Shown here: in pieces, positions 1 through 64,000 of the stretch
Layout of the letters: every line of letters begins with the position of its first letter
How positions within the stretch are numbered: the stretch's first letter is position 1
Source of the DNA: Pseudoleptotrichia goodfellowii
GTDB lineage: Bacteria > Fusobacteriota > Fusobacteriia > Fusobacteriales > Leptotrichiaceae
Assembly: GCF_007990505.1 (NCBI RefSeq)
Contig: NZ_AP019822.1
Location: 496,001 to 560,000, forward strand
DNA length: 64,000 nucleotides
Reading direction: 5' to 3'
Position numbers and translations under genes: made by a program
The notes under the pieces: model-generated
What the model was told of the DNA's origin: nothing
Databases searched by the model: none
Seen by the model: the letters and a program-made list of their open reading frames with translations, nothing else

Positions 1-798
1 ACAATAGGATACGTATTGTCGGGAATAGTAGGGTCTTTAATAGGAAAAGGTTCAAAATCAACAGAAGAAATGAAATTACCTAAAAACTTAAGTTTTTTAA
101 GAGACAGTTCGATTTCTATTTCATTGACAATGATGATAATTTATTTGATACTGGCTTTGGTAGCAGGAAAAGATTTTGTTGAAAAAGAATTAAGCGGCGG
201 AGATAATTATCTTGTATTTGCAGTTATTCAGGCTATAACATTTGCTGCCGGAGTTTATATCATCCTGTCGGGAGTAAGACTTGTTTTAGCGGAAATAGTT
301 CCTGCATTTGTAGGATTTTCAGAAAAACTTGTACCAAATGCAAAACCTGCGTTGGATTGCCCTATAGTTTTTCCTTATGCACCTAATGCAGTGTTAATAG
401 GATTTTTATGCAGCTTTTTAGGAGGGATAATCGGGCTCTTTATATTGGGGATGTTAAAATGGACGCTTATTTTACCAGGAGTAGTTCCTCATTTCTTCTG
501 TGGTGCCACAGCAGGAGTGTTTGGAAATGCTACGGGAGGTAGAAGAGGTGCTTCGTGGGGAGCTTTTGCAAACGGATTGCTATTGACTTTCTTACCTGTA
601 ATACTGTTACCTGTATTGGGAAATTTAGGGTTTGCAAATACTACATTTTCAGATGCGGACTTTGTAACTGTAGGAATCGTTTTAGGAAATATGGCTAAAT
701 CAGTATCACCAATGATAGTATCTGCAATAATAGTAGGTATAACTGTTGTATTGGTAGCTTTAGGATTTGTGCCTTCAAAGAAAAAAGAAGAAAAATAA
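1..798 (+). CDS. ulaA: PTS ascorbate-type transporter subunit IIC, C-terminal part
   Basis: The gene is cut by the window start: the frame is open from base 1, and the TTG at 16 is only an internal codon. The visible 265 residues are a polytopic membrane protein with about six hydrophobic segments. They carry the UlaA/SgaT-type stretches VFPYAPNAVLIGF and GGRRGASWGAFANG and end in a short lysine-rich tail (SKKKEEK). UlaA forms the membrane channel of the phosphotransferase system that imports ascorbate, or related sugar acids, as the phosphate ester. The two transketolase genes follow after 36 bp, which fits uptake feeding the pentose phosphate pathway. The IIA and IIB components would lie upstream, outside the window. 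The substrate is inferred from the family only. Confidence 0.85.
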   Translation, partial: TIGYVLSGIVGSLIGKGSKSTEEMKLPKNLSFLRDSSISISLTMMIIYLILALVAGKDFVEKELSGGDNYLVFAVIQAITFAAGVYIILSGVRLVLAEIVPAFVGFSEKLVPNAKPALDCPIVFPYAPNAVLIGFLCSFLGGIIGLFILGMLKWTLILPGVVPHFFCGATAGVFGNATGGRRGASWGAFANGLLLTFLPVILLPVLGNLGFANTTFSDADFVTVGIVLGNMAKSVSPMIVSAIIVGITVVLVALGFVPSKKKEEK

Positions 799-834
799 TT
801 ATAGATTCATTAATAATCCGAAAGGAGCAGAAAA

Positions 835-1686
835 GTGAAAAATTGTAATTGTGAAGAAAAATTAAAAGAAATAGAAAAATTGGCTTCGAAAATTAGAATA
901 AATACTCTGAAATCTTTAACTCATTTGGGTTTCGGACATTACGGAGGAAGTTTATCGGTTGTCGAGGTTTTGGCAGTTCTTTACGGCGGAGTGATGAATA
1001 TTAATCCTGAGGATCCTAATTGGAAAGGAAGAGATTATTTTGTATTATCTAAAGGACATGCAGGACCAGCTTTATATGCAACTCTTGCATTAAAAGGATT
1101 TTTCCCTGTAGAAGAAATTTATACATTAAATCAAAATGGAACAAATTTACCAAGCCATCCCGATAGACTTAAAACTAAAGGCGTTGATGCTACTACAGGA
1201 TCTTTGGGACAGGGAATTTCCATTGCTACAGGAATTGCTAAGGCACTGAAAATGGATAAAAAATCTAACAGGGTATTTTCAATAATCGGAGATGGAGAAA
1301 TTAATGAAGGACAGTGTTGGGAAGCGTTTCAATTTATTGCTCACCATAATCTGAATAATTTAACGGTATTTCTTGATTATAATAAGCAACAGCTTGACGG
1401 TACTTTGGAAGAAATAATCAAACCTTTTTCTTTCGAGAATAAATTAAAAGCTTTTGGATTTGATACAGTTACCATAAAAGGCGATGATATTAAAGGAATA
1501 TATGAAATGGTAAAAAACCCCCGAAAAGAGAATGAAAAGCCTTTGTTTGTAATACTTGATACTGTTAAAGGTCAAGGTGTGGAATATATTGAAAAAATGA
1601 AAAATTCTCATCACTTGAGATTAACTGAAGAATTGAAAAAAGAAATAGAGGAAGTAATAGAAAAACTGGAAAGAGAGGCGGAATAA
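835..1686 (+). CDS. transketolase, N-terminal subunit
   Basis: This 283-residue protein is the thiamine-diphosphate-binding half of a split transketolase. The TPP motif is visible as GDGEINEGQCWEAF followed by the NNLTVFLDYN segment near residues 158-190. Earlier come the usual SHP and GSLGQG motifs. The start is GTG at 835, with an AAAGGAG ribosome site at 821-827. It abuts the C-terminal subunit gene, whose ATG directly follows its stop codon, so the two are made together. Split transketolases are common in Firmicutes, Mollicutes and Fusobacteria and act on xylulose-5-phosphate and ribose-5-phosphate in the cytoplasm. The ulaA neighbour suggests a role in ascorbate or pentose catabolism. 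Confidence 0.93.
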   Translation: MKNCNCEEKLKEIEKLASKIRINTLKSLTHLGFGHYGGSLSVVEVLAVLYGGVMNINPEDPNWKGRDYFVLSKGHAGPALYATLALKGFFPVEEIYTLNQNGTNLPSHPDRLKTKGVDATTGSLGQGISIATGIAKALKMDKKSNRVFSIIGDGEINEGQCWEAFQFIAHHNLNNLTVFLDYNKQQLDGTLEEIIKPFSFENKLKAFGFDTVTIKGDDIKGIYEMVKNPRKENEKPLFVILDTVKGQGVEYIEKMKNSHHLRLTEELKKEIEEVIEKLEREAE

Positions 1687-2649
1687 ATGTTTAAGGTATA
1701 TAAAGGTGAACCTAAAAAAGATGATATTGAGATGAGAAAAGTTTATTCCTCCAAACTTTCCGAGTTAATGAAAAAAGATGACAGAGTGGTGGCCCTTGAA
1801 GCTGATTTGATGAGTTCTATGACAATGGATAAAGTACAGAAAGAAAATCCCGACAAAGTAATAAATTGCGGGATAATGGAAGCGAACATGATAGGGGTAG
1901 CAGCAGGAATGTCCATAGCGGGGAAATATCCTTTTGCTCATACATTTACGGCTTTTGCAAGCAGAAGATGCTTTGATCAGCTTTTTATGTCGGGAGCATA
2001 TCAGAAGAATAATATAAAAGTAATAGGTTCTGATGCGGGAGTAACATCTGTACATAACGGGGGAACACATATGTCTTTTGAAGATATGGGAATTATGAGA
2101 GGACTTGCGGATACAATAGTAATGGAGATGACCGATGCCGTCATGTTTGAAAATATCCTTGATCAGACAGCTTTGAAAGACGGTTTTTACTGGATAAGAA
2201 CAATGAGAAAAAATGCTGCAACTATTTATGAAAAAGGTTCGACATTTGAAATAGGAAAAGGAAATTTACTAAAAGACGGAAAAGATATAACTTTTATTGC
2301 TAACGGAATAATGGTAGTAGAGGCATTAAAAGCTGCAGAAAAACTTGAAAAAGAAGGAAATAGTGTTGCAGTAATAGATATGTTTACTTTAAATCCTATA
2401 GACAAAGAGCTTATAATAGAATACGGAAATAAAACAGGTAAAATAGTTACTTGTGAAAATCATAGTGTTCACAATGGTTTAGGAAGTGCCGTTGCAGAAG
2501 TTATAGCTGAAAGTGGTAATGCAGTATTAAAAAGAATAGGAATACAGGAAAGATACGGACAGGTAGGAACGTTGGATTTCTTAATGGAAGAGTATGGATT
2601 GACTTCAGAACATATTTATAAAGCCGCATTGAAATTGTTGGAAAAATGA
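1687..2649 (+). CDS. transketolase, C-terminal subunit
   Basis: This 320-residue protein carries the pyrimidine-binding and C-terminal domains of transketolase. The family segment VVALEADLMSS is near the start, followed by NCGIMEANMIGVAAGMS, which holds the conserved catalytic Glu. The C-terminal half runs through VVTCENHSVHNGLGSAV-like residues. The ATG at 1687 immediately follows the stop of the N-terminal subunit, so translational coupling is likely. Together the two make one functional enzyme. The pair is distinct from a full-length housekeeping tkt gene, which is not in this window. A strong hairpin follows 40 bp downstream and ends the transcript. Confidence 0.93.
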   Translation: MFKVYKGEPKKDDIEMRKVYSSKLSELMKKDDRVVALEADLMSSMTMDKVQKENPDKVINCGIMEANMIGVAAGMSIAGKYPFAHTFTAFASRRCFDQLFMSGAYQKNNIKVIGSDAGVTSVHNGGTHMSFEDMGIMRGLADTIVMEMTDAVMFENILDQTALKDGFYWIRTMRKNAATIYEKGSTFEIGKGNLLKDGKDITFIANGIMVVEALKAAEKLEKEGNSVAVIDMFTLNPIDKELIIEYGNKTGKIVTCENHSVHNGLGSAVAEVIAESGNAVLKRIGIQERYGQVGTLDFLMEEYGLTSEHIYKAALKLLEK

Positions 2650-2690
2650 GGAAGAGTTGAAAAAGTTAAAAGTTAATAATCTTGAAATAT

Positions 2691-2727
2691 AAAAATATCG
2701 TCTTAATCGGAAAGAGGCGGTATTTTT
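2691..2727 (+). terminator. rho-independent terminator after the transketolase genes
   Basis: AAAAATATCGTCTT pairs with AAGAGGCGGTATTTTT over about 13 bp with three G-U pairs. The 3' arm ends in a T tract. It lies 42 bp after the stop of the C-terminal transketolase gene. Confidence 0.8.
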
Positions 2728-2762
2728 ATGTTAAAAAAGTAAATAATAATTCTATATAAAAT

Positions 2763-2791
2763 GTAAAGCGTTTTATTCTCAAACGCTTTAC
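2763..2791. promoter_or_regulatory. perfect 11-bp inverted repeat, possible operator
   Basis: GTAAAGCGTTT and AAACGCTTTAC are exact inverted copies separated by 7 bp. The site lies 39 bp upstream of the antitoxin remnant at 2830. No T tract follows, so a terminator is less likely than an operator such as those bound by RelB/DinJ antitoxins. This role is inferred from position alone. Confidence 0.4.
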
Positions 2792-2829
2792 GTAATACGG
2801 TGCTATATTAAAAAAGAGAAGTAAGTATT

Positions 2830-2901
2830 ATGAGACAAACTATGATTAATTTTCGTATAGATGAAAGATTAAAATTACAAGCTACTCTCTTTATTTATTA
2901 A
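2830..2901 (+). pseudogene. truncated RelB/DinJ-like antitoxin remnant
   Basis: The short frame starts ATG AGA CAA and encodes about 23 residues, including MINFRIDERLK. This matches the N-terminal ribbon of RelB/DinJ family antitoxins, which begin with a short beta strand followed by an R-I-D/E-E-x-L-K stretch. It stops after LQATLFIY, where the family continues for another 60 or so residues. A purine-rich ribosome site (AAAAAGAGAAG) precedes it. No toxin gene follows; instead the 3' end of the convergent DUF4189 gene overlaps the stop. I read it as the stump of a lost toxin-antitoxin pair, with moderate confidence because the sequence is very short. Confidence 0.45.
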
Positions 2902-3248
2902 TACCAGCTTGTGCAAACATCTGCAATAACATAACAATCACTATAACCACAGTATGATTTAGATAAGCGATTATTCAGATACCTATCTCTTGAACTGTAC
3001 CAACCGTAAGCACCTGTACTCGGAGACCATGCTACAGAGGCACAAGTGTTTGCAAAGGATACCGTTGCGATACAGTTGTAGCCGCATTGATTTAGAGCTG
3101 TGTTTATTGCGGAAGATTCATCAGAATAATTGTAACTGTAACCGGAAGCTCCTGTACTTTGATTAATTGCTATTGCTCCGTAATAATTATAATAAGAAAA
3201 AGAAGGAACAGCAATCATAATAAAAAGCATTAAAAGAATTTTTCTCAT
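2898..3248 (-). CDS. secreted DUF4189 domain protein
   Basis: The 116-residue product starts at the ATG at 3248, which has a GGAGA ribosome site just upstream. An in-frame upstream extension to 3287 has no such site. Residues 1-18 are a signal peptide (MRKILLMLFIMIAVPSFS). The mature part shows the DUF4189 pattern YGAIAINQSTGASGYS, an NxCG-type Cys pair and AWSPSTGAYGW, with six or more Cys that could form disulfides after export. Proteins of this family are small and periplasmic or secreted, with no settled function. It stands alone, convergent with the antitoxin remnant and divergent from the RNA repair gene. Confidence 0.75.
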   Translation of the reverse strand: MRKILLMLFIMIAVPSFSYYNYYGAIAINQSTGASGYSYNYSDESSAINTALNQCGYNCIATVSFANTCASVAWSPSTGAYGWYSSRDRYLNNRLSKSYCGYSDCYVIADVCTSWY

Positions 3249-3366
3249 TTCTCCACTCTCCAAAATCAGTTTATTTTTATAAATCATTTTATCATTTAAA
3301 CCTTAAAATAAACTTAAAGTAAAGGTTAAAATAATATGGGAATCTAAAAAATCCTTATTTTTATTG

Positions 3367-3395
3367 TTGAAATCAAATATAATTTTTAGTACAAT
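3367..3395 (+). promoter_or_regulatory. sigma-70 promoter for the RNA repair gene
   Basis: TTGAAA at 3367-3372 and TACAAT at 3390-3395 are separated by 17 bp. The first gene downstream starts at 3458. Confidence 0.6.
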
Positions 3396-3457
3396 AATAT
3401 AAATTGTATTATAAAAGATAACTTTTAATTTTTAAAACAGTTATGAAAGGAATAAAA

Positions 3458-5635
3458 ATGAGGACACTATTATTGCTTAGAGGGGCACCCGGCTCAGGAA
3501 AAAGCACATTTGTGAGAGAAAATAGATTGGAACAGTATACATTGGAAGCAGATAGGTTCAGAACGCTTGTTTCCAATCCCGTATTAAATGAAAAAGGAGA
3601 TTTTACAATTTCCCAAAGATACGATAAAATTTCATGGAAAATGCTTATGGAATGTCTTGAAGAAAGAATGATTAAAGGAGATTTTACAATTATAGATGCT
3701 ACGCATTCTACAAAACAATCGGTAAAAAGCTATGAAGACTTGGCTGAAAAGTATAAATATTCAGTTTATTATTATCAGTTTGATACACCTTACGAAATTT
3801 GCCTTGAAAATAATCTGAAAAGAGATGTATTTAAGCAGGTGTCGGAAAATGTAATAAAAAGAATGTATAATTCGGTGCAAAGTTCGGTTTTACCTAACAG
3901 ATTTAAAAGAATTTATGATATAAACGAAATTATAAATTTTTATGTGGACGATATAACCGGTAAATATGAAAATGTGAAAATAATAGGCGATATTCATTCG
4001 TGTTATACTGCATTATCAAAGATACTGGAAGATTTCAGTGAGAAAACTCTGTATGTATTTTTGGGAGATTATCTTGATAGAGGGATAGAGCATAAAAAGA
4101 CTCTTGATTTATTTTTGGGATTATGGAAAAATCCCAATGTAATACTGCTCGAAGGAAATCACGAAATTCATTTGAGAAATTTTGCAAGTGATTTGCCTGT
4201 AAAATCAAGAGAATTTATGGAAGCAACACTTCCTGCAATTTCGGAAAATGTGACAAATACCGAAGAATTTAAAAAGCAGATAAGGGTGTTTTGCAAAAAA
4301 ATGAGACAATGTTACAGTTTCAAATTTCATAATCATAAAATTCTCTGCACTCACGGAGGGCTTTCGGCTGTACCCGATATGGCATTGATTTCGGCACAGG
4401 ATATGATAAAAGGTGTAGGAAAATATGAAACGGAAATAGGAATAGTGTACGAGGAAAACTACAAGCTCGGGAAATGTCAGGATTACACTCAGGTTCATGG
4501 GCATAGAGGGATAGAGTCGACAGAGCATTCCGTATGCCTTGAGGGAGAAGTGGAATTCGGCGGAGAATTAAAATTTTTGAATATACTTCCTGAAAAAATA
4601 GAATTGAAATCTGTTAAAAATGATATTTATGACAGAGATTATCTGCAGCATGAACTTGATAAAGCAAAAAATTCAAAAGAAATAAATCTCACAAAAGATG
4701 ACGAAGTAAATAAACTGATTATAAGCAAGCTCATAAATGTAAAAAATACAAAACCTAATTTATATTCTCTTAATTTTACGAGAAATGCTTTTAAAAGAAA
4801 ATTATGGAATGACTCGACAATAAAAGCGAGAGGACTTTTTGTGGATAAGATAACAGGCGAAGTAAAAATGAGAAGTTACAATAAATTTTTCAATTATGGA
4901 GAAAATAATTTTTCATCAAAGAAATATCTTGAGAAAAACTTGAGTTTTCCTGTTACGGCATATGAAAAATATAACGGATTTTTAGGAATACTCGGAGTCA
5001 TAAATGATGAATTTATCTTTGCTACAAAAAGTACAACAGAAGGAGAACATGCCCGATATTTCAGAAAACTTTTCGAGAAAGTAAACGAAAAAAATAAGAA
5101 AAAACTCTTTGAATTATGTAAAAATAAAAATGTTTCTGTAATTTTTGAAGTAGTTTCCAATGAAGACAGGCATATTGTGGATTATTTTATGAATGAAAAT
5201 CTATTTTTACTTGATGTTATTGAAAATAATCTTGTTATAAACGGTATTCACTCGGATATTACTCTAAGTGAAAAATATATAAAAGAACTGAATATAAATG
5301 ATGATGTGATTAAAGTGAAGAAAGCCGTAAGCATATGTAATGATTTTGAAGAAGTGCTGGATCTTATGGGAAAATATGGCGATATACCTAATGTAGAAGG
5401 ACTCGTCTTTACCGACGCAAAAGGACTTATGTTTAAATACAAGGCTGAACATTATAATAAATGGAAAAGAAGAAGAACTTTAGTGGAACTGTACAGGAAA
5501 AATGGAGATTTTAGTTTAAAACAGTGTAAAAACGAAGAAGAAAAAAACTTTATGAAATGGATAATTTCCCTTGAGAAAGGCTATGTAGAGAATACACACA
5601 TTGTCGATTTGATGAATAAATACACGAAAAAATAA
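3458..5635 (+). CDS. polynucleotide kinase-phosphatase-RNA ligase fusion (RNA repair)
   Basis: This 725-residue protein joins three end-healing and sealing activities. Residues 1-150 are a P-loop kinase with GAPGSGKST (Lys15) and DATHSTKQS. Residues 172-370 are a calcineurin-type phosphoesterase with GDIHS (177-181), GDYLDRG (203-209) and GNHE (233-236). The C-terminal part is a nucleotidyltransferase ligase with motif I KYNG (Lys504 predicted to take AMP), motif III FEVVSNEDRHIV, motif IV EGLVF and motif V MFKYKAEHYNKWK. The ligase resembles the T4 Rnl1 group more than classic bacterial Pnkp ligase, judged by eye. The start at 3458 is preferred because AAAGGA lies 6 bp upstream. The upstream in-frame ATG at 3443 lacks a site. 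No Hen1 methyltransferase gene is adjacent. Likely role: repair of cleaved RNAs such as nicked tRNA. Confidence 0.85.
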   Translation: MRTLLLLRGAPGSGKSTFVRENRLEQYTLEADRFRTLVSNPVLNEKGDFTISQRYDKISWKMLMECLEERMIKGDFTIIDATHSTKQSVKSYEDLAEKYKYSVYYYQFDTPYEICLENNLKRDVFKQVSENVIKRMYNSVQSSVLPNRFKRIYDINEIINFYVDDITGKYENVKIIGDIHSCYTALSKILEDFSEKTLYVFLGDYLDRGIEHKKTLDLFLGLWKNPNVILLEGNHEIHLRNFASDLPVKSREFMEATLPAISENVTNTEEFKKQIRVFCKKMRQCYSFKFHNHKILCTHGGLSAVPDMALISAQDMIKGVGKYETEIGIVYEENYKLGKCQDYTQVHGHRGIESTEHSVCLEGEVEFGGELKFLNILPEKIELKSVKNDIYDRDYLQHELDKAKNSKEINLTKDDEVNKLIISKLINVKNTKPNLYSLNFTRNAFKRKLWNDSTIKARGLFVDKITGEVKMRSYNKFFNYGENNFSSKKYLEKNLSFPVTAYEKYNGFLGILGVINDEFIFATKSTTEGEHARYFRKLFEKVNEKNKKKLFELCKNKNVSVIFEVVSNEDRHIVDYFMNENLFLLDVIENNLVINGIHSDITLSEKYIKELNINDDVIKVKKAVSICNDFEEVLDLMGKYGDIPNVEGLVFTDAKGLMFKYKAEHYNKWKRRRTLVELYRKNGDFSLKQCKNEEEKNFMKWIISLEKGYVENTHIVDLMNKYTKK

Positions 5636-5653
5636 AGAAAGGCTTGATAAATT

Positions 5654-6871
5654 ATGAAAGTATTGCATGTTTTAGCTCAGCTGCCTTTAAAAACAGGAAG
5701 CGGAGTTTATTTTACAAATGTTATAGATGGACTGAAAGAAGAGAGTAATATAGAACAGGCTTGTATTTATGCAACAACAGCAGAATACAATATAAATATA
5801 TTAAATAAGGCAAATCAATATGAAGTAGTTTTTGAAAGTGAAAATCTGCCTTTTTCTATTGCAGGAATGAGTGATATTATGCCTTATCCGAATACTCTTT
5901 ATAAAAATATGACTGATGAAATGATGAGTGTATGGAAAAAAGAGTTCTTGAAACAGCTGAATGCTGCAAAAGAAAAATTTAATCCCGATGTGATACTGAC
6001 ACATCATTTATGGATACTGTCATCAATGGTTCGAGAAGTTTTTCCCGATAAAAAGGTAGTTGCGGTTTGTCATAATACCGATATAAGACAGTCAAAGCAA
6101 AATCCGCATATAAAAGAAAAACATTTGCAAGCTCTGAAAAATGTTGATAAAGTACTGGCGTTAAGCAATAAACAAATTCCTGAAATAAGTGAATTATTTG
6201 GAATAGATGAAAAAAAGATGATAAATATCGGTGGAGGTTATAATGAAAAAATATTTTATCCTCCTGAAAAATATCCTGAAAAAGAAAAAGTGGAATTAAT
6301 GTACGCGGGGAAATTTGATGATTCTAAGGGATTTTATGAATTAATAGAGGCGTTTAAAAAGATTGAAGAAAAAGATAAAAACGTTACTATAGATTTGATA
6401 GGGGCGATTACTGAAAAAAATAAAGACAGAATAGAAAAAGCTGTGGGAAATTCTAAAAATATAAAAATTTATCCACCTGTAGATCAAAAAACATTGGCTG
6501 AAATCATGCGTAAAAAAGATATTTTTATATTACCGTCATATTTTGAGGGAATTGCGCTTATAGCGGTAGAGGCTTTAGGAAGCGGACTTAGAGTAGTCGC
6601 TACGAAAATAGAGGCACTTATGGAGCTGCTCGGAGATGAACTGAATGGCAGTGAAGTTATCGAATATGTGGATATGCCTACGATTTATGATACAGATAAA
6701 GCGGTGGAAGAGGAAAAGCCTGCATTTATAATAAGACTGGCTGATAAAATAGAAAAAATAATAGAAAGAACAAGGGAAAAGCGTGAAATAGATGAAGCGT
6801 TGACAGAAAAAATTCAAAGAAATTCATGGAAGTCGAAAATAGAGAAGATAAAAGAGATTTTGGCTGAATAA
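5654..6871 (+). CDS. glycosyltransferase family 4 protein
   Basis: This 405-residue protein has the GT-B fold layout. The N-terminal Rossmann half opens with HVLAQLPLKTGSGVYFTN, where the Gly-rich loop contacts the acceptor. The C-terminal donor-binding half has the conserved ELMYAGKFDDSKG segment and the E-x7-E motif in YFEGIALIAVEALGSG. No membrane segment or signal peptide is visible, so it acts at the cytoplasmic face. Donor and acceptor cannot be read from the sequence. It starts 18 bp after the RNA repair gene and appears to share its transcript, an unexpected pairing because no other cell-envelope glycosylation gene is nearby. Confidence 0.85.
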   Translation: MKVLHVLAQLPLKTGSGVYFTNVIDGLKEESNIEQACIYATTAEYNINILNKANQYEVVFESENLPFSIAGMSDIMPYPNTLYKNMTDEMMSVWKKEFLKQLNAAKEKFNPDVILTHHLWILSSMVREVFPDKKVVAVCHNTDIRQSKQNPHIKEKHLQALKNVDKVLALSNKQIPEISELFGIDEKKMINIGGGYNEKIFYPPEKYPEKEKVELMYAGKFDDSKGFYELIEAFKKIEEKDKNVTIDLIGAITEKNKDRIEKAVGNSKNIKIYPPVDQKTLAEIMRKKDIFILPSYFEGIALIAVEALGSGLRVVATKIEALMELLGDELNGSEVIEYVDMPTIYDTDKAVEEEKPAFIIRLADKIEKIIERTREKREIDEALTEKIQRNSWKSKIEKIKEILAE

Positions 6872-6892
6872 CAATTATTAAAATTTTTTCAA

Positions 6893-6921
6893 TTGAAATA
6901 GATATTGTTTTATTATATAAT
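6893..6921 (+). promoter_or_regulatory. sigma-70 promoter for ktrAB
   Basis: TTGAAA at 6893-6898 and TATAAT at 6916-6921 are separated by 17 bp, 55 bp before the ktrA start. Confidence 0.75.
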
Positions 6922-6976
6922 GATTAATATAAAGTCAGCTAAAAAAATTTGGGAAAATAATTTTAAGAGGTAAAAA

Positions 6977-7636
6977 ATGGAAGGATATCTTATAATAGGT
7001 CTTGGAAGATTTGGAAAAAGTATAGCAAAAACATTGTATAATCATAATAAAACTGTATTGGGTTTGGATATAGATGAAGAAATTGTTCAACAAGTTATAG
7101 ATAATGAAATAATTAGTGAAGCTATAGTAATTGATGCTACAAATGAAAATGAATTAAAAAAAATTATAGATGATGATTTTGACACAGCTTTTGTTTGTAT
7201 AGGAGATAATATTCAGGTAAGTATACTAGTAACACTTATATTAAAAGAACTTGGAGTAAAAACGGTTATATGCAAAGCAAAAACAAAAATGCAGGGAAAG
7301 GTGTTAGAAAAAATCGGAGCTTCTTCAGTAGTTTATCCTGAAGAAGCAATGGGCGAAAAAATAGCTCTTAATGTATTACAGTCCAATATAACGGAATATT
7401 TTAAATTTTCTGATAAATATGGGATATTCGAGTTTAAAGCACCTAAAAGTTTTATCAGGAAAAATTTAATGGAACTTGATTTAAGGAAAAAATACGGAAT
7501 AAACATTATAGTCATAAAATCTGAAAATAAAGAAATAAATTTTACTCCCAATCCTTTGACAGTCATTGAAGAAAATGATACTTTATTTGCAATGGCAGAA
7601 CAGGAAAAAATGTCTTTTTTAAGTAATATAATTTAA
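6977..7636 (+). CDS. ktrA: KtrA/TrkA-type potassium channel regulatory subunit
   Basis: This 219-residue cytoplasmic protein has an N-terminal RCK (TrkA-N) domain beginning with the dinucleotide-binding loop GLGRFGKS at residues 7-14. The acidic LDIDEE follows at the end of the second strand. A C-terminal TrkA-C domain occupies roughly residues 140-219. KtrA rings bind ATP/ADP or NAD(H) and gate the KtrB membrane subunit, which is encoded 21 bp downstream. The ribosome site AAGAGGTAAAAA precedes the ATG. The single-RCK length matches KtrA/TrkA of Gram-positive type rather than the double-length E. coli TrkA. Confidence 0.92.
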   Translation: MEGYLIIGLGRFGKSIAKTLYNHNKTVLGLDIDEEIVQQVIDNEIISEAIVIDATNENELKKIIDDDFDTAFVCIGDNIQVSILVTLILKELGVKTVICKAKTKMQGKVLEKIGASSVVYPEEAMGEKIALNVLQSNITEYFKFSDKYGIFEFKAPKSFIRKNLMELDLRKKYGINIIVIKSENKEINFTPNPLTVIEENDTLFAMAEQEKMSFLSNII

Positions 7637-7657
7637 CTTAGAAGATAATTTAAAATA

Positions 7658-9016
7658 ATGAAGGAGATATTTAAAAAAATGAGAAAAAAATTACATATCT
7701 CACCACAGGCAATGATCCTGATATCATTTTGTATGATAATATTGATAAGCGGAACGATACTGTCTCTTCCTGTTTCAACAGTAAACGGAAAAGGAATACG
7801 ATGGATAGACGGAATTTTTACAGCGACATCGGCAGTATGTGTAACAGGTTTAAGTGTAAATGACATGAATTCGGTTTTTAATCTTTTCGGAAAAACGCTG
7901 ATATTGATACTTATACAACTTGGAGGACTCGGTCTGATTACGATTTCGTCATTATTTATAATTCTTTTATCAAGAAAAATAAATTATTATACAAAAAAAG
8001 CTGTTGAAGAAGATCTGAATACAGATAAAATATTTAATATACAAAAATATGTAAAAAATGTAATTTTTACAGTTTTTCTTATAGAGTTTTCCGGAGCAGT
8101 TTTTCTTTTATTTGAATTCTCTAAAATCTTTGAATTGAAAAGAGCAGCTTATTATTCAGTTTTTCATTCAATCTCGGCATTTTGTAATGCAGGATTTTCA
8201 TTGTTCTCAAATAATCTTTCAGATTTTAAAAGCAGTTTTATCTTAAATCTGGTTATTTCTTTACTCATAATTTTGGGAGGAATAGGATTTTCAACATTAT
8301 TAAATATTTATAGATATTTTAGTAAAAAAGATAAAAAGCTTACGATAACTTCAAAGCTATCAATAAATATATCACTAATATTAATATTAATCGGAACAAT
8401 TTCAATATTTATAATTGAATATTCAAATGAGAAGACAATAGGCAACCTATCATTTTTACAAAAAATTACAGCATCAATATTTCAAAGTGTATCTGTAAGA
8501 ACGGCAGGTTTTAATACAATATCATTAGTAGATTTAAAAGATGCCTCAACTTTTTTATTTATTATACTCATGTTTATAGGTGCTTCGCCGGGTTCTACAG
8601 GTGGAGGAATAAAAACAACTACAATAGGAATAATTTTTTTAGGGATAAGAGCGATACTTTTTAATAAGGAAAATTTGGAATTTTCAAGAAGAAGAATAGA
8701 ATGGAATAATTTTAATAAAGCAATAGTATTGTTTTTTATATCAATTATATACATAGCTATAATTCTTTTTTTAATGATGATAACAGAGAAAAATATCGAA
8801 TTTATTGATTTACTGTTTGAAATAGTATCGGCATTCGGAACTGTAGGATTGTCAAAAGGTGTAACGTCTTTACTTTCAGATATTTCTAAAAGTTTTATAA
8901 TATTTACGATGTTTATAGGAAGAGTCGGACCTTTGACAGTGACATTGGTGTTATTACCTAAAAAAATAAAAAGTGCGAATTATAAATACCCGGCAGAAAA
9001 CATAATTATAGGATAG
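7658..9016 (+). CDS. ktrB: KtrB/TrkH-type potassium transporter
   Basis: This 452-residue membrane protein has four M1-P-M2 repeats. The filter-lining glycines are visible in TSAVCVTGLS, SAFCNAGFS, VRTAGFNT and SAFGTVGLS. This is the ion-conducting partner of KtrA in K+ (usually Na+-coupled) uptake across the inner membrane. Two starts are possible: ATG 7658, which lacks a clear ribosome site, and ATG 7679, with AAGGAG 12 bp upstream. The difference is only seven residues. It is co-transcribed with ktrA and is the last gene of the unit. Confidence 0.92.
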   Translation: MKEIFKKMRKKLHISPQAMILISFCMIILISGTILSLPVSTVNGKGIRWIDGIFTATSAVCVTGLSVNDMNSVFNLFGKTLILILIQLGGLGLITISSLFIILLSRKINYYTKKAVEEDLNTDKIFNIQKYVKNVIFTVFLIEFSGAVFLLFEFSKIFELKRAAYYSVFHSISAFCNAGFSLFSNNLSDFKSSFILNLVISLLIILGGIGFSTLLNIYRYFSKKDKKLTITSKLSINISLILILIGTISIFIIEYSNEKTIGNLSFLQKITASIFQSVSVRTAGFNTISLVDLKDASTFLFIILMFIGASPGSTGGGIKTTTIGIIFLGIRAILFNKENLEFSRRRIEWNNFNKAIVLFFISIIYIAIILFLMMITEKNIEFIDLLFEIVSAFGTVGLSKGVTSLLSDISKSFIIFTMFIGRVGPLTVTLVLLPKKIKSANYKYPAENIIIG

Positions 9017-9085
9017 TAGAAATTATACAATAAAAACAATTTTTTATGATATGATTAAGAAATTTTGATAATCAAATAATTTTGC

Positions 9086-9114
9086 TTTAAAAATAATCAA
9101 ATAACAGGTATAAT
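9086..9114 (+). promoter_or_regulatory. probable promoter of the efe-tat operon
   Basis: A good -10 TATAAT lies at 9109-9114. The best -35 at 17 bp spacing is TTTAAA at 9086-9091. Upstream, TGATTA at 9052-9057 and TAATCA at 9069-9074 form an inverted repeat around an AT-rich centre, and TTGATAATCAA is itself palindromic. These could bind an iron regulator such as Fur, but the match to a Fur box is weak. Confidence 0.45.
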
Positions 9115-9148
9115 TTGGTAATAAAAAATTATTTTAGGAGGGTTTTTA

Positions 9149-10036
9149 ATGAAAAACATGAAAAAAATTGCACTTTTGGCTTTAATAGCAACATTAGTAA
9201 TAGTGGGGTGCGATAAAAAAGAAGATAAAGAAAGTAATAAAGATACAACAACACAAACAACTGCTCAGGATAATGCAACAGTAGATTTAAGTGCCGAAAC
9301 ATCAGAATACAAAAAATTTGTTGAAGAACAGATTGGCATGCTTTTAAAAGATACGGAAAATTTCGCACAATTATTGAAAGACGGAAAATTGGAAGAAGCT
9401 AAAAAAGTTTATCCGTTAATTCGTATGGCTTATGAGAGATCAGAACCTATCGCCGAAAGTTTCGGAGAATCCGATGTTAATATAGATTTCCGTCTTGTGG
9501 ATTTTAAAGAAGAACACAATACAGAAGAAGGATGGAGAGGATTCCACAGAATCGAAAGAATATTATGGGAACAAAATACTACAAAAGGTACTGAAAAATA
9601 TGCTGAACAGCTTGTAAATGACATAAAAGAATTAAAAGCAAAAATAGCCACTGTAGAAGTAACTCCGGATATCATGCTTACAGGAGCCGTAGATTTGTTA
9701 AATGAAGTTGCCACTTCTAAAATTACAGGGGAAGAAGAAGTTTATTCGCATACTGATTTATATGACTTCAGAGCAAATATTGAAGGAGCTCAGAAAATAT
9801 TCGAGCTTTTCAGAGCTAAATTGGAGAAAAAAGATAGTAAACTTGTAGCAACTTTGGATACTGAATTTAAAGCTATAAACGGATTACTTGACAAATATAT
9901 GACAGATGACAAAAACTATAAATTATATACGGATTTGACAAAAGAAGATACAAAAGCACTTGCAGAAGCAGTTACAAAGTTAGGAGAACCTTTATCTCAA
10001 ATGGGAATAATATTGGATATTAAAGAAGGTAAGTAG
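9149..10036 (+). CDS. efeO: EfeO/EfeM imelysin-family iron uptake lipoprotein
   Basis: This 295-residue precursor has a lipoprotein signal ending in LVIVGC (Cys21). A low-complexity Lys/Thr linker follows, then an imelysin (peptidase M75) domain from about residue 50. The imelysin metal motif is visible as GWRGFHRIERILWE, the H-x-x-E type. It lacks the N-terminal cupredoxin domain of E. coli EfeO, so it is the short EfeM form. It is expected on the periplasmic side, where it binds iron and delivers it to the EfeU permease. An AGGAGGG site precedes the ATG. efeB starts one base after its stop codon. Confidence 0.9.
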   Translation: MKNMKKIALLALIATLVIVGCDKKEDKESNKDTTTQTTAQDNATVDLSAETSEYKKFVEEQIGMLLKDTENFAQLLKDGKLEEAKKVYPLIRMAYERSEPIAESFGESDVNIDFRLVDFKEEHNTEEGWRGFHRIERILWEQNTTKGTEKYAEQLVNDIKELKAKIATVEVTPDIMLTGAVDLLNEVATSKITGEEEVYSHTDLYDFRANIEGAQKIFELFRAKLEKKDSKLVATLDTEFKAINGLLDKYMTDDKNYKLYTDLTKEDTKALAEAVTKLGEPLSQMGIILDIKEGK

Positions 10037-10037
10037 T

Positions 10038-11279
10038 ATGAGTAAAGATGACAATGAAAAAAAATGGTTTGATAAAAAAATATCTCGTCGTGATTTTCTG
10101 AAAAAGGCGGGATTGGCAGGAGCCGGCTTTGCAGTAGGAGCGAGCGGAGTCGGTGCCGTTTTATCGAATGTATTTGGTAACACTGCTGATCAGATGGAAG
10201 GAAAAGAGGAAATTTCTTTTTACGGAGAACATCAGTCGGGAATCGCGACACCTGTGCAAAGCAACGTTTATTTTGCGGTGTTGGATTTACATTCTGAAAA
10301 TAAAGAAGAGATAATCCAAATGTTTAAAGAATGGACTGCTTACACTGAAAAACTTATGAAAGGTGAGCTCGTATCCCCCGAACTTAAAAATCATTTGTTG
10401 CCCCCTGTAGATACAGGAGAAGCATTAGGTCTTAATCCTTATCGTCTGACAGTAACTTTCGGTGTAAGTCCTGCATTTTTGGATAAATTGAAACTTGACA
10501 GTAAAAAAATCGAGGAATTTAAAGATTTGCCCCATTTTCCGAGAGATCAGATAAAAGAACAGTACAAAGGCGGAGATATTTGTATTCAGGCTTGTGCAGA
10601 TGATCCGCAAGTAGCTTTTCACGCAGTAAGAAATCTTGTGAGAAAAGGACGTACTTTGATTACTCTTAAATGGAGTCAGGCGGGCTTTCTTCCTATCGGA
10701 AACAGAAAAGAAACACCTAGAAATCTGTTCGGATTTAAAGACGGAACAGAAAATCCCAAAAATGAGAATGATTTTAAAAATGTTGTCTGGTATGATAAAA
10801 ATAACTGGCTCAAAGACGGAACATTTCTTATTGTAAGGCGTATTCAGATGCACCTTGAAACATGGGATCGTACTAATTTGCAGGAACAGGAAAATACTTT
10901 CGGAAGATATAAAGAAAGTGGAGCTCCTTTCGGAGAAAAAGACGAATTTGCAGTAATAGATATAAATAAAAAAGGGCCTGACGGAAAGCCGATACTTCCT
11001 ATCGATTCCCATGTGTTTTTGGCTAAAAAAGCGGAAGCAAAAATATGCAGACGGGCTTTTTCGTATTCTGACGGAATTAACGAAATAAGCGGACAGTTTG
11101 ATGCAGGGCTGCTTTTCATCTGTTTCCAGAAACATCCCGAGCAGTTTATAAAGATACAGAACAGTCTTGGAAGCGAAGATAAACTGAATGAATATATAAC
11201 ACATATAGGTACAGGGATTTTTGCATGTTTCGGAGGAGTAAAGAAAGGGGAATATATTGGGCAAAAATTATTTGAGTAA
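10038..11279 (+). CDS. efeB: EfeB Dyp-type haem peroxidase, Tat-exported
   Basis: This 413-residue protein begins with a twin-arginine signal, SRRDFLKKAG at residues 16-25, followed by a hydrophobic Ala/Gly-rich stretch. The body is a dye-decolorizing peroxidase. It shows the conserved GFKDGTENP motif, whose Asp is the catalytic acid, and a C-terminal His/Arg-rich haem region (RRAFSYSDG, CFQKHPEQF). EfeB folds with haem in the cytoplasm and must be exported by Tat. It oxidises ferrous iron or releases iron from haem in the periplasm. The tatC and tatA genes lie in the same operon, which fits. The 3' end overlaps efeU by 23 bp. Confidence 0.93.
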   Translation: MSKDDNEKKWFDKKISRRDFLKKAGLAGAGFAVGASGVGAVLSNVFGNTADQMEGKEEISFYGEHQSGIATPVQSNVYFAVLDLHSENKEEIIQMFKEWTAYTEKLMKGELVSPELKNHLLPPVDTGEALGLNPYRLTVTFGVSPAFLDKLKLDSKKIEEFKDLPHFPRDQIKEQYKGGDICIQACADDPQVAFHAVRNLVRKGRTLITLKWSQAGFLPIGNRKETPRNLFGFKDGTENPKNENDFKNVVWYDKNNWLKDGTFLIVRRIQMHLETWDRTNLQEQENTFGRYKESGAPFGEKDEFAVIDINKKGPDGKPILPIDSHVFLAKKAEAKICRRAFSYSDGINEISGQFDAGLLFICFQKHPEQFIKIQNSLGSEDKLNEYITHIGTGIFACFGGVKKGEYIGQKLFE

Positions 11280-12945
11280 AATCGGAATTATATTGTTAAT
11301 ATGTTTTACTTTCTTTTCTGCAAATATAATTGCAAAAGAAAGCTACAGCGAACTTTATATAAAAATAACCGATGCAACTACAGCATTGAAAAATAATGAT
11401 AAAAAAGAAACCGAAAAACTTATTGCAGAAATAAGAGAAAGTTTCAAATCCGTTAAAAATGCTGATTCGCCTCAAGGAAAAAAGGTTCAGGAAAGTTTGA
11501 GTAAAACCGGTGAAATAACTGAAAATGATTTGAAAGAAATTACAAAAGCATTACTGGCTTTTGAAAAAGAACAGAATCCCGTTGACGAAGTTCAGGTAAA
11601 AAAAGATTTTAAAGCTAAAATATATCCAGCTCTTGATACTTTGGAAAAAGTAATCAAAAGTAAAGATGTAGAAGCTATGAAAAAAGAATATCTGAAATAT
11701 AACGGTGTATGGACAAGAAACGAGGCTGTAATCCGTGACAGAGATACTGCCTATTACGGAAAAGTGGAAACTGCAATGGCTTTTCTCAGAAGTTCTATGG
11801 AAATGGAGCCTTTTGACTACGACAATGTTATAAGTTCTTTCAATAATCTGAAAACCGTAATTCAGGAATTTCTGGATGGAAAGAAGATTGAACAGGTTTC
11901 TACAGAAGGAATTACTTTAAAACAGGCAATAGAACTTTTAAAAGAAGGGCTTGAAGCTTTTAAATCGGGAGATAAGTCTGCAGGACAGTCAAAAGTGAGA
12001 AAATTTATTGAAATATGGCCGACTGTAGAGGGTGACGTAAGTACCAGAAATGCTTCATTGTATACAAAAGTCGAAACGGAAACGCCTGTAATAATGGTGA
12101 AAGGTGGAGAAAAACAATATCAGGAAAAGTTACAGAATTTGATAACAGAGTTATCCCAAATAGACACTAAGGCTGAATATACTTTTGTTGATGCGATGTT
12201 TATACTTTTACGTGAAGGTGTAGAAGCATTGCTTATAGTGTTGGCTCTTGTGAGTGGACTTAAAGCGGCTAATCAGAAAAAAGGGCTTAAATGGGTCTAT
12301 GCAGGAGCGGTTGCAGGGATTTTAGCGAGTATCGTAATTGCAGTTGTGTTGCAAAAGCTATTTCCGGCAGTTTCTTCAGGAACAAATCGTGAAATAATTG
12401 AGGGATTTGTAGGAATTTTTGCAGTAATTATGATGATAGGTATAGGAGTGTGGCTTCACAGCAAGTCATCATTAAAGGCCTGGAAAGATTATATGGACAG
12501 AAAAATGAATGTCGTACTCAGTACAGGAAGCTTTATATCCATGTTTGCATTAAGTTTTCTTGCGGTATTCAGAGAAGGAGCGGAAACGATTTTATTCTAT
12601 GCGGGAATTTTACCTCTAATATCAGTACAAAATCTTATTACAGGTATTTCAGCAGCAGTAATAATACTTATTATAATAGCACTTGCTCTGACTTATGCTT
12701 CTTCAAAAATAAAAGTACATAGAGTATTCTTTATATTGACGTGGATGATTTATTTCCTTGCATTTAAAATGCTCGGAGTAAGTATTCATATGCTTCAGGT
12801 AGTAGGAGTTATACCTCTTCATGTGATACATTTTATTCCGACAGTGGGAATACTGGGGATTTATGCGAATGTAGAAGTGTTTATAAGTCAACTTATTCTT
12901 ATATTAATAATTGCAGGAATAACTTTAAAAAGAAAAAAACAGTAA
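11257..12945 (+). CDS. efeU: EfeU/FTR1-family iron permease with periplasmic extension
   Basis: This 562-residue protein has a signal-like first hydrophobic segment (residues 7-25). About 270 residues of helical, Lys/Glu-rich extracytoplasmic domain follow, then the seven-helix FTR1 permease. The two REGxE iron-binding motifs are visible: LLREGVEALL and VFREGAETIL. The start is TTG at 11257, inside the end of efeB, with AAAGGGG 6 bp upstream. A TTG start plus overlap suggests translational coupling to efeB. E. coli EfeU lacks the long N-terminal domain. The extended form is known in Firmicutes and anaerobes and may replace part of EfeO function. Confidence 0.9.
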   Translation: MGKNYLSKIGIILLICFTFFSANIIAKESYSELYIKITDATTALKNNDKKETEKLIAEIRESFKSVKNADSPQGKKVQESLSKTGEITENDLKEITKALLAFEKEQNPVDEVQVKKDFKAKIYPALDTLEKVIKSKDVEAMKKEYLKYNGVWTRNEAVIRDRDTAYYGKVETAMAFLRSSMEMEPFDYDNVISSFNNLKTVIQEFLDGKKIEQVSTEGITLKQAIELLKEGLEAFKSGDKSAGQSKVRKFIEIWPTVEGDVSTRNASLYTKVETETPVIMVKGGEKQYQEKLQNLITELSQIDTKAEYTFVDAMFILLREGVEALLIVLALVSGLKAANQKKGLKWVYAGAVAGILASIVIAVVLQKLFPAVSSGTNREIIEGFVGIFAVIMMIGIGVWLHSKSSLKAWKDYMDRKMNVVLSTGSFISMFALSFLAVFREGAETILFYAGILPLISVQNLITGISAAVIILIIIALALTYASSKIKVHRVFFILTWMIYFLAFKMLGVSIHMLQVVGVIPLHVIHFIPTVGILGIYANVEVFISQLILILIIAGITLKRKKQ

Positions 12946-12967
12946 TAATATTTTGAAAGGGTATGTT

Positions 12968-13678
12968 ATGTCTGAAGAGAAAAATCAATCATTAATAGAA
13001 CATTTAGGCGAATTTAGAAAAAGACTTATTATGACAATAATATTTTTTCTATTTGCTTTTGTTGCAAGTTTTGTGTTCTGTGCTGATATTTATCGACTAC
13101 TGACCTATCCTTTCAGTAAAAAACTTCTGGTTTTAGGACCTGACGAAGTTTTGGGAATTTATGTAACTCTTGCGGGAATATGTGCTTTGAGTTTTACTCT
13201 GCCTTTTGCAAGTTATCAGTTGTGGGCATTTATAAAGCCCGGATTGAAAGAAAAAGAGGCAAAGATGATATTGACATATATTCCTGCGACTTTTATTTTG
13301 TTTGTCGGAGGACTGGCATTCGGATTTTTTGTGATAACGCCTGCATTGCTGAATATATTGCTGTCTATCGGAGAAGACTTGTTTAATGTGCAGGTTACAG
13401 CACGAAATTATCTGGAATTTGTTTTACATACATCATTACCTATTGCTGTTGTGTTTGAGTTGCCTGTTATAGCGGCATTTCTGACATCGCTGCATATTTT
13501 GACACCTATGTTTCTTACAAAAAACAGAAGATACGGATATTTTATATTGCTTGTATTGGCAGTAGTTCTGACACCTGCAGATTTTATAAGCGATTTGGCA
13601 ATGACAGTTCCTCTTGTTTTGATTTATGAAATAAGTATTTCAGTAAGTAAATATATTTATAAAAAGAGAGAAGGATAG
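12968..13678 (+). CDS. tatC: Sec-independent protein translocase TatC
   Basis: The product is 236 residues from the ATG at 12968, which has GAAAGG 7 bp upstream. A TTG at 12953 is in frame but has no site. TatC hallmarks are the N-terminal LIEHLGEFRKRL, which binds the twin-arginine motif, six hydrophobic segments, and the conserved FALPFASYQLWAF-like region (here FTLPFASYQLWAFIKPGL). It is the receptor of the Tat translocase in the inner membrane. It lies 22 bp after efeU and 3 bp before tatA. Confidence 0.95.
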   Translation: MSEEKNQSLIEHLGEFRKRLIMTIIFFLFAFVASFVFCADIYRLLTYPFSKKLLVLGPDEVLGIYVTLAGICALSFTLPFASYQLWAFIKPGLKEKEAKMILTYIPATFILFVGGLAFGFFVITPALLNILLSIGEDLFNVQVTARNYLEFVLHTSLPIAVVFELPVIAAFLTSLHILTPMFLTKNRRYGYFILLVLAVVLTPADFISDLAMTVPLVLIYEISISVSKYIYKKREG

Positions 13679-13681
13679 AAT

Positions 13682-13885
13682 ATGGGAATTTTTAGAGATA
13701 TCGGAACACCCGGGCTTATAGTAATAATACTCGGAGCTTTACTTATTTTCGGACCGAAACGTTTGCCTGAATTAGGCGAAGCAGTAGGGAAAATGTTTAA
13801 AGAATTTAAAAAATCTATGTCGGATATAACAACTGACGGAGATGAAAAAAATAGCGAAAAAAAAGAATCCGATAAAAGCGAATAA
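13682..13885 (+). CDS. tatA: Sec-independent translocase TatA/TatE
   Basis: This 67-residue protein has the standard TatA layout. One membrane helix at residues 9-23 is followed by the FGPKRLPELGEAVGK hinge and amphipathic helix, and the tail is acidic and disordered. TatA oligomers form the protein-conducting part of the Tat system. No TatB gene is present, so this is a minimal TatAC pathway. It closes the efeO-efeB-efeU-tatC-tatA operon and is followed by a terminator 15 bp after the stop. Confidence 0.95.
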   Translation: MGIFRDIGTPGLIVIILGALLIFGPKRLPELGEAVGKMFKEFKKSMSDITTDGDEKNSEKKESDKSE

Positions 13886-13900
13886 GTTTAAAAAATAAAA

Positions 13901-13930
13901 ATGTGTAACTTTGGTTACATATTTTTTTTA
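13901..13930 (+). terminator. terminator of the efe-tat operon
   Basis: ATGTGTAAC pairs with GTTACATAT around a TTTG loop (9 bp, one G-U) and runs into eight T residues. Confidence 0.8.
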
Positions 13931-14006
13931 TGGATATGATATAATTGGATATACAAAATAATTGAAACTAAAAATAAAAATTTTCTGAATAAAAGGAGAC
14001 TGTTTT

Positions 14007-15233
14007 ATGAATAAATTTTTCAGTTTAAATGATACTCTGTATCAGATTGTACAGAAATATCCTGAAGCATTGGATTTTCTCATAGCTAACGGCTTTGATC
14101 AGCTGAAAAACAAACAAATGTTTGAATCAATGGCAAAAAATATAAATCTTAATATGGCACTTAAAGCTAAAAAAATAAATCCCGAATTATTTGAGGAAAA
14201 GCTTGTCGCTTTTCTTGAAAAAGACAGTGAAACGGATATTTCTCTTGAAGGAAGAAAAGAAGATTCTACGGGAGATATACTCATTGAAGGGGTATTGCCC
14301 TGTCCAATAAGAATACCTTTGCTTGAGGGGATTAAAGGCTGGGTAAATAAGAGAAATGATGAAGTGGATTATAAAATAGCATACGAATTGCAATCAGCAA
14401 ATTTAGGACTTGATTGGGTTGTGGATAAAGTAAAAACGGGAGATCCTGATAAAGTATCGGATATACTTCTTTCTGCAGGATTCGAGTTGTTTTTTGATAA
14501 GGAACTTATGGGTCAATACATGGAAAAGGGTATATTTGAAACGTATCTGGATGAAATGAACAAAGATTTCTGCAATGACAAAATAGATTTAAGAGATCCG
14601 AAAAAACAATATGCCATAATGGGAGTAGTTCCTGCTGTATTTCTTATAAATAAAACGGTGTTGGGAGATAGAAAACCTCCTCAAACATGGGAAGATATAC
14701 TTAGTGAAGAGTTTGAAGATTCGGTAGCGTTACCTATGAACGATTTGGATTTGTTCAATGCATTGATTATCAATATATACAAAGAACACGGTTCGGAAGG
14801 AATACAGAAATTGGCGAGATCTTACAAGAAAAATCTTCATCCTGCACAAATGGTAAAAGCTAAAGGGAGAAGCGGGGATGCTCCTGCAGTAAGTATAATT
14901 CCTTATTTCTTTACGCAAATGCTTATGGGAGCGACTGATTTGGAAGCTGTTTGGCCCAAAGACGGAGCTTTATTAAGTCCTATATTTATGATTACAAAAA
15001 AAGCTAAAAAAGATAAGATACAGCCGTTTATAGATTTCTTTATGTCCGAAGAAATAGGAACACTGTTTTCTGCAAACAGTAAATTTCCTTCCACAAACCC
15101 CAATGTAGACAATCATTTGACCGAAGATCAGAAATTTAAATGGATAGGATGGGATTTCATTCACGGAAATGATGTCGGAGGACTTGTCAGAAAATGTGAA
15201 GATGAATTTAATGAAGCGATTATGAAATTATAA
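14007..15233 (+). CDS. cytoplasmic solute-binding-like protein with DUF1858-like N-terminus
   Basis: This 408-residue protein has no signal peptide. Residues 1-75 look like a DUF1858 domain (LNDTLYQIVQKYPEALDFLI and onward), a small helical module named in anaerobe genomes. From about residue 90 it resembles an extracellular solute-binding protein fold, with the opening strand ILIEGVLPCPIRIPLLEGI and the PDK, FLINKTVLGDRKPPQTWEDIL and EAVWPKDGALLSP segments typical of iron or molybdate-type binding proteins. A solute-binding fold kept in the cytoplasm is unusual. The next two genes encode a GTPase and an ABC ATPase with a similar N-terminal module. Function is unknown. Metal or cofactor handling is an inference. 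Confidence 0.7.
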   Translation: MNKFFSLNDTLYQIVQKYPEALDFLIANGFDQLKNKQMFESMAKNINLNMALKAKKINPELFEEKLVAFLEKDSETDISLEGRKEDSTGDILIEGVLPCPIRIPLLEGIKGWVNKRNDEVDYKIAYELQSANLGLDWVVDKVKTGDPDKVSDILLSAGFELFFDKELMGQYMEKGIFETYLDEMNKDFCNDKIDLRDPKKQYAIMGVVPAVFLINKTVLGDRKPPQTWEDILSEEFEDSVALPMNDLDLFNALIINIYKEHGSEGIQKLARSYKKNLHPAQMVKAKGRSGDAPAVSIIPYFFTQMLMGATDLEAVWPKDGALLSPIFMITKKAKKDKIQPFIDFFMSEEIGTLFSANSKFPSTNPNVDNHLTEDQKFKWIGWDFIHGNDVGGLVRKCEDEFNEAIMKL

Positions 15234-15369
15234 AAAGTTGTCTTGGAAATAGTAAAATAAGGTTTTATTATTTGACGATAAAAAGACAAAAAAATTATTA
15301 TTAAAAAACACAAAGTATAATTATATTTCTTTGATATATGAAAAAATTGCTGTTTAAAAGGAGGTAAAA

Positions 15370-16074
15370 ATGAATTTAATAATAGTTTCCGGACCCCCTT
15401 CATCAGGAAAAACAAGTGTGATTTTAAAAACGGTAGATGCACTAAAAAAACAGGGAATGTCAGTAGGGGTTGTAAAATTTGACTGTTTGTATACAGATGA
15501 CGATATATTGTATGAAAAAGCAGGAATACCTGTGAAAAAAGGTATTTCGGGAGCTTTGTGTCCGGATCATTTTTTCGTTTCAAATATAGAAGAAGTGGTG
15601 CAGTGGGGAAGAAGTTTAGGACTTTCTATGCTTATTACCGAGTCGGCAGGACTTTGCAACCGTTGTTCTCCTTATATTAAAGATATAAAAGGAATATGCG
15701 TAATAGATAATTTATCGGGTATAAATACTCCGAAAAAAATCGGACCTATGTTAAAAGCAGCGGATATTGTTATTATTACAAAGGGAGATATAGTATCTCA
15801 GGCGGAAAGAGAAGTATTTGCATCAAGAGTAAATTCGGTAAATCCTACTGCAATTACAATGCATGTCAACGGACTTACAGGGCAGGGGGCTTATGAGTTG
15901 AGTACACTTCTTTACGAGAAAGAAAAAGAAATAGAAAGTGTTCAGGGGAAAAAGCTCAGATTTCCTATGCCGTCGGCATTATGTTCCTATTGTTTAGGAG
16001 AAACAAGAATAGGCGAGAAATATCAAATGGGAAATGTAAGAAAAATGAATTTAGGCGGTAAAGATGAAAAATAA
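15370..16074 (+). CDS. Cys-rich P-loop GTPase of the CobW/HypB/UreG type
   Basis: This 234-residue protein has the Walker A loop GPPSSGKTS at residues 7-15, a switch region with KFDCLYTDDD, an ESAGLCNRCSPY stretch with a C-x2-C pair, and a G4-like ITKGD motif. A second C-x2-C (ALCSYCLGE) lies near the C-terminus. The shape recalls the SIMIBI metallochaperone GTPases that load nickel or other metals (HypB, UreG, CobW). The paired Cys motifs are good candidate metal ligands. A GGAGG site precedes the ATG. The 3' end overlaps the ABC ATPase gene by 11 bp. The target enzyme cannot be named. Confidence 0.75.
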   Translation: MNLIIVSGPPSSGKTSVILKTVDALKKQGMSVGVVKFDCLYTDDDILYEKAGIPVKKGISGALCPDHFFVSNIEEVVQWGRSLGLSMLITESAGLCNRCSPYIKDIKGICVIDNLSGINTPKKIGPMLKAADIVIITKGDIVSQAEREVFASRVNSVNPTAITMHVNGLTGQGAYELSTLLYEKEKEIESVQGKKLRFPMPSALCSYCLGETRIGEKYQMGNVRKMNLGGKDEK

Positions 16075-17080
16075 ATTGGTCGATGAGTTCAAAATAAGCG
16101 AACTTATCTTAAAATATCCTTTTGCAGAAAACTTTTTCAATGAAAATGCCATTAATATAAACGGTCATGAAGATAAAACTTTCAGTGAATTTTTGGAAAG
16201 ATTTACTGAAGAAGAAATAGAAGACATGGCACTGGATATCGAAAAGATAAAAGAGGGATTAGTTGAATATATAGATCAGATGAAGCTGTTTCTTGGAATG
16301 GAAGAAGATAAAGGGGTCGAAGTATTGACGATAATTGCGGGACAGGATAAATCCGGGAATCCTGAAGGCTTTAACAGACTTGATATACATAAATCGGAAA
16401 TAATATCTATAGTGGGACCTACAGGTTCAGGAAAATCAAGGCTCCTTGCCGATATTGAATGGACTGCTCAAAAAGACACTCCGACTCAAAGGGAAATACT
16501 TATAAATGAAGAACTTCCCGATAAAAAGTGGCGTTTTTCATCTAACAATAAGCTGGTCGCACAGTTATCCCAAAATATGAATTTTGTTATGGATTTGTCA
16601 GTGAAAGATTTTCTTGAACTGCATGCAAAAAGCAGAATGATTGAAAATGTTGAGGAAGTTACGGATAAAATAATACAGGAAGCAAACAAACTGGCAGGAG
16701 AACAGTTTAATCTTGATACACCTGTTACTGCCCTTAGCGGAGGACAGTCAAGGGCCTTAATGATAGCTGATACTGCGATTTTGAGTTCTTCTCCTATAGT
16801 TTTAATAGATGAAATTGAAAATGCCGGAATTGACAGAAAAAAAGCACTCAATTTGCTCGTGTCGGCAGATAAGATAGTGTTAATGGCTACTCATGATCCG
16901 ACATTGGCATTGATAGCCGATAAAAGAATAATAATTAAAAACGGAGGGATTGCAAAAATAATAGAAACAAGTTCTGAAGAAAAGAAAATACTCTTAAAAC
17001 TTGAAGAAATGGACAATACAATCCAACAGATGAGAACGGCTTTGAGAAACGGAGAGATATTGAGTGATTCTAATTTTTAA
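16064..17080 (+). CDS. ABC-type ATPase with DUF1858-like N-terminal module
   Basis: This 338-residue protein has an N-terminal helical module (EFKISELILKYPFAENFFNE) matching the one on the solute-binding-like protein two genes upstream. A single ABC ATPase domain follows, with Walker A GPTGSGKS (about residues 118-125), signature LSGGQSRALM, Walker B PIVLIDEIENAG and switch His in ATHDP. No membrane subunit is encoded nearby, so this is unlikely to be a transporter. It overlaps the GTPase gene by 11 bp and ends the unit. The three proteins probably work together in the cytoplasm, in an unknown role. Confidence 0.75.
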   Translation: MKNKLVDEFKISELILKYPFAENFFNENAININGHEDKTFSEFLERFTEEEIEDMALDIEKIKEGLVEYIDQMKLFLGMEEDKGVEVLTIIAGQDKSGNPEGFNRLDIHKSEIISIVGPTGSGKSRLLADIEWTAQKDTPTQREILINEELPDKKWRFSSNNKLVAQLSQNMNFVMDLSVKDFLELHAKSRMIENVEEVTDKIIQEANKLAGEQFNLDTPVTALSGGQSRALMIADTAILSSSPIVLIDEIENAGIDRKKALNLLVSADKIVLMATHDPTLALIADKRIIIKNGGIAKIIETSSEEKKILLKLEEMDNTIQQMRTALRNGEILSDSNF

Positions 17081-17106
17081 TAAAGTAGCAGAAAAAAGAA
17101 AAGATA

Positions 17107-17134
17107 TTGACTAATTTATAGAATATGCTATAAT
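17107..17134 (+). promoter_or_regulatory. promoter of the toxIN locus
   Basis: TTGACT at 17107-17112 and TATAAT at 17129-17134 are separated by 16 bp, directly upstream of the toxI repeats. Confidence 0.8.
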
Positions 17135-17153
17135 AATATTGAAGCAAAAAGCT

Positions 17154-17225
17154 TAAAAACAGGTGTTCCACTACCTTAAAATGAAGGACAGATAAAAACA
17201 GGTGTTGCACTACCTTAAAATGAAG
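17154..17225 (+). repeat. tandem repeat units of ToxI
   Basis: Unit 1 is 17154-17186 and unit 2 is 17193-17225. They are 32/33 identical with 6-bp linkers, giving a 39-bp period. Confidence 0.9.
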
Positions 17226-17239
17226 CAATTTTAAATACG

Positions 17240-17273
17240 AAAAGCTACCCGATTATTTTGGGTAGCTTTCTTT
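17240..17273 (+). terminator. toxI-toxN intergenic terminator
   Basis: AAAGCTACCC (17241-17250) pairs perfectly with GGGTAGCTTT (17260-17269) around a 9-nt loop, followed by CTTT. In type III systems this attenuator sets the ratio of antitoxin RNA to toxin mRNA. Confidence 0.85.
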
Positions 17274-17293
17274 AAAAAAGAGGGGGATTAAGT

Positions 17294-17815
17294 ATGAAAT
17301 TATATGAAATAGATGAGAATTATATAAATTATTTAAAATTTTTTGACAGTAAGGTTTTAAATCATTCAGGAAGTAACTATAAAAAAACAAGAAAATATAT
17401 CGGTTTACTGCTTCGTGTAAATGACTGTGATTATATAGCACTTCTTTCTTCTCCGAATAAAAAAAGTGACTATGACCAAAATGGAAAAATAAAAAAATCA
17501 AATAATTTTATAATTAGAATAGTTGCTTCTCAAAGTAAAAGAAATATTTTATTAGGCACTATAAAAATAAGCAATATGATACCTGTTTTTGATAGAAGTG
17601 TTATAAAATACTACGATATTCATAAAGAGCAGGATGAATATTATAAATTGTTAATCATTAGAGAATTAAGATTTATTTATGTTAACAAAGAGAAAATAAA
17701 CAGAACTGCTTCAAGGTTATATAATCAAAAGATTAATAATATGTCTATGGACTATATAAAACATACTGTTGATTTTGAATTGTTGGAAGAGAAAGCTAAA
17801 TTGTATAAAAAATAG
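17294..17815 (+). CDS. toxN: ToxN/AbiQ-family endoribonuclease toxin
   Basis: This 173-residue protein aligns by eye with ToxN/AbiQ along its length. The N-terminal motif is KLYEIDENYINYLKFFDSKV. The barrel core is KYIGLLLRVNDCDYIALLSSP, followed by ILLGTIKISNMIPV and the C-terminal helix ELRFIYVNKEKI. The family length is about 165-175 residues. The toxin is a sequence-specific endoribonuclease held inactive by its ToxI RNA and is best known for phage abortive infection. The ATG has an AGGGGGA site and lies 20 bp after the ToxI terminator. Judged by position it is a self-contained module between unrelated genes, typical of a mobile defence locus. Confidence 0.88.
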   Translation: MKLYEIDENYINYLKFFDSKVLNHSGSNYKKTRKYIGLLLRVNDCDYIALLSSPNKKSDYDQNGKIKKSNNFIIRIVASQSKRNILLGTIKISNMIPVFDRSVIKYYDIHKEQDEYYKLLIIRELRFIYVNKEKINRTASRLYNQKINNMSMDYIKHTVDFELLEEKAKLYKK

Positions 17816-17913
17816 TAAAAAAAGATAAAATAAATTACGTTATTTTATATAGACTAAATATAATTGACGAAATATGAAATTGATAAATTTTCGTAAAAAT
17901 ATAGTGAGAGTAT

Positions 17914-17971
17914 GAATACAAAAATGTATTCTCATAGTTTATACCAGGGAAATGAGGGCAATAAGCCCTCA
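17914..17971. terminator. convergent hairpins between toxN and the YoaK-like gene
   Basis: GAATACA and TGTATTC pair at 17914-17931 downstream of toxN. TGAGGGC and GCCCTCA pair at 17953-17971, just past the 3' end of the minus-strand gene. Neither has a perfect T tract, so terminator function is likely but not certain. The second hairpin nearly matches the one after rpsA. Confidence 0.45.
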
Positions 17972-17979
17972 CAAAATTC

Positions 17980-18651
17980 TTAAATCTCATCTTTAAACAT
18001 TATTATAAATGCTGAAAACAATATTAAACAACAGACAAGAGGAGCTTTTTCTTTGAGAATTTCAGAGAAAAAGGATCCTGTTACAGCTCCTGTCATAAAG
18101 AAAAATATTAATCCGAAATATGTCATAAATTTATGTTTAAATTCTTTGTCTTTTGTCATAAGATAGTGAAATAAATTTTCTGTTCCGCTTCTTAGATTTC
18201 CTGTACACATCGTAGTGGCAGAAATATTACCGTTTATTTTTCTGAACCCTTGAACCTGAAGAGAGCAGACAAATGATATTGCGATATTTACAAAAACGTT
18301 CAGTTCTCCTATAGGCACAAAGGAAGACGTAAAAAGGACAACAATTTCCATTAGAACAACTATTTGTCTCCAATGGATTTTATCGTGTTTAAACTTTCTT
18401 TTTATAAATTCTGCAATCAGAATACCCAAAGCAAAAGCAAAAATAGGCAGAAAATAAAAAAGAGCCTCTCTCCAACGTCTTTCGGTCAGTCTTAGTGCAA
18501 AAAAAACCATATTCCCGGTTTGAGCATTTGCGAGAACTTTTCCTCTCATTATAAAAGTATATGCATCTGTAAATCCTCCGACAAGACACAATAACAGTCC
18601 CAATCGGAAAGTGTCCGAAGTCTGTTTTTTTTGTTTATTATATCCCCACAT
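17980..18651 (-). CDS. YoaK/DUF1275 family membrane protein
   Basis: This 223-residue protein has six hydrophobic segments. Family marks are GLLLCLVGGFTDAYTFIMRG near residue 18 and NAQTGNMVFF near residue 43, with FRKINGNISATTMCTGNLRSG in the second half. DUF1275 proteins are widespread inner-membrane proteins of unknown function. A candidate promoter is read on the minus strand as TCGACA (18722-18727) and TATACT (18700-18705) with 16-bp spacing. It is convergent with toxN. Nothing else suggests its role. Confidence 0.85.
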   Translation of the reverse strand: MWGYNKQKKQTSDTFRLGLLLCLVGGFTDAYTFIMRGKVLANAQTGNMVFFALRLTERRWREALFYFLPIFAFALGILIAEFIKRKFKHDKIHWRQIVVLMEIVVLFTSSFVPIGELNVFVNIAISFVCSLQVQGFRKINGNISATTMCTGNLRSGTENLFHYLMTKDKEFKHKFMTYFGLIFFFMTGAVTGSFFSEILKEKAPLVCCLILFSAFIIMFKDEI

Positions 18652-18845
18652 TTGTTTATCTCGCTTTCCTGATAAATTAACTAAATTTCACATATTGATA
18701 GTATATCACAGATTTATTATTTGTCGAGGAATTTTTATCTTGACATTTTTAAGTGCCGAAAATCCGTTCGTTTAGTAGGAATATGAAAGTAATAAGTTTT
18801 CACAGCTTTTTTAATATTTTTTTATATTTTATAGACAAAAACAAA

Positions 18846-18874
18846 TTGACATTCTTATAAGTAAAGGCTATAAT
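18846..18874 (+). promoter_or_regulatory. consensus promoter of the candidate 6S RNA
   Basis: TTGACA at 18846-18851 and TATAAT at 18869-18874 are separated by 17 bp. Both boxes are exact consensus. No protein gene follows on this strand, which points to a stable RNA. Confidence 0.85.
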
Positions 18875-18880
18875 ATATCT

Positions 18881-19101
18881 ATAAAATAAGAAAACAAAAT
18901 TTTCTGGTCTATTTGTGACCGACATTACAATTTTTGGGCTTTACTCTTTCTTAATGGGGTCAGATCTTTGTATTTTGAATCAGGTACATCACGGCGGTTT
19001 CTATACTTTGCACGGATTCTGTACGACTTACAAATATGACTACCACCTGTAACAACTACAGGCGACCAAAAATTCAGTCGGAACGGTAGATCGGATTTTT
19101 T
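18881..19101 (+). ncRNA. ssrS: candidate 6S RNA (ssrS)
   Basis: A stretch of about 215 nt richer in G+C than its surroundings starts after a consensus promoter and ends in six T residues. Its ends pair over a long closing stem. 18903-18911 pairs with 19087-19095 (9 bp), 18919-18923 with 19077-19081 (5 bp), and AATTTTTGG at 18929-18937 with CCAAAAATT at 19066-19074 (9 bp). Inside lies a pyrimidine-rich unpaired 5' strand (about 18938-18955). A 3' strand carries a small hairpin, CCTGTA/TACAGG at 19046-19062. A terminal stem (UUUGUA with UACAAA) closes the far end. A closing stem, a large central bubble with a hairpin on its 3' side, and a terminal arm make up the 6S RNA architecture, which mimics an open promoter and binds RNA polymerase. 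Identity rests on structure and promoter, not on sequence match. Confidence 0.6.
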
Positions 19102-19317
19102 ATTTAAAATATTTTTATGAACAGTTAAAAAAGTATAATTTTATAATATTTGATTTTAAAGATTTTTTTTGATATGACAAACTTATTTGAGAAAAAGTTA
19201 AAAAAGTAAAGAAAAAAATACAAAAAAAATTTTGATTTTACAAAAAATGAGGTATATTTTAATAGTACTTATTTTTAAAAAAGATTTTATCTTTTTTGTC
19301 TTTTCATAGCGTTACTT

Positions 19318-19345
19318 AAAAGAGTGGAACCCCAACCACTCTTTT
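19318..19345. terminator. bidirectional terminator
   Basis: AAAAGAGTGG and CCACTCTTTT form a perfect 10-bp stem with an 8-nt loop. It lies 3 bp past the stop of the minus-strand Crp/Fnr gene. Another AAAAAAGAT/ATCTTTTTT hairpin sits at 19277-19297. Confidence 0.85.
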
Positions 19346-19347
19346 CC

Positions 19348-20016
19348 TTATATTTCGATTTTTGAAAAATCGACTTTATATTTATTATTCTGTAGTTTTA
19401 TTAAAATTCCTTTATCGCATAATATTGATATTTCCCTTGAGAGAGAAGGCCTTGTAACTTCAAATTTTTTTGAAAGCTCGGATATATTAGGTTTAAATAT
19501 GATAATATTGTCTTTCTGATTTTCTCTAATGTAACTCAGAACTTTATCATTTATAGTCTTATTTATGAAGTTAAACCATATTCTTTTGGATAAAAGCTGA
19601 CTTTTATTGGAAATTTCGTCAAGAAAATTTAAGAGAAGTCTTTTATCTTCCTGCATAACTTCCACGAAATCTTTTTTGTTTAAAAATATAAGTTTGGAAT
19701 TTTCCACTGAGATTAAATCTACAGGAAAAACTTTCATATTTCCGAAAATAAAAGCGGGAGCTATAATTTCCCGAGCTTTTATAAAATCAATAGTAATGGA
19801 ATCGCCTCCGAATTTCTGCATTTCTCCTTTGGCAGTTCCTTCGAGAATGATTATAATATGATCGATTTTATCTCCTCTGAAAAAAATTGATTCATTCTTT
19901 TTATAGTTTTTCGTCTGAAAATTTATTTTTTTTAATATATTTTCTGTTTCATGAATATTAAATCCTTTAAATAAAGAAATTTCAGATACTTTTTTATAAA
20001 GTTCTTCAGGTTTCAT
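19348..20016 (-). CDS. Crp/Fnr-family transcription regulator
   Basis: This 222-residue protein has an N-terminal cyclic-nucleotide-binding-like beta roll (residues 15-130, with FFRGDKIDHIIIILEGTAKG). A C-terminal winged helix carries the recognition region ISELSKKFEVTRPSLSREI. No Fe-S Cys cluster of the Fnr type is present at the N-terminus. The binding pocket lacks the clear cAMP-contact motif, so the effector is unknown. It lies downstream of the DUF554 gene on the same strand with a 21-bp gap, so the two are probably co-transcribed. Its targets are not evident. Confidence 0.88.
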   Translation of the reverse strand: MKPEELYKKVSEISLFKGFNIHETENILKKINFQTKNYKKNESIFFRGDKIDHIIIILEGTAKGEMQKFGGDSITIDFIKAREIIAPAFIFGNMKVFPVDLISVENSKLIFLNKKDFVEVMQEDKRLLLNFLDEISNKSQLLSKRIWFNFINKTINDKVLSYIRENQKDNIIIFKPNISELSKKFEVTRPSLSREISILCDKGILIKLQNNKYKVDFSKIEI

Positions 20017-20037
20017 ATAACCTCCCGAAAATAAAAG

Positions 20038-20769
20038 TTATTTTAGAAATATTTCGACAATTATCGGAATAAATATAGAAGGAATCATATTTGCCACTTT
20101 TATATTTTTTTTCAGAACAACATTAATGCCCAAAGCACAAATCATTATTCCGCCCAAGAAATTCAAGTCCGATATTGCAGTGGGAGTTAAAAAAGACTTT
20201 ATCTGTCTTGCGAAAAGGTATATCGTTCCCTGATATAAGAAAGCCGATATAGCTGAAAAAATAACTCCGACACCGTATATTGATGCAAATACTATTCCCG
20301 TAATCCCGTCCAGAATAGCTTTTATATTCATTATTTTATTATCTCCGGTAAGCCCGCTGTTAATAGGTCCCACAATAGCCATTGCTCCTACACAGTAAAG
20401 AATAGTCGTGACTGAAAGCCCTTTGGCAAAATTGGAATCTTTTTCCTTATTTTCCACAGAATCGACTAAATTTTTATTTTTATAGGAAACTGATGAAATT
20501 TTTGAAAATTTATTTTCTACAAAAGTACTCAGTTTTTTTATTTGTAAATCTATATCAATAATTTGTCCTATAATTAAACCTATTATGAGATATATCAGAA
20601 CTGTAATATCTCTATTTGAACTTAGTGTGCTTTTTACTCCTGAAATTATTATAAATAGACCGATACAGTCCATTACAATATTTCTCATGCTTTCCTTAAA
20701 TTTTTTTCCTATAAGAAGCCCTAAAAGACTCCCGATAATAATAGCTAAAAAATCCGTAAAAATTCCCAT
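20038..20769 (-). CDS. DUF554 family membrane protein
   Basis: This 243-residue polytopic membrane protein starts GIFTDFLAIIIGSLLGLLIG, the DUF554 (YdfK/YqgA) opening. It later shows LYCVGAMAIVGPINSGLTGD and the C-terminal GGIMICALGINVVLKKNIKVANMIPS-type region. Family members are putative transporters with no proven substrate. A hydrophilic insert of about 35 residues (roughly 85-120) sits between the two halves. The minus-strand transcript continues into the Crp/Fnr gene, suggesting that the regulator may control this membrane protein. Confidence 0.85.
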   Translation of the reverse strand: MGIFTDFLAIIIGSLLGLLIGKKFKESMRNIVMDCIGLFIIISGVKSTLSSNRDITVLIYLIIGLIIGQIIDIDLQIKKLSTFVENKFSKISSVSYKNKNLVDSVENKEKDSNFAKGLSVTTILYCVGAMAIVGPINSGLTGDNKIMNIKAILDGITGIVFASIYGVGVIFSAISAFLYQGTIYLFARQIKSFLTPTAISDLNFLGGIMICALGINVVLKKNIKVANMIPSIFIPIIVEIFLK

Positions 20770-20878
20770 TAATACTTATTTTCCTTTCATAAAAATCCTT
20801 TTATTTATTATGCTTTTTTACTATGTATGACGAATTATAACATAATGAGAGTTGATTGTATAGGCAGAAAAAAATAAC

Positions 20879-20907
20879 TTGAAAATAATATGGAAATATG
20901 GTACTAT
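20879..20907 (+). promoter_or_regulatory. promoter for rplS
   Basis: TTGAAA at 20879-20884 and TACTAT at 20902-20907 are spaced by 17 bp. The transcript would have a leader of about 90 nt before rplS. Confidence 0.55.
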
Positions 20908-21003
20908 ATTTCGTATATGAAAAAGGATATTCCGCTTTTATTGTTGATGCCGATATATCGGTAGAGATAGAAAGAATATCGCGTAAAGAAGGGAGTGGAT
21001 TTC

Positions 21004-21354
21004 TTGAAAGAGAAATTAATCGAACTGGTAGAAAAAGAATACTTAAAATCCGATATACCTCAATTTAAGTCAGGGGACACAGTAGCTGTTCACTATAAAG
21101 TAAAAGAGGGAAATAAGGAAAGAATACAGGTGTTCGAAGGTGTAGTTATAAGAGTTTCCGGTGGTGGAATGGCTAAAAACTTCACAGTGAGAAAAGTATC
21201 TTCAGGAATAGGTGTAGAAAGAATATTACCTATTAATTCTCCGTTAATTGAAAAAATAGAAGTTAAGAGAATAGGAAAAGTAAGAAGATCAAGACTATAT
21301 TATTTAAGAAACTTATCAGGAAAAGCTGCTAGAATTAAAGAAATCAGAAAGTAG
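21004..21354 (+). CDS. rplS: 50S ribosomal protein L19
   Basis: The 116-residue product reads [20 protein letters not shown] at the N-terminus, the usual fusobacterial L19 start. This supports TTG at 21004 as initiator, with GGGAG (20991-20995) 8 bp upstream, over the GTG at 20995, which overlaps that site. The core [31 protein letters not shown] and [16 protein letters not shown] is typical. L19 sits at the 30S-50S interface. It has its own promoter and terminator, although lepB follows closely. Confidence 0.95.
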
Positions 21355-21356
21355 CT

Positions 21357-21383
21357 AAAAGCTAGCATTTTGCTGGCTTTTTC
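21357..21383 (+). terminator. terminator after rplS
   Basis: AAAGCTAGCA pairs with TGCTGGCTTT (10 bp, one G-U) around TTT and continues into a T-rich run. It lies directly after the rplS stop, so some readthrough is needed to express lepB. Confidence 0.8.
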
Positions 21384-21406
21384 TGTTTTATAGAAAGGAA
21401 AATAGG

Positions 21407-22957
21407 ATGAATATAATATTATGGGGGATGTTTTATCTGATAATGACAGTTATTCTTTTATATTTTTTTATAAGAGAAAAGCAGGTGGTTAATTTTATAA
21501 GAAAAAAAGAAGATGAGATATTGAAAAAAATTCCTATGGGAGATAAAGGAGAAGAAAAAAGAATAAAAATCGGAAATATTATAACTGTTATCGGGATTCT
21601 GGTTTCTGTAGCTTTTTATTTTTTAGTGGATAAAGAGCCTGATCCGGTAATCAGAATTAAAATTTACGGAATATACGGGATGTTTGTATTGAATTTGAGT
21701 ATTTTAGTTATGAGGGAGCAACATGAATGGGCATTTTTAGCAAATCTTGTTATGCTGTTTCTGTCAAAACTGATGTTTAATATTTTGGATACGAATTTTT
21801 ATATTTATCTGTTTATAAATATGATATTGGCTTTTCCGCTGATTTTTCTTTACAGAAGACATTCCAAAAAAAGAATTACCGAGTCTTCTTTGAGAAATGA
21901 TCTCAAACCTGAGGAATTTAATGTTGAATTGGAAAAGGTTAAAAAAGAAACAGGACTGGATACCGAAGAAGCCAGAAAAGAAATGGTAGAATTGGAAAAA
22001 AGAAAACAGAGCACATTGGGAAAATCTTTTGCAAGACTTGATACAACTGTAACAGCAGTAATTCTTGTGCTGATTATACAGACATTTTATCTTGGGAACT
22101 ATGTAATTCCCACAGGATCCATGGAACCTACAATAAAAGTAAAAGACAGAGCTTTTGCAAACATGGTAAAATATAAGTTCGGAAAGCCTAAAGTCGGAGA
22201 TATTATAGCTTTTAAAGAGCCTGTAACCGATAAAATAATGTATACTAAAAGAATAACGGGAACACCGGGGCAGACTTTTCAGATAAAGGATATTTCACTA
22301 ACGAATCTTACTGACCCTTCATCAGAAAGAACTGAAGAAACAAATGCAGGAAGAATATATTTAGATGATAAAATTTCGGAAGTTTTGAACAGACCTTACA
22401 GTGTAGAAGGACTTGTTCAGGATAAAAAAATATATATTCCTAAAAAAGGAGATAAAGTAAAGTTAGATAAAATTATAATGATATCAAAATTATATGAAAA
22501 AAGAGAAGAAAAAGAAACGGAATTATTAAAAGATAACTTTTTGTTATCTCAAGCAGATTGGGATGGATATAAAGAGGATAAAAATTATCTTGAAATAACA
22601 CCTGAAGAATTTTTAAGCAGAATAAATACAAATAGAGATTTTAAAAACATTGTAGGAATTTCTGATAAATTTAGAGAAGATGATCCGAAATTAAATGTTT
22701 ATTATACATTCACATTAAAAGTGGAAGGAAGAGATGAACTGGTACTTCCCATACAGGATTTCAAATATAACGACGAAAAGTTTATGAAACTTTTAAAGGG
22801 AGAAACTGTAACTCTTGATAAAAACTATTATATGGCAATGGGAGATAATACTACAAACAGTTTAGATTCGAGATTTTTCGGATATGTTTCTGAAGACAGA
22901 ATAAAAGGAAACCTTTTATTCAGATGGTGGCCGTTGAACAGAATAGGATTATTGTAA
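21407..22957 (+). CDS. lepB: signal peptidase I, unusually long
   Basis: This 516-residue protein is about twice the length of most type I signal peptidases. Residues 1-220 hold four or more membrane segments and a Lys/Glu-rich stretch not found in E. coli or Bacillus enzymes. The catalytic Ser is in the conserved VIPTGSMEPTI (near residue 240), and the general-base Lys is in MYTKRITGTPG. An insert of about 160 residues follows before the last box, MAMGDNTTNSLDSRFFGYV. The enzyme removes signal peptides on the outer face of the inner membrane. Start ATG 21407 has a GAAAGGA site. It is followed 19 bp later by a GNAT gene. Confidence 0.9.
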   Translation: MNIILWGMFYLIMTVILLYFFIREKQVVNFIRKKEDEILKKIPMGDKGEEKRIKIGNIITVIGILVSVAFYFLVDKEPDPVIRIKIYGIYGMFVLNLSILVMREQHEWAFLANLVMLFLSKLMFNILDTNFYIYLFINMILAFPLIFLYRRHSKKRITESSLRNDLKPEEFNVELEKVKKETGLDTEEARKEMVELEKRKQSTLGKSFARLDTTVTAVILVLIIQTFYLGNYVIPTGSMEPTIKVKDRAFANMVKYKFGKPKVGDIIAFKEPVTDKIMYTKRITGTPGQTFQIKDISLTNLTDPSSERTEETNAGRIYLDDKISEVLNRPYSVEGLVQDKKIYIPKKGDKVKLDKIIMISKLYEKREEKETELLKDNFLLSQADWDGYKEDKNYLEITPEEFLSRINTNRDFKNIVGISDKFREDDPKLNVYYTFTLKVEGRDELVLPIQDFKYNDEKFMKLLKGETVTLDKNYYMAMGDNTTNSLDSRFFGYVSEDRIKGNLLFRWWPLNRIGLL

Positions 22958-22976
22958 AAAGATAAGGAAAAAAGAA

Positions 22977-23435
22977 GTGCTTGAAAAAATAGAAATTATA
23001 AAAATTTGTGAGGTTCAGGAAAGAATAATAATCGAACTTTGCAAAATACATAATGAAAATTTTGATAAAAAAGTCGAAAGTAAATATTTTGAAGAAATTT
23101 TATCAAATACACAATATACAGTTTATTATATGAAAAAGTCGGAAAAAGTATCGGGATATATTATTTATTACGATACTTTTGACAGTTTTGACTTATTTGA
23201 GATTGCAATAAAAAAAGAATTTCAAAATAAAGGCTTGGGAAATGAATTGCTTGAAAAGACTATAGACAGACTGTTTAATGAAGAAAAATATAAAAAAACG
23301 GTATTTCTTGAAGTTAATGAAAATAATTTTAGTGCTGTAAAGTTATACAAAAAAAATAATTTTAAAGAAATTTCTCTGAGAAAAAATTATTACGGAGCGG
23401 GTCAGAATGCTCTGATAATGGTGAGGAATTTATAG
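22977..23435 (+). CDS. GNAT-family N-acetyltransferase, RimI-like
   Basis: This 152-residue protein has the acetyl-CoA-binding motif as QNKGLGNELLEK near residue 85. It is preceded by the strand FDLFEIAIKKEF and followed by VFLEVNENNFSAVKLYKKNNF, which matches RimI-type ribosomal-protein alanine acetyltransferases. The start is GTG at 22977, with AAGGAAAAAAGAA ahead of it. It sits between lepB and valS, 19 bp after lepB. The rimI assignment is plausible, but the substrate cannot be read. Confidence 0.7.
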   Translation: MLEKIEIIKICEVQERIIIELCKIHNENFDKKVESKYFEEILSNTQYTVYYMKKSEKVSGYIIYYDTFDSFDLFEIAIKKEFQNKGLGNELLEKTIDRLFNEEKYKKTVFLEVNENNFSAVKLYKKNNFKEISLRKNYYGAGQNALIMVRNL

Positions 23436-23517
23436 GATTGTAATTTGGTAAAATTGAAAAAAATATAAAAAAATGATATTCTATAAATATAAATGATTAA
23501 AAAACAGGAGGGAAAAA

Positions 23518-26169
23518 ATGATAAAGGAGTTAAGCAAAACATATTCTCCAAATGAGATAGAAGAAAAGTGGTATAAAATATGGGAAGAAAAAGGGTATTT
23601 TAATGCACAGCATAATGACGAAAAGCCCGGTTATTCCATAGTTATTCCTCCGCCTAATGTGACAGGAATATTGCACATGGGACATATGCTTGATAATGCT
23701 ATTCAGGATACGATTATAAGATATAAAAGAATGAGCGGATTTGATACGTTGTGGGTTCCGGGGACTGATCATGCGGGAATTGCGACACAGAATAAAGTGG
23801 AAAGAATGCTGAAAGATGAGGGAACTTCCAAAGAAGAAATCGGCAGAGAAGAATTTTTGAAAAGAACATGGGAGTGGAAAGAAAAACACGGAGGACTTAT
23901 AACTAAACAGTTGAGAAGACTTGGAGTTTCTCTTGACTGGTCGAGAGAAAGATTTACAATGGATGAAGGACTTTCCAAAGCTGTAAAGGAAGTGTTTATA
24001 AAACTTTACAATGACGGACTTATTTACAGAGGAGAGTATATTGTAAACTGGTGTCCTCATGATAAAACGGCATTGGCAGATGACGAAGTAAATCATATTG
24101 AGAAAAACGGAAAAATATGGGAAATAAAATATCAGATAAAAGACAGTGATGAATTTGTAGTAATAGCAACTACAAGACCTGAAACAATGCTTGGAGATAC
24201 AGGGGTAGCTGTAAATCCCAAAGATGAAAGATATTCTCACTTAATAGGGAAAACAGTAATATTGCCTTTGATGAATAGAGAAATACCTGTAGTTGCCGAT
24301 GAATATGTAGATATGGAGTTTGGAACGGGAGTTGTTAAAATGACACCTTCTCACGATCCTAACGATTTTGAAGTGGCTAAAAGAACAGGATTGGCATTTT
24401 TGAATATATTTACCGAAGATGCCAAAGTAAACGAAAATGGTGGTAAATACTGCGGACTTGACAGATTTGAAGCGAGAAAAGCTGTTTTGAAAGACTTGGA
24501 AGAGCAGGGACTTCTTGTAAGTGTAAAAGATCATAAAAATGCAGTAGGACATTGCTACAGATGTGATTCTGTAATAGAGCCGAGAGTTTCTACCCAGTGG
24601 TTTGTAAAAATGCAGCCTCTTGCAGAAAGAGCGTTGGAAGTGGTAAAAAACGGACAGGTAAAAATAACTCCTCAAAGATGGGAAAAAGTGTATTATAACT
24701 GGCTTGAAAATATAAGGGACTGGACTATCTCAAGGCAGATTTGGTGGGGACACAGAATACCCGCTTATTATGCCGAAGACGGAACAGTGTTTGTGGCAAG
24801 AGATATTGAAGAGGCAAAAGCACAGGCAAGGAAAAAATTCGGAAAAGATGTTGATTTGAGAGAAGAAACGGATGTACTTGATACATGGTTTTCGTCAGCA
24901 TTATGGCCTTTTTCCACAATGGGTTGGCCTGAAAAAACAAAGGATCTGGAAAAATTCTTTCCGACAGATACATTGGTAACGGGAGCGGATATATTATTTT
25001 TCTGGGTTGCAAGAATGATAATGATGAGTTTATACATAATGGATGAAATTCCTTTTAATTATGTATATCTGCACGGACTGATAAGAGATGAAATCGGAAG
25101 AAAGATGAGTAAATCATTGGGAAATTCTCCTGATCCGTTGGATCTTATAGATAAATACGGAGCGGATGCTATAAGATACAGTTTCCTTTACAATACGTCC
25201 CAAGGACAGGATATACATTTTTCCGAAAAATTAATGGAAATGGGATCGACTTTTGCAAATAAAATATGGAATGTTTCAAAATTTGTATTGTCCAATCTCG
25301 AAGATTTTAATACGGAAACATCGGTAACTGATTTGGAATTTAAACTGGAAGATACATGGATACTGTCAAAACTCCAATCAGCTGCAGCAAGAATAAATGA
25401 ATATATGAACGGTTATGAATTGGATAATGCTGCAAAAGCGGTTTATGAGTTTTTCAGAGGAGAATTTTGTGACTGGTATGTGGAAATAGCAAAAACGAGA
25501 GTATACGGAGGAGAAGGTACTGACAAAGTTACTGCTCAATGGGTATTAAGACATGTTCTTGACAGTGGACTTAAAATGCTTCATCCGTTTATGCCTTTTA
25601 TTACTGAAGAAATTTGGCAAAAACTTGATTTTGATGAAGAAACTGTAATGCTTTCAGATTTTCCTAAGGAAGATAAATTACTCATAAATAAAGAAGCTGA
25701 AAAGGAATTCGATTATTTGAAAGAAGTAATAACGGCTGTAAGAAATATAAGAGGGGAAGCTAATGTTTCACCATCGAAAAAAATCGAAGTTATTTTTAAA
25801 ACTTCTTCGGAAAGTGAAAAGAAAATATTGACGGATAATCCGAAAATACTTGATAAATTGGCAAATATAGAAAAATACGGATTTACTCCTGATGTTCAAA
25901 TTCCTGAACTTGTAGGCTTCAGATTGGTAGAAACGACTGAAATATACGTACCTCTTGCCGATCTGATAGACAAAGAAAAAGAAATAGCAAAACTCGAAAA
26001 GGATATTGAGAAAACTCAAAAAGAATTGGATAAAGTTTTAGGGAAATTATCTAATGAGGCTTTTTTAGGAAAAGCTCCTCAAGCTGTTATAGATAAAGAA
26101 AATGCTATAAAAGAAGAATTGGAAACTAAAATAGCTAAATTCAGGGAATCTATAAATTTATATAAATAA
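23518..26169 (+). CDS. valS: valyl-tRNA synthetase
   Basis: This 883-residue class I synthetase has the HIGH motif as HMGH at residues 53-56 (in PPPNVTGILHMGH) and the KMSKS motif at 529-533. The editing (CP1) domain lies between, with TTRPETMLGDT. The anticodon-binding domain and the C-terminal coiled-coil arm typical of ValRS (residues about 815-883, rich in Lys/Glu) complete the protein. It charges tRNA-Val, one of which is encoded at 53912. The ATG has a GGAGG site. The length fits the family (about 880-950). Confidence 0.97.
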   Translation: MIKELSKTYSPNEIEEKWYKIWEEKGYFNAQHNDEKPGYSIVIPPPNVTGILHMGHMLDNAIQDTIIRYKRMSGFDTLWVPGTDHAGIATQNKVERMLKDEGTSKEEIGREEFLKRTWEWKEKHGGLITKQLRRLGVSLDWSRERFTMDEGLSKAVKEVFIKLYNDGLIYRGEYIVNWCPHDKTALADDEVNHIEKNGKIWEIKYQIKDSDEFVVIATTRPETMLGDTGVAVNPKDERYSHLIGKTVILPLMNREIPVVADEYVDMEFGTGVVKMTPSHDPNDFEVAKRTGLAFLNIFTEDAKVNENGGKYCGLDRFEARKAVLKDLEEQGLLVSVKDHKNAVGHCYRCDSVIEPRVSTQWFVKMQPLAERALEVVKNGQVKITPQRWEKVYYNWLENIRDWTISRQIWWGHRIPAYYAEDGTVFVARDIEEAKAQARKKFGKDVDLREETDVLDTWFSSALWPFSTMGWPEKTKDLEKFFPTDTLVTGADILFFWVARMIMMSLYIMDEIPFNYVYLHGLIRDEIGRKMSKSLGNSPDPLDLIDKYGADAIRYSFLYNTSQGQDIHFSEKLMEMGSTFANKIWNVSKFVLSNLEDFNTETSVTDLEFKLEDTWILSKLQSAAARINEYMNGYELDNAAKAVYEFFRGEFCDWYVEIAKTRVYGGEGTDKVTAQWVLRHVLDSGLKMLHPFMPFITEEIWQKLDFDEETVMLSDFPKEDKLLINKEAEKEFDYLKEVITAVRNIRGEANVSPSKKIEVIFKTSSESEKKILTDNPKILDKLANIEKYGFTPDVQIPELVGFRLVETTEIYVPLADLIDKEKEIAKLEKDIEKTQKELDKVLGKLSNEAFLGKAPQAVIDKENAIKEELETKIAKFRESINLYK

Positions 26170-26241
26170 CTTAAAAAAAATCCGAAAATGTAGTATAATA
26201 TAGTTGGGGTAAAGTATTTATTTATATTTTAGGAGGTAAAA

Positions 26242-26358
26242 ATGAAAAAATTGATTATAGCAATATTATTGGGATTGTCTTTAATATCGTGTTCTGCCGG
26301 AGTAGGAGTAAATGTCGGAAAGCACGGAGTCAACGGACACGCAGGTATTTCATTCTAG
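26242..26358 (+). CDS. 38-residue small lipoprotein
   Basis: This short gene has a perfect AGGAGG site 6 bp before the ATG. It encodes a lysine start, a hydrophobic stretch and the lipobox LSLISC at Cys16, giving a mature lipid-anchored peptide of only about 23 residues. That peptide is rich in Gly, Val, His and Asn (GVGVNVGKHGVNGHAG). A -10 TATAAT lies at 26194-26199. It precedes the NfeD and SPFH genes by 28 bp. The function is unknown. The ribosome site and textbook lipoprotein signal make it a real gene. Confidence 0.7.
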   Translation: MKKLIIAILLGLSLISCSAGVGVNVGKHGVNGHAGISF

Positions 26359-26385
26359 AAAAAAGGATAGAGAGGAGGAGATACA

Positions 26386-26811
26386 ATGGGAGCAATTTTT
26401 TGGGCAATTTCCGCATCGGTTTTTGCTGTACTGGAAATTATTATTCCGGGACTTGTAACAATATGGTTAGCTTTGGCAGCTCTTGTTGTAACAGTTTTTG
26501 CCGGGTTAATTAATAATGCTTATATTGAATTTTTCATATTCGCAGTATTATCATTAATTTTTATTTTATTTACAAGACCTGTTTTACAGAATTATTTGAA
26601 GAAAAAAATAAAACACGATTTTAATTCAAATATGACAGGTTCTGAAATAAAAATAGAAAAAGTTGTTAATTCGGATAAAGCTAAAAAAGAATATGAAGTA
26701 AAATTTAAAGGATCTATATGGACCGGTACCAGCGAAGAATTTTTCAAAGTCGGAGATATGGTAAGAATAAAAAGTTTTGAAGGTAATAAAATAGTACTGG
26801 AAAGAAAATAA
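26386..26811 (+). CDS. NfeD family membrane protein
   Basis: This 141-residue protein has two or three N-terminal membrane segments (residues 1-63) followed by a small soluble OB-fold domain (about 75-141) ending in VGDMVRIKSFEGNKIVLERK, the NfeD pattern. NfeD proteins act with SPFH/stomatin proteins in membrane microdomain organisation, and the SPFH gene follows 27 bp downstream. AGGAGG precedes the ATG. This is the short form of NfeD, without the serine protease domain. Confidence 0.88.
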   Translation: MGAIFWAISASVFAVLEIIIPGLVTIWLALAALVVTVFAGLINNAYIEFFIFAVLSLIFILFTRPVLQNYLKKKIKHDFNSNMTGSEIKIEKVVNSDKAKKEYEVKFKGSIWTGTSEEFFKVGDMVRIKSFEGNKIVLERK

Positions 26812-26838
26812 TTTTTAATAAAAATCAGGAGGAAAATT

Positions 26839-27759
26839 ATGGGATTTATTTTGCTGCCACTTATAATAATTTTTATAACAATTGCGTTAATTATAGTATT
26901 TAAAGCTATAAAAATAGTACCTGAATCAAGAGTTTACATAATTGAAAAATTAGGGAAGTATGATCAGTCATTGGAATCCGGATTAAACTTTATAAATCCG
27001 TTTTTTGATAAAGTGTCAAGGGTTGTTTCGTTAAAAGAACAGGTTGTGGATTTTCCTCCTCAGCCCGTAATTACAAAGGATAACGCTACGATGCAGATAG
27101 ATACAATAATATATTTTCAGATTACAGATCCGAAACTATATACTTATGGAATAGAAAGACCTATTTCGGCAATAGAAAATCTTACTGCTACAACATTGAG
27201 AAATATAATAGGAGATATGACTGTCGATCAGACACTGACTTCAAGAGATGTAATAAATACAAATATGAGAGTGGAACTTGACGAGGCTACTGATCCTTGG
27301 GGAATTAAAGTAAACAGGGTAGAGTTGAAAAGTATAATTCCTCCGGCAGATATAAGATCGGCAATGGAAAAAGAAATGAAAGCCGAAAGGGAAAAAAGAG
27401 CAAATATCCTTGAAGCACAGGCAAGAAGAGAGTCGGCAATATTAGTTGCAGAAGGAGAAAAACAGGCTGCAATACTTAGAGCAGAAGCTAAAAAAGAGCA
27501 ACAGATAAAAGAAGCGGAAGGGGAAGCGGAAGCTATTCTTTCCATTCAAAGAGCGAAAGCCGAAGCATTAAGACTGTTAAGAGAGTCTGACCCTACTGCA
27601 GAAGTATTGGCGTTAAAAGGAATGGAAACTTTTGAAAAAGTTGCCGACGGAAAATCAACTAAAATTATAATACCGAGCAATATGCAAAATTTGGCAAGTA
27701 TGGTAACTGCATTTGCCGAATTAAATGAAAAACAAGTAAATAAACCTGAAACAAAATAA
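26839..27759 (+). CDS. SPFH/band-7 (stomatin-like) protein
   Basis: This 306-residue protein has an N-terminal membrane anchor (residues 1-22), then the SPFH domain starting VPESRVYIIEKLGKYDQ and containing FPPQPVITKDNATMQIDT. A long coiled coil follows (about 175-255, Ala/Glu/Lys rich), then a conserved tail (IIIPSNMQNLASM). It resembles QmcA and stomatins, which form oligomers at the membrane and scaffold proteases or other proteins. Together with the NfeD gene it forms a standard two-gene unit. It is followed by a terminator. Confidence 0.92.
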   Translation: MGFILLPLIIIFITIALIIVFKAIKIVPESRVYIIEKLGKYDQSLESGLNFINPFFDKVSRVVSLKEQVVDFPPQPVITKDNATMQIDTIIYFQITDPKLYTYGIERPISAIENLTATTLRNIIGDMTVDQTLTSRDVINTNMRVELDEATDPWGIKVNRVELKSIIPPADIRSAMEKEMKAEREKRANILEAQARRESAILVAEGEKQAAILRAEAKKEQQIKEAEGEAEAILSIQRAKAEALRLLRESDPTAEVLALKGMETFEKVADGKSTKIIIPSNMQNLASMVTAFAELNEKQVNKPETK

Positions 27760-27770
27760 TAATTAAAAAT

Positions 27771-27867
27771 AAAAAGAGCTGTTTTTGAAGTTGTAATTAG
27801 TTTAAAAATATTTTGTTTTATTCAAAAAATGTTTTTAAAAATTTACTTATTTCAAACAGCTCTTTTT
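27771..27867. terminator. long-loop bidirectional terminator
   Basis: AAAAAGAGCTGTTT (27771-27784) and AAACAGCTCTTTTT (27854-27867) are exact inverted copies separated by 69 bp. The T runs at both outer ends fit termination from the SPFH gene and from the convergent cyclase remnant. Confidence 0.65.
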
Positions 27868-27870
27868 TCT

Positions 27871-28425
27871 TTATTCAGGTATAACTGCCCATGCTCTTAC
27901 AGGTAAACCGTTTGCATGAATAATTCTCGGTGCGGCTATAAATATAACAGCTCCCACAGGAGGTAATTTATCAAGATTTGCCATAGCTTCTACCTGAAAC
28001 TTATCTTTTTGAAGAATGTATCTTTCTCCTACCAAATCCCCGTTTTTTGCACAGGTAACTGCTGCATCGGTATCAAGTGTTTCGTGTCCTACTCCGGCTA
28101 TATTTCTTTCATCAAATAAAAATTCCAAAGTGGAAACAGGCCAACCCGGTGAATGAGCATTTCCATTTTTATCAGCATTTGTAAGGGAAACTATACAAGG
28201 CCATCTTTTACTCCAGTCAGATCTGAAAACTACAAATGAACCCTCAGGAACAGTCCCGTGTTTTTCTTCAAATTCTTTAATGTCATCTATTGAAATTTCA
28301 TAGTCATTATTTTCTTTCACTTTCTCACTCAAATCAATAACAACAAGAGGTAATACAGTGTCCTCAACTTTGAAATCCCCTGCAAGACGTGCGTTTTTAA
28401 CAAAATGCCCCGGATAATCTATATG
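27871..28425 (-). pseudogene. cyclase-family protein, 5' end lost at an IS element
   Basis: The frame is open from 28425 down to 27871 and encodes the C-terminal 180 or so residues of a cyclase/kynurenine-formamidase-type hydrolase. It begins exactly at the metal-binding motif HIDYPGHF, and continues with VVIDLSEKV, SFVVFRSDW and HETLDTDAAVT. The family normally has 40-60 residues before this motif, including H-x-G-T-H. They are missing here because the inverted repeat of an IS1634-type element starts at 28426, and an in-frame stop lies just inside the element. The TTG at 28332 could start a shorter product but would lack the metal site. I regard it as inactive. Confidence 0.75.
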
Positions 28426-30158
28426 ACCTAAATTTCCGAAGAATTATACATATGAAAAAAGGACATAGAATTAGTCTTTTTCTATAATAATTCTTCAGGA
28501 AATTTAATATCCATATATTTAAATATTTCTTTCTGTTTCTTTGTTACTTCTCCCAATTTAAGTTTTTCATTACCTCTTTCATAACTTTCTATCAAGTCCA
28601 ATTCATCAAGAAGTTCCTGTGTTGTGTATTTCTTATATAATTCTTTTTCACTCATCTTATTTTTTATATACGATAGCATTACTAATGACACGAATGTTAC
28701 AAATATTTTTCCATCCATTGTAGGTTTTGATGATACTCTTAATCTTCTTGCATCAAGTCGGTCTTTTATATTATGAAATGCTTTCTCTGCTACATCTTTT
28801 GTCTATATATACTTAATATTTCTCTTGCTTCAAGATTTTCATTACTTATCAAACTGAAATAACCATATTTTTTCATATGTTTTTCTATAATATCATCTTT
28901 TGCTACAGCAATTATATTTTTCTTTTTCAACTTTAATATCGAAATATTTCCTATAGTCTTCGACTTTTTTCATTTTCTACATTATTTTCTATATCTGTTT
29001 TAATTTAATCAGGTATTCTGTAAAATCTTTATCTTCTTTTAAAGCTTTTTCATCATCAAAAAACACATACAAGTAAAGATACTTCTTATTTTCCTTGTCT
29101 GTATCGTCCCACATAAGTATTTCTTTTTACCATATATATTATATTCAGCTATATAATTAGTAAATTTCTTAATATCTTTTACTTTTTCTATTCTTTCTTT
29201 TATTATTTTTGATGATGACTTTGTTCCTACAATAAATTTAAATTTATTATTCATGAGTTCATCTATATTGTTTTTACTGTAGAATCCTCTATCCATCACT
29301 AATTTAGGTTTCTTAACTCCTATATACTGAACATCTTTTATTAATCTTCTAACTGTTGACACATCAACAATGTTTCCTGGTAAAACTCTATAGTAAAAAG
29401 GCAATCTTGACTTTTCTCCATACAAAATTGCAAGATTGATTTGTGCTAATGTATCATTTTCCTTATTATATCCGTATCTCATTTGATTAATAGCTTTTGA
29501 ATAAGATGATATGCTTGTTGTATCATAAGCCCAATACTCATCTTCTTTCAACTGTTCAGCCTGTAATTTAAAGAAATTGTTTTTTCCGCTTTCATTTATT
29601 TCTGAAAACATTTCACTTATTCTTTGAGAAGTTAGTTCACTTCTGTTAAATGTTTTATGAATTTTACTCCATTTTTCATATCTTGATATAGGACTATCTT
29701 TTTCTAATATCAGATATTGTGCAACAGATAAAATTTCTTTGTACAAATCAGGAAAACATTCTTTAAGATTAGAAGTCAGTCCCAATTTTTTAGCAATAAG
29801 ATTTAAAAGCAGATTAGCACCATAAAATTTACGCTTATCATTTTGAGCTTTATTTTCTTCCAATTTCTTTTTTTGAGTGGAAGTAGGTACAATTTGTCCA
29901 GTAAGAGGGTCCTTAATACCGATTAATTTTCTTTTAGATTTAGATTTTTTTTCAGATTTATCCCAATAGTTAATAGATTCATAAACATAAGTTTTATTGT
30001 ATTTTTTATTATATAGAAAAACTAAAGAAGCCATAAGATTATCACCTATGTATAATTATACATAGAAATAAAGAAAAAGTCAAGAAAAAAATGTAGAAAA
30101 AAGCAATAAAATTAATCTTTTTTCTACTTCATATGTTTATTTCTTCGGAAATTTAGGT
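28426..30158. mobile_element. decayed IS1634-type insertion sequence with 18-bp terminal inverted repeats
   Basis: ACCTAAATTTCCGAAGAA at 28426-28443 recurs as its exact complement at 30141-30158. The match continues a few bases inside, with CATATG at 28449-28454 and 30130-30135 (inside view). The 1733-bp element carries one broken transposase gene on the minus strand. No target-site duplication is obvious: ATATG precedes and ATTAT follows. One end may therefore have been rearranged after insertion, which also fits the missing 5' part of the cyclase gene. Confidence 0.85.
28482..30034 (-). pseudogene. IS1634-family transposase, frameshifted
   Basis: An intact first part (30034 to about 29125, roughly 300 codons) starts MASLVFLYNKKYNKTYVYES. 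It contains DDE-type segments DTTSISSYSKA and VMDRGFYSKNNI and the RVLPGNIVDVS motif. At about 29125, an extra base in an A run after NIYGKK shifts the frame; the proper continuation ILMWDDTDKENKKYLY is in another frame. Further stops and shifts follow through 28720. The C-terminal 78 codons (28718-28482, from MDGKIFVTFVSLVMLSYIKN) are open again. The full gene would encode about 520 residues, near the family norm. It is not functional as read. Confidence 0.85.
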
Positions 30159-30165
30159 ATTATAT

Positions 30166-30194
30166 TTGATTTTATGATTGAAATTTATTATAAT
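30166..30194 (+). promoter_or_regulatory. promoter of the Cys-leader/symporter operon
   Basis: TTGATT at 30166-30171 and TATAAT at 30189-30194 are spaced by 17 bp. The IS end is only 7 bp upstream of the -35 box. Confidence 0.7.
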
Positions 30195-30232
30195 GTTTCT
30201 AAAGATAGATATTATAGATGGAGGATAATTCA

Positions 30233-30277
30233 ATGAGAAAATTTAGAGAATTAATGTGTTGCTGTATGAAATTATAA
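30233..30277 (+). CDS. leader peptide with three consecutive Cys codons
   Basis: A GGAGG site at 30220-30224 precedes an ATG that opens a 14-codon frame, MRKFRELMCCCMKL, closed by TAA. The codons TGT-TGC-TGT lie six codons before the stop. Downstream are an inverted repeat (AGGTGCA at 30304-30310 with TGCACCT at 30334-30340) and then a terminator hairpin before the symporter gene. This is the layout of a transcription attenuator in which ribosome stalling at Cys codons, when charged tRNA-Cys is scarce, changes RNA folding. That regulatory reading is inference; the peptide, its ribosome site and the hairpins are seen. Confidence 0.7.
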   Translation: MRKFRELMCCCMKL

Positions 30278-30303
30278 GTTTGCTGCTTAATTTGTTAATA
30301 GTT

Positions 30304-30340
30304 AGGTGCAGACTTATTTGTGTTTTATATAGTTGCACCT
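30304..30340 (+). promoter_or_regulatory. inverted repeat, candidate antiterminator part
   Basis: AGGTGCA and TGCACCT form a 7-bp perfect stem with a 23-nt loop between the leader peptide and the terminator. Confidence 0.45.
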
Positions 30341-30378
30341 GATGACTCTAAATTTGAATCGGAATAATAGATATAAAG

Positions 30379-30412
30379 AGCTTTCAGGAAAGATTCCCGA
30401 AAGCTTTTGTTT
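30379..30412 (+). terminator. attenuator terminator before the symporter
   Basis: AGCTTTC-A-GGAA pairs with TTCC-C-GAAAGCT around AGA (11 bp with one mismatch), followed by TTTGTTTT. It lies within the leader, 82 bp before the symporter start, so it must be bypassed for expression. Confidence 0.75.
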
Positions 30413-30493
30413 TATATAACCTTTCCTAATTAAAGTATAGCGGGTGTAACTATATATAGAAAATATATTTAATTATTGAAAGGAGAATAAAAC

Positions 30494-31750
30494 ATGAAAA
30501 GTTTTTTAGGATTTAAAAAGTTAAATTTATTAGTTCAGATTACAATAGGGGGATTGTTAGGTGCCTTTGCAGGATATTTATTTCCTTCACTGGGAAAAGA
30601 ATTAAAAATATTGGGAGTATTATTTACAAATCTTATTCAAATGGTTATAGTACCGCTAATATTTCCGATAGTTGTCTTGTCAATTGTTACTATTAAGAAT
30701 AGTAACAAATTCGGAAAGTTGGCATTTAAAACATTTTCGTTTTTCTTTTTAATAACTACACTATTAATTACGATCAGCCTAGTTTTGGGGAAAGTTTCAG
30801 GAGCTGGTTCAAGTATACATGCCGTGAATGTTTCTACAGAGGCGATTAAAGGGGTAGCTTCGGACATTAATATAAATGATTTTTTATTATCAATAATACC
30901 TAAAAATGTTGTTTCGGCTTTGTCTGAAGGAAATCTTTTACCTATTATATTTTTTGCAGTATTTTTAGGAATAGCTTTAATTGCTATAGGAGATGATAAT
31001 AAACCTGTAATTGATTTTTTTGAAGCATGGTCAAAAGCTATGTTTAAAATTGTAAATTACGCTATCTCATTTGCACCTGTGGGAGTGTTTGGATTAGTTG
31101 CGAGTAACGTGGCAAAGACAGGATTGGGAGATTTGTATTTATTGGGACAGTTTGTTTTATTACTGTATGTAGGTTATTTATCGACAGTACTTATTGTTTT
31201 TCCGATTATTGCTTATATATATAAAGTTCCTTATATCAGACTGCTTTCAAATATTAAAGATCTGATTTTAATAGCTTTTACTACAGGGAGTTCAAGTGTT
31301 GTTTTACCTACATTGATTGAGCGTAGTGAGAAAAACGGCGTGCCGTCAGAAATTTCGGCGTTTGCAGTGCCGTTGGGATATTCTTTTAATTTGACAGGAG
31401 CTTGTGTATATATAAGTCTTTCTGTGGCATTTATTACGAATTTATACGGTAATCCTATTCAATGGGTGCAGTTATTGCCTTTAATATTATTTTTAACAAT
31501 TATAACTAAAGGTATTGCTGCTGTTCCGGCAGGAGCATTGGTTGTTTTATTAGCTACCGCAGGACAGTTAAACTTGCCGCCCGAAGGAGTGGCGTTGATA
31601 GTGGCTGTTGATTTTCTTGCAAATGCAGGTCGTACAGCAGTAAATGTGGTGGGAAATGCACTTATACCTACTATCATTGCTAAATCTGAAAATGAGTTTA
31701 TTGAAGAATCTTCGGATTTGAAAGAGAAAGTATTGATAAACAGTAATTAA
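30494..31750 (+). CDS. DAACS-family dicarboxylate/amino acid:cation symporter
   Basis: This 418-residue membrane protein has the glutamate-transporter-homologue architecture. HP1 shows the serine-rich TGSSSVVLPT. The TM7 motif is NLTGACVY where acidic carriers have NMDGTALY. TM8 reads DFLANAGRTAVNVVGN. Compared with GltPh, the substrate Arg (R397) is kept, but D394 and the sodium-site D405 are both Asn, so the substrate or coupling may differ from aspartate/glutamate. The Cys-codon leader upstream suggests cysteine, cystine or a related thiol, which is an inference. AAAGGAG precedes the ATG. The ATP-grasp ligase gene follows within about 75 bp. Confidence 0.85.
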   Translation: MKSFLGFKKLNLLVQITIGGLLGAFAGYLFPSLGKELKILGVLFTNLIQMVIVPLIFPIVVLSIVTIKNSNKFGKLAFKTFSFFFLITTLLITISLVLGKVSGAGSSIHAVNVSTEAIKGVASDININDFLLSIIPKNVVSALSEGNLLPIIFFAVFLGIALIAIGDDNKPVIDFFEAWSKAMFKIVNYAISFAPVGVFGLVASNVAKTGLGDLYLLGQFVLLLYVGYLSTVLIVFPIIAYIYKVPYIRLLSNIKDLILIAFTTGSSSVVLPTLIERSEKNGVPSEISAFAVPLGYSFNLTGACVYISLSVAFITNLYGNPIQWVQLLPLILFLTIITKGIAAVPAGALVVLLATAGQLNLPPEGVALIVAVDFLANAGRTAVNVVGNALIPTIIAKSENEFIEESSDLKEKVLINSN

Positions 31751-31823
31751 AAAACTTTATGGAAACATTCTATTGAGCAGAATACTGAAGATGAAAAAAT
31801 ATAGTTATGAAGGAGATGAAAAA

Positions 31824-32759
31824 ATGGCAAAAGTTTACATTATACATGAAAATATAGATTGGACACAGCACTTAATCAAAAGATTGGAGGAATTGTCAGT
31901 TCCTTATGAAGAATTGAATTTGTCCGAAGGAGTTATTGATATTCAGAAAGAGCCTGAGAAAGGTGTTTATTACAACAGAATGAGTGCCTCTTCCCATACG
32001 AGAGGGCATAGATATGCTCCGGAATTAACAGAGCAAGTATTGACATGGCTTGAAAATAAAGGAGCTGTTGTTATCAACGGAACATCGGCAATAAATTTGG
32101 AAGTAAGTAAATTGAAGCAATATATTTTATTACAGAAATTCGGGATAAAAACTCCGGAATCTTTGGGAGCTGTGGGAAAGGAGCAAATTCTTTCTGCCGG
32201 GAAAAAACTTAATAAATATCCTTTTATAATTAAGCATAATCGTGCAGGTAAAGGACTGGGAGTAAGGCTCATAAGAAGTTATGAAGAACTGAAAAATTAT
32301 GTAGAAGGAGGACAGTTCGAAGATTCTGTGGATGGAATAAGTCTGATTCAGGAATATGTGAAACCTGCAGACGGTCATATTGTAAGAGCGGAATTCATAG
32401 GAGGAAAATATTTTTATGCAGTCAAAGTAGATTCTCGTGACGGATTTGAGCTCTGTCCTGCAGACTCATGTCAAATAGATGATAAATTTTGTCCTGTAGG
32501 AGAAAGTTCTTCAAAAGAAAATAAATTTAAAATTATTGACAGATTGCCTGAGGAACAGATACTAAAATATGAACAGTTTTTAGAAGAGCATAATATAAAT
32601 GTTGCAGCAATTGAATTTATCGTAAATGAAGACAACGAAGTTTATGTTTATGATATAAATACTAACACTAATTATAATGCCGATGCTGAAAAAATTGCAG
32701 GTAAGTATGCAATGCTTGAATTAGCTGAATATTTGAAAAATAAATTGGAAAAATTGTAA
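31824..32759 (+). CDS. ATP-grasp ligase, RimK-like
   Basis: This 311-residue protein starts at ATG 31824, with AAGGAG 8 bp upstream; an in-frame extension to 31773 has no site. The N-terminal pre-ATP-grasp domain begins MAKVYIIHENIDWT. The ATP-grasp core follows, with YPFIIKHNRAGKGLGVRLI, DGISLIQEYV and the metal-binding tail FIVNEDNEVYVYDINTNTNY (E and N ligands). The family joins an amino acid or peptide to a carboxylate using ATP, as in RimK, glutathione synthetase and D-Ala ligase. With the Cys-controlled leader upstream, a thiol or peptide product is conceivable but unproven. Confidence 0.75.
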   Translation: MAKVYIIHENIDWTQHLIKRLEELSVPYEELNLSEGVIDIQKEPEKGVYYNRMSASSHTRGHRYAPELTEQVLTWLENKGAVVINGTSAINLEVSKLKQYILLQKFGIKTPESLGAVGKEQILSAGKKLNKYPFIIKHNRAGKGLGVRLIRSYEELKNYVEGGQFEDSVDGISLIQEYVKPADGHIVRAEFIGGKYFYAVKVDSRDGFELCPADSCQIDDKFCPVGESSSKENKFKIIDRLPEEQILKYEQFLEEHNINVAAIEFIVNEDNEVYVYDINTNTNYNADAEKIAGKYAMLELAEYLKNKLEKL

Positions 32760-32836
32760 ATGTTATAGATGGAATAGATTTGGACAGAGTTAAAATATTT
32801 ATGTAGAGGAGATTAGTATACAGGAGTGTAAATCGG

Positions 32837-32956
32837 ATGAAAGAAATACAGAATTTACAGAAAATATTTAAAAAGGAATTTAAGTGGTTTCACAAACATC
32901 CTGAGTTACCTCTAGAAAAATACGAAACAACAAAACAGATTGAGGAAATATTGTAG
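32837..32956 (+). pseudogene. N-terminal stump of an M20 amidohydrolase
   Basis: This 39-codon frame encodes FKWFHKHPELPLEKYETTKQ, the hallmark opening of M20D amidohydrolases (HipO/IAA-amino-acid hydrolase type, consensus R-R-x-x-H-x-x-P-E). It stops after IEEIL, where the family continues for another 350 residues. Nothing matching the rest is found before the metN remnant 22 bp later. I read it as a deletion product. Confidence 0.75.
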
Positions 32957-32977
32957 AAAGGCAAAGGAAAATAGAAA

Positions 32978-33430
32978 ATGATTGAAATTTCAAATGTAAA
33001 AAAAGTCTTTAAAAATAAAAAAACGGAAGTTCATGCTTTAAAAGATGTTTCTTTAAAAGTGGAAAAAGGCGATATTTTCGGAATAGTAGGATATTCAGGG
33101 GCAAGAAAATCGACTTTACTGCGTTTGGTAAATTTATTGGAAAAGCCTGATAGCGGAAGTGTAAAAATAAAAGGAAAAGAAATCGTTTACTTGTCTGAAA
33201 GAGAATTGAATAAATTAAGAAAAAATATAGGAATGGTTTTTCAACAATTTAATTTGCTGGAAGCACAAACAGTTTATCAAAATTTGAAAATACCGAATGG
33301 GCTAAAGCTATTGTGGAGGCTTATCACTCAGAAGAATTTAAAAAATATTTGGAAGCAAATAATAAAGGTTTGTGGTATGTACCTGATGAGAATAAATAAA
33401 AAAGGCAACTCCATACTTCATTTTTTTTGA
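32978..33430 (+). pseudogene. metN 5' end fused by deletion to metQ 3' end
   Basis: The first 100 codons encode the start of the methionine ABC transporter ATPase MetN (MIEISNVKKVFKNKK, GYSGARKST, GMVFQQFNLLEAQTVYQN). Walker A has Arg where Gly is expected. At about 33280 the similarity stops and the frame continues as nonsense to 33430. In another frame, 33283-33399 reads ENTEWAKAIVEAYHSEEFKK and ends YVPDENK with TAA, which is the C-terminus of the methionine-binding lipoprotein MetQ. So the rest of metN, all of metI and most of metQ have been deleted. No functional transporter remains here. Confidence 0.85.
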
Positions 33431-33493
33431 TTAATTTGGTATAATAAAAAATAGAAATAATAGAATCAACTATACTGTCTAAGGAGATATAAA

Positions 33494-35047
33494 ATGAGTG
33501 AATTAAATGATTTGTTTGAAGAAATGCTGAATGATTATCTTCCCGAAGAGAAAAAATCAGGAGATATTGTGGAAGCTGTTATTGTCAGAAAAGACAATGA
33601 TTTCGGATATCTGGATTTGAGCGGAAAACAGGAAGGAAGAATTTTAATCAGAGAAATTGAAGATTTTAATATAGGAGATACTATCGAAGTAAAAGTCTTG
33701 AGAAATGATGAAGAAAATGTTATTGTATCCAAGTTTTTACTTGACAAAGCAAAAGAATTTGTCGATTTCAGCGAGGGAGAAACTGTTACAGGGACAATTT
33801 TCAAAAAAATAAAAGGCGGATATTCAGTTAAAGTAAGTAAAAATGAAGGATTTTTACCTTTCTCGCTTTCAAGTTTTGAGAGAAATAACGATCACATAGG
33901 AGAAAAATTCAAATTTATTATAAAAGAAAAAACGAGAAACGGTTTGACATTGTCAAGAACTGACCTTATAAAAAAAGAAGAAGAAGACTATTTGAAATCA
34001 ATCAATATCGGAGATACGCTAACGGGAGAAGTAAAAAAAGTGCTTGATTTCGGAATAATAGTTAATCTTGGAGTAACGACAGGATTTATACATATTTCCG
34101 AATTGGGATGGCACCACGGTGCGGATGCTTTAAAAAACTATAAGGAAGGCGATAAAATAGAAGCTAAAGTTATAGATATTGACAACGAAAAGAAAAGCGT
34201 CAAGCTGAGTGTTAAACAGTTGTCGGAAAATCCATGGAACAGTGTAAAGGAAAAATATAAAATAGGAGATATATTGGAAAAAGACGTTTCTGAAGTTTTT
34301 GAGTTCGGACTGTTGATAGAATTGGAAAAAGATATTGAAGGACTGCTTCATGTTTCGGATTTGGCTTACAGAAGAGTTTCCAATTTAAATTCCAAATATA
34401 AAAAAGGCGATGTTATTAAATTTAAAATTATAGGATTTAATGACGAAAAAAACAGATTGTCGTTAAGTGCGAAAGCTTTATTTGATGATATGTGGGATAA
34501 AATAGAAGGATTATACAATGTCGGAGATGTTGTAAAAGGTAAAGTTGTAAATGTTCAGGAATACGGTATATTCCTTGAGATTCGTGAAGGAGTGGAAGTA
34601 TTTATCCATAAAAACGAGTTTTCTTGGGACAGAAACGAAAACATTAAATTTAAAGTCGGAGATGAAGTTGAATTTAAAATAATTTCTTTGGATAAAAACG
34701 AAAAGAAAATCGGAGGAAGTATAAAACAGTTGACAGTATCTCCATGGAAAGAAGCTGCCGAACAGTATAAAATAGGAAATAAAGTAAAAGTACCTATTGT
34801 TGAAATACAGGAAAACGGTGTACTTGTAAAATTAACAGACAGATTTAACGGAATGGTTCCTAAAAAAGAGTTGACAGATGAATTTTTAAAAGATATTTCC
34901 GAAAAATTTTCTGTAGGAGATGAAGTCGAAGCTGTAATTACTGAAACTAATGAAAAAAGAAAATCAATCATTTTATCGGTTAAAAAAATCAAAGAAATAG
35001 AAGATAAAAAAGAATTAGAAGAATTGATGAAAATATACGGAGTATAA
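33494..35047 (+). CDS. rpsA: 30S ribosomal protein S1
   Basis: This 517-residue protein is built of six S1 repeats. Repeats one and two (about 20-165) are divergent. Repeats three to six carry the clear pattern G-x-V-x-x-V-x-x-F-G and HISELGWHHG-type loops (starting near residues 178, 263, 350 and 435). S1 binds mRNA upstream of start codons and aids initiation. The ribosome site AAGGAG lies 7 bp before the ATG. The length is close to E. coli S1 (557) and to fusobacterial forms. It is flanked by the degraded met genes and a terminator. Confidence 0.9.
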   Translation: MSELNDLFEEMLNDYLPEEKKSGDIVEAVIVRKDNDFGYLDLSGKQEGRILIREIEDFNIGDTIEVKVLRNDEENVIVSKFLLDKAKEFVDFSEGETVTGTIFKKIKGGYSVKVSKNEGFLPFSLSSFERNNDHIGEKFKFIIKEKTRNGLTLSRTDLIKKEEEDYLKSINIGDTLTGEVKKVLDFGIIVNLGVTTGFIHISELGWHHGADALKNYKEGDKIEAKVIDIDNEKKSVKLSVKQLSENPWNSVKEKYKIGDILEKDVSEVFEFGLLIELEKDIEGLLHVSDLAYRRVSNLNSKYKKGDVIKFKIIGFNDEKNRLSLSAKALFDDMWDKIEGLYNVGDVVKGKVVNVQEYGIFLEIREGVEVFIHKNEFSWDRNENIKFKVGDEVEFKIISLDKNEKKIGGSIKQLTVSPWKEAAEQYKIGNKVKVPIVEIQENGVLVKLTDRFNGMVPKKELTDEFLKDISEKFSVGDEVEAVITETNEKRKSIILSVKKIKEIEDKKELEELMKIYGV

Positions 35048-35055
35048 ACAGTAAT

Positions 35056-35082
35056 GTGAGGGCATAAGCCCTCACAATTTTT
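35056..35082 (+). terminator. terminator after rpsA
   Basis: GTGAGGGC and GCCCTCAC form a perfect 8-bp stem with an ATAA loop, followed by AATTTTT. The same hairpin recurs almost unchanged at 17953-17971. Confidence 0.85.
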
Positions 35083-35129
35083 CTATGTTTTTTTGATTTT
35101 ATTGGCAGAAAAAAGTTAAACGGTTACTT

Positions 35130-35567
35130 CTATTTATTTATATTTTCATAAGGTTTAAAAAATTCTAAAGAATATTTAAAAGAATAATCTTCTCCTTTTG
35201 ACCATTTCAAAGTCCCTATCACATGTGAAATGACAGCATAAATTAAAATTCCGAGCATAATTACAGTAATAAAAAGAAGAATAATTCCGCTGACTTTGGC
35301 AATCGCAAGAGTATTAAGCAGTGAAGTCAGAATAAACAGTATGATTATTGAAGTAAATTCCATATTTATAATTTTGCATAATATTTCTTTAGGTTTATCA
35401 TACAAGGTTTTTCTCGAAAAATGCAGAAAAAATAATCCGAAAAAGGGAAAAATCCAGCTTATAAGAAGAATAAATCCGATTTGTTTTTTAATTTTTTCTT
35501 TATCGATATTATTGGATAAATTAGTATTTTCAGTATTTTGTTTGTTTTCTTTTTTTAATTTTCTCAT
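35130..35567 (-). CDS. small membrane protein, DUF4870-like layout
   Basis: The product is 145 residues from the ATG at 35567, with AAGGAG 4 bp upstream (minus strand). The longer frame to 35654 runs through the bioY terminator and is not translated in my view. A polar, Lys/Asn-rich N-terminus (1-33) is followed by four hydrophobic segments and a charged tail. It has no recognised motif beyond a DUF4870-like arrangement. It lies downstream of bioY on the same strand, separated by a terminator hairpin. Confidence 0.6.
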   Translation of the reverse strand: MRKLKKENKQNTENTNLSNNIDKEKIKKQIGFILLISWIFPFFGLFFLHFSRKTLYDKPKEILCKIINMEFTSIIILFILTSLLNTLAIAKVSGIILLFITVIMLGILIYAVISHVIGTLKWSKGEDYSFKYSLEFFKPYENINK

Positions 35568-35580
35568 ATATCTCCTTAAA

Positions 35581-35632
35581 AAAACTCCTGTATTACCAAA
35601 GTCGGTGTTATTAAAACCGGGGTAAAAGCAGG
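35581..35632 (-). terminator. stacked-stem terminator after bioY
   Basis: Read on the minus strand, CTCCTG pairs with CAGGAG and TTACC with GGTAA, and CCGGT lies opposite ACCG, forming a layered hairpin. A run of seven T residues follows the outer stem. Confidence 0.7.
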
Positions 35633-35668
35633 AGCATATAAATCTATTTTTCAATACTTATTTTAAAA

Positions 35669-36244
35669 TTACTGTTCTTTTACAAATTTCCATACAGTAG
35701 GGAGTATTCCTATCATTAATACCATTTTTATTATATCTCCCGGAATGAAAGGAATAAACGCTTTTTCAAATACATTTACACCCGGAAAGAACAATCTGAA
35801 TTGTAAAAGTCCGAAAAAATATAAAACAAAGTGAGCAAGAAGTAATACAGGAATTAATTTTGCGTAAGATTTTGTTGCTCCTTTATCTGCAAAATATCCG
35901 CAAATAAATGCCGCAAATAAGAATCCTATAACAAATCCTCCACTTGGAGAAAAGAAAGGAAAGCCGCTTTTAAGATTTGCAAATACCGGAAGTCCCAACG
36001 AACCTGCTGTGATATAAGAAATCAAAGTAGAAGTTCCTAATTTTTTTCCGTAAGTAAGTCCTATGAGCATAACAGCAAAAGTTTGTCCTGTAACAGGTAT
36101 AACAGTTGAAGGTAAGAAGATTTTTACCTGTGCCATAAGTGCTATAAAAATAGTTCCGCTTAAAACAAGCAATATATTTTTTGCTATTGCATAATGTTTA
36201 TTTTTAACTGTAACAATATTGTTGATAAGTAAATTCTGATTCAT
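35669..36244 (-). CDS. bioY: biotin transporter BioY
   Basis: This 191-residue membrane protein has six hydrophobic segments. BioY marks are TVIPVTGQTFAVML, the GSLGLPVFA loop and GGFVIGFLFAAFICG. BioY is the substrate-binding (S) component of the ECF-type biotin importer. No ECF ATPase or T-component genes are adjacent, so it may share a general ECF module elsewhere. The minus-strand promoter is TTGACT (36304-36309) and TATACT (36281-36286) with 17-bp spacing, and AGGAGG precedes the ATG. It is divergent from a TetR-type regulator. Confidence 0.93.
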   Translation of the reverse strand: MNQNLLINNIVTVKNKHYAIAKNILLVLSGTIFIALMAQVKIFLPSTVIPVTGQTFAVMLIGLTYGKKLGTSTLISYITAGSLGLPVFANLKSGFPFFSPSGGFVIGFLFAAFICGYFADKGATKSYAKLIPVLLLAHFVLYFFGLLQFRLFFPGVNVFEKAFIPFIPGDIIKMVLMIGILPTVWKFVKEQ

Positions 36245-36280
36245 TTTGAACCTCCTGTAATATTATAGTTTTTCAGTAAA

Positions 36281-36309
36281 AGTATAACCAAAAAAAATTG
36301 AAAAGTCAA
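36281..36309 (-). promoter_or_regulatory. bioY promoter
   Basis: On the minus strand, TTGACT (36304-36309) and TATACT (36281-36286) have 17-bp spacing. Confidence 0.65.
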
Positions 36310-36375
36310 GGGAATGAGCAGTTATAATAATATTAAAAAATATTAAAGATAGTAAAATGAAACATTTTAATTTTA

Positions 36376-36404
36376 TTGACAAAAAAGTTTATAAGAAGTA
36401 TAAT
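36376..36404 (+). promoter_or_regulatory. promoter of the TetR-type gene
   Basis: TTGACA (36376-36381) and TATAAT (36399-36404) are both exact consensus with 17-bp spacing. Confidence 0.8.
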
Positions 36405-36478
36405 ATGTTACAGAAAAATATTAGTATCGAACACAACTTAATTATTACAATCTGAATAAAACAGTTTTCTGGATTGGG

Positions 36479-37060
36479 GTGAGAAAAATCGATAAAAAAT
36501 TAAACGGAACTTATGAAAAGATTTTGCAAACTACAATTAAACTGATTCAGGAAGAAGGCAGTAAAAATCTGACAATGAAAAAAGTTGCAGAAAAAGCTAA
36601 AGTGAATAAAGCTCTTGTAAATTATCATTTTACAGGGAAAGAGAATCTTATAAAAGAGGCTGTTTCGGTTATGTCAAAAGATTTATGGGCGATATTCGAT
36701 GTTTTAGATAATTATGATTTGGATGCTCGATCAAGATTTAAAAAATTTTTGACGGATTTTTTAAATCAGTTAGTAAAATTTAAAGAATCAGTAAAGTATC
36801 TTTTGTGTGAAGGAGAATTTTTGTTTGATGAACAAAGGCAATTTTCTGCTTATGTTAAAAATGTAGGATTGCCTAAAATGAAAAAAGTATTATTTGAAAT
36901 TATCGGAGAAGAAAGTAGAGTTTCGGAAAATTTGATTATAATGCAAATGTTGGGAGCTCTTGCGTTACCTAATCTGATTAATTCAAAAGAAAACGGGGTT
37001 TTTAAATTTAAGTTACCTGAAATTGAGAAACAAGTGGAAATAATAGTAGAAAGACTCTGA
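36479..37060 (+). CDS. TetR/AcrR-family transcription regulator
   Basis: This 193-residue protein has an N-terminal helix-turn-helix (residues 10-55) with NLTMKKVAEKAKVNKALVNYHF and the following GKENLIKEAV, the TetR pattern. The C-terminal ligand-binding part is helical and unassigned. The start is GTG at 36479, with a GGATTGGG stretch ahead. It is divergent from bioY with about 235 bp between, so bioY is one possible target. No efflux pump lies nearby. The ligand is unknown. Confidence 0.88.
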   Translation: MRKIDKKLNGTYEKILQTTIKLIQEEGSKNLTMKKVAEKAKVNKALVNYHFTGKENLIKEAVSVMSKDLWAIFDVLDNYDLDARSRFKKFLTDFLNQLVKFKESVKYLLCEGEFLFDEQRQFSAYVKNVGLPKMKKVLFEIIGEESRVSENLIIMQMLGALALPNLINSKENGVFKFKLPEIEKQVEIIVERL

Positions 37061-37386
37061 AAAACTTGAATTTATATCGAGCTGAACTGAGTAAATAATC
37101 TTATTAACGATGTTGTCTCAAATGAGAGTCCGTCTACTCTCGTATTCCCGCTAATTGCGGTCTTCGTGACTTCGTCGACTGCAAAGCGGGATTTTTTTAA
37201 ACATTTAATGAATTCAGTATTTTGAAAAATCGATAAAGTATAGTATAATAATACAAAATAAAAGAAGGGAAGAAAGGGTATCTCAACTCAAATCGAAAGA
37301 ATGTCCGATTTTTCTCATTATTATTAGAGAAGAAAATGACAGAAATTCAGAAAACATATATTTTTGAGATAGTCTGACCGGATATA
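37061..37386. other. intergenic region with terminator, promoter and structured leader
   Basis: It holds a small hairpin (GAGAGT/ACTCTC at 37124-37141). A strong terminator follows at 37147-37198, where CCCGCT pairs with AGCGGG around a sub-stem and runs into seven T residues. A promoter lies at 37222-37249 (TTGAAA, 16 bp, TATAAT). In the leader of the M23 gene, TATCTCAA (37279-37286) is the exact complement of TTGAGATA (37364-37371). Confidence 0.65.
37147..37198 (+). terminator. terminator after the TetR-type gene
   Basis: CCCGCT pairs with AGCGGG, and the inner TTGC pairs with GCAA, followed by seven T residues. Confidence 0.75.
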
Positions 37387-38322
37387 ATGGAGAAAAAAAG
37401 AAAAATTGAATTGGAAACTTTGAATGCTTTAAAAGAAAAGAAAATGAGCGAAGTATTTGGAGATAAGGGGAAAAAAGAAAAAAAAGAACCTAAGAAAAAA
37501 GCAAAAAAACAGAATCAATTTAATGAAGGCATTATTATTCAAGTCGGAGAATGCGGAACAAAAAGTTTTATAAAAAAATCTTCTTCGGGGAAAAAGAATT
37601 TAAGAAAAATATTTAATGTGGTTGTATTTGGCATATTTCTTTTAATGGCAGGAATAATATGGTTTTTATTCGTCGAATATCAATCTTTTCGGCTATATAA
37701 GACTAAAAATAAGGAAATCGTAGCTCTCGGTAAAAAATATGAAGAAGAGCAGAAAATGAAAGCAGCCGAGTTAAAGGATCTGAAAAATTTATCTTTGGAC
37801 AATGTACAGAATGTTCCTGAAGACAAAAAAAATCTTATGCTAAGTATAATTCCGAGCGGAAGTCCTTTGTTAAGAGAACTTTTTGTAACAAGTCCTTTCG
37901 GAGAAAGAGTACACCCGATAACTCATGAAAGAAAATTTCATCATGGAATTGACTTGCGGGTAGATGTGGGAAATCCTGTAGTCTCCACTGCAATAGGGAG
38001 AGTAAGTTTTGCAGGAGTAAAAGGCGGTTACGGCAATGTTGTGATTGTAGATCATATGTACGGATTTCAGACAGCTTACGCACATTTGAATAAGATTCTT
38101 GTTAAAGAGGGAGAAATAGTAGGTAAAGGAAAAATTATAGCTGAAGGAGGAAATTCCGGACATTCTACGGGTCCTCATTTACATTATGAAGTCCGTTACA
38201 ACGGAACACCTATACAGCCTAAAAATTTTATAGATTGGGATAGTAAAAATTTTAATATAATATTTAAAAACGAAAGGAGTGTACCATGGGAATATTTTCT
38301 AACAATAATGGGAAAGAATTAA
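37387..38322 (+). CDS. M23-family peptidoglycan endopeptidase, membrane-anchored
   Basis: This 311-residue protein has a Lys-rich cytoplasmic N-terminus (1-75), one membrane helix (about 78-98), a short coiled coil and a C-terminal LytM domain. The zinc ligands are visible in HHGIDLRV (H and D) and in GPHLHYEV (H-x-H), with YAHLNKI between. It should cut peptidoglycan cross-links in the periplasm. It overlaps the bactofilin gene by 37 bp, a pairing known from cell-shape systems where bactofilin positions an M23 enzyme (as in Helicobacter and spirochaetes). The ATG at 37387 has only a weak site. Confidence 0.9.
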   Translation: MEKKRKIELETLNALKEKKMSEVFGDKGKKEKKEPKKKAKKQNQFNEGIIIQVGECGTKSFIKKSSSGKKNLRKIFNVVVFGIFLLMAGIIWFLFVEYQSFRLYKTKNKEIVALGKKYEEEQKMKAAELKDLKNLSLDNVQNVPEDKKNLMLSIIPSGSPLLRELFVTSPFGERVHPITHERKFHHGIDLRVDVGNPVVSTAIGRVSFAGVKGGYGNVVIVDHMYGFQTAYAHLNKILVKEGEIVGKGKIIAEGGNSGHSTGPHLHYEVRYNGTPIQPKNFIDWDSKNFNIIFKNERSVPWEYFLTIMGKN

Positions 38323-38690
38323 ATGTTTCTGAGGGAATAAGTGTAATTTCGGCAAAAACGTACGTTAAAGGAGTAATTGAAACTGATACTATGACACAAA
38401 TCGAAGGAGTTTTGGAAGGAGATATCAAGTGTGATAATACAGTACACGTGAGCGACGGTGGAAGAATAGTGGGAAATATTGTCGCAAAATCAGTATTTGT
38501 AGACGGAGAAGTTTCCGGCGATATATTAGCCGAAAAAGTTGAAATAGGAGAAAAAGGTAAAGTATTAGCAAATGTAGTGTCTACATTATTTGTAATTCAG
38601 GAGGGAGGAGTATTTGAAGGAAACAAAAAAATGAAAAAAGCGGAAACATATATAGAATATGAAAGCTCCGATGAAGATTCTGAAAGATAA
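38286..38690 (+). CDS. bactofilin-family cytoskeletal protein
   Basis: This 134-residue protein has the central right-handed beta-helix of bactofilins (residues about 20-110). It is built from short turns such as YVKGVIETDTMTQIEG, VLEGDIKCDN and VDGEVSGDILAEKVEIG, with short tails at both ends. Bactofilins polymerise without nucleotide at the inner face of the membrane. Its start lies inside the M23 gene, with GAAAGGAG just upstream, so the two are translationally coupled and probably work together in shaping the cell wall of this elongated organism. Confidence 0.92.
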   Translation: MGIFSNNNGKELNVSEGISVISAKTYVKGVIETDTMTQIEGVLEGDIKCDNTVHVSDGGRIVGNIVAKSVFVDGEVSGDILAEKVEIGEKGKVLANVVSTLFVIQEGGVFEGNKKMKKAETYIEYESSDEDSER

Positions 38691-38729
38691 GAATTTTTAT
38701 CAAAAATATAGAAAGGGATGTAACAGACT

Positions 38730-41588
38730 ATGAAAAAAAATAAGAAAATATTAATATTAGCACTACTGACAGTCGTTATAAGTTGTGGCGGCGGCGGTGG
38801 AGGAGGTGGAGGCGGTGGAAATACTTCCAATCCTACACCGAGTATACCTACACCTTCCGTAGATTCATCAAAAGATTCTAACGGAAATATAAAATGGAAT
38901 GATACAACGAGAACATACAATGCAGGTAATCCTAATAACAAAACTTCAGCGACTACACAAACAGGAGCAGGTGTAACAGTAGGTGTTATAGATATGGGAT
39001 TCAATACTACAAACATAACATATGCTACGGATATGAGAGATAAGTTCGGTTCAAGACTTGTAAAACCGAGCAGTTACACAGGTCAAACAAGTAATGATAA
39101 TCACGGTATAATAGTTGCTGAAATAATAGGAGGAAATACTTCTAACGGAATTGCCAAAAATGTAACGATAGCAGTATCTGATGCGTCTAAAAGAGGAAGT
39201 GACGGAAAATATCACCCTGATCCTACAATCAGTATGTATAATTTTCTTTATTCAAAAGGGGCAAGAATATTTAATCAGTCATATGGAGTAGACAGTCAGG
39301 TAACTGATTCTAAATGGAATAATCCATATTATGTTGAAGCACAAATGGGCTCTGATATATTGAGCTTTTACAAAACTGCTGTAAATGACGGTTCGTTATT
39401 TGTGTGGGCTGCCGGTAATAATAAAGAAGACTCTAATCCTTCTCTTGAAGCGGGATTGCCTTATCGTGTTAGTGAGCTTGAAAAAGGATGGATTAATGTT
39501 GTCGGATTGGCTCATAGCAATAAAGAAAATCCGGGAAATACAGAATGGAGTAAGCAGGAAAGACTTTCAGGGGCAGGAGTGGCTAAAAACTGGACTGTAA
39601 GTGCTGTTTCAGGAATTACTTTTAAAACAGGGGACAATAATTATCAGGCAAACGGCTCATCTTTTGCAGCTCCTATGGTAACTGGGACAGCAGCATTATT
39701 AAAGGAAAAATATCCGTGGATGGACGGAAGCCTTATAAGACAAACCATATTATCTACTGCAACCGATATAGGTAAAAAAGGTGTAGATGAAGACTTCGGT
39801 TGGGGACTTTTGAATATAGACAAAGCTCTTAAAGGACCTGCATTATTTGATAAAAGACTTGCGTTGGGAGATAATGTAGTTGCCGATGTAACGTCGGGAA
39901 CATATACTTTCTCCAATGATATAGCAGGAGATGCAGGAATTATAAAAAACGGTACGGGAGAATTAGTTTTAAGCGGTAAAAATACTTTTACCGGAGGAAC
40001 AAAAGTAAATGCAGGAAGACTGAAATTGGGAAATCAATATGTATCTTCATTGGAAATAGCAAAAATGGGAACGGTTGAAACTACTGAAAATGCTAACTTG
40101 GAAAACGGAATAAAAAATGAAGGAACATATGTAAATAGCGGAAGTAATACTGTTATAGGCGGAAATTATGTTGCCTCTTCATCTTCAAAATACGTTTCCG
40201 AATTGGGAGCGAGTGCCTATGTAAAAGGTCAGGCAGAATTAAACGGAACTCTTGAAGCATCTGCTGTAAAAGATGGAGAGCAACAATACATAACAGCAAG
40301 AGGAGTAAAGGAAAATATAATAACTTCGGATAATGCAATAAAAGGAAACTTCTCCAATGTGGAAACAGAAACTTTACTTAATGCCGATGTTGAAAAATCT
40401 GAAAACTCTGTAGATGTTAATTTAAGCAGAAAAAATGTTGAAGATTATGTATCTACTTTGAGTTTATCGGATACAATGAGAAATAACGTAGCTCAAAACA
40501 TTGAAACATCATTTAAAGAACTTGACAGTCAAATAGAAAACGGAAATACTGAAAATGTAAAATCTTTCTCAAAAAGTGCGGCATTACTGCAAAAACTTTC
40601 ATTGCCTAATACTGCAGCAGTGCTTGACAGCTTGTCAGGTCAAATATATGCTTCTGCACAGGCATTGACATTCCAGCATTCACAAACAGTGAATAAAGAC
40701 TTGTCCAATAGACTTGTAATGCTTGGAACATTGGACAACGTAGGAGATAATGCAGGTATATGGGTAACAGGAATAGGAGCAAACGGAAGATTGAGACAGG
40801 AAGGCTTCGGAGTAGGAAAAACACATACATACGGAGGACAGGTAGGAATAGATAAAGCATTCGGAAACAGTTTAATATTGGGAACGGCATTATCATATTC
40901 AAAATCCGATGTGAAGTTTGACAGATACGGAGGAGAATCCAAAGGAGACGGTTTCGGAATATCGTTATACGGAAGACTTGGAAATAAAGAAGTGCCATAT
41001 TACTTACAGGGAAGAATAGGATTAGGCTTTATAACAAGTAATGTGGAAAGAGATATACTGTTAGGAAGCGGAGATATATCGAGAGCGAAGATAGAGCATA
41101 GAGATAAAGTATTATCGGGATATTTGGAAAGCGGCTATGATGCAAAGATAGGCAGTTTAACAATAACACCTTATGTGGGATTGAGTCATGACACAGTGGA
41201 AAGAGGAGCGTTCAGTGAGGAAAACAGTCAGTTCGGATTGACGGCGGATAAGAAGAGATATAATCAGACATCTGCATTGTTGGGATTGAGATTAGGTAAA
41301 TCAGTAAACTGGAGCAATGGAAGCAAGACGACATTCCAAGGGTATGTAACACAGTATATAGGATTTAAGAAACAGGACTTAAGTTTTGAAGCAGCATACA
41401 GCGGACTGTCCAACGCAAGATTCAGAGTAGAAGGGATAGGACTTTCAAAGAACAGTACATGGGCAGGAATAGGAGTATTGACAGAAGTAAATCCTAAGTT
41501 TTCATGGTATGTAAACTATGATGCAAAAATGGAGAAAAACAAATTAAACAATAATGTATTTACGACAGGATTCAGATTTAATTTCTAA
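38730..41588 (+). CDS. lipoprotein subtilisin-type autotransporter (NalP/fusolisin-like)
   Basis: This 952-residue precursor has three parts. A lipoprotein signal ends VVISC, followed by eleven Gly residues and a Ser/Pro/Thr linker. An S8 subtilase domain (about 70-365) has Asp88 in GVIDMG, His125 in DNHG and Ser311 in GSSFAAP. A short beta-helix passenger carries the autotransporter repeat GELVLSGKNTFTGGT and a linker helix. The C-terminal beta-barrel covers about residues 670-952 and ends in FRFNF with a terminal aromatic. The protease would be lipid-anchored, then displayed or shed at the surface, as for NalP of Neisseria and fusolisin of Fusobacterium. It has a GAAAGGGA site and is followed by a terminator. 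Confidence 0.92.
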   Translation: MKKNKKILILALLTVVISCGGGGGGGGGGGNTSNPTPSIPTPSVDSSKDSNGNIKWNDTTRTYNAGNPNNKTSATTQTGAGVTVGVIDMGFNTTNITYATDMRDKFGSRLVKPSSYTGQTSNDNHGIIVAEIIGGNTSNGIAKNVTIAVSDASKRGSDGKYHPDPTISMYNFLYSKGARIFNQSYGVDSQVTDSKWNNPYYVEAQMGSDILSFYKTAVNDGSLFVWAAGNNKEDSNPSLEAGLPYRVSELEKGWINVVGLAHSNKENPGNTEWSKQERLSGAGVAKNWTVSAVSGITFKTGDNNYQANGSSFAAPMVTGTAALLKEKYPWMDGSLIRQTILSTATDIGKKGVDEDFGWGLLNIDKALKGPALFDKRLALGDNVVADVTSGTYTFSNDIAGDAGIIKNGTGELVLSGKNTFTGGTKVNAGRLKLGNQYVSSLEIAKMGTVETTENANLENGIKNEGTYVNSGSNTVIGGNYVASSSSKYVSELGASAYVKGQAELNGTLEASAVKDGEQQYITARGVKENIITSDNAIKGNFSNVETETLLNADVEKSENSVDVNLSRKNVEDYVSTLSLSDTMRNNVAQNIETSFKELDSQIENGNTENVKSFSKSAALLQKLSLPNTAAVLDSLSGQIYASAQALTFQHSQTVNKDLSNRLVMLGTLDNVGDNAGIWVTGIGANGRLRQEGFGVGKTHTYGGQVGIDKAFGNSLILGTALSYSKSDVKFDRYGGESKGDGFGISLYGRLGNKEVPYYLQGRIGLGFITSNVERDILLGSGDISRAKIEHRDKVLSGYLESGYDAKIGSLTITPYVGLSHDTVERGAFSEENSQFGLTADKKRYNQTSALLGLRLGKSVNWSNGSKTTFQGYVTQYIGFKKQDLSFEAAYSGLSNARFRVEGIGLSKNSTWAGIGVLTEVNPKFSWYVNYDAKMEKNKLNNNVFTTGFRFNF

Positions 41589-41616
41589 TATTTTAGTTAA
41601 ATGACTTTTGAATAAG

Positions 41617-41660
41617 GGGCTGTCTTAAAATAGAAATTTCTATTTTCACAGCCTCTTTTA
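41617..41660 (+). terminator. terminator after the protease autotransporter
   Basis: GGGCTGT pairs with ACAGCCT, and the inner AAAATAGAAATTTCTATTTT is a perfect palindrome. CTTTTATTAT follows. Confidence 0.75.
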
Positions 41661-41821
41661 TTATATTTATTTTTCAAAAAATCTGATAAAGTGTTAAAAT
41701 GAAAATCTTTTTTATAAAAAAGATTTAAAATTAAGGCTATTTTAAATAAAGGACTGGAATATGGAAAAGATTTCAAGTATAATGAAAATAAAAAATAGAA
41801 TCTAGTAGGGTAGTGAACGAT

Positions 41822-42829
41822 ATGGAAAAGATAGAAAAAAAATTATTGGAAGAAAAAGATTTTATAGGAATATTTGGGGTAAATGAACTAAAAAAGTTTT
41901 TCAGCATAAAAGAAAAAGAGAAAAAATTCGGAAAAGAATACAAGTTAATATCTAAAAATGAAAAATTGAAATGTATGTTGGAAAGATACAGAATTGATGA
42001 AGATTATGAAGTTTCGATTTTGAATACAGTCGGTGAAATGGACAAAGGATTTTTTTATCCTTCAATAAATATGAATATATATGAAATAATGTATTGTTTA
42101 CATGGAGAATGTATAATTTCTTCGGGTAATGAAAGTTATTTCATGAAAAAAGGCAGTATTTTAATTTATAAAATGAATAATGACAATATAAATGAATACA
42201 GTTTTAAAAGCAGTAATTTTAAGAAAATTCTGATTTTTTTGGATATTGATAAATTGGAGACAAGCCTTTCAAAGTCCATAGATAAAAATCTTATTCTTGA
42301 GTGGAAAGAAAAAGTTATAAATATTTTTGAAAATAATATATTCTGTTATGGAAAAACAAACTCGGAAATAGATATTTTATCAAATCAGATAGAAAATATG
42401 AATATTGATAATATTGATGATTATTTGGAATTTAAAATGAAAATCTTTAAATTTTTATTTTTAATTTTAAAGCTCAGAATAACTCCTGTAAAAGAGGTGT
42501 CAATAAATGAAGAAGAAGTTGTAATGAAATTGAAAGGAATGATTGACGGCTATGCAATTTCGGAAATACCTACAATAAAAGAAATGTATGAAACTGTAGG
42601 AATAAGCAATTATCATTTGCAAAAGGCATTTAAAAAAATAGAGGGAATTACTATTTATCAGTATGTTCAGAAAAAGAAAATGGACTACTCAAAACATCTG
42701 TTAGAAACATCGGATAAAAATATAATCGATATCGCAATGGAAATAGGTTATGAAAATCCGAGCAAATTTTCCAAAACATTTAAAAAGTATTTCGGAATTT
42801 TGCCGAGTAAATATTTAAAAAAGAATTGA
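41822..42829 (+). CDS. AraC-family transcription regulator
   Basis: The product is 335 residues from ATG 41822; a GTG at 41813 is also in frame, and neither has an ideally spaced site. The N-terminal part (about 1-220) is an unassigned sensor with a possible cupin-like segment (CLHGECIISSGNESYFM). The C-terminal 100 residues are the two helix-turn-helix motifs of AraC, ISNYHLQKAFKKIEG and IAMEIGYENPSKFSKTFKKY with FGILPSKY. It lies between two surface-protein units and could control either. The effector is unknown. Confidence 0.88.
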   Translation: MEKIEKKLLEEKDFIGIFGVNELKKFFSIKEKEKKFGKEYKLISKNEKLKCMLERYRIDEDYEVSILNTVGEMDKGFFYPSINMNIYEIMYCLHGECIISSGNESYFMKKGSILIYKMNNDNINEYSFKSSNFKKILIFLDIDKLETSLSKSIDKNLILEWKEKVINIFENNIFCYGKTNSEIDILSNQIENMNIDNIDDYLEFKMKIFKFLFLILKLRITPVKEVSINEEEVVMKLKGMIDGYAISEIPTIKEMYETVGISNYHLQKAFKKIEGITIYQYVQKKKMDYSKHLLETSDKNIIDIAMEIGYENPSKFSKTFKKYFGILPSKYLKKN

Positions 42830-43573
42830 TAAGTAAAAATAATATTTATTTTAGAGATTTTCTTTAATAGGTATTATTTTTTATATTATCATTTATAATA
42901 TAAAATAGTTTTAAATTAATATTTGTATAGAAAAATTTATTTTGATAGAACTCTTTTCTATAAAGAATATCCCTTTTTTTAAATGCTCCAAAAATTCGTT
43001 ATTGCTTTTTTAAAAGGTATTTGTTATAATGTTATAAGATAAAATAAAGAAAAAATAAAAGTTATATTTTTATAAGAGTTAATATTAGTTGCTATATTTG
43101 AACAAGTATTTTTATGAAAATTTAGTTAATATAAAGATTTAAAAAAAATAAGTTTAAATAAAAATAAAATAATAAATATATAACTGAATTTTTGAAAATA
43201 TTATTTAAATTTTTATCTTGTAATATTATTGTAATACTAAAAAAGTAAAAATGATATTTGGAGTTGTTTTTTTGTTACAAAAAGAAACGGTGTCGGAAAA
43301 TATTTCGTTTTAAAATATAATACGGATCTAAAATAATATACATTTTAAGTAAAAAAATTAAAAGTGATTCAATTCTCAATGTGAATGAAAAAATAACCTG
43401 ATTATCAAATTAAAAATTCAACTAATCATTCAATGCAAAATCGTATCGAAAAATTTTAATAGTAAATAAAAATGGGGAAGTTTTAATGACAGTGTATAAA
43501 ATAATAATATACAATAAAATCCTTGAAGAGGGATTCAAATAACTACTATATTTATCTTATACAAGGAGGAAGT
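42830..43573. other. very AT-rich intergenic region upstream of the adhesin genes
   Basis: This 744-bp stretch has no frame worth calling. I see several TATAAT-like boxes (for example near 43027-43038) and a possible promoter TTGAAG (43523-43528) with TATATT (43547-43552) at 18-bp spacing, very close to the fadA-like ribosome site AAGGAGGA (43563-43570). Its length suggests a regulated leader or upstream binding sites, but none is identifiable. Confidence 0.4.
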
Positions 43574-43960
43574 ATGAAAAAAATCATTTTATTACTAGCG
43601 GGAATATTAACAGTATCGTCAGTAAGTTATTCGGCACCGCAAAAGAGCTTGGAACAAAGTTTGAATGCGATAGAAGCAAAATTTAATGATTTACTTGAAA
43701 AAGAAGCACAGAAGAAAAGAGAGTTTGAAGCACAGAAAGCACAACTGGAAGCAGAAGTTGAAGACTTGAAAGCAAAAGAACAGGGGAAAGAAAAACTGTT
43801 TGAAAAGCTGAAAAAGGATTCGGAAGTAAGATGGTTAAGAGACAAGTATAAACAGGTTCTTAACAATTACGACACATACTATAAAAACATAGCAAAAATG
43901 ATAAGAGAAAAAGAGCAGAAGATAAGTGAATTAGAAGCAATGTTATCAGTGATGAATTAG
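43574..43960 (+). CDS. FadA-family adhesin protein
   Basis: This 128-residue precursor starts at ATG 43574 with a perfect AAGGAGGA site; the in-frame extension upstream has none. Residues 1-21 are a signal peptide ending SVSYSA. The mature protein is almost entirely alpha-helical coiled coil, rich in Glu, Lys and Gln, with the family segment LEQSLNAIEAKFNDLLEKE and a C-terminal KEQKISELEAML. FadA proteins are small secreted helical-hairpin adhesins that polymerise on fusobacterial surfaces. It is the first of six genes leading to the giant autotransporter, spaced by about 10 bp. Confidence 0.85.
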   Translation: MKKIILLLAGILTVSSVSYSAPQKSLEQSLNAIEAKFNDLLEKEAQKKREFEAQKAQLEAEVEDLKAKEQGKEKLFEKLKKDSEVRWLRDKYKQVLNNYDTYYKNIAKMIREKEQKISELEAMLSVMN

Positions 43961-43970
43961 GAGGGAAGTA

Positions 43971-44411
43971 ATGAAAAAGATAGTAATGTTGGGCTTACTT
44001 GCGATAGGAAGTATAGTAATGGCAGAGAGTGCACAGGACGTATTAAGAAAAGCAAGAGAAGACTATTATAGACAACAAAAAGAGGCATCAAGACCTGTAA
44101 GAGAAGAAAAAGTAAAAGAAAAGAAAGTGTTAAGAAGAGAAACAGCTGAAGGGAATGTACAGGAAGTGACATTGGATGTAGAAGAAGAAGCAGTAGAAGA
44201 AGTAAAACCAAAGACACCGATGGAAAAACTTGAGTATAATGCAGCAAAGGCAAAAGACAGAGTGGACTTTTACGAAAGAGTAGTGAGAAGTGTAGAAAGA
44301 GAAGAAAAAGAATTAAACGGATATAATGAAGTAATAGGCAAGAAAAAGAAAGTAAAGAAAGTAGTAGAGAAAAAAGTAAGAGAGCCTAAGAAAGTAAATA
44401 AGAAGAAATAG
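43971..44411 (+). CDS. secreted charged coiled-coil protein
   Basis: This 146-residue precursor has a short signal peptide ending SIVMAES. The mature protein is dominated by Arg, Glu, Lys and Val: an early helical DVLRKAREDYYRQQKEA segment, an acidic middle (EEEAVEEV), and a strongly basic Lys/Val tail. It has no recognised domain, but the composition and place in the operon match the accessory proteins found upstream of fusobacterial autotransporters (the rad-type operon). AGGAGGG lies 10 bp after the previous stop. The role is unknown; an envelope or chaperone function for the autotransporter is an inference. Confidence 0.65.
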   Translation: MKKIVMLGLLAIGSIVMAESAQDVLRKAREDYYRQQKEASRPVREEKVKEKKVLRRETAEGNVQEVTLDVEEEAVEEVKPKTPMEKLEYNAAKAKDRVDFYERVVRSVEREEKELNGYNEVIGKKKKVKKVVEKKVREPKKVNKKK

Positions 44412-44420
44412 GAGGAAGCA

Positions 44421-44960
44421 ATGAAAGTGAGAAAAGCGATAGGGTTGTTGGCAGGATTAGTACTGTTAATGACACAAATAAGTTACAGTGACCCTGCAGT
44501 GGACAGATTATTGAAAGAAGCGAGAAAAAGACAGGCAGAGGAAGCGAAGCAGGAGAAGGTAGAAGAAGTGACAGTGGAAGAAACACCTGTTACAACAGAA
44601 ACACCAAACAGTATACAAAAGAGAGCGGCAGAAATAAAAAGAGAATCACAAAGTAAAAAAAGTCAAGAAATGAAGATGAAAAAAGATGCCCAGATGCAAA
44701 AGAAAGCAGAAATGAGAGCAAATAAGGCAAGACAGAAGAACATGACAGAAAGTGAAAAGATGAATGTAGAAATACAGAGAATCAAAAAAAGAGTGGATGA
44801 AATAAACAACAATATAGAAACATTCCACAAAACAAATGAAGCGTTAGAGAAAATGGAAGAGAGACTGGAAGGTATACAAAGTAAAATGAAACTTTTAACT
44901 TCCTTTTTTGAAAAAAGGAAGCGAAAAAACAAACGACAAAATTTTACTAACTCGAAATAA
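44421..44960 (+). CDS. secreted coiled-coil protein with altered C-terminus
   Basis: This 179-residue precursor has a signal peptide of about 23 residues ending ISYSD. A DPAVDRLLKEARKRQAEEAK helix resembles the start of the preceding protein's mature region. A Thr/Val/Glu linker follows, then a long Lys/Glu/Met coiled coil to about residue 160. The last codons (TSFFEKRKRKNKRQNFTNSK) run through a perfect 23-bp palindrome (44899-44921) into the inverted-repeat element at 44939. The natural C-terminus may therefore have been replaced by an inserted repeat. An AGGAGG site precedes the ATG. Function is unknown. Confidence 0.65.
   Translation: MKVRKAIGLLAGLVLLMTQISYSDPAVDRLLKEARKRQAEEAKQEKVEEVTVEETPVTTETPNSIQKRAAEIKRESQSKKSQEMKMKKDAQMQKKAEMRANKARQKNMTESEKMNVEIQRIKKRVDEINNNIETFHKTNEALEKMEERLEGIQSKMKLLTSFFEKRKRKNKRQNFTNSK
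44899..44921. repeat. 23-bp perfect palindrome
   Basis: CTTCCTTTTTT and AAAAAAGGAAG flank a single G, at the 3' end of the coiled-coil gene. Confidence 0.7.
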
Positions 44961-45049
44961 CTGACTACACTATAAAAACAACAAACTCGCTACGCTCAAA
45001 CAGTTGTTTTTATGACGTTTCGTTACGTATTTCTCGAAGTAAAATTTAA
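44939..45049. repeat. nested inverted-repeat element (possible MITE or attenuator)
   Basis: The outer arms AAATTTTACTaactCGAAATA and TATTTCTCGAAGTAAAATTT are near-perfect inverted copies at the two ends. Inside, AAAAACAAC (44977-44985) pairs with GTTGTTTTT across the sequence ACTCGCTACGCTC, and ACG/CGT pairs follow in ATGACGTTTCGTTACGT. The element sits inside an operon, between the coiled-coil protein and the lipoprotein genes. It could lower readthrough to downstream genes or be a small non-autonomous mobile repeat. Confidence 0.6.
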
Positions 45050-45131
45050 ATGTCGGAAGTAAAGAAAACTTCAACGTTGTAAAATATGATGTTGAGAGAA
45101 AAATAAAAATATAACAGGAGAGGTAGAAAAT

Positions 45132-45374
45132 ATGAAAAAGATAGCAATAGCATTAGGATTAGGAGCATTGGCAGTATCATGTACAAATGCAAAGTTGGTA
45201 AACTATAATACAGATAGATTAGACAATATAGAAGCATATTTGAAAGAAAATAAATTTGTAAAACCTTCGGATAATTTAGAAAAATTGAAAAATGAAGGAC
45301 AAATAGAATATACAACACAATATAAGTCATTGGAAAGAGAGGCGGACGCATGGAAAGAAAGTCAAGAGCAATAA
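45132..45374 (+). CDS. small adhesin-operon lipoprotein
   Basis: This 80-residue precursor has a lipoprotein signal ending LAVSC (Cys17). The mature part of 64 residues is helical and charged (NYNTDRLDNIEAYLKENKFV and ESLEREADAWKE-like sequence). AGGAGAGG precedes the ATG. The 3' end overlaps the OmpA-family gene by 25 bp. Similar short lipoproteins occur just before ompA-like and autotransporter genes in fusobacterial rad-type operons. The function is unknown, possibly in assembly of the outer-membrane adhesin. Confidence 0.75.
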   Translation: MKKIAIALGLGALAVSCTNAKLVNYNTDRLDNIEAYLKENKFVKPSDNLEKLKNEGQIEYTTQYKSLEREADAWKESQEQ

Positions 45375-45871
45375 TATTAATGATGTTGTTATTGATGCTT
45401 TCGATTCCTACGATGGCTTTCAGAAAGCTTACGACAACACAAATAAGAGAAAATTCGATAAGAATAAATGCATTGGAATTGGATGAAATAGATATAACAA
45501 AAGTAAAAGGACCGAAAGAAGTAACAGTAGTATTGGATGAGAGATCATTGTTATTTGATTTTGACAAGTCTAATGTAAAACCTCAATATTACGGAATATT
45601 ACAAAACTTGAAAGAATACATAGAAGTAAACGACTATGATGTAACAATCATAGGACATACAGACTCTAAGGGAACAAATGAATACAACATGAAACTCGGA
45701 ATGAGAAGAGCGGAAAGTGTAAAAGCTAAAATGATAGAGTTTGGAGTGCCTGCAAGCAGAATAGTGGGAGTAGAATCAAGAGGAGAAGAAGAACCTGTAG
45801 CAACAAATGACACAGCAGAAGGAAGAGCATTGAACAGAAGAATAGAATTTAAACTTGTGAGAAAAAATTAA
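45350..45871 (+). CDS. OmpA-family peptidoglycan-binding protein
   Basis: This 173-residue precursor has a signal peptide (ending PTMAF). A C-terminal OmpA domain from about residue 60 has LLFDFDKSNVKP, the peptidoglycan-binding TIIGHTDSKGTNEYNMKLGMRRAE pattern (split over residues about 100-125) and NRRIEFKL at the end. No beta-barrel is present, so it is a periplasmic cell-wall anchor rather than a porin. It overlaps the lipoprotein gene and precedes the giant autotransporter by 130 bp. Confidence 0.9.
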   Translation: MERKSRAIILMMLLLMLSIPTMAFRKLTTTQIRENSIRINALELDEIDITKVKGPKEVTVVLDERSLLFDFDKSNVKPQYYGILQNLKEYIEVNDYDVTIIGHTDSKGTNEYNMKLGMRRAESVKAKMIEFGVPASRIVGVESRGEEEPVATNDTAEGRALNRRIEFKLVRKN

Positions 45872-46001
45872 TAAACAAGAATAAAATCTATTGAAAACAG
45901 ACGAAATTTAAAAAACAGGATGAGAATAAGAGATAAAGAAGAAAAAGCGATAAGAAATGAGAGGAAAATAAAAGGAATTTAGTTATAGAAAGGAAGAAAT
46001 T

Positions 46002-49000
46002 ATGAGTAATAATTTGAAGAAAATGGAAAAAGATTTAAGAGCTTTTGCTAAAAGATCAAAAGATGTAAAATATACAAAAGGTCTTCTATTCAGCTTTCTA
46101 TTAATGGGAATGTTGACATTTTCCGATACATTGACATCACCTGAAGTTAAGAGCACAGAAAATGCTATAAATCAGACAAGAAAAGAATTGAATACATCAA
46201 TAAACGATTTACATGTGGCGTTTAAACAGGCCAAAAGAGATAACAACAGATTATTGAAAAGAGCAAATTTGGAATTGATTCAGTTAATGGAACAGGGAGA
46301 CCATGTAGTAAAATCACCATGGAGCAGCTGGCAAATGGGAATGAACTACTTCTACAGTGACTGGAGAGGAACTTACAAAGGTAGAGGAGATAAGGCAGAA
46401 AAATATCCTTATGAAGGTATATTTCAAAGAGATAAAGATGAATTTAATAGATATATAGCACCGAACAGTGAAAATTATGGATTATTACCTACATCAACTA
46501 ATCCTAGATCTGCTGCTTCTAATCAAAGAACAAATTTAAATGGCTATGGTATTGCTAGTACTCAACCTGTTCCTGAACCACCTGCTGTAACAGAAGTAAA
46601 TGCTGGGATAAATCCTAAGAGTGTAAATAAAGTGCCTTTAAATATTGCTGCTAAGACTGCAAACTCACCAACATTGCCAGAAGCAGTAAAATTTGCACCT
46701 ATAGATCCAAAAATAGTTATACCTGCTGATCCAGATTTACCGGAAGCACCTAAATTTTCAGTAGTACTAGGAGCAGACTGTAATGAAGGATGTGACAGTT
46801 CTGCTTCTACACCTAGACAAAATACAAAAGGAAACTTTCTAGGATCGGAAGAAAATCAAAGTAAACAAAATATCGATACAATCTTACATTATACTTGGCC
46901 AAATAATACAGGTGCAGAAAAATCCTATGCATTTAAAATGTATAAAGAAGGAGATACAACAAATTTACCAGCTCCTTCAAGCGGAAATACATACTATTTT
47001 AATTCATATAATTTTGGTGGAACAAAGGAATTTGCAAATGGTGTTGTGGCTTCTCAAGGAGATAATAAAAATAATCAACGTTTCTTTATAGGAGGGTCCA
47101 GATTCTGGGAAATTGATAATATTAGCTCAGGGACATTCGAATTTCCAAATGGGAAAAAATTAAATCTTGGTGGAATTCTTACTCTTGGTCTTGTATCTCA
47201 AGAAAATGGAACAGAATTAAAAAATTCTGGAACGATAACTGATGAAGAAGAAAAAGATGAAAAATGGATTAAAGAAATGCCTTATGATCCTGGAAAAGAT
47301 TATTTAACTATAAAAGGTCCAACGGAAGATTATAAAGTAAAAAGAAGTGGAGAGGGATATGTAGGTTACAAGGTTGGAATTGCACAAGTTCAAGAAAATG
47401 GGTCGAATTCATATGGTGCAATCAATCAAAAAATGACAAACTCTCCAACAGGAAAAATTAATTTCTTTGGAGAAAGATCTATTGGTATGTATGTATACTT
47501 ACCAGGAAGTACAACTTATGCAATAATGAAAAATGAAGGAGAAATTAATCTAAGAGGAAGCGAAAGCTATGGTATGAAAATAGCTGCAAAGTCTGCTGAC
47601 AGAGCAGAAATGGTAAATGCCTCAACAGGAAAAATTACATTAGGTAAAAATGGTAAAGATAGTGCAAGTAACTCAATTGCTATGGCATTAACTGCTGATA
47701 ACACTGTTGCTAATGGCGTAAGCTTAAAAAGAGGAAATGCAAGAAATGAAGGTACAATAACATTGAAAGATGTTCAAAATTCAATAGGAACATATGTAAA
47801 TGTAGATTCTAATATAACAAATACTTCTACCGGTAAAATTAATATTAATTCAACTATAGCAAAATTAACAGAAGCTGAGAAAAATGCCGGAAAGAAACAA
47901 GCTTTTAATATGGGAATGAGAGCAGATTCTCATGCAGGTGCAGAAATTATAAATAATGGAGAAATAACTATTGATGGATCTTATGCTATTGGAATGTTAG
48001 CTAAAGGTTCTAAATTAGTAAATACTAAAACAATAAGCAGTACAAATGTAAAAAATGGTATAGGTATTGTAGGTATGAATGGAGCAACTGTTGAAAACAG
48101 AGGAACTGTTAAAGTTGTTGGAACAGGAAATACTAACAATATAGGAGTACTTATAAATTCTGGTTCTACAGGAACTGTTGGAACAATGGCACCAGGAGCC
48201 AGTGCACCATCAGTAGAAGTTTCAGGAGATAATTCTACTGGAGTTCTTGTAACAGGTGCTGGCAGTTCATTAACTTTAAAAGGAAATGTAAAAGTATCTG
48301 GAAATAGTATAACAGGTATAGTGGCAGATGGGACCAATGTTAAATTAGAAGATGATGCGACTGTAACAGTTGATGATAATGGCTCAGAAGCAGGAGAAAT
48401 AGATAAAAAAGGCTCTTATGGTATAGTTGTAAGAGGCTCAGCAGGAAAGTTTGAAGGAACTGGTACAACAGTTAATGCAAAAGTAAAAACAGATAAGTCT
48501 ATAGGATTGTATTCTGAAGGAAACTTAACTGTAAAAAAAGCTAATATAACTGCAACAGATGGTGCGATAAATTTCTTTGCAAAAGATGGAAAAATAAACA
48601 TAACAGGTGGAGGAACTACTGTAACAGGACAAAAATCATTATTATTTTATACAAGTGGAACTGGAAAAGTTACTCTTGGTGGAGCAATGACATCAACAAT
48701 AAAAGGTGGAACTACTCCAAATACAAGAGGAACAGCTTTTTATTATGTATCTCCAACAAGATATGGAACTTTTGATAAAACAGCTATTCAGAATTATTTT
48801 AATAATACTTTTGGTAATGGAACAAGCACATTAAATAATTTAACATTAAATATGGAACAAGGTTCAAGATTATTTGTTGCTTCCAATGTTGGAATGAATT
48901 TGTCAGATACATCAGCAACAAATTTAATGTCAGGTATAACAAATGCCCCAACAATAAATGGTTCAAATTATAAAACATTCATGTTGTATTTGAGTAAATT

Positions 49001-52000
49001 AACTATAAATCAACCTGTTGATTTAAATGATTCTAATAGTAATTATGCACAGTTAGAAATCGCAAATTCATCTATTGATAATGCTAATCAGATGACAGGA
49101 AGCCAAAATAGACAAGTTGCGATGGCACAGGAAAACGGAAATGATACAAGTGGAAATGGATACAACCCTGGAGAAGTAACGCTTACAAATACAGCAACAG
49201 GGACAATAAATCTTACTGGAGAAGAAACAACAGGGATATATGCAAAAAGAGGAATTATAAGAAATGAAGGAACAATAAGTGTAGGTAAAAAATCTACGGC
49301 TATATATCTTGTAGAAGATGACAGAGGTCCTGCGGATGGATCAAAAGCTGCAAATGATGCAACAGGAACGATAAAATTAGGAGAAAATTCAACTGGAATA
49401 TTCTATAAGGTAAATTCTGCAGGTACACACACAGGAACAGCAGGAGGAGTGTCTAATGCAGGTAGAATAGAATCTACAGCAAATAATGTAACAGGAATAT
49501 CAATTGACAACCCACATAGTACGGCAAGAATATTCAGAAATGAATCATCAGGAGTGATAGACTTACAAGGACAGGAATCAACTGGAATATTTGCAACAGG
49601 AACAGGAACATATGAAGCATCAAATGAGGGTAAAATAAACCTTGCATCATCAACAAATATTAATAAACCTAATATAGGAATGTACACTGATAAATCATCA
49701 ATAACATTAAATAATAATGGTACAATAACAGGTGGAAACAAGACAGTAGGAATATATGGATACAATGTCAATCTTGGAAGTACTTCAGTTGCTAAAACAG
49801 GAACAGGAGGAACAATAGTATATTCAAAAGGTGGAAATGTTGTTGCAAATGGGAAACTTTCAGTAGGAGAAGATGGAGCAGAAGGAGCAAATGATGCAGT
49901 AGGAGTTTACTATGTAGGACAGGGAGGAACAGTAACAAGTAATGCAAGTGAAATAAATATAGGAAATAGTGCATATGGATTTGTTATACAAAATGAACAC
50001 GGTGCAGGAGTAACATTAACAACAAACACAGCTAATGTAACACTAAAAAATGATTCAGTTTATTCTTATTCAAATAATAGAGCAGGGACAGTTATAAACA
50101 ATACAGTTTTAAATTCTACTGGAAATGGAAACTATGGAATCTATAGTGCAGGAACAGTTACAAATAATAGAGATATAAATTTTGGAACAGGTATAGGTAA
50201 TGTAGGAATGTATAGTATATTTGGTGGAACAGGAACGAATAATGCAACTATAACAGTAGGAGCCTCTGATACAGCGAGAGAAAAATTTGGAATAGGAATG
50301 GCTGCAGGATATAAAACAAGAGACTCAGCAAATATAATAAATAGCCCTACAGGAGTAATAAATGTAAATGGTAAGAACAGTATTGGAATGTATGCGACTG
50401 GAGCTTCATCAACTGCAATAAATAAAGGTACAATAAATCTTAGAGGAGAAAATTCAGTAGGGATGTATCTGGATAATGGAGCAACAGGAATAAATGAAGG
50501 AACAATAACAACTGTTGGTTCTCCTAAAGGAGCTAAAGGAGTAGTTTTAAGTAATAATTCGAAATTGATAAATAGAGCAGGAGCTAAAATTAATATAAAT
50601 TCTGCAGAAGGATTTGGAATATACAGAGTAAATTCTGAAGAAACAAATATTACTATAGCAAACTATGGAGATATAACAGTAAGTGGTGGAGCAACAGCTA
50701 GTGGAAAGTTTGATCCAACAGGAGGAAAAGAATTAGAGAAGACAGCAGGAGGAGTAACATTAAAAGCACCTAAAGGTACTACAGATGTTAATATAACATC
50801 AAAAGGAAAACCTGTACCAAATGTTGAAAAAATAACTGATCCAATAGGACATAGAGGGAATGCTTTGATATCAAGATTAGGAATGTATGTTGATACTTTA
50901 AGAGGAACTAATCCTATAAATGGATTAGAGAAGTTAAATGTTAAAAAAGCTGAATTATTATATGGAGTAGAAGCTGCGCAAAATTCAAACTCTAAATATT
51001 TTGAAGTTTCTGGGAAAATTTTAAAACCATATCAGGATGCTGTAAAAAAAGCAACAGGAATGAAATGGAGTCATAATTCTGCTTCTTTTACATGGATGGC
51101 ATTACCTTCAGTTGATGGAAATGGAGTACCTTTAAAAGTTGGAATGGCAAAAATACCATATACAGAATTTGCTGGGAAAAAACCAACACCAGTTGAGGTA
51201 ACTGATACATATAATTTCTTAGATGGTTTAGAACAAAGATATGATAAAAATGCTCTTGAATCTAGAGAAAAATTATTATTTAATAAATTAAATGGAATAG
51301 GAAAAAATGAAGCAGTTCTATTCTATCAGGCAGTAGATGAAATGATGGGACACCAGTATGCAAATGTACAGCAGAGAATATATGGAACAGGAAGAATGAT
51401 AGATAAGGAAATCAGTCATCTGTCTAAAGAGTGGGATACTAAGTCTAAACAGTCAAATAAGATAAAACTATTTGGAATGAGAGACGAATATAATACAGAT
51501 ACAGCAGGAGTAATAGATTATACAAGTAATGCATATGGAATTGCATATCTGCATGAAGATGAAACAGTTAAACTTGGAAACAGATCAGGATGGTATGCAG
51601 GAGCGGTATATAACAGATTCAAGTTCAAGGATATTGGAAGATCAGAAGAAAATCAGACTATGTTAAAACTTGGAATCTTCAAGACAATGTCACCGGTAGC
51701 AGACCATAACGGAAGTCTTCAATGGACAATATCAGGAGAAGGATATGTATCAAGAAACGACATGCACAGAAAGTATCTTGTAGTTGATGAAATCTTCAAT
51801 GCGAATTCAGACTATACAACATATGGAGTGGCAGTTAAGAACGAACTTGGATATAATATAAGAACAAGTGAAAGAACAAGCATAAGACCATACGGAAGTT
51901 TAAAACTTGAATATGGAAGATTCAATACAATAAAGGAGAAAACAGGAGAAGTAAGACTTGAAGTAAAAGGAAATGATTATTACTCTGTAAAACCTGAAGT

Positions 52001-52301
52001 AGGAATCGAATTCAAATATAAACAACCTATGGCAGTAAGAACGACATTTACGACTACATTAGGTTTAGGATATGAAAACGAACTTGGAAAAGTAGGAAAT
52101 GTAAAAAATAAAGGAAGAGTGGCATATACTGATGCGGACTGGTTTAATATAAGAGGAGAAAAAGACGACAGAAGAGGAAACTTTAAAGCGGATTTGAACC
52201 TCGGAATAGAAAATCAGAGATTCGGAGTAACATTGAATGCAGGATATGACACAAAAGGTAAAAACATAAGAGGCGGATTAGGACTTAGAGTTATTTACTA
52301 A
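46002..52301 (+). CDS. giant autotransporter adhesin (RadD/Fap2-type layout)
   Basis: This 2099-residue protein begins with the fusobacterial autotransporter N-terminal domain: MSNNLKKMEKDLRAFAKRSK, then a signal-like hydrophobic stretch (about 28-42), a coiled coil, and WSSWQMGMNYFYSDWRGTYK. The passenger (about 170-1720) is a beta-helix of repeated turns with the recurring pattern G-x-I-x-x-x-G-x-x-S-x-G-M-Y, for example in INLRGENSVGMYLDNGATG. The C-terminal 300 residues form the translocator barrel and end LGLRVIY with the terminal aromatic. It should be an outer-membrane surface adhesin. GAAAGGAAG lies 6 bp upstream of the ATG. A terminator follows. Codon choice in the passenger differs from that in both ends. 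Confidence 0.92.
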   Translation: MSNNLKKMEKDLRAFAKRSKDVKYTKGLLFSFLLMGMLTFSDTLTSPEVKSTENAINQTRKELNTSINDLHVAFKQAKRDNNRLLKRANLELIQLMEQGDHVVKSPWSSWQMGMNYFYSDWRGTYKGRGDKAEKYPYEGIFQRDKDEFNRYIAPNSENYGLLPTSTNPRSAASNQRTNLNGYGIASTQPVPEPPAVTEVNAGINPKSVNKVPLNIAAKTANSPTLPEAVKFAPIDPKIVIPADPDLPEAPKFSVVLGADCNEGCDSSASTPRQNTKGNFLGSEENQSKQNIDTILHYTWPNNTGAEKSYAFKMYKEGDTTNLPAPSSGNTYYFNSYNFGGTKEFANGVVASQGDNKNNQRFFIGGSRFWEIDNISSGTFEFPNGKKLNLGGILTLGLVSQENGTELKNSGTITDEEEKDEKWIKEMPYDPGKDYLTIKGPTEDYKVKRSGEGYVGYKVGIAQVQENGSNSYGAINQKMTNSPTGKINFFGERSIGMYVYLPGSTTYAIMKNEGEINLRGSESYGMKIAAKSADRAEMVNASTGKITLGKNGKDSASNSIAMALTADNTVANGVSLKRGNARNEGTITLKDVQNSIGTYVNVDSNITNTSTGKININSTIAKLTEAEKNAGKKQAFNMGMRADSHAGAEIINNGEITIDGSYAIGMLAKGSKLVNTKTISSTNVKNGIGIVGMNGATVENRGTVKVVGTGNTNNIGVLINSGSTGTVGTMAPGASAPSVEVSGDNSTGVLVTGAGSSLTLKGNVKVSGNSITGIVADGTNVKLEDDATVTVDDNGSEAGEIDKKGSYGIVVRGSAGKFEGTGTTVNAKVKTDKSIGLYSEGNLTVKKANITATDGAINFFAKDGKINITGGGTTVTGQKSLLFYTSGTGKVTLGGAMTSTIKGGTTPNTRGTAFYYVSPTRYGTFDKTAIQNYFNNTFGNGTSTLNNLTLNMEQGSRLFVASNVGMNLSDTSATNLMSGITNAPTINGSNYKTFMLYLSKLTINQPVDLNDSNSNYAQLEIANSSIDNANQMTGSQNRQVAMAQENGNDTSGNGYNPGEVTLTNTATGTINLTGEETTGIYAKRGIIRNEGTISVGKKSTAIYLVEDDRGPADGSKAANDATGTIKLGENSTGIFYKVNSAGTHTGTAGGVSNAGRIESTANNVTGISIDNPHSTARIFRNESSGVIDLQGQESTGIFATGTGTYEASNEGKINLASSTNINKPNIGMYTDKSSITLNNNGTITGGNKTVGIYGYNVNLGSTSVAKTGTGGTIVYSKGGNVVANGKLSVGEDGAEGANDAVGVYYVGQGGTVTSNASEINIGNSAYGFVIQNEHGAGVTLTTNTANVTLKNDSVYSYSNNRAGTVINNTVLNSTGNGNYGIYSAGTVTNNRDINFGTGIGNVGMYSIFGGTGTNNATITVGASDTAREKFGIGMAAGYKTRDSANIINSPTGVINVNGKNSIGMYATGASSTAINKGTINLRGENSVGMYLDNGATGINEGTITTVGSPKGAKGVVLSNNSKLINRAGAKININSAEGFGIYRVNSEETNITIANYGDITVSGGATASGKFDPTGGKELEKTAGGVTLKAPKGTTDVNITSKGKPVPNVEKITDPIGHRGNALISRLGMYVDTLRGTNPINGLEKLNVKKAELLYGVEAAQNSNSKYFEVSGKILKPYQDAVKKATGMKWSHNSASFTWMALPSVDGNGVPLKVGMAKIPYTEFAGKKPTPVEVTDTYNFLDGLEQRYDKNALESREKLLFNKLNGIGKNEAVLFYQAVDEMMGHQYANVQQRIYGTGRMIDKEISHLSKEWDTKSKQSNKIKLFGMRDEYNTDTAGVIDYTSNAYGIAYLHEDETVKLGNRSGWYAGAVYNRFKFKDIGRSEENQTMLKLGIFKTMSPVADHNGSLQWTISGEGYVSRNDMHRKYLVVDEIFNANSDYTTYGVAVKNELGYNIRTSERTSIRPYGSLKLEYGRFNTIKEKTGEVRLEVKGNDYYSVKPEVGIEFKYKQPMAVRTTFTTTLGLGYENELGKVGNVKNKGRVAYTDADWFNIRGEKDDRRGNFKADLNLGIENQRFGVTLNAGYDTKGKNIRGGLGLRVIY

Positions 52302-52316
52302 TAGTTTCTAAATAAG

Positions 52317-52356
52317 GGAAAGAGTAATTTCAAAGAGCTGAAATACTCTTTCTTTT
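52317..52356 (+). terminator. terminator after the giant autotransporter
   Basis: GGAAAGAGTAATTTCA pairs with TGAAATACTCTTTC (one bulge) around AAGAGC, followed by TTTTT. Confidence 0.85.
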
Positions 52357-52444
52357 TATATGATAAGGAACTTTTAAAAGTTATTGACAGGAGAGAATAA
52401 AAAATATAAAATATGAAAAATAAAATTATTCGGGAGGATTATCC

Positions 52445-53341
52445 ATGGGGAAAAATAAGAATTTGAAGTTTAATAAATTATTAATGGCTGTATTTATATG
52501 TCTGCAAATGTCCTGTAATTCCGAAAACCAAAGTAAGGATGTGAAAAATGATAATTCACAAACTATACAGCAAAATGAAGAGAATATGAAAAATAACATT
52601 GTGAATCCGAAGGGAACTACAATAGAAACAAGGTATAATGTGCCTGCAGGATATAAAAGAGTACAGGCGGAAGAAGGAAGTTTTGCACAATTTTTGAGAA
52701 ATCAGAAATTGAAACCTTACGGAGAAAAAGCTTTATTTTTTAACGGAGAAGCTAAAAGAAGTGAGGGAATATACGACAGTGTTATAGATGTGGAAATAGG
52801 TGACAGAGATTTGCATCAATGTGCAGATGCGATAATGCTGTTGAGAGGAGAATATTTTTATTCAAAAAAAGAATATGACAAAATAAATTTTAAATTTGTT
52901 TCGGGATTCGATGCAAAATATTCCAAATGGATGGAAGGATACAGAATAAATCCTGAGGGCAAAGGTTCCTATTACAAAAAAACAGGCAGTTCAAATACAT
53001 ACAAAGATTTCAGAAATTTTATGACTATAGTTTTTGCATATTCGGGAACTCTTTCTTTGGAAAATGAAATGAAACCTCAAGCATTGAAAGATATGAAAAT
53101 CGGAGATGTATTTATAATGGGTGGAAGTCCCGGTCATGCAGTAATAATCGTAGATATGGCTGTAAATGATAAAGGAGAAAAAATATTTATGTTAGCCCAA
53201 TCCTACATGCCTGCACAACAGACACAAATACTTATAAATCCTGAAAATAGTGATATGAAAGTCTGGTATTCGTTAAAAAATAAAGATATTCTTGTAACTC
53301 CTCAATGGAGATTTTCTGTGGATAAATTAAGAAGTTTTTAG
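52445..53341 (+). CDS. DUF4846 lipoprotein
   Basis: This 298-residue precursor has an N-terminal signal ending LQMSC (about Cys24) and an Asn/Gln-rich linker to residue 50. A DUF4846 domain follows, with the visible motifs QLHQCADAIMLLRGEY-like (here DLHQCADAIMLLRGEY), NFMTIVFAYSGTLSL and GGSPGHAVIIVDMA. The last contains a Gly-His pair in a fold that recalls NlpC/CHAP-like modules. The domain's function is not established. GGGAGG precedes the ATG. It stands alone between two transcription units. Confidence 0.85.
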   Translation: MGKNKNLKFNKLLMAVFICLQMSCNSENQSKDVKNDNSQTIQQNEENMKNNIVNPKGTTIETRYNVPAGYKRVQAEEGSFAQFLRNQKLKPYGEKALFFNGEAKRSEGIYDSVIDVEIGDRDLHQCADAIMLLRGEYFYSKKEYDKINFKFVSGFDAKYSKWMEGYRINPEGKGSYYKKTGSSNTYKDFRNFMTIVFAYSGTLSLENEMKPQALKDMKIGDVFIMGGSPGHAVIIVDMAVNDKGEKIFMLAQSYMPAQQTQILINPENSDMKVWYSLKNKDILVTPQWRFSVDKLRSF

Positions 53342-53500
53342 GGAAGTAAAAGATTTTATTTGGAAAACCGGGTATGAAACGGATTATGTTAAAATTTATA
53401 TAAATTTTTTAAAAATTTAAGTATTTTATGGTATAATCTCAAACAGATTTGAGAAAGGAGAAAAGGATAAATATTAAATTTTATTTATCGTAATAAAACT

Positions 53501-53788
53501 ATGGAAATTGTTTACTTTATAATTGTGATAGCAATAATAATTGCAGCTTGGGTAGGATTGGCATATTTTATGAATTTTTGCCTTCAAATGAGAATAAAAC
53601 GTGTATTCAATTCAAAAAGAATGACTGACGAAAGAATCGTGAAAGAATATAAAGGATTGGATGTGATGTCTACAATATTTATATTTTACGGAGGTCCTGT
53701 AGGATTCTTTTTGGCAAAGAAAAAATTTATTCCTGAACTTAAGAAAACAATGGAAGAAAAAATGAGAGAAAGAAATATTGAGTTTTAA
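53501..53788 (+). CDS. small membrane protein of unknown function
   Basis: This 95-residue protein has a first membrane helix at residues 2-27 and a second hydrophobic segment at about 52-68 (MSTIFIFYGGPVGFFLAKK). The loops are basic and the C-terminus is charged (EEKMRERNIEF). A TATAAT-like box is at 53432-53437. I do not recognise the family. It precedes the tRNA cluster but has its own promoter. The length and hydrophobic pattern make it a plausible real gene, although the ribosome site is weak. Confidence 0.6.
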   Translation: MEIVYFIIVIAIIIAAWVGLAYFMNFCLQMRIKRVFNSKRMTDERIVKEYKGLDVMSTIFIFYGGPVGFFLAKKKFIPELKKTMEEKMRERNIEF

Positions 53789-53864
53789 TAATTAAATAAA
53801 AGGGGGGATTATTGGGTAGGATTAAATTTTTGTCTGATTTTTTGTAAAAATTTTAAAATAATAG

Positions 53865-53893
53865 TTGAAATTGTAAAAAAAATGTAGTATAAT
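53865..53893 (+). promoter_or_regulatory. promoter of the tRNA cluster
   Basis: TTGAAA (53865-53870) and TATAAT (53888-53893) are spaced by 17 bp, 18 bp before the first tRNA. Confidence 0.8.
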
Positions 53894-53911
53894 AATTAAG
53901 CATTAAGAAGT

Positions 53912-53987
53912 GGTCGCATAGCTCAGTTGGGAGAGCACCTGCCTTACAAGCAGGGGGTCATTGGTTCGAGCCCAATTGTGACCACCA
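53912..53987 (+). tRNA. tRNA-Val (TAC)
   Basis: The full cloverleaf is visible. The GGTCGCA acceptor pairs with TGTGACC, the anticodon loop is CTTACAA, the T-arm contains TTCGAGC, and the CCA is encoded. It is the first of three tandem tRNAs. Confidence 0.97.
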
Positions 53988-53994
53988 TTTTTAT

Positions 53995-54071
53995 GGAGGT
54001 GTAGCTCAGTTGGTTAGAGTGCTTGCCTGTCACGCAAGATGTCGCGAGTTCGAGTCTCGTCACTTCCGCCA
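53995..54071 (+). tRNA. tRNA-Asp (GTC)
   Basis: The GGAGGTG acceptor pairs with CACTTCC, the anticodon loop is CTGTCAC, the T-arm contains TTCGAGT, and the CCA is encoded. Confidence 0.97.
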
Positions 54072-54074
54072 TTT

Positions 54075-54150
54075 GCCCAGATAGCTCAGTCGGTAGAGCA
54101 AGGGACTGAAAATCCCTGTGTCCGTGGTTCGATTCCGCGTCTGGGCACCA
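54075..54150 (+). tRNA. tRNA-Phe (GAA)
   Basis: The GCCCAGA acceptor pairs with TCTGGGC, the anticodon loop is CTGAAAA, the T-arm contains TTCGATT, and the CCA is encoded. Confidence 0.97.
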
Positions 54151-54176
54151 TTCAGTTTAAATAAAAAAGTTGATTA

Positions 54177-54210
54177 AATTGACAATAATAGAGTTGTCAA
54201 TTATTTTTTT
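54177..54210 (+). terminator. terminator of the tRNA cluster
   Basis: AATTGACA pairs perfectly with TGTCAATT and runs into ATTTTTTT. Confidence 0.85.
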
Positions 54211-54328
54211 GTGAGTACAGGAATGTAAAAATTTCTTTCGATATAGCTAGATGTTATGTTATAATAAACTTGTAGCATTACAAAAATGTAAATTGATAGT
54301 TAACTGTAATAATAGGAGAGTATAAATT

Positions 54329-55012
54329 ATGGAATATTGTACTTTAAAAGCATTAAAAAAAATAGGAGAAAGTATAGCAGAACATTTTGGAGAAAATTGT
54401 GAAGTTTTGATTCATGATATAAAATCTGATGGACATGACAGCAGAATTGTATATATAAAAAACGGACATGTTTCAGGCAGACATTTAGGAGACGGACCGT
54501 CAAGAATTATTTTGGAATCTTCTCAAAAAAAACTTTCTAAAATAAAAGATAATCTTTGTTATTTGACTAAAACAAAAGACGGAAAAATATTAAAGTCAAG
54601 TACTTTGTTTTTTTCTGATAAGACTAAAAAAAGATTGAAATACGTATTATCAATAAATTATGATATAACTCATTTATTAGTAGTGGATGCAGCTATACAA
54701 ACTATCATCAGTACAGGGAAAGATAAAAATAAAGAGGCTATAGAAATACCGAATAATGTAAATGATCTATTAGAGAGTCTTATAGAAAAATCTGTGGAAT
54801 TAATAGGGAAGCCTGCTCCTCTCATGACAAAGATTGAAAAGAAAAAAGCCATAAAATATTTAAATGAAGCAGGAGCATTTTTAATAACTAAATCAGGTGA
54901 TAGGATTTCTCAATATTTCGGGATTTCAAAATACACTTTATATAGTTATATAGATATAAAAAATACCGAAAAAGATAATAAAAAAATAATTTCTAAAAAA
55001 GAAATAGTCTAG
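54329..55012 (+). CDS. YheO/DauR-like PAS-HTH transcription regulator
   Basis: This 227-residue protein has an N-terminal YheO-type PAS domain (about 1-120, with GENCEVLIHDIKSDGHDSRI and VVDAA at its end). A C-terminal HTH_22 domain (about 165-215) has KKKAIKYLNEAGAFLITKSG and ISQYFGISKYTLYSYI as helix-turn-helix. Relatives include DauR, the D-arginine catabolism repressor. The gene lies directly upstream of the ygeW cluster on the same strand, separated by a terminator, and is the obvious candidate to regulate it. The ligand is unknown. A GGAGAG site and a TATAAT box (54259-54264) precede it. Confidence 0.85.
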   Translation: MEYCTLKALKKIGESIAEHFGENCEVLIHDIKSDGHDSRIVYIKNGHVSGRHLGDGPSRIILESSQKKLSKIKDNLCYLTKTKDGKILKSSTLFFSDKTKKRLKYVLSINYDITHLLVVDAAIQTIISTGKDKNKEAIEIPNNVNDLLESLIEKSVELIGKPAPLMTKIEKKKAIKYLNEAGAFLITKSGDRISQYFGISKYTLYSYIDIKNTEKDNKKIISKKEIV

Positions 55013-55435
55013 GAGAAGATAACTGTAAGTAGAATAGAATATGATATTTAAAAAGAGTTGTAAATATAGGACAACTCTCTTTTTTTTATAAAAAATTATA
55101 TGAATAATAAATAACTGTGAACTTTGTTCCCGGCGAAACAAAAAAACTAAAAAAAAATTAGATAAAAAAATTTTTTTTAGATTTCTCTTGCTAATTTATA
55201 TTTAATGGGGTAAAATAAAAGTAAAGAGGCATTTTGTTTTATTAGAATTTTAAAATGATAAAATTTTCTTTTAAAAAAGGAGGAAAATACAATGGATTTT
55301 AGTAAAATTAGAAAAGATGCAAAAAAATACAAAAAAGTAATAATAAAATTTTTAAAAGAAATTATGTATTTCCCGTAGAAAATCATATAAATTATATTAA
55401 ATGAACAATTATAAGTAAAATAGGAGTGATAAACA
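55013..55435. other. intergenic region before ygeW
   Basis: It contains a terminator for the regulator (AGAGTTGT with ACAACTCT at about 55053-55085, followed by seven T residues). It also holds a promoter candidate, TTGCTA (55188-55193) with TAAAAT (55211-55216) at 17-bp spacing, and the small frame at 55292. The rest is A- and T-run DNA without other visible features. Confidence 0.6.
55292..55378 (+). CDS. 28-residue basic peptide upstream of ygeW
   Basis: AAAGGAGGA 7 bp upstream makes this ATG one of the best-placed starts in the window. The product MDFSKIRKDAKKYKKVIIKF plus eight residues is Lys/Ile-rich and probably one amphipathic helix. It ends 57 bp before ygeW. No run of one amino acid suggests classic attenuation. 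It may be a leader peptide, a small protein, or the eroded start of a lost gene. Confidence 0.45.
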   Translation: MDFSKIRKDAKKYKKVIIKFLKEIMYFP

Positions 55436-56629
55436 ATGGTAAATATAAAAAAATATATAAAAATATTAGAAAAGCTTAATTTTAAGAGCATGTATAATAG
55501 TGATTTTTTCTTGACATGGGAAAAAACCGGAGATGAACTAGATGCTGTTTTTATAGTAGCAGATGCTCTTCGATATTTAAGAGAAAATAATATCTCATCT
55601 AAAATATTTGATTCAGGATTAGGAATTTCATTGTTTAGAGATAATTCTACAAGAACCAGATTTTCTTTTGCATCTGCCTGTAATTTGTTAGGTTTAGAAG
55701 TTCAGGATTTGGATGAAGGAAAAAGTCAGATTGCCCATGGTGAAACAGTTAGGGAAACAGCAAATATGATATCATTTATGGCAGATGTTATAGGTATTCG
55801 TGATGATATGTATATCGGAAAAGGAAACAAATATATGCATGATGTAGTTAATGCGGTTACTGAAGGAAATAAAGACGGTGTATTGGAACAAAAACCTACT
55901 TTAGTAAATCTTCAATGTGATATAGATCATCCAACTCAAAGTATGGCAGATGCGTTACATTTAATACATGAATTTGGTGGAGTGGAGAATTTAAAAGGGA
56001 AAAAAATTGCTATGAGTTGGGCATATTCTCCTTCTTATGGAAAGCCATTAAGTGTACCTCAAGGAATAGTGGGTCTTATGACAAGATTTGGGATGGAAGT
56101 GGTGCTAGCTCATCCTAAAGGATATGAAATTATGCCTGAAGTTCAAAAAGTAGCTGAAAAAAATGCTATAGAATCAGGAGGAACATTTAAAGTTACAAAT
56201 GATATGAAAGAAGCATTTAAAAATGCAGATATAGTTTATCCGAAGAGTTGGGCACCATTTGTAGCAATGGAAAAAAGAACAGTTTTATACGGTAATGGGG
56301 ATACTCAGGGAATCAAAGAGTTAGAGAAAGAGTTGTTAGAAGAAAATTCAAAGCATAAAGATTGGGAATGTACTGAAGAATTTATGAAAAATACTAAAAA
56401 TGGAAAAGCTTTATATTTACATTGCTTGCCGGCTGATATTTCAGGAGTTTCCTGTGAGAAAGGTGAAGTAGAAGCTTCAGTATTTAATAGATATAGAATA
56501 CCCTTATATAAGCAAGCAAGTTTCAAACCCTATATTATAGCAGCTATGATATTCTTATCTAAAGTAAAAGAACCTGAAAAAACATTGGAAAATCTTATGA
56601 TTCAAAATAAAATTCGATGGAATTTCTAG
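55436..56629 (+). CDS. ygeW: knotted carbamoyltransferase YgeW
   Basis: This 397-residue protein belongs to the aspartate/ornithine carbamoyltransferase superfamily. It has the carbamoyl-phosphate motif STRTR in RDNSTRTRFSFASA, a second site HPTQSMADALH and the C-terminal HCLPADISG. Its length and the partner genes identify the YgeW branch, whose second substrate is not firmly settled. It lacks the DxxxSMG loop of true ornithine transcarbamylase. It leads the cluster ygeW-ygeX-ygeY-permease-hyuA. In other anaerobes this set is linked to selenium-dependent purine/urate breakdown and could recover carbamoyl phosphate for ATP. A GGAG site precedes the ATG. Confidence 0.92.
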   Translation: MVNIKKYIKILEKLNFKSMYNSDFFLTWEKTGDELDAVFIVADALRYLRENNISSKIFDSGLGISLFRDNSTRTRFSFASACNLLGLEVQDLDEGKSQIAHGETVRETANMISFMADVIGIRDDMYIGKGNKYMHDVVNAVTEGNKDGVLEQKPTLVNLQCDIDHPTQSMADALHLIHEFGGVENLKGKKIAMSWAYSPSYGKPLSVPQGIVGLMTRFGMEVVLAHPKGYEIMPEVQKVAEKNAIESGGTFKVTNDMKEAFKNADIVYPKSWAPFVAMEKRTVLYGNGDTQGIKELEKELLEENSKHKDWECTEEFMKNTKNGKALYLHCLPADISGVSCEKGEVEASVFNRYRIPLYKQASFKPYIIAAMIFLSKVKEPEKTLENLMIQNKIRWNF

Positions 56630-56865
56630 AGAATTATAGGAGAATAATAAAAGGTTGTGTATTTTATCAAGTCTTTTAACAGAGAAAAATTATAAATAGT
56701 TATATTTTGTATATAATTGTATAGATTTTTTCAGTACATTCAAAAGTTCAATTATTTTTTTTCTTTTGATTCAAAAAATAATTTAGTATCAAAAAAAATA
56801 TTTAGGTAAAATTGATATCATATAATTGTCAGTCATAAAAAAATTAAGAAGGGAAAAATTTAATT

Positions 56866-58077
56866 ATGGAAAAAATCAAGTGGATTTTAAATACAATGTC
56901 TAAATCTGATGGAGATAGAAGTATTGAGATTTTAACAGAAGATAAAGTAATTAAGGCTAAAAAGTTTCATGAAAGTTTTCCGCAATATTGCGAAACTCCT
57001 TTAGTAGGATTAGATAATTTATCTAAGAATTTAGGGGTTTCAGGAATTTATATAAAAGATGAATCTTATAGATTCGGATTAAATGCTTTTAAGGTTTTAG
57101 GCGGCTCTTATGCGATGGCAAAATATTTGGCAAAAAAATTGGAGAAAGATATTTCAGAATTATCTTATGAAAAATTAATATCTGAAAAAGTAAAGAAAGA
57201 GTTGGGAGAAATTACTTTTTATACTGCTACAGATGGTAATCATGGTAGGGGAGTCGCATGGACAGCCAATAAATTGAAACAGAAATCAGTGGTTTATATG
57301 CCTAAAGGTTCTTCAAAAACAAGATTAAAGAACATTTTATCTGAAGGGGCGGAGGCGAGTATAACAGAATTGAATTATGATGATGCTGTAAGGCTTGCAG
57401 CTAAAAATGCTGAAAAAAATAACGGAGTAATAATACAGGATACGGCTTGGGAAGGATATACCGATATACCGACATGGATTATGCAAGGATATGGGACAAT
57501 GGCTATAGAAGCTAAAAAGCAGCTTGAAAAATACGGAGTCGACAGACCGACTCATATATTTATTCAAGCGGGTGTAGGTTCATTAGCAGGAACTATACAA
57601 GGTTTTTTTGCTTCAACTTATAAAGATAATATTCCTATAACAATAGTAGTAGAACCTAATTCAGCAGATTGTTATTACAGATCGGCAGTACAGGGGGATG
57701 GAAAACCGGTAAATGTAGGAGGAGATATGCAGACTTTAATGGCAGGTTTGGCATGTGGAGAACCTAATATAATAGGATTTGAAATATTGAAAAATTATGC
57801 AACTGCTTTTTTATCCTGTCCGGATTATATAGCAGCTAAAGGAATGAGGATTTCAGCAGCACCGTTAAGAGGAGATCAGCAGATAATTTCGGGAGAATCA
57901 GGAGCAGTATCTTTAGGAAGTTTATTTTCTATTTTGAAAGACGATTATTATAAAGAATTACGAAAAAAATTGAAGTTAGATGAGAATTCGAAAATTTTGC
58001 TCTTTAATACGGAAGGAAATACGGACCCTGATAAGTATACAGATATAGTATGGGATGGAGAATATCCTAGTAAATAA
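56866..58077 (+). CDS. dpaL: diaminopropionate ammonia-lyase (YgeX)
   Basis: This 403-residue PLP enzyme of the tryptophan-synthase-beta/threonine-deaminase fold has the cofactor Lys in RFGLNAFKVLGGSYA (near residue 77). It also has the phosphate-binding Gly loop and the TDGNHGRGVAW motif. DpaL converts 2,3-diaminopropionate to pyruvate and two ammonia. The gene has an AGAAGGGA site and lies 236 bp after ygeW. That gap holds no recognised feature other than AT-rich runs. In purine-degrading anaerobes the enzyme supplies pyruvate from the purine-derived intermediate. Confidence 0.93.
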   Translation: MEKIKWILNTMSKSDGDRSIEILTEDKVIKAKKFHESFPQYCETPLVGLDNLSKNLGVSGIYIKDESYRFGLNAFKVLGGSYAMAKYLAKKLEKDISELSYEKLISEKVKKELGEITFYTATDGNHGRGVAWTANKLKQKSVVYMPKGSSKTRLKNILSEGAEASITELNYDDAVRLAAKNAEKNNGVIIQDTAWEGYTDIPTWIMQGYGTMAIEAKKQLEKYGVDRPTHIFIQAGVGSLAGTIQGFFASTYKDNIPITIVVEPNSADCYYRSAVQGDGKPVNVGGDMQTLMAGLACGEPNIIGFEILKNYATAFLSCPDYIAAKGMRISAAPLRGDQQIISGESGAVSLGSLFSILKDDYYKELRKKLKLDENSKILLFNTEGNTDPDKYTDIVWDGEYPSK

Positions 58078-58104
58078 AATAATAAGTTTTTGGAGGTAAA
58101 CAAG

Positions 58105-59418
58105 ATGAATTATGAAGAAATCAAAAGAAAATCTGAAAATTACAAATCCGATATGACAAAATTTTTAAGAGAGTTAGTACAAATAAAGGGAGAAAGTGCT
58201 GAAGAAAAAGGACATGCATTAAGACTTAAGGAAGAAATGGAAAAAGTAGGATTTGATAAAGTTGAAATTGATCCTCAAGGAAATGTTTTAGGTTATATGG
58301 GAAACGGACCAAGAATAATAGCTTTTGATGGTCATATAGACACAGTAGGAATAGGAGAAATAAGAAATTGGACATTTGATCCTTATGAAGGATATGAAAC
58401 GGAAGAAGAAATAGGAGGAAGAGGAACCAGTGATCAATTAGGAGGAATCGTTTCAGCAGTTTATGGAGCTAAAATAATGAAAGAGCTTGAGTTAATAGAT
58501 CCGGAGTATACAATTTTAGTAGTTGGAAGTGTACAAGAAGAAGATTGTGACGGTTTATGCTGGCAATATATAATAAAAGAAGATAAGATCCGCCCTGAAT
58601 TTGTTGTGTCTACAGAACCTACAGATAGTGGAATATACAGGGGACAAAGAGGGAGAATGGAGATAAGAGTTGAAGTTAAAGGGATTTCCTGTCATGGGTC
58701 CGCACCTGAAAGAGGAGATAATGCAATTTATAAAATGGCAGATATTTTGCAGGATATACGTTCTTTAAATGAAAATGGTGTTTCTGAAGGAACCGAAATA
58801 AAAGGTTTAATAAAAATGTTGGATAAAAAGTATAATTCTGAATGGAAAGAGGCTAATTTTCTTGGAAGAGGAACAATAACAGTTTCACAAATATTCTATA
58901 CAAGTCCAAGTAGATGTGCAGTTGCTGATTTTTGTGCTGTTTCTCTTGATAGAAGAATGACAGCCGGAGAAACTTGGGAGTATTGTTTGGAAGAAATAAG
59001 ACAGTTACCGGCAGTTAAAAAATATAAAAATGATGTAACGATTTTAATGTATGATTATGATAGACCGTCGTATACAGGATTAGTTTATCCTATAGAATGT
59101 TATTTTCCTACATGGACACTTCCTGAAGATCATAAAGTGACATTGTCTTTAAAAGAAGCATATGAATCTTTATATGGAGAAAAAAGAACAGGTTCAAAAT
59201 CAATTATAGAAACAAGAATAAATAGACCTCTTGTGGATAAATGGACATTCTCAACAAATGGAGTTTCAATTATGGGAAGAAATGGAATACCTGTAATAGG
59301 GTTTGGACCGGGAGCAGAAGCTCAAGCACATGCACCTAATGAAAAAAGCTGGAAAAATGATCTGGTAGTGTGTGCAGCTGTTTATGCAGCATTACCTGAA
59401 ATATATAAAACAAAATAA
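58105..59418 (+). CDS. ygeY: YgeY family selenium-metabolism-linked hydrolase
   Basis: The 437-residue M20 family hydrolase starts at ATG 58105, with GGAGG 8 bp upstream; the in-frame TTG at 58090 overlaps that site. Metal ligands are visible as FDGHIDTVG (H, D), [11 protein letters not shown] (D), SVQEEDCDG (E,E) and the late His in AQAHAPNE. The dimerisation domain lies at about 180-300. It is expected to hydrolyse a carbamoyl or peptide-like amide bond of an intermediate in the pathway. It sits 27 bp after dpaL and before the permease. Confidence 0.92.
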
Positions 59419-59602
59419 TAATGAGAACTTCCTGTAATAAAATAAAAAAATTAGAAAAATTGCATCAAAAAAATTAATTATATTGAAATATTGATAAAAA
59501 ATATTAAATGATAATATAAATTCAATAAAAGGATAATATTTTGTTTTGGAGGATGAAATATAATTGAGTTTTTAATTAATCTATTTTTGTGGGAGTGATT
59601 TT

Positions 59603-61069
59603 ATGAAAAAGTTTCAACAAGATAATCATGGCATATGGGATTTAACAAAAGAGGGATTACAAGAAATAGAAAAATATGAAACGATTTATACAAATGATAC
59701 AAAACCTATTTCCAGTAAGGAAAGAGAATGGGGAAGTTGGGACATTGCTGCATTATGGATAGGAATTATGGTTTCAATTCCGGTTTATATGTTGGCGAGT
59801 GGTTTAATTGCATCAGGAATGAATTGGTGGCAATCAATTTCAGTTATTGTTTTAGGGCATACAATTGTAATAATACCTGCAACACTTCTTGGTCATTCAG
59901 GGACAAAATACGGTATAAGTTATCCATTGGTATCTAAATTGATTTTTGGACCTAAAGGTAATATTTTTCCGACAATGGTTAGAGCTTTTTTAGGATGTTT
60001 TTGGTTCGGAATTCAATGCTGGATAGGAGGTATGGCTGTAGATTCAATGATATCAGCTATTATACCTGCTTGGATACAAATTAATGGACATTTATTTGTT
60101 TGTTATGGGATCTTTTTGTTATTAAATGTTTACATAGGGTATACCGGTTCCAAAGCTGTAAAATATATGGAAAGTTATGCTGCACCTGTATTAATAATAA
60201 TGGGATTGGCAGTTATAATATGGGCATATAGAGTTTCCGGAGGTTTTGGGAAACTTTTAACCCATAGTGTTGCACAAGGAGGAAAAAATAATTTTTGGAA
60301 ACTGTTTTTTCCTTCTTTAACTGCAATGATAGCTTTTGATGGAACTATAGCTTTAAATATATCAGATTTTACAAGACATGCAAAAACTCAAAAAGCACAA
60401 ATTTCAGGTCAATTTATAGGTGCCCCTGTAATGACAGCTTTTATTGTTTTTGTGGGAATTTGCGGAACAGTAGCATCTGCAATCAGTTTTGGAAGTCCTA
60501 TTTGGAATCCTGCTGAATTAGTATCGAAATTTAAAAATCCGTTAATAGTAATTCTATTTTCCATATTTATAATATTGGCAACTTTAACAACTAATGTTGC
60601 AGCTAATCTCGTTCCACCGGGAATTATCTTCTCTAATCTTTTTGCGAAATTTTTAACATACAAAAAAGCCATAATTATTGTAGGTTTTTTGGCTATAGTT
60701 GCACAACCTTGGAAAGTGTTGGAAAATCCTAATAACTATATATATGAAGTAAACGGAGCTTTAGCAACCTTTTTAGGACCGATGGCAGGAATATATTTAG
60801 CTTCTTATTGGCTGGAGTATAAATCAAATATTGAGTTGGTAGATTTATACAGAATAGATGGCGGAAAATATTATTATGATAAAGGAGTAAATAAAATAGC
60901 AATAATTTCACTTTTCTTAATAACATTATTTTTATATTTCGGGAAATTTTCAGACTCTTTTTATAAGATATTTTATGAAAATTCTTATGTTTTAGGCTTA
61001 CTGATAGGAATGTTTGTTTATATTTTGCTAATAAAAATTTTTAATAAAAATAATTCAATAGGAGGATAA
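59603..61069 (+). CDS. NCS1-family purine/hydantoin/allantoin permease
   Basis: This 488-residue membrane protein has about twelve hydrophobic segments. It has the NCS1 motifs EWGSWDIAALWIGIMVSIPV in the first helix, GIQCWIGGMAVD in the third and NISDFTRHAK in the loop before helix seven. NCS1 carriers import cytosine, purines, hydantoins, allantoin or uracil with Na+ or H+. The hyuA gene 4 bp downstream and the ygeWXY genes upstream point to a purine-derived ureide or hydantoin as cargo. A GGGAG site precedes the ATG. The exact substrate is not visible. Confidence 0.9.
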   Translation: MKKFQQDNHGIWDLTKEGLQEIEKYETIYTNDTKPISSKEREWGSWDIAALWIGIMVSIPVYMLASGLIASGMNWWQSISVIVLGHTIVIIPATLLGHSGTKYGISYPLVSKLIFGPKGNIFPTMVRAFLGCFWFGIQCWIGGMAVDSMISAIIPAWIQINGHLFVCYGIFLLLNVYIGYTGSKAVKYMESYAAPVLIIMGLAVIIWAYRVSGGFGKLLTHSVAQGGKNNFWKLFFPSLTAMIAFDGTIALNISDFTRHAKTQKAQISGQFIGAPVMTAFIVFVGICGTVASAISFGSPIWNPAELVSKFKNPLIVILFSIFIILATLTTNVAANLVPPGIIFSNLFAKFLTYKKAIIIVGFLAIVAQPWKVLENPNNYIYEVNGALATFLGPMAGIYLASYWLEYKSNIELVDLYRIDGGKYYYDKGVNKIAIISLFLITLFLYFGKFSDSFYKIFYENSYVLGLLIGMFVYILLIKIFNKNNSIGG

Positions 61070-61073
61070 AAAT

Positions 61074-62468
61074 ATGTTGATAAAAAATGCTTTAATTGCA
61101 ACTGCAAGTGATTTATATCCGGGAGATATTTATATTAAAGATGGAGTAATAAAAGAAATAGGAGAAAATTTAAATATAGATGACAATGAAATTATAGATG
61201 CAGAAGGAAATTATGTAATTCCCGGTGGAGTAGATGTACATACTCATTTTAGTCTTGATGTAGGAATTGCAATTTCAAACGATGATTTTAGAACAGGGAC
61301 AATTGCAGCTGCCTGTGGAGGAACAACTTCAATAGTAGACCATATAGGACAAGGTCCCGTAGGAAGTACTTTAAAAAGCAGAATAAAACATTATCATGAA
61401 CTCGCAGACGGAAAAGCAGTAATAGATTATTCATTTCACGGAGTTATAGCTTATAATGCGGATGAAGAAAAGATAAAAGATATGAAAGAACTTATAAAAG
61501 AAGGAATAGAAAGTTATAAAATTTATATGACTTATGGACAGAGAATAGGAGATGAAGAAGCTTTAAAAGTATTAAAAACCGCTAAAGAAAATAATGCTAT
61601 AGTTTCAGTGCATCCTGAAAATCATGCAGCTGTTGAATATTTAAGAAAGTATTATGTAGAAAACGGGATGACTTCGGCAGAGTATCATCCGAAAAGCAGA
61701 CCTGAAGAATGTGAAGCTGAAGCTATAAACAGAATAATAACATTAGCACATATTGTAGGGGATGCACCGATATATATAGTACATTTGACTTCAGATATGG
61801 GACTTGATTATGTAAAAATGGCCAGAAAAAGAGGACAAAAAAATATATATGTGGAGACATGTACTCAATATCTTGTTTTAGATGAAGAATTGTATAAATT
61901 GCCCGGAACAGAAGGTCTAAAATATGTTATGAGTCCGCCTTTAAGAAATAAATCCAATCAGGAAAAATTATGGAGAGGAATAAAGAATGGAGATATCCAG
62001 GTAGTTGCGACAGATCATTGCCCATTCTCATATGAGAAAGAAAAAGTGCCTATGGGAAAAGACGACTTTACAAAATGTCCTAACGGAGCACCCGGAGTAG
62101 AAGCAAGAATACCTGTATTATTTTCAGAAGGAGTTATGAAAGGTCGTATTTCAATTAATAAGTTTGTTGAAGTGACAAGTACAAATCCTGCAAAAATTTG
62201 CGGAATGTATCCGAAAAAAGGTTCAATTGCTGTAGGAAGTGATGCTGATTTAGTAATAATTAATAAAAATAAAAAAATTAATATTACGAAATCATTATTT
62301 CATGAAAATGTTGATTATACAAGCTATGAAGGGTTGGAATTACAAGGATATCCCATAATGACTATCGTAAGAGGAAAAGTAATAGTTAAAAATAATGAGT
62401 TTATAGGGGAAGAAGGATATGGTCAGTTTATAAAAAGATATAAAAACAATGATCTGGTTATTTACTAA
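61074..62468 (+). CDS. hyuA: D-hydantoinase/dihydropyrimidinase-type amidohydrolase
   Basis: This 464-residue TIM-barrel amidohydrolase has binuclear metal ligands in DVHTHF (H-x-H near residue 57), the carboxylated Lys in SYKIYMTYG (near residue 148), the His of VSVHPEN, the His of YIVHLTS and the Asp of VATDHCPF. Such enzymes open five- or six-membered cyclic ureides. It starts 4 bp after the permease with an AGGAGG site and completes the cluster. The usual partners ygfK, ssnA and the molybdenum hydroxylase genes are not in the window. Confidence 0.93.
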   Translation: MLIKNALIATASDLYPGDIYIKDGVIKEIGENLNIDDNEIIDAEGNYVIPGGVDVHTHFSLDVGIAISNDDFRTGTIAAACGGTTSIVDHIGQGPVGSTLKSRIKHYHELADGKAVIDYSFHGVIAYNADEEKIKDMKELIKEGIESYKIYMTYGQRIGDEEALKVLKTAKENNAIVSVHPENHAAVEYLRKYYVENGMTSAEYHPKSRPEECEAEAINRIITLAHIVGDAPIYIVHLTSDMGLDYVKMARKRGQKNIYVETCTQYLVLDEELYKLPGTEGLKYVMSPPLRNKSNQEKLWRGIKNGDIQVVATDHCPFSYEKEKVPMGKDDFTKCPNGAPGVEARIPVLFSEGVMKGRISINKFVEVTSTNPAKICGMYPKKGSIAVGSDADLVIINKNKKINITKSLFHENVDYTSYEGLELQGYPIMTIVRGKVIVKNNEFIGEEGYGQFIKRYKNNDLVIY

Positions 62469-62502
62469 AGTAATTTAAAAACATGCGGTAATTCTATAAT
62501 CT

Positions 62503-62612
62503 AAAGGATGCCTCATTTATAAATTTTTGTTATTCTCATATAAATTTTATAAAGTTAACTTTGATAATAAATTTTTCAAAAATATTGCTTTCTTATTATG
62601 AGGCATTCCTTT
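62503..62612. repeat. 110-bp element with inverted ends between hyuA and the HD gene
   Basis: AAAGGATGCCTCAT (62503-62516) and ATGAGGCATTCCTTT (62598-62612) are inverted copies with one bulged base, enclosing 81 bp of AT-rich DNA. It may be a convergent terminator with a long loop, as at 27771-27867, or a small MITE. Confidence 0.5.
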
Positions 62613-62668
62613 AAAAGGTTAATATTATTATGAAATTATAAAAAGAGCAAAAACTGAAAATCATAAAA

Positions 62669-63553
62669 TTAAAACCCGGACAATCTCCTAATCACACCAT
62701 TTATAAAAACATAAGGATCTATGTGTCTCTGTTTTATCTCTATTTTTCTGTTTGATTGTAAAAAAGATTCAAAATACTTTTTGTTAATGATATTTTCAAG
62801 TTCCTTTTCGTAATGGGAATTTTTGATTTTTTCCAATATAATTTCTTCAGTGAAATTAAAGTCTTTCAATTCAATAATTTTTTCGTGCAAGGCTTTAGAC
62901 AGTAAATTTGCTAACACGGTATTAATATATTTATTTAAGGGATCGTTGAAATATTCCACAGTTTCTTTAAAATACAGTTCTTTAAAATATTTTCCTGCTT
63001 CAATCGAATTAAAACATAATATATTTTTATGAACAATTATATGATTCAGTAAAAAGTTTATATCATCTTTTGTAATGAGTTTTTGTCTGAATAAATCTCT
63101 GAAAGTATAGTCTATTCTGTCAAAAGATAAATCGGGAAGGTCTGCGTCCAAAAGATTGTAATTAGTTGACATGATTATGTCAAGATTAAGATTGTGTTTT
63201 TTAAAAATACCAAAGAGTTCTTTATTTTTCAGAAAATCTTCTTGAATAATCTCATGATAATCTTCGTTATTATTTTTCAAAATATAGTCTATAACATGAG
63301 AAAAAGCAGAGTGAGAGATGTCATGAAGAAGAGATTTTATCTGTTCTTCAACATTTCCTCCGAATTTTAAGGATAAAATCATTGTACCTACAGAATGCTC
63401 ATATCTGGTAACATTCCACAATTCGTTTACTAAATATCCTCCGCCTGACTGATGTATGTTTTTAAGTCTTTTAAAAATAGAACTTTCCATTATCTCAAAA
63501 ATTATATCATTTACATAGTATTTCCCGTATAACTCGTCAATAATTTCATTCAT
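62669..63553 (-). CDS. HD-domain phosphohydrolase
   Basis: This 294-residue protein has the HD signature spread over residues 50-90. It shows RYEHSVGTMIL (first His), then LLHDISHSAFSH (the HD pair and a following His) and a later Asp in LSFDRIDYTFRD. The family includes dNTPases and (p)ppGpp or nucleotide hydrolases. This one resembles uncharacterised HD superfamily proteins of Fusobacteria and Clostridia. The ATG has AAGGAG 9 bp upstream. It follows the frameshifted gene by 13 bp and is probably co-transcribed with it. Confidence 0.85.
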   Translation of the reverse strand: MNEIIDELYGKYYVNDIIFEIMESSIFKRLKNIHQSGGGYLVNELWNVTRYEHSVGTMILSLKFGGNVEEQIKSLLHDISHSAFSHVIDYILKNNNEDYHEIIQEDFLKNKELFGIFKKHNLNLDIIMSTNYNLLDADLPDLSFDRIDYTFRDLFRQKLITKDDINFLLNHIIVHKNILCFNSIEAGKYFKELYFKETVEYFNDPLNKYINTVLANLLSKALHEKIIELKDFNFTEEIILEKIKNSHYEKELENIINKKYFESFLQSNRKIEIKQRHIDPYVFINGVIRRLSGF

Positions 63554-63566
63554 TTCGGGTTTCTCC

Positions 63567-64000
63567 TTATTTTGAATCGCTATCTGCTTTAAGAAGTTTC
63601 GATGCTTCTCCGTTTACGAGATTATAACAGACTTTTTGCTGATTTGAAGGAAGAAACTTCGCATAAATGTTTTCCTTCAACGAAAAATTTATTTTGACTT
63701 TGTGATTTATTATCTTCGGCAAAAAACGCTTCACTCATTGATTTTTTGTTATTGACTGAAAATATAAGGACTTTTGTGTACTTTTCTTTGTCTTTTGATT
63801 GAGCGTAAACAAACAATTCAGGTGAACCGTCAGAATCCAAATCTGCAACTTCCGAATTTGCAATTTTGTAATTTTCAATGTCAAAAGTTTCGTTATATTC
63901 CACTTCGGATAATCCCTTTGTAGAAATGCTGACGATATTTTTATTATCTTTATTTTCAGAAGAAATTTTAAATTCTATACCATCTGAGTTTAAAATTTTA
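63567..64000 (-). pseudogene. PliI-like secreted protein, frameshifted and cut by the window end
   Basis: The frame is open from the window edge and shows ILNSDGIEFKISSEN, then IANSEVADLDSDGSPELFVY. This matches a family of periplasmic proteins with a V/A-x-D-L-x-x-D-G-S-P-E strand, some related to lysozyme inhibitors. The usual NNKKSMSEAFF segment follows. After KFFVEG the frame ends early. In the next frame the sense continues as NIYAKFLPSNQQKVCYNLVN up to SDSK with TAA at 63567. One extra A in GGAAAAC (near 63672) accounts for the shift. It may be a true mutation or a sequencing error. The N-terminus and any signal peptide lie outside. Confidence 0.6.

Follow-up and report, generated by a model that had tools for sequence, protein, structure and literature searches.

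A putative cysteine-codon attenuator in Pseudoleptotrichia goodfellowii and related leaders across the Fusobacteriota

Results

We analyzed a 64,000-nucleotide stretch of the Pseudoleptotrichia goodfellowii genome (hereafter the window) and propose that a short leader ahead of a symporter-ligase gene pair controls transcription by ribosome-mediated attenuation in response to charged tRNA-Cys, and that it is a Cys-coded representative of a wider attenuator family in the Fusobacteriota. We put the probability of this reading at roughly 85%. The locus combines four features expected of such an attenuator: an open reading frame (ORF) led by a Shine-Dalgarno sequence, a run of Cys codons, mutually exclusive RNA pairings and an intrinsic terminator. 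An earlier note had proposed this layout, and it is now supported by the exclusive pairings, by conservation in relatives and by the sulfur-related genes that lie downstream.

Parts of the leader

All parts of the leader lie on the plus strand. The leader ORF (30233–30277) has 14 codons and encodes MRKFRELMCCCMKL followed by a stop codon, with the layout MRKFRELM-CCC-MKL. A Shine-Dalgarno sequence, GGAGG (30220–30224), stands 8 nt ahead of its ATG, and the regulatory codons TGT-TGC-TGT (30257–30265) specify three consecutive cysteines; these elements are present as originally described. Related leaders, such as MKRFRESMCCYMKL (L002) and MKNIFRGTMCYMML (L003), each followed by a stop codon, are also preceded by a GGAG-type Shine-Dalgarno sequence. 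Because cysteine makes up 0.75% of the residues in the long ORFs of the window, and because CCC occurs in only one of its 104 short Shine-Dalgarno-led ORFs (the leader itself), the Cys run is more than a chance occurrence.

The candidate sigma-70 promoter, TTGATT-17-TATAAT (30166–30194), matches at 10 of 12 positions. It had been called a good promoter, but sites with 10 of 12 matches are frequent in shuffles of the same AT-rich DNA, so that the promoter does not exceed shuffle expectation and is poor evidence when taken alone. About 130 nt 5' of it lies an IS1634-family transposase ORF (29039–30034, minus strand), which covers only the first 272 of the 483 profile positions. Downstream of the leader ORF there is an inverted repeat, AGGTGCA (30304–30310) and TGCACCT (30334–30340), and then an intrinsic terminator (30376–30413; stem 30379–30405, U-run to 30413) ahead of the structural gene. 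The terminator scan reported this stem on the minus strand only, where its T-run rule was satisfied.

RNA fold and switch

The 293-nt leader RNA folds with a free energy of -78.9 kcal/mol, compared with -49.2 ± 4.5 for shuffles (z = -6.6). In the best unperturbed fold the leader ORF pairs with 30326–30355 in a long hairpin that encloses a second helix, 30276–30283 with 30308–30315. This long hairpin is preferred over the simple AGGTGCA/TGCACCT hairpin, which we rejected as the best unperturbed fold; the inverted repeat and the terminator hairpin reported previously both exist, but the repeat does not fold in the simple manner first supposed.

The pairing segments can be assigned as follows. 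Segment a (30240–30248), which holds the F-R-E codons, pairs with segment f (30346–30355). Segment b (30255–30271), which holds the Cys codons and the bases following them, pairs with segment e to give the protector helix 1:2. Segment c (AAGTTTGC, 30276–30283) pairs with GCAGACTT (30308–30315), a helix with a homologous counterpart in A7, while segment d (30304–30315) can pair either with c or, as AGGTGCA, with TGCACCT in e. Segments e and f together span 30326–30355 and include the antiterminator strand e' (CCTGATGACTCT, 30338–30349). Strand e' is complementary in addition to g (AGAGCTTTCAGG), the 5' arm of the terminator. Pairings among the codon segment, the downstream segment and the terminator arm exclude one another, which is what attenuation by a ribosome calls for.

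These pairings suggest how the switch would operate. With ample cysteine, or with an untranslated leader, the RNA of the leader ORF would pair with 30326–30355; arm g would then be free, the terminator (30379–30405) would form and transcription would end. If Cys-tRNA were short, a ribosome would stall on TGT-TGC-TGT and cover the codon segment, e' would pair with g as g is synthesized, and the terminator would come too late to prevent transcription of the downstream operon. The terminator is very probably read through only when cysteine is scarce.

We modeled the effect of the ribosome by masking the 5' part of the RNA up to the edge of a stalled ribosome and folding the remainder as it would be before synthesis of the 3' terminator arm. 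A ribosome edge at 36–45 nt, which corresponds to a stall at the Cys codons, leaves e' paired with 8 of the 11 bases of g. This number falls to 3 when the edge lies beyond the stop codon, at 54, and to 0 without a ribosome. In every member folded, the complete terminator is favored over the antiterminator at equilibrium, and so the switch must be kinetic, acting through folding order. Most of the relatives, though not all, give a clean antiterminator prediction.

Ten homologous leaders have a common architecture. When each segment was paired with its own partner or with permuted partners across these 10 lineages, permuted pairings were as good in 1 of 20,000 cases for e':g and in none of 20,000 for b:e and for a:e, with the segments picked by eye from the folds, a choice that favors the own partner. 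We also evaluated segment k (30441–30456), a 16-bp complement of e located 3' of the terminator. No pairing as strong as this one (-23.2 kcal/mol) arose in two sets of shuffles, one of 1000 and one of 500. Segment k resembles a copy of the codon segment, is weaker in the ortholog from genome G009 and is absent elsewhere, and we rejected it as a general feature of the leaders.

The downstream genes and their history

Both genes that the earlier note placed downstream of the leader were confirmed. The first (30494–31750, plus strand) encodes a DAACS symporter (PF00375) with 37% identity to E. coli GltP, 31% to DctA and 29% to TcyP. Its sequence does not support a TcyP-type cystine carrier, and since the protein is closer to GltP than to TcyP, substrates of the glutamate/aspartate type appear at least as likely as a thiol. 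The second gene (31824–32759, plus strand) encodes a RimK-like ATP-grasp ligase found in seven other Fusobacteriota genomes at 82–84%, always directly after the symporter; a ligase-based scan of named close-relative genomes gave no matches. In the one genome where the pair was read fully, it belongs to an operon with genes for an amino-acid ABC transporter and for a binding protein that is most closely related, among solved structures, to 2yjp and 1xt8. We take these to be the L-cysteine-binding proteins of Neisseria and Campylobacter. A cysteine-type binding protein beside the pair may be a lead to a thiol role for the symporter and ligase. Support for the thiol role assigned to them earlier is indirect, and the symporter itself is closer to GltP. 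One could speculate that the pair makes a product containing both Glu and Cys.

Downstream of the ligase are remnants, all on the plus strand, of a YxeP-like M20 amidohydrolase (32837–32953; 67% over 39 aa) and of MetN (86% over 91 aa) and the MetQ C-terminus (84% over 37 aa) at 33023–33396. The amidohydrolase gene directly follows the orthologous leader (CCY) in genome G009, where MetQ, MetN and MetI come after it. The symporter-ligase pair of the window therefore sits between the leader and the remnants of the genes that follow the leader in G009.

This arrangement, together with the IS1634-like fragment upstream, raises the possibility that the leader is a relic of a decayed amidohydrolase-MetNQ operon, in which case the adjoining pair need not be under cysteine control. 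The earlier note had suggested searching for Cys leaders upstream of orthologous symporter genes, and the first models detected none in the seven other genomes that carry the pair; the Cys leaders found elsewhere stand before sulfur operons. Against a relic, every part of the leader is intact, from the promoter, Shine-Dalgarno sequence and ORF with its three Cys codons to the helices, the antiterminator and the terminator. In addition, the window leader has more Cys codons than its relatives, and the orthologous pair adjoins the gene for a cysteine-type binding protein. We consider a relic unlikely, although it is the strongest of the alternatives to cysteine attenuation.

Cysteine or methionine

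The earlier note had named a lack of conserved Cys codons or hairpins in related genomes as a refutation; Cys-coded leaders occur in G009, G011 and G017. The G011 leader (CYM) precedes genes for a sulfate ABC transporter, an AprA-like protein, CysD and CysN, with several proteins of the operon scoring above NCBIfam cut-offs. The G017 leader (MCMC) precedes a NIR_SIR sulfite/nitrite-type reductase, an arylsulfotransferase and an ABC transporter. The sulfur genes downstream of these relatives lend support to cysteine as the probable signal. A strict DNA pattern (TTYAGRGNNNNNATGTGY) gave 28 matches in 98 genomes, of which only 5 were real leaders.

The same leaders allow a second reading, that methionine, or both sulfur amino acids, is sensed and not cysteine alone. 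each of the three close Cys-type leaders has Met codons flanking its Cys codons (M-CCC-M in the window); the G011 leader has a single Cys codon beside several Met codons (C-Y-M-M); MetN and MetQ are encoded in the G009 operon and survive as remnants in the window; and true Met-coded relatives exist before metN and an OAH sulfhydrylase gene. Those Met-coded leaders, however, carry Met runs (NMMMDM, LMMMLW), which the window leader does not. A run of three Cys codons is very unlikely to arise by chance, and the operons behind the Cys leaders of G011 and G017 are devoted to inorganic sulfur. A methionine signal, alone or with cysteine, is improbable, somewhat more so than a relic, though methionine may contribute.

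A wider family of leaders

A BLAST search with the paralog of the leader that stands before metN in the same genome retrieved leaders ahead of a polar amino-acid ABC transporter, their codons reading C-H-H-R or H-H-H-R. We built a first covariance model (R1) from Cys- and His-type leaders. It matched His leaders (MSNLFVNLNTLHHHHRY and MKVFKSLNNTIHHHHHR, each followed by a stop codon) across Fusobacteriaceae, before the polar amino-acid ABC transporter and hisZ, as well as a Met leader (MMMDM before metN; E = 0.53). The two types differ in pairing register, and RNAalifold applied to both together consequently failed to detect the codon helix; an explicit structure was therefore used for the second model.

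To avoid circularity, this second model (R2) was built from ten leaders of the other type and none of the window's type. It recovered the window leader at 26.6 bits (E = 0.0064 over the whole genome), where only the paralog, which is inside the model, ranked higher, and it recovered the G009 Cys leader with E = 1.1e-4. The G011 Cys leader scored E = 3.1 over 144 kb, which is unconvincing. A Trp leader (WWWP, SNF transporter) and an Asn leader (NNSNNN, asnA) were recovered with marginal E-values. A third model (R3) comprised 32 members including the window leader, so that the window's best E-value in later searches comes from a model trained on it. R3 reached most Fusobacteriota genomes, with matches in 65 of the 98 at E ≤ 0.5, some weak ones being chance. 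Among the matches sampled, leader codons and next genes included Pro with PutP, Tyr with tyrS, Thr with thrS, Thr/Ile with asd, Trp/Tyr with DAHP synthase and Met with OAH sulfhydrylase; His- and Pro-coded leaders are the commonest members. We judged low-scoring model matches in G013, G025, G068, G028 and G064 (selD in the last case) to be non-leaders.

Three nested helices covary across the 32 members. Both sides changed with the pair kept in 122 cells, compared with 41 ± 5 after shuffling and at most 38 after sliding; the alignment is fitted to the model and relatedness inflates the counts, and the gap is still large. A MAFFT alignment of ten leaders that excludes the window also covaries (13 versus 4.8).

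Codons and next genes agree: His with hisZ, Asn with asnA, Met with metN and Cys with sulfur operons. Since they agree wherever the downstream gene is well known, codon reading by a ribosome is the natural mechanism, which at the window locus means that cysteine would be the amino acid sensed. That the structured RNA is instead an aptamer or a protein-binding site with an incidental ORF is very improbable: its structure is strongly conserved, and the copy before metN keeps its RNA sequence with the usual His frame broken, but the codons follow the downstream gene across at least 8 amino acids, the Shine-Dalgarno sequence and start codon are retained, and Rfam has no family here at threshold.

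The copy before metN (G000:C1:1162437–1162553; L055 1492–1608) lies directly ahead of metN-metI-metQ-metQ. It has the His-type RNA, a frame change gives MKRFREAMCMS followed by a stop codon, and the polar amino-acid ABC genes that are present there in relatives are gone. It may represent a re-coding in progress. Elsewhere, two leader copies occur within a single operon (L087, G002:C23), at about 7809–7928 before a binding protein and 8951–9075 before a permease. Three loci of genus g22 (L304, L306 and L317) carry a Thr/Ile leader (MFRLTITTTIIIM, followed by a stop codon) and a terminator; in L304 the next gene read is asd, which starts about 600 nt past the leader.

Discussion

The window leader has the same parts as the classical leader-peptide attenuators of E. 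coli his, trp and thr, namely a Shine-Dalgarno-led ORF with cognate codons, 1:2/2:3/3:4 pairing and an intrinsic terminator. It differs from them in that the Fusobacteriota scaffold, with a GTTTGT...ACARAC helix inside the 1:2 helix, recurs with different codons, and the attenuated genes are mostly transporters.

Cys-coded leaders had been regarded as known mainly from Actinobacteria. They are indeed described there (PMC1262725; Canestrari 2020, cited in PMC9094748), the mycobacterial ones being leaderless, and they place the same kind of short ORF with a Cys run before sulfur genes. The actinobacterial poly-Cys leaders have no conserved terminator hairpin, and Rho has been proposed (PMC1262725), whereas the window leader has both a Shine-Dalgarno sequence and an intrinsic terminator. 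The statement was incomplete, because the uORFC-8-2 motif of Rhodobacterales places a Cys-codon uORF and an intrinsic terminator ahead of cysS (PMC8632094). Compared by description, it has the same tandem Cys codons in a uORF, a stem that includes the codons, and a terminator, but it belongs to another phylum, precedes another gene and has two Cys codons, at positions 14–15. The claim that no such leader is described for Fusobacteriota agrees with the literature we searched, a body of work with most subscription journals outside it.

Another parallel to the family is offered by the T-box leaders (RF00230), in which a single RNA architecture is likewise re-specified for many amino acids and attenuates amino-acid genes. 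T-boxes bind tRNA directly, whereas in the Fusobacteriota family a ribosome would read the codons. In 21 of the 98 genomes a T-box match reaches E ≤ 0.01, and in 2 it exceeds the Rfam cut-off; RF00230 has no match in the window or in its whole genome. At gathering and relaxed thresholds, Rfam gave no relevant family at the leader; a minus-strand match to the trpB motif (E = 0.2) was rejected as chance. Elsewhere in the window are a 6S RNA (18898–19101; RF00013, 49.3 bits) and a cluster of three tRNA genes (53912–54147).

The window leader appears to belong to an attenuator family that can be re-coded. On balance we favor, with less confidence than for the window locus itself, the broader proposal that Fusobacteriota possess one homologous attenuator family, the phylum's counterpart of the T-box, whose scaffold, after duplication, took on codons for Cys, His, Met, Trp, Tyr, Pro, Thr, Thr/Ile and Asn. 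The Cys leader of the window would then be one re-coding event.

The usual view is that each operon has acquired its leader-peptide attenuator independently. A family with changing codons on a constant RNA scaffold would show how specificity evolves, and would help to account for amino-acid control in the Fusobacteriota, where T-boxes are few. The R3 model would serve to assign substrates to many uncharacterized Fusobacteriota transporters. Cysteine use and H2S output matter in fusobacteria, and the window locus predicts that sulfur scavenging in these bacteria would be under cysteine control.
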